From contig JAMORD010000030.1 of the NCBI GenBank assembly GCA_027063755.1, forward strand, positions 1 through 11,812: 11,812 nucleotides of DNA, written 5' to 3'. Within the stretch, counting starts at the first letter, position 1. Each line of letters opens with the position of its first letter. The translations under genes and the position numbers were made by a program. The DNA is from a bacterium. GTDB lineage: Bacteria > Coprothermobacterota > Coprothermobacteria > Coprothermobacterales > JAADFF01. Below, piece after piece: positions 1 to 11,812 of the stretch. A model generated the notes under the pieces. That model was not told the origin of the DNA. It saw only the letters and a program-made list of their open reading frames with translations, and ran no database searches.

Positions 1-900
1 GGTCTTAACATTATCCTCAAGGGTCTTAGCACCTTTCAGTAGATCATCTGCCAATTTATCTTGTTTCTGGCTACCCTGTGTAACCCTCTGGGAAACGGCA
101 TCTACTGTCTCTGCCAACTTAAGAAGATTATCAGTAGAACGACTAACCTCCTCAGTAGAGGCTGTTAGCTCTTCTGAGACTGCAGCAAGGTCCTCTGCCA
201 TAGAAGACAGTTTCTCAACATCGGTGGCCGTATCTTGTAAGCTATGGGCTACCTCTTCTCCACTGCGTGTTGCCTCACCAAGGGCTTCAGTTGTAGATTT
301 CACATCCCCAGCCAGTCTGCTGGCAAACTCAGAAAGTCCAGACATAATCTCCTCAATGCGGCCAACAGATTCTGTAGACATCTCTTCCAGCTTTCTTATT
401 TCTTCTGACACAACGGCAAACCCTTTACCGGCCTCTCCGGCACGGGCTGCCTCAATAGCGGCATTGAGGGCAAGGAGATTGGTCTTCTTGGCAATATTTC
501 TGATCTCTTCTATGATAGAACCAACCTCAGATGACACTTTGGAAAACTCTTCAGTTAATGCATTAACCTTTTGCATCTGCTGGTTAAGATTGCTGAAGGT
601 TGCGATAACAGACTGCAAATTCTGGATATTCTCCTTCGTCCTATCTTGCATTGATATAGAAAAGTTACTAAGGGCTCCAGCACTGTCGGCGAGAGATTGG
701 GAAGCTTTACGAATGCCATCTATGTTATCAGAAATCATCGCCGTTGCCCCCGTCAGCGTATCCACCTCTTTGCTAAGATTATTGGAGACATTGGACATAT
801 CCTCTGCAAGATTAGACACATCTGTACTCACTCCCATAACCGTAGTCATAACACTATCAATAGCCATAGCTGTCTGTTCAACGCCACGAAGCACCTCTTC
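1..900 (-). CDS. Methyl-accepting chemotaxis signalling domain, partial at the left edge
   Basis: The reverse complement of 900 to 1 is one uninterrupted frame of 300 codons that encodes a typical methyl-accepting chemotaxis protein (MCP) cytoplasmic domain. The hairpin tip that binds CheA and CheW is clear at about 504-433, with the hallmark [18 protein letters not shown] followed by [13 protein letters not shown]. Glu/Gln/Ala/Ser-rich helices on both sides carry plausible methylation sites. The frame is open at base 1, so the C-terminus lies outside. Upstream in this frame a TAA at 903-901 blocks it, and the natural N-terminal partner is the 7TM frame, one base out of register. The first internal ATG is at 867 and a GTG lies at 894, but neither has a properly spaced SD, so independent translation looks unlikely. 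Either the gene is frameshifted or the deposited sequence has lost one base. Confidence 0.88.
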
Positions 901-2057
901 TTAGACTGTAAGGCCTCCTGCGTAGCTTCATGGGCTTTTCTGTATACATTTGAAAAGTCTATAAGCAAGGCTATGGCAGAAACAACAACGGCCAAGAGCA
1001 TGCCTATAGCTACAGGATTCAAAATAAGATGAATAACGCCAAGTGCACCTAAGATACCAAAGATATAAGAAAGGCCCATAAAGGCCAAACCGCCAAGAAT
1101 AAATCTCTCTGCAACCCCTTCAGCCAACATAATGTAATAACCTGAGGTGTAAAAGTATAACAACAGCATGAAAATATCCATTATTTTTATAAAAGTTTGA
1201 AAACCAGCATAATTGGGAATAAGAAAACTCAGCACCACCAAGCCATAAAAAACATATAGTAGTTTCTCAAACCAAGGCTTCAAATCTCCTCTTATAAACA
1301 TCAACATTGCTTGCAAAAACATAGTAGCACCAACAACCATGGCAACATCGCGGATCTTTTTCATTGTAAAGTAGTCAATAGGTAAATAAAACACACTTTC
1401 TCTCAGTGTTGTGACATATACAATAATAAACGCCAAACCAAACAACAGATAGCTCTTTCTCTCTCTACCAGTAAGAAAATACAGCATGATAAAAAGCAAT
1501 CCAACCATTACCATAACGGCACCATCAGCTATAAATATACCCTGATGCCAGAAATTATTGACATATTTATACTCATATGCATTCCAGCTATCATCGGTGA
1601 TAAATGCAGGCTGGGTTGTAAAACCATAGCCATATTTATAAGAAAGGTCTATCTCTATCCTGTGTGTGCCGGGAATAAGCTTCATAGGGAAAATCTCAGT
1701 GACAGGGGCCGAGTTGACATACGCCGCTTTGCTCTTCTCTATCTGCCCTACAAGATTATCATCAACAACAACTCTATATCCTCCACCGGCTACAAAGTTG
1801 GGTATAACAAGATAATATACATCTGCCTTATCTACACTAATTGTCGTCCACAGAGATACCTTTGTAAAATCAGACCTGTAATCCTCAACAAAGCCAGAAA
1901 CTTCCTTAGCCCCTGTAGCATGCCACTTGTCAATGACAGTAGTAGGCTGATACCTATCCATAGACAGTGTGGCCACAAAGCCAAAGTATGCACCCACTAT
2001 AATCAGAAACAACACAAGAAATATCAGGACATTCTTTACAACCCTCATGATAAGCAC
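846..2057 (-). CDS. 7TM receptor half of a frameshifted chemoreceptor
   Basis: This frame encodes the sensory and membrane half of a chemoreceptor. An N-terminal membrane helix (about residues 8-30) precedes an extracytoplasmic, probably beta-rich domain (about 35-170). Seven hydrophobic segments follow between about 175 and 368, then a short helix ending near K386. The layout resembles 7TMR-DISM-type receptors; that family name is an inference from architecture. After K386 the frame departs from any sensible continuation and ends 17 codons later in a junk tail, while the coiled-coil methyl-accepting domain continues directly in the neighbouring frame from position 900. The frame opens with GTG at 2057; an ATG at 2048 (codon 4) is an equally good start, and neither has a strong SD. 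A weak leftward promoter lies just upstream. The gene diverges from the diguanylate cyclase operon. As read, it would lack its output domain. Confidence 0.8.
896..908 (-). other. Frameshift junction in the chemoreceptor gene
   Basis: On the minus strand the 7TM frame reads TCT AAG AAG AGG, while the MCP frame reads TAA GAA GAG GTG. Adding one G (TCT AAG GAA GAG GTG) would give S-K-E-E-V and join the two halves into one continuous helix. This fits a single-base loss. No X-XXY-YYZ slippery heptamer is present, so programmed -1 frameshifting is not supported. Confidence 0.75.
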
Positions 2058-2067
2058 TTCATCAAAT

Positions 2068-2095
2068 ATTATGTTGAGACTGCTATTGAAATCAA
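2068..2095 (-). promoter_or_regulatory. Possible leftward promoter of the chemoreceptor gene
   Basis: On the minus strand TTGATT (2095-2090) and CATAAT (2073-2068) are separated by 16 bases. The -35 box matches the sigma70 consensus at 4 of 6 positions and the -10 box at 5 of 6. The expected start near 2061 gives a very short leader. The match is moderate, and many motile bacteria use other sigma factors for chemotaxis genes. Confidence 0.35.
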
Positions 2096-2234
2096 TCTAT
2101 CTATACCGATACTACCATCAGTCTTATACTTTTCCACATCTTTCAGACACGGATAATCTTATAGAAAAAAGGCAGGCTAAGACATCGCATCTCTGATGCG
2201 GGGTAGTTCACATTTGCAAGGGGTTATAATAAAT

Positions 2235-4097
2235 ATGCATACACAATCATTACCGTTATCAAAGAGGGAACGCATGGCAAAGCACGGAATAAAAAGAACG
2301 CTAATCAACACAACAGCAATGTTCCTTGTTATTGGTCTCCTTGTTGCTGCTATTCACTATACACGAACATCGGCAGATATGATGGAAATACTACAAAAAC
2401 GTATCGCATACACCGAAGAGATTTCATTAAGCATGCAGAAATTGTACACCTCTATGGACAACAAGTGGAAAAAAGAGCGTATTAACTTTACCAAATTACA
2501 GACCATTATCATAGCAGACTCTATCCAGCTGGCATATCAAACTACAGGCAGCGTGGGATTTGCCAGAGATATAGCCAATACTTTAGTAATAATGACATAT
2601 AACTTTTCACCCAACACATACTCGTATGTGCTTGATACACAAAGTGGACTGGCAGTATCACATCCCACAGACACATCAGCTGGTCCTCCACACTACATCG
2701 CAGAAAAAATCATTTCTGCATGTCCCGAAGGACTGACATCGTATAAATGGTATAAACCGGGTATAAGCTCGCAAACCGAGAAATTTGCCTACATAAAGTG
2801 TATACCATCACTTCACTGGGCCGTAGGCACATCATTATATCTTGACGACATTGAAAATTCACTCAATACTGTAAAACAATACATTGCGGAAACTATAGAC
2901 ACTTTGGCCAAGCCCCTTGAAAGTTATATTGACTTTCATATCTATCATAAACTGCCCCCTGATATTGCCGACATACCTCCTACAGGTAAAGTTGTGAGAA
3001 CAAATGGGACATACATAGGCATCGTACACAGCAGTATTACAGGACTTTACTATGTATACAGTATCACCAACACAACTATCGTTAAAAGAACATTGTGGTC
3101 TTCATTACCATTCCTACTCATTATGCTATTTTTACTTCTTGTTGTCTACTTCAACATCAAGACCACCATGGAAAAGGAAAAACTCCTTGAAGACATATGG
3201 AATGAACTATCAGGTATAGAACAAACAAGTACTGTTAGCAAAGAAAGGCTACTGGCCATGATCAAAAAACGTATAGAAGAGATAGAATCCGCACTGACTA
3301 TCAAAGAATTTGTTGGAGAACTGTCTTCTCTCATCGCAGCAGCCGGAACACTGACAGAAGCACTAGAATATATGTACAATTACCTGATTACCCCATTCAA
3401 ACTAAAAGGGCTTTATCTATATATGGAAAAGCAGGGGAAAAATGTCCTTGTCACCCATATAGGCCAAAACACGGGTATCTCCACAACAATACCATTTCAA
3501 GTGAAAGACAAGTCTTACAAACTCACTGTTTACACTGAAGAACCTTTATCTTCCTTAGAGATAGAAATACTGGGCGAAATCTTAAAAACATTTTACTCCA
3601 AATTAGAAGACATAGATGAATCACTCACCGATCCACTTACTGGAGCGTATACCCGCCGTTATCTTGAGGATTATGGTAACGAACTTATATCAGAAGAGAA
3701 ACCTTGTGCTGTGCTCATGCTTGACCTTGATCACTTTAAAGAGGTCAACGATACACTGGGCCACGATGAAGGTGACAGGGTGCTAAAAGAGGTTGTTTCC
3801 CGTATAGAGAGCACCATTAGGCCTTCAGATATCGTTATTAGAATGGGCGGAGACGAGTTTGTCATTATTATGAAAGACATCAGTTATAATGCTATGTGTC
3901 ATGCTGCTGAGCGTATCAGGGAACATATCAAAGAGCCACCTATTGTAAAAGACATACCTGTTAGTGCATCTATAGGAGCTGTATATAAAGGGGCCGGTCA
4001 AGAAATAGATATAGATACGCTTATCAAGACGGCAGATAATGCCATGTACAAGGCCAAAGAAAAGAGGGACAATGTCGTATGCGTGCAGGTAAGTTAG
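2235..4097 (+). CDS. Membrane diguanylate cyclase with Cache sensor domain
   Basis: Predicted to make cyclic di-GMP from two GTP in response to an external ligand. Numbered from the ATG at 2235 (620 residues), the order is: membrane helix (about 20-42); an extracytoplasmic Cache-like domain with the typical late motif FAYIKCIPSLHWAVGTSLY (about 183-201); a second helix (about 286-308); a coiled region; a poorly conserved, possibly GAF-like segment (about 350-450); and a C-terminal GGDEF domain. The active site is intact, with DLDHFKEVND near 497 and GGDEF at 538-542. RPSD at 529-532, five residues before GGDEF, is the RxxD inhibitory I-site, so product feedback is expected. The start is uncertain. 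AAGGGG lies 10 bases before 2235, GAGGG lies 5 bases before another ATG at 2274, and the frame opens at 2196 without an SD. It overlaps the next gene by 19 bases. Confidence 0.9.
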   Translation: MHTQSLPLSKRERMAKHGIKRTLINTTAMFLVIGLLVAAIHYTRTSADMMEILQKRIAYTEEISLSMQKLYTSMDNKWKKERINFTKLQTIIIADSIQLAYQTTGSVGFARDIANTLVIMTYNFSPNTYSYVLDTQSGLAVSHPTDTSAGPPHYIAEKIISACPEGLTSYKWYKPGISSQTEKFAYIKCIPSLHWAVGTSLYLDDIENSLNTVKQYIAETIDTLAKPLESYIDFHIYHKLPPDIADIPPTGKVVRTNGTYIGIVHSSITGLYYVYSITNTTIVKRTLWSSLPFLLIMLFLLLVVYFNIKTTMEKEKLLEDIWNELSGIEQTSTVSKERLLAMIKKRIEEIESALTIKEFVGELSSLIAAAGTLTEALEYMYNYLITPFKLKGLYLYMEKQGKNVLVTHIGQNTGISTTIPFQVKDKSYKLTVYTEEPLSSLEIEILGEILKTFYSKLEDIDESLTDPLTGAYTRRYLEDYGNELISEEKPCAVLMLDLDHFKEVNDTLGHDEGDRVLKEVVSRIESTIRPSDIVIRMGGDEFVIIMKDISYNAMCHAAERIREHIKEPPIVKDIPVSASIGAVYKGAGQEIDIDTLIKTADNAMYKAKEKRDNVVCVQVS

Positions 4098-5155
4098 CAG
4101 GTGGACTTATATTGGCAACTGGGTCATTAACTATCACTATATACCTATTTGTAGCGAAAGGCATCATGACAGGTATGTTGGTAATCATTGCATCAGTCCT
4201 TGCCCTACTTGGAGGTATCGTTATTGGCAAATCACTGACCACAAACAAGATAGCCTCCCTGCTTCAGGAAGAACTACCAGAAGTAAACGAAGACGGCATA
4301 GCCCATATCATAGAGAGATTCAAGAGGGGAATAGACAGTGCTAAGCCGCTGGCTGACCTTGCCATGCACCTTGAAGAGGTGGTAGATAGGGAAACGGCAG
4401 CAAGGGTGGGAGCGGCATATCTACTGGCAACACTACCTATATTTGAAATATCCCTTGAGGTTATCAGTCCCCGTGGAGACAAAGAGGTTATATCTACAGT
4501 GTGGGGAGACCGGGAAAAACCCCAAAACAGCAGACGCATAGTGATCCAGAAGAAAGACAGCGAAGGCAATATACTCATTCTTAGCATCACAACCGATGAA
4601 GAACATGCTAGGGAGACAACTGAGATAGGAATGAAGGTATTAGAGATGATTATCAGACGCTGGAACAACCTCATTAAGATGTATACAGACCCCCTGACAG
4701 GGGCAAGAAACAGGGGATACCTACCTGTGCTTATGCGGAGGCTGAGAGGACACAAAGAGAGTATTGCCGTGTTTATGATAGACCTTGACCACTTCAAAGA
4801 GGTTAATGATACATTGGGACATGATGAGGGGGACAAAGTACTTGTAGAAGTTGTCAGACGTATAAAAAAGGTGCTTCGCAGTGGAGATGAAATTATCAGA
4901 TACGGTGGCGATGAGTTTGTTATTGTCATCAAAGATGTAGGACTTCGCACCACATATACTATTGCCGACCGTATAAAAACATCTATCGCCAATCCACCTA
5001 TTGTAGAAACTATACCGGTTACGGCATCTATAGGTGTAGCCTACAAGATGAAAAATATACCATTTGATCCGGAAAAAGCCCTAAAAACAGCAGATGAGGC
5101 ATTATATAAATCAAAAGAGAGAAGAAACACATACTATGTATTTGAGGCATCTTAA
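4079..5155 (+). CDS. Short membrane-anchored diguanylate cyclase
   Basis: A second GGDEF protein of 358 residues, predicted to make cyclic di-GMP. Two adjacent hydrophobic segments (about 7-27 and 28-50) form an N-terminal membrane hairpin with almost no external loop. A cytoplasmic segment of about 130 residues without a recognisable motif follows, then the GGDEF domain. The active site is intact (IDLDHFKEVNDTLGHDEGD, GGDEF at 276-280) and RSGD at 267-270 is the I-site. The catalytic core closely matches that of the upstream cyclase, including an identical DHFKEVNDTLGHDEGD stretch, so the pair probably arose by tandem duplication of that domain with different inputs. The ATG at 4079 lies inside the end of the previous gene, with GAGGG 10 bases before it, pointing to translational coupling in one operon. 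The short cytoplasmic input suggests an internal or membrane-state signal. Confidence 0.9.
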   Translation: MRAGKLAGGLILATGSLTITIYLFVAKGIMTGMLVIIASVLALLGGIVIGKSLTTNKIASLLQEELPEVNEDGIAHIIERFKRGIDSAKPLADLAMHLEEVVDRETAARVGAAYLLATLPIFEISLEVISPRGDKEVISTVWGDREKPQNSRRIVIQKKDSEGNILILSITTDEEHARETTEIGMKVLEMIIRRWNNLIKMYTDPLTGARNRGYLPVLMRRLRGHKESIAVFMIDLDHFKEVNDTLGHDEGDKVLVEVVRRIKKVLRSGDEIIRYGGDEFVIVIKDVGLRTTYTIADRIKTSIANPPIVETIPVTASIGVAYKMKNIPFDPEKALKTADEALYKSKERRNTYYVFEAS

Positions 5156-5182
5156 GTGATAAGATGCATATGAGGTGATAGC

Positions 5183-6106
5183 ATGGCAGAGCATATAGAG
5201 ATACCTGAAACACATACACGGGCACTGGCAACATACACGGTTTTCTTACTTGACCTTGAGGATGTGGCCACTATACCGGCATCACACTTTTTACAGGAAA
5301 GCGCAGAAAGCTATGAGGGATTACTGCCTCAGATAGCAGAATCCGACAGCCTCATGTTTGATACCATTATCGGTATCATCACAGCCCATGTCATCAGTGC
5401 ACTACTGCCACCGGTTTTCGCACCGGCCTTTGAAAATGACAATCCCCTTATACAGGTTAAGGGCACCATTAGGCTGATGCAGGGCGAAGAGGTTATGTCC
5501 TGGCTGAAAAGCTCACTGGAAAACACCGTTATATCGCTTGTCATAGAAAACCCCGACCTTATAGATGCATTTGCCGAAGAGATATCGGAAATGACCAGCC
5601 AATTTACCGAAACCAATGATATAGCATCTTTACAAGAGATTAGTCCAGATACATTCGTGGAAATCTATAAACTCAGTACAGAAGCCGGAAAGAAACTACT
5701 AAAAGAGATTCCACTTATCATTACCCAGGCAAATCCTTTCACTACCATGATGCTTGAGTTGTATTCCTCTGTGGCCGTTGGTGTACAGACAAGTCTTGTG
5801 CTGTCGCTAAAAACCGATGGCTGGGATGAAGAAAAGGAGCTAACCGTCAGTAAATTCACCACCTATATGATCGCATATCGCTTATCTAAATTATTTGCTC
5901 CACATATCTATCATCCGCATGATATGGCTACAAGTGCCCTCAACAAACTTGTCAAGGGTAATATCATTAGAAACTATGCTGAGCTATTGAGAAAGAGCGT
6001 TGAGATCATGGAAGATATGAATATGTCTGGTATCTCATGGGAAGAGATGAGAAAAGATCCCAGCATATTTCCCGAAGTACTACGGCAGGCCCGAGATAGC
6101 GTTTAG
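5183..6106 (+). CDS. Hypothetical acidic soluble protein in the diguanylate cyclase operon
   Basis: The family is not recognised. The 307-residue product is acidic, looks mostly alpha-helical, and has no signal peptide or clear membrane helix. No PilZ (RxxxR with DxSxxG), EAL or HD-GYP motif is visible, so there is no direct evidence that it binds or degrades cyclic di-GMP. The ATG at 5183 is well supported by GAGGTGA about 4-5 bases upstream. The gene follows the second cyclase after only 27 bases on the same strand, so it is probably co-transcribed; by position it could be an effector or partner of the cyclases, which is inference only. Its stop codon interlocks with the stop of the convergent membrane-protein gene (4-base overlap). 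Confidence 0.75.
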   Translation: MAEHIEIPETHTRALATYTVFLLDLEDVATIPASHFLQESAESYEGLLPQIAESDSLMFDTIIGIITAHVISALLPPVFAPAFENDNPLIQVKGTIRLMQGEEVMSWLKSSLENTVISLVIENPDLIDAFAEEISEMTSQFTETNDIASLQEISPDTFVEIYKLSTEAGKKLLKEIPLIITQANPFTTMMLELYSSVAVGVQTSLVLSLKTDGWDEEKELTVSKFTTYMIAYRLSKLFAPHIYHPHDMATSALNKLVKGNIIRNYAELLRKSVEIMEDMNMSGISWEEMRKDPSIFPEVLRQARDSV

Positions 6107-6636
6107 CTTGTATATACTTTATACTTTACCAGTGGTCTAAATACACCATAGACATAGTAAATTTTGTATACATTCCACAGAGCTATAAGAAGAGAGCCCC
6201 ATATCCAGCCTTTTGCCATGGTAGATGTTAGGATAATAGCAAAAGACACGGCATAGAATATAAGGCCAAGAATCCTAGCCCACTTCTCCACTGTTGCAAG
6301 GAAGACAAATCTCTTCACATTCTGCTCTGACTCCAGAGACTTAATAACCTGCCACGCATCTTGGGGATACAAAAGACCATTTTTAGCATACTTGCTAAGT
6401 GCTTCCCACCATGTCTTTTCGCAGTCTTTAAGACGATCACTTCCCCTATCATAAAGCTTGTAATGGTCTGATGACACAGATATGAATCCCAGCACCTCAA
6501 ACCACAAAAAAGCCCTTGTTGCCGTGCAGTCTTTTCTCCTGAGCTTCATCACGGCTAAAACCTCTGCCGTGATAAAGAAAATCATAGACAGCAGAAAAGA
6601 GAAAAATGCCACAGCGGCCAAAGTATCTGCATTCAT
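6103..6636 (-). CDS. Small membrane protein of unknown function, downstream of rmuC
   Basis: A 177-residue protein of unrecognised family. It has a hydrophobic N-terminal helix (about 5-30), a polar middle rich in K, W, Y and E (about 31-115), and two further membrane helices near the C-terminus (about 120-140 and 143-164), ending in a basic tyrosine-rich tail. The polar region lies between the first and second helices. The start is secure: ATG at 6636 has GGAGG at 6650-6646, nine bases upstream, and this SD sits inside the 3' end of rmuC. The two genes are 4 bases apart and surely co-transcribed. Whether the product works with RmuC is unknown. Confidence 0.75.
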   Translation of the reverse strand: MNADTLAAVAFFSFLLSMIFFITAEVLAVMKLRRKDCTATRAFLWFEVLGFISVSSDHYKLYDRGSDRLKDCEKTWWEALSKYAKNGLLYPQDAWQVIKSLESEQNVKRFVFLATVEKWARILGLIFYAVSFAIILTSTMAKGWIWGSLLIALWNVYKIYYVYGVFRPLVKYKVYTS

Positions 6637-6640
6637 ATGT

Positions 6641-7507
6641 CTATACCTCCTTTATACGTCTCAGTTTTTCGTTTAGGCTCTCAAGACGACTAATCATATT
6701 TCTACTATGCCTAAGAACCTTCTCACTCTCTCCAAGGATATCATCTATATCCTTTTTTATATGGGAAACTTTTTGCAGTGTCTCCTTGTGCTTTTGCGAA
6801 GCATCTGCCAAAGATTTCATCATGTATGCAGAGCGAATAAATGCATAAAGCGATGTAGGACCTACCATATATACACCCTTGGAAAACGCATAGTCTACCA
6901 ACGCAGAATCTGAAACAATCTCATTTAGTATAGCATCTGATGGCACATACATTAGGGCAAACCCTGTATCAGAATAGGGCACATATTTAGAAACTTCATC
7001 TATACGCCTTTTCACCTCAGAGCTATCACCATATGTAAATTTACTATCTACAGGTACCTCAACGATACCAGACCCCATATTCAGTTTTAGAAGCACATCT
7101 ACACGGTAAGGCCCCAATGATACCTGCGTTTCATACTCACCGGGCAACAGTATACGCTCAAGGAGAAACTGTAGGGCCATCTCACCACTGCGTCCTCTAC
7201 TGCCCACAATACTCTCATATAGCCGGCCAATTTTAGGGGATATCTCCTGCAAAGAGCGAGATACCTGGGACACCATCTGAACACTATCAAACACATGCTT
7301 ATCTACATGGTCAAGAACCCCAATCTTGCCATCAATCTTACCCAATGCCACATTACCTTGCTGTACCTGTCCAACGAGGCTATCCACCATATCTTGCAAT
7401 CGCCTTATCTCTTCTCCCAACCGTTTCTTTTCAGATACATACCACAGTGTTAGCATAATGTTGTATAATAAAAAGACAACCAGTGAAACACCAAAAAACC
7501 ATTCCAT
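6641..7507 (-). CDS. rmuC: RmuC-family DNA recombination protein
   Basis: RmuC proteins are membrane-anchored coiled-coil proteins with a PD-(D/E)xK nuclease-like fold that limit rearrangement at inverted repeats in E. coli. This 288-residue copy has an N-terminal membrane helix (about 4-24), a coiled coil (about 26-100), and then the family core: RGRSGE at 104-109, a conserved Asp at 137 and the nuclease-like DSK at 154-156. Later come ALMYVPSDAI and the signature VGPTSLYAFIRS, followed by a second coiled coil to the end. It is much shorter than E. coli RmuC (about 475 residues), mainly through shorter coiled coils. The ATG at 7507 is preceded by GGTGGTGA. No convincing minus-strand promoter was found upstream, so transcription may start within or beyond the small-RNA locus, or read through from tetR. 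Confidence 0.9.
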   Translation of the reverse strand: MEWFFGVSLVVFLLYNIMLTLWYVSEKKRLGEEIRRLQDMVDSLVGQVQQGNVALGKIDGKIGVLDHVDKHVFDSVQMVSQVSRSLQEISPKIGRLYESIVGSRGRSGEMALQFLLERILLPGEYETQVSLGPYRVDVLLKLNMGSGIVEVPVDSKFTYGDSSEVKRRIDEVSKYVPYSDTGFALMYVPSDAILNEIVSDSALVDYAFSKGVYMVGPTSLYAFIRSAYMMKSLADASQKHKETLQKVSHIKKDIDDILGESEKVLRHSRNMISRLESLNEKLRRIKEV

Positions 7508-7525
7508 ATACTCACCACCTACCTA

Positions 7526-7554
7526 TTGACATATAATTGCAACTTTGGTAGAAT
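7526..7554 (+). promoter_or_regulatory. Consensus sigma70 promoter of the predicted small RNA
   Basis: TTGACA at 7526-7531 and TAGAAT at 7549-7554 are separated by exactly 17 bases. This is a perfect -35 box and a 5-of-6 -10 box, pointing rightward, with an expected start at about 7560-7562. No plus-strand gene lies downstream before the terminator at 7626-7657, so it should drive a short untranslated transcript. It sits 18 bases upstream of the rmuC start codon on the opposite strand. Confidence 0.8.
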
Positions 7555-7562
7555 ATTATCAC

Positions 7563-7628
7563 GAAATAAGGGAACATAGGAGAGGAACCACCTCCCTTCC
7601 CCCTCCCCTCCCTCCTATGAAATAAGGG
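7563..7628. repeat. GAAATAAGGG direct repeats flanking an inverted repeat
   Basis: GAAATAAGGG occurs at 7563-7572 and again at 7619-7628, 56 bases apart. Between them lies the inverted pair CATAGGAG / CTCCTATG (7575-7582 and 7612-7619). The first copy forms the RNA's 5' tail; the second links the first hairpin to the terminator stem. Confidence 0.8.
7594..7612 (-). other. Potential G-quadruplex motif upstream of rmuC
   Basis: The minus strand reads GGGAGGGGAGGGGGAAGGG, four G-runs of at least three with loops of one or two bases. It fits the standard intramolecular G-quadruplex pattern with very short loops. It lies about 87-105 bases before the rmuC start on the rmuC-sense strand; the plus strand is the C-rich loop of the predicted small RNA. 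Confidence 0.7.
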
Positions 7629-7657
7629 CACCGAGGGACGGTGCCCCTTTGTGTTTT
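7626..7657 (+). terminator. Intrinsic terminator of the small RNA
   Basis: GGGCACCG (7626-7633) pairs perfectly with CGGTGCCC (7639-7646) around an AGGGA loop, giving an 8-bp GC-rich stem followed by TTTGTGTTTT. On the minus strand the same stem is followed only by TTATTTC, so it works best rightward, but could partly terminate or attenuate tetR transcripts heading for rmuC. Confidence 0.85.
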
Positions 7658-7667
7658 ATATGCAGCT

Positions 7668-8195
7668 TTATGCACAAAACACTGCATTATGCAAGAATTT
7701 TTTCAATTTCTCGCCATCCATAGGACTTCTCTCTATCCATATGCAAATAAATGTACCCAGCAGTACAGATGCCCCTTCAAATGTCGCCTGTCCACCAAAC
7801 ATAAATATAAAGGCAATCAGCCGATCAATCAGCCTTTTGCGAAGGGTTTCTTCCTCTGCTATGGCACGGGCAAATATACGCCACAGCTGAGGAGAGTGTT
7901 CTTTTTCCCTCATAACCGAAGATATTAATATATCCAGTGCTTTTTCAGCATCAGAGGCACTCTCCTCAGCATCCGTAAGCATCATGCGAAATTTCTCCAA
8001 AGCACTATCTACAATATGTTGCCACAAACTCTCCTTTCTGTCAAAGTATTGGTAAAATGTGCCCTTGGTAAAACCGGCTATCTCCATAATCTCTTCAATC
8101 TTTATCTCGTCAAATTTCTTTTGCTCCATAAGTTTTAGGGCAGTTTCCGCTATACGATCGCGTATTGTCTCCCTATAGCTCTGTCTTCCACGCAT
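7668..8195 (-). CDS. TetR-family transcriptional regulator
   Basis: A 175-residue TetR-type repressor. The N-terminal DNA-binding domain is clear: a first helix with RDRIAETALKLMEQ, then the helix-turn-helix IKIEEIMEIAGFTKGTFYQYF and the family's typical RKESLW continuation. The C-terminal helices should bind an inducer and dimerise; the ligand cannot be predicted. The frame is open from a GTG at 8204, but the ATG at 8195 is preferred because AGAGG lies about 10 bases before it and too close to the GTG. The ATG is one base after the stop of the hydrolase gene, so tetR is the last gene of the yigZ-hydrolase-tetR operon and probably controls that operon, possibly from the gap at 9408-9524. Confidence 0.9.
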   Translation of the reverse strand: MRGRQSYRETIRDRIAETALKLMEQKKFDEIKIEEIMEIAGFTKGTFYQYFDRKESLWQHIVDSALEKFRMMLTDAEESASDAEKALDILISSVMREKEHSPQLWRIFARAIAEEETLRKRLIDRLIAFIFMFGGQATFEGASVLLGTFICIWIERSPMDGEKLKKFLHNAVFCA

Positions 8196-8196
8196 G

Positions 8197-8793
8197 CTAT
8201 CCACCTCTTTTATATAAATGATGAGTCTTCAATATAAATGGCCTTCCATGACCGGGATATATGAGTGTATCACCGGGCACAGCCTCCATAAATTTTCTTA
8301 TAGACATACGCATTTTTGCACTGCTACCACCAGGCAGATCAGTTCTACCTATGCCATCGGCAAAGAGAAAATCCCCTACAATGGCAACATTCTCATCGGG
8401 AAAATACAAGGAGATACTACCCGGTGTGTGGCCCGGTGTGTGATAGACCATAAATGATATATCACCCAGCGTATGCATACCCTCACACATATATGAAGGT
8501 CGCACACTGACGGTGAGCGGGGCAAACAATCCCCGAAGGGAACCATTCAGCATGGGATCAGAAAGCATGGGAACATCGCCCCTATGAATATACACGGTAT
8601 CTACAGGCATAAGAGGAACCCCAAGAATATGGTCCCAGTGGCCATGGGTCAGCACTACATATAGATGTCCCTTAAGCATACCCAGTGATGCCAGATCACT
8701 ACATGCAGGGTCTATTACAATAGTGGTATTTTTATGGGTAATAACAATCGTGTTTGTCTGCAGTGGTCCACACGGGTGCACCTGTATCTTCAC
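8197..8793 (-). CDS. Metallo-beta-lactamase-fold hydrolase, glyoxalase II-like
   Basis: A 198-residue stand-alone metallo-beta-lactamase-fold enzyme. All metal ligands are present: THGHWDH at 49-55 (His50, His52, Asp54, His55), His122 in HTPGHTPGS, Asp141 in GDFLF, and His182 in YPGHG. The GIGRTDLPGG segment (147-156) is typical of the YcbL/glyoxalase II-like branch, which usually hydrolyses thioesters; the substrate here is unknown. The start is GTG at 8793 with GGAGG seven bases upstream. The GTG shares its first base with the TAG stop of the upstream gene (TAGTG), indicating tight translational coupling. The distal tetR starts one base after its stop. Length is normal for the compact members, without the C-terminal glutathione-binding domain of classical glyoxalase II. 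Confidence 0.92.
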   Translation of the reverse strand: MKIQVHPCGPLQTNTIVITHKNTTIVIDPACSDLASLGMLKGHLYVVLTHGHWDHILGVPLMPVDTVYIHRGDVPMLSDPMLNGSLRGLFAPLTVSVRPSYMCEGMHTLGDISFMVYHTPGHTPGSISLYFPDENVAIVGDFLFADGIGRTDLPGGSSAKMRMSIRKFMEAVPGDTLIYPGHGRPFILKTHHLYKRGG

Positions 8794-9407
8794 TATGACA
8801 CCTCCACAAGGGTACTCCCTTTAATATCTATCTGTACACCATCAAGGTGCTTTAGGCTCCCCACCAGTTTGTCATACATCTCTTTGTCAACCTTTAGCGT
8901 CCACCTAACAACCTCTTCATAACGGGGAGACAGCTCTCTCACATCTATGCCCAGAGAGCGAAGAATACCATCTATCTTCACATCGTAGGTATGGGTAATC
9001 TCCACAATATATCCCTCACGGGCCTCTGCCACGCCTGCCTTTTCTATAACAAGCTTGGCTGTATGACCATAGGCATCAATAAGCCCCCTCTTACCTAACT
9101 TTATGCCACCAAAGTATCTAACAACACATATAACCCCATGGGTCACACCGGCCCCTTTAAGGGCTCTAAGGATAGGAGGTCCCGCAGTACCTGCAGGTTC
9201 TCCTGCATCGGAATAGCCCTCTACCGTGTGTATAACATATGCCCATGCCACATGTGTAGCATCGCTATACTTTTCCCGCACCTTGACAATAAAATCTTTG
9301 GCCTCATCTTCTGTCATAACAGGTGATGAGACACCTATAAATACTGACCGTTTAATGTGATATTCTACCTCAACCTGTCTTCTCAATACCTTCATGTTCA
9401 TCACCAT
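8793..9407 (-). CDS. yigZ: YigZ/IMPACT-family protein
   Basis: A member of the widespread YigZ/IMPACT family (yvyE in Bacillus), 204 residues long, the usual size. The signature elements are in order: KRSVFIG (19-25), DATHVAWAY (49-57), SDAGEPAGTAGPPIL (66-80) and VVRYFGGIKLGKRGL (95-109), followed by a ferredoxin-like C-terminal domain. The eukaryotic relative IMPACT modulates the kinase GCN2; the bacterial role is not well defined, though a link to translation or RNA has been proposed from structure. It is the first gene of the operon with the hydrolase and tetR. The frame opens with ATG at 9407, which has no SD; the ATG at 9395 (codon 5), preceded by GGTGAT, may be the true start. The opposite strand upstream carries the ATPase promoter. 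Confidence 0.9.
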   Translation of the reverse strand: MVMNMKVLRRQVEVEYHIKRSVFIGVSSPVMTEDEAKDFIVKVREKYSDATHVAWAYVIHTVEGYSDAGEPAGTAGPPILRALKGAGVTHGVICVVRYFGGIKLGKRGLIDAYGHTAKLVIEKAGVAEAREGYIVEITHTYDVKIDGILRSLGIDVRELSPRYEEVVRWTLKVDKEMYDKLVGSLKHLDGVQIDIKGSTLVEVS

Positions 9408-9420
9408 GGTATATTGTATA

Positions 9421-9483
9421 ACATAAAAACAAACCGCCTATTTTACATAAATGGTTGTTAATGCCACACCGGTTTGACATAAA
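9421..9483. promoter_or_regulatory. Repeated ACATAAA and a CAAACCG inverted repeat in the divergent gap
   Basis: ACATAAA occurs at 9421-9427, 9445-9451 and 9477-9483. CAAACCG (9430-9436) is matched by its exact reverse complement CGGTTTG (9470-9476), and the right copies of both overlap the ATPase -35 box. The arrangement could hold a regulator site, for example for the nearby TetR, but the elements are short and the region is AT-rich. Confidence 0.35.
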
Positions 9484-9502
9484 CAGACATATTTTTTATA
9501 AT
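9474..9502 (+). promoter_or_regulatory. Perfect consensus sigma70 promoter of the ATPase gene
   Basis: TTGACA (9474-9479), a 17-base spacer and TATAAT (9497-9502) match the sigma70 consensus at all 12 positions with optimal spacing. The expected start near 9509 leaves a leader of only about 16 bases, which contains the SD GGAGGTGA (9512-9519). Confidence 0.88.
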
Positions 9503-9524
9503 AAGTGTATCGGAGGTGAAATAG

Positions 9525-10670
9525 GTGCGCAGGTGGCAGGAAATACTGGAAATAAACAACCCACACCTTATGGGCTCATCTATGAGGGAACTGGACCTGC
9601 CAGAGCACCCACTCCTACCTACATATTCTCTGAAACTCTACGGCAAGGGTAGACTACTGATTACCGGTTTTCCCGGTGTCGGCAAGACGGTTCTTGCCCG
9701 TCAGTTTATAGGACACCTTGCCAAACGAGGCTTGAAAAATGCCTACTATATAGACATGAAAGATGTTGGGGACAAGGAGGCCTTTGTAGAGTGGCTGGAA
9801 AAGACTATTATGCCCGATATTGTTGTCCTTGACCACCTGCCATATCCTATTCCCACCCGCATAAAGGCACTGCAGATTGTAGACAGGGCTGGAGAAGACA
9901 TGCCACCGCTGACATTCCTGTGGTATCTACGCATGAGGGGTGAAGATGAGCTGGCCGATGAAATACTGTCTCTAAAAACCATAGAAGACTTTGCCGTGCA
10001 TATGCAGTGGAACGCCGTCATGCTCCACCACCTATTTAATCTATACCTCAGAGGTGGTGGACTACCGGGCCATGTCAAAGACAAAGAGATAAACATAGAA
10101 GGAGATCTATATAGACTAGAAAGCCATCTGCGTGGGGCCAAACGCACAGTAGTTTCATGGCTGGGCAAACATGCCCCCAGCGAGGTCACATTTCTACAGA
10201 TAGCAGAGATGACAGGTCTGACAAGGCAGACAGTGGCTAAAGTCATCACAGAACTGGATAGCATGCATATTGTCAACATCATTAACAACAATAACTCCAA
10301 AGAGAAACGCAGAAAGAAACTCATACTCTTTACATCACCTATAGCCTATGGCTACAACCCCGTTGCCCGCGTGAGACTCCAGAAAGTGCACCTGCTATCC
10401 ATGATTGCCTCACACCTTAGGGGAAATGTGTATACCATCAAAGAAAAGCGTGTTAAGATAGACCTGGTCACCAGCAAGTATTACATCTTCGTTATAGCCG
10501 GTGAAGAGGAACTGCCACCGGCACTGAGAAGGGCCAAAAAACTCACAGATAAACCTTCTATTATCGTGTCGCTCATGCCTACCACACCAAGAAAACCTTA
10601 TCAAGGGGTTATTATCACACCGGCCTTTTACTACGACTTTATTGTGAAGAAACTGCCTACACTTGTTTAG
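9525..10670 (+). CDS. P-loop ATPase with winged helix (AAA_14/DUF4143-like)
   Basis: A 381-residue ATPase of the type seen in archaeal and bacterial AAA_14/DUF4143 proteins, whose role is largely unknown. The Walker A motif GFPGVGKT is at 48-55 and the Walker B-like strand IVVLDH at 99-104. Asp103 is followed by His rather than the usual acidic residue, so hydrolysis may be weak. A helical region with LYLRGGGLPGHV resembles the conserved GGLP element of the family. A winged-helix segment follows (VTFLQIAEMTGLTRQTVAKV), then a C-terminal domain where family members often carry a PD-(D/E)xK-like fold. Here KIDLVTSKYYIFVIAG keeps the Asp but lacks a clear ExK, so it looks degenerate. The start is GTG at 9525 with GGAGGTG six bases upstream. 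The gene has its own consensus promoter, stands alone, and its stop interlocks with that of truD. DNA binding is likely; the partner is unknown. Confidence 0.75.
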   Translation: MRRWQEILEINNPHLMGSSMRELDLPEHPLLPTYSLKLYGKGRLLITGFPGVGKTVLARQFIGHLAKRGLKNAYYIDMKDVGDKEAFVEWLEKTIMPDIVVLDHLPYPIPTRIKALQIVDRAGEDMPPLTFLWYLRMRGEDELADEILSLKTIEDFAVHMQWNAVMLHHLFNLYLRGGGLPGHVKDKEINIEGDLYRLESHLRGAKRTVVSWLGKHAPSEVTFLQIAEMTGLTRQTVAKVITELDSMHIVNIINNNNSKEKRRKKLILFTSPIAYGYNPVARVRLQKVHLLSMIASHLRGNVYTIKEKRVKIDLVTSKYYIFVIAGEEELPPALRRAKKLTDKPSIIVSLMPTTPRKPYQGVIITPAFYYDFIVKKLPTLV

Positions 10671-11794
10671 CGTCCCTCACGGGGTAGCTCACCAAGTATA
10701 TATGCCAAGAATATGGTGGCATAGCCCCCCTTGGGAAGCACAAAGTGGATATCAAATTTCAGCCTTCTAAAGACATCATCACCAGAATGGCCGGCATCTT
10801 TTAGCTTGGGAATCATGAAGACCTTTCTATACCTGAGGGGAAATGTCACTCCCCACACACGGGTCTTAAAGCGGGTTGGGTCTATACCCTCTTTTTCCAA
10901 GAAAAGCCTCATACCCTCGGGCATCTCTTCAGGCTTTAGATACGGGCTGGGATATGGATACTCATCAAATGGAAGATCCATAGGCTGTCTGGAAAAGTTT
11001 AAGGGCAGTCCCTTAACCTCTACGGCAAACACATTATCGGAGCGTCTGAGAATCTCATAGCTAACAGCTCCATTCCACACATATGACTGGTAGGCAAGTG
11101 CTGCAATGGCCTTCTGCTCTTTAGGCACTATACGTAGGGCATCTCTGTATGCCCCCTGCCTACGGCCCAGAAACTTAAAGACTTCCCGCTCCCAGCGATG
11201 GCGGGCCACCTTTACACATATATCCCACACAGGATGCTGACTTCTAAATATAGACTCACATGATGCCCTAACCTTGGGGGTCAGGAGCATAAGTAGGGCA
11301 TCTTTATAACGTCTTTGAATCATAGCCTTGGCGGGAAAATCTCCACTAAAATATGAGCCAAACCTCTGGGGGCCAAAGTAGTTGGGCACTTTCAGCTCAC
11401 CGGGCATCTCCAAATGCTCCATAACACGCTCCACATCGGCCGAAGACAGGTCTCTAATGGTAATGTAAAACTCATTACCTACGATATCATCTTTGGATAC
11501 ATGACGGGATACCTCACCAACAGGGGTAATCTTCCAGCCCCTACCTCCTACCTTGCGACCAACGACACCTTTAACAGTAATATACTGGTGGGTAATGGCC
11601 CTCTTATCTTTCATGCCACCAAATGATACAGCCCTATACCTCACCCCAAGGGCATCAGCCACCTCTTTTACAGCATCTATTGTTGTGCGGTTTTTCTTGG
11701 TAAGCAGATAAAGGCCATAGCCTTTACCTTTAGGCGGAAGATTCATCAGTTCCTTTACTTCAAAGTCTTCTGGTCTATACTTTATTACCGCCAA
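10667..11794 (-). CDS. truD: tRNA pseudouridine synthase TruD
   Basis: TruD makes pseudouridine at position 13 of tRNA (tRNA-Glu in E. coli). This copy of 375 residues is near the usual size (E. coli, 349). The catalytic motif FGGMKDKRAIT (58-68) contains the catalytic Asp63, equivalent to E. coli Asp80. The other family motifs NYFGPQRFG (138-146) and ALAYQSYVWN are also clear, and the TRUD insertion domain lies between them. The start is TTG at 11794, supported by GGAGGG at 11808-11803, eight bases upstream; no ATG gives a full-length protein. The gene is complete, with 18 bases left to the window edge, so it may be part of an operon beginning to the right. Its stop overlaps that of the convergent ATPase gene by four bases. 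Confidence 0.93.
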   Translation of the reverse strand: MAVIKYRPEDFEVKELMNLPPKGKGYGLYLLTKKNRTTIDAVKEVADALGVRYRAVSFGGMKDKRAITHQYITVKGVVGRKVGGRGWKITPVGEVSRHVSKDDIVGNEFYITIRDLSSADVERVMEHLEMPGELKVPNYFGPQRFGSYFSGDFPAKAMIQRRYKDALLMLLTPKVRASCESIFRSQHPVWDICVKVARHRWEREVFKFLGRRQGAYRDALRIVPKEQKAIAALAYQSYVWNGAVSYEILRRSDNVFAVEVKGLPLNFSRQPMDLPFDEYPYPSPYLKPEEMPEGMRLFLEKEGIDPTRFKTRVWGVTFPLRYRKVFMIPKLKDAGHSGDDVFRRLKFDIHFVLPKGGYATIFLAYILGELPREGR

Positions 11795-11812
11795 GGCCGT
11801 ATCCCTCCAGAG

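Follow-up and report, generated by a model that had tools for sequence, protein, structure and literature searches.

A strongly conserved C-rich small RNA of Dictyoglomota that probably covers Shine-Dalgarno sequences

What is the function of an RNA loop that reads almost like the 3' tail of 16S rRNA, but is borne by a small intergenic RNA? Such a loop (GGAACCACCTCCCTTCCCCCTCCCCTCC, positions 7584–7611) lies in the 11,812-nucleotide stretch analysed here (the window), which is one contig of a 1.5 Mb draft genome. The preliminary description regarded it as a decoy of the ribosomal anti-Shine-Dalgarno (anti-SD) sequence. Judging from the sequence and its comparison with known systems, we consider it likely that the loop is the pairing region of a C-rich small RNA, about 95 nt long, that acts in trans and independently of Hfq and covers Shine-Dalgarno (SD) sequences. 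We call it Hfq-independent because Hfq was not found in any of nine genomes of the phylum.

The loop belongs to an unannotated, stand-alone gene on the plus strand (7561–7656), intergenic and with no open reading frame of note inside it, which is delimited by promoter and terminator signals. The promoter (7526–7554, plus strand) combines TTGACA, a 17-nt spacer and TAGAAT with a TG ahead of the -10 box, agreeing with the consensus at 11 of 12 positions, and it is kept as TTGACA/TAAAAT in a sister genome of the same genus. The 5' end, placed at about 7561, is inferred from its position 7 nt past the -10 box, while the 3' end falls within the T-rich tract of an intrinsic terminator. The hairpin of the latter, GGGCACCG-AGGGA-CGGTGCCC followed by CTTTGTGTTTT (7626–7646, plus strand), carries the sole substitution noted in the RNA, its loop being AGAGA in the sister genome. 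Transcription as a stand-alone unit is thus predicted from signals present in both genomes. In an Rfam scan of the window, the small RNA had no match at the gathering score, so that no known alternative RNA accounts for it. The flanking genes both lie on the minus strand: rmuC diverges from the RNA gene (6641–7507; PF02646, E 5.8e-27), and a TetR-family regulator gene converges on it (7668–8204; PF00440, E 8.7e-09). The end of the TetR gene also holds clustered ATGCA repeats (ATATGCAGCTTTATGCAC...CTGCATTATGCAAG, 7655–7700), mostly kept in the sister species. Elsewhere in the window, a 7TM-type receptor gene (846–2057, minus strand) seems frame-shifted at 846–905 with respect to a chemotaxis signalling domain on the same strand (about 1–905), representing either a pseudogene or a sequencing error.

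Conservation sets this RNA apart from its surroundings. Gene order on the sister contig (JAADFF010000085) is the same across the aligned window, and the RNA is 98.9% identical between the two species, compared with 73–88% for the genes of the window. An identical run of 84 nt (7552–7635) forms the most conserved stretch of the window, whereas after shuffling of the alignment columns (500 shuffles) the longest identical run had a mean of 35 and a maximum of 54. The conservation of the small RNA gene is certainly far beyond chance; together with the promoter-to-terminator unit, it makes the locus very probably a small-RNA gene, as had been proposed. The RNA is present in two uncultured Dictyoglomota genomes of one genus, the sister genome being the only other carrier found. 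Outside the genus, searches by DNA, pattern and covariance model returned no convincing homolog, either in the phylum (seven other genomes) or in some 50 genomes from further afield, and an exact scan of viral contigs was empty. The matches obtained were rejected as chance-like, for example one sitting in a coding region (L063) and one that is a terminator after a transporter gene (L070).

The predicted fold presents the C-rich sequence in a largely open loop. An 8 bp stem (7575–7582/7612–7619, plus strand), with arms CAUAGGAG and CUCCUAUG, is extended past a bulged A by three further pairs and closes a loop of 22 nt, in agreement with the loop of about 22 nt on an 8–11 bp stem described at the outset. 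The proposed pairing region is the C-rich, UCCC-type tract CCACCTCCCTTCCCCCTCCCCTCCC (also written CCACCUCCCUUCCCCCUCCCCUCCC; 7588–7612, plus strand), which is predicted to be mostly unpaired. When the full-length RNA was modelled between 37 and 70 °C, the mean unpaired probability of the tract was 0.58–0.82, varying with temperature and with the half considered. Structures competing with the open loop use the 5' AAGGG and the stem GGAGAGG, and in the model an alternative hairpin partly covers the loop; in an RNA modelled from 7575 onwards, the CCACCUCCCUUCC half becomes nearly fully open. The claim that the loop is accessible and not closed by pairing is therefore borne out by the model, though the folding energy of the hairpin is only modestly better than that of shuffled sequence (z -1.7). 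The evidence for the hairpin is the folding model, the two orthologs being nearly identical. Besides the tract, each genome sample contains just one other C-rich stretch of this kind.

The likeness to the 16S tail is real but mostly compositional. The segment CCACCTCCCTTCC (7588–7600) differs at three positions from the usual tail TCACCTCCTTTCT, agreeing at 10 of 13, and it shares with it the anti-SD-like word CACCUCC (CACCTCC at 7589–7595, plus strand). Neither this assembly nor its sister yielded a 16S gene, a common situation in metagenome bins; in relatives from the order the 16S sequence terminates with GGATCACCTCCTTTCT, so the usual tail is the correct comparison. Shuffles of the same 25-nt loop, which preserve its composition, matched at least 10 of the 13 tail positions in 5% of cases (P 0.05) and shared a 7-nt word with the tail in 11% (P 0.11). 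The resemblance thus hardly goes beyond that expected of a pyrimidine tract, and its supposed unusual character is not supported. Retention of CACCUCC by homologs, which had been proposed as a test, is seen in the one ortholog; it is non-discriminating because nearly the whole RNA is identical there.

These results bear directly on the decoy proposal, according to which the RNA copies the 16S tail, competes with the 30S subunit on many mRNAs and so acts as a global brake on initiation. The shared tail positions, the conserved CACCUCC and the many pairable SDs speak for it, including the GGAGGTG at 8805–8799 and 9512–9518 and the GGAGGG at 11808–11803, which are located as the preliminary description had them. 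Against it, besides the shuffles, most of the tract (CCCUUCCCCCUCCCCUCCC) is unlike the tail and would favour G-rich leaders selectively, and a single-copy RNA would presumably need a very high abundance relative to ribosomes. Since binding to mRNA SDs is the usual mode of C-rich small RNAs, mimicry of rRNA is not required, and all that speaks for a general ribosomal decoy would equally be seen with any RNA directed at SDs. We consider the decoy very unlikely. More doubtful still is a global anti-SD imitator that sets the overall initiation rate without Hfq, or one that titrates a protein reading the 16S 3' end.

Pairing with gene-start regions was evaluated on samples of 618 kb (sister genome) and 469 kb (this genome), in which a simple script predicted the genes, with approximate starts. 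SDs are canonical in both genomes, GGAGGTG being common. Against 593 start regions of the sister genome, the loop had a mean duplex energy of -15.3 kcal/mol, compared with -13.95 (sd 0.75) for shuffled loops; the natural order beat 197 of 200 shuffles, the remaining three reaching its mean. Strong pairing (below -25 kcal/mol) was found in 5.7% of start regions and in 0.2% of coding stretches. The complementarity to SDs therefore exceeds what composition provides, with a modest effect, and these energies support SD-directed pairing. The RsaE/RoxS-like action also mentioned in the preliminary description fits a loop able to pair with SD regions in this way. In the two samples, no single target stands out: the best individual energies were equalled by 23 of 200 shuffled loops, and in 85 ortholog pairs pairing energy predicted leader conservation no better than shuffled loops did.

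Among conserved candidates, the strongest lay upstream of an aldehyde:ferredoxin oxidoreductase gene (PF01314), in a leader whose last ~80 bases before the start are identical in both species. This leader (L119:906–1014, plus strand, with the same leader in L195) matches the Molybdenum/Tungsten riboswitch RF01055 at 35.9 bits (E 3.6e-7), marginally below its cut-off of 36. Both G-rich blocks are held in the riboswitch's own structure, one of them in its stem. The leader was rejected as a conserved small-RNA target, the riboswitch accounting for its conservation and its G-richness. An apparent anti-SD helix of the UCACCCUC/GAGGGUGA type is also visible in this riboswitch, where UCACCCUC can mask the SD. 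Two further leaders, one before a DUF554 gene (GGAAGGGGAAGGAGG[G/T]ATAGGG) and one before a nitronate-monooxygenase-type gene, are putative targets and stand as candidates only. The DUF554 gene is divergent from a Mem_trans gene in both the sister genome (L127:3270–3340) and this one (L198); the two SDs are unusually G-rich in the sister genome (GGAAGGGGAAGGAGGG and GAAGGGGAGGGG), and that of DUF554 is kept here as GGAAGGGGAAGGAGGT. Perfect loop complements of 11–13 nt at terminators (L047/L056, L055) were set aside as G-rich terminator arms, probably incidental. Among them, L047:1501 and L056:1501 show a terminator-like hairpin whose arm GGGAGGGGAGGGG is a 13-nt perfect complement of the loop; the two species seem to have it at equivalent gene boundaries.

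Three other readings do not involve SDs. The C tract could bind a protein such as Rho, S1 or a cold-shock protein, which the RNA would titrate; the tract is indeed a long, largely unstructured run of pyrimidines, and Rho is present in both genomes. About 25 nt is, however, little for Rho to load on, and the tract sits inside a closed loop; the order of the loop also raises SD pairing over shuffles, an order that a protein reading composition would not need. We regard such titration as unlikely. Quite unlikely, too, is that the conserved item is a DNA structure or the opposite strand, either as a minus-strand G-quadruplex or as a G-rich segment of a tetR-rmuC transcript. The complement of the tract does hold a G-quadruplex-type motif (GGGAGGGGAGGGGGAAGGG, 7594–7612, minus strand), the only one with short loops (1–3 nt) in 469 kb of this genome, the sister genome likewise having one in 618 kb. 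A precedent exists in Neisseria pilE, where a G-quadruplex has an associated small-RNA promoter and hybridisation of the RNA with the C-rich strand is proposed to free the G-rich strand (PMC3547852). Here the transcript itself is C-rich, the opposite of the pilE arrangement, and a pilE-type RNA was rejected on this ground; moreover, the conserved block is a plus-strand promoter-to-terminator unit, and a minus-strand promoter-like site was not found near the element.

Sequestration of CsrA through GGA motifs (within GGGAA, AGGAG and AGGAA) is extremely improbable, even though CsrA is present in both genomes. Of these motifs, two are located in the stem or next to it; the sister species lacks the GGA of the terminator loop, owing to the change from AGGGA to AGAGA.

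The preferred reading remains a small RNA directed at SDs. Mechanistically, the C-rich loop would pair with the G-rich SD regions of a set of mRNAs, as suggested by complementarity and by the known class. The SDs concerned would contain more G than ribosome binding demands (GGGAGG, GGGGAGG, GGGGAAGGAGG), and pairing would block 30S binding or alter mRNA stability, without Hfq. Bacillota provide the best-known C-rich small RNAs of the SD-covering type. With a strongly conserved case in Dictyoglomota, for which the search for Hfq was negative, it seems that this solution arises wherever the SDs of mRNAs are G-rich and other G-rich sequence in them is scarce.

Compared with the characterized members of this class, the RNA would share the mode of pairing and differs in architecture. 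Rfam covariance models, including those of RsaE/RoxS, FsrA, LhrC and other small-RNA families, gave no match at the gathering score; among matches to bacterial C-rich small RNAs with E up to 10, only FsrA was on the right strand (11.7 bits, E 6.5, far under its gathering score of 80), and this weak match probably reflects composition. RsaE/RoxS of Staphylococcus and Bacillus inhibits translation through C-rich regions that pair with SDs (PMC4409812); the proposed SD-directed C-rich pairing is alike, but several short regions there stand against a single uninterrupted 25-nt tract within one loop here, in another phylum. In FsrA of Bacillus, a C-rich motif likewise binds SDs, but that RNA needs the chaperones FbpA/B/C and is Fur-regulated (PMC9410917). 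IsrR of Staphylococcus directs single-stranded C-rich regions against SDs, two of them in hairpin loops (PMC9410917); a loop-borne C-rich sequence is common to both RNAs, while a sequence relation was not found (no Rfam match). LhrC of Listeria binds a GGGAG leader through UCCC motifs in loops, with an alternative loop structure reported (PMC4132741); it is multicopy with three binding sites, whereas the RNA described here is single-copy and has no match to the Rfam model. The csRNAs of Streptococcus aim short unpaired anti-SD sequences at translation initiation regions (PMC3091779), but carry them in the segment that separates two hairpins, mostly accompanied by an anti-AUG, instead of in a hairpin loop with no adjacent anti-AUG as here. 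In RepG of Helicobacter, a C/U-rich loop pairs with G-rich leaders (PMC8295292), that loop being the terminator loop and not, as in our case, a separate hairpin. The best reading of these comparisons is that the RNA would work like RsaE/RoxS, FsrA, IsrR, LhrC, the csRNAs and RepG while standing outside all Rfam families. It represents a new RNA family, though one of a known kind, and its C tract is unusually long. No small RNA of Dictyoglomota is described in the literature searched, so that the phylum now has a concrete RNA to probe.
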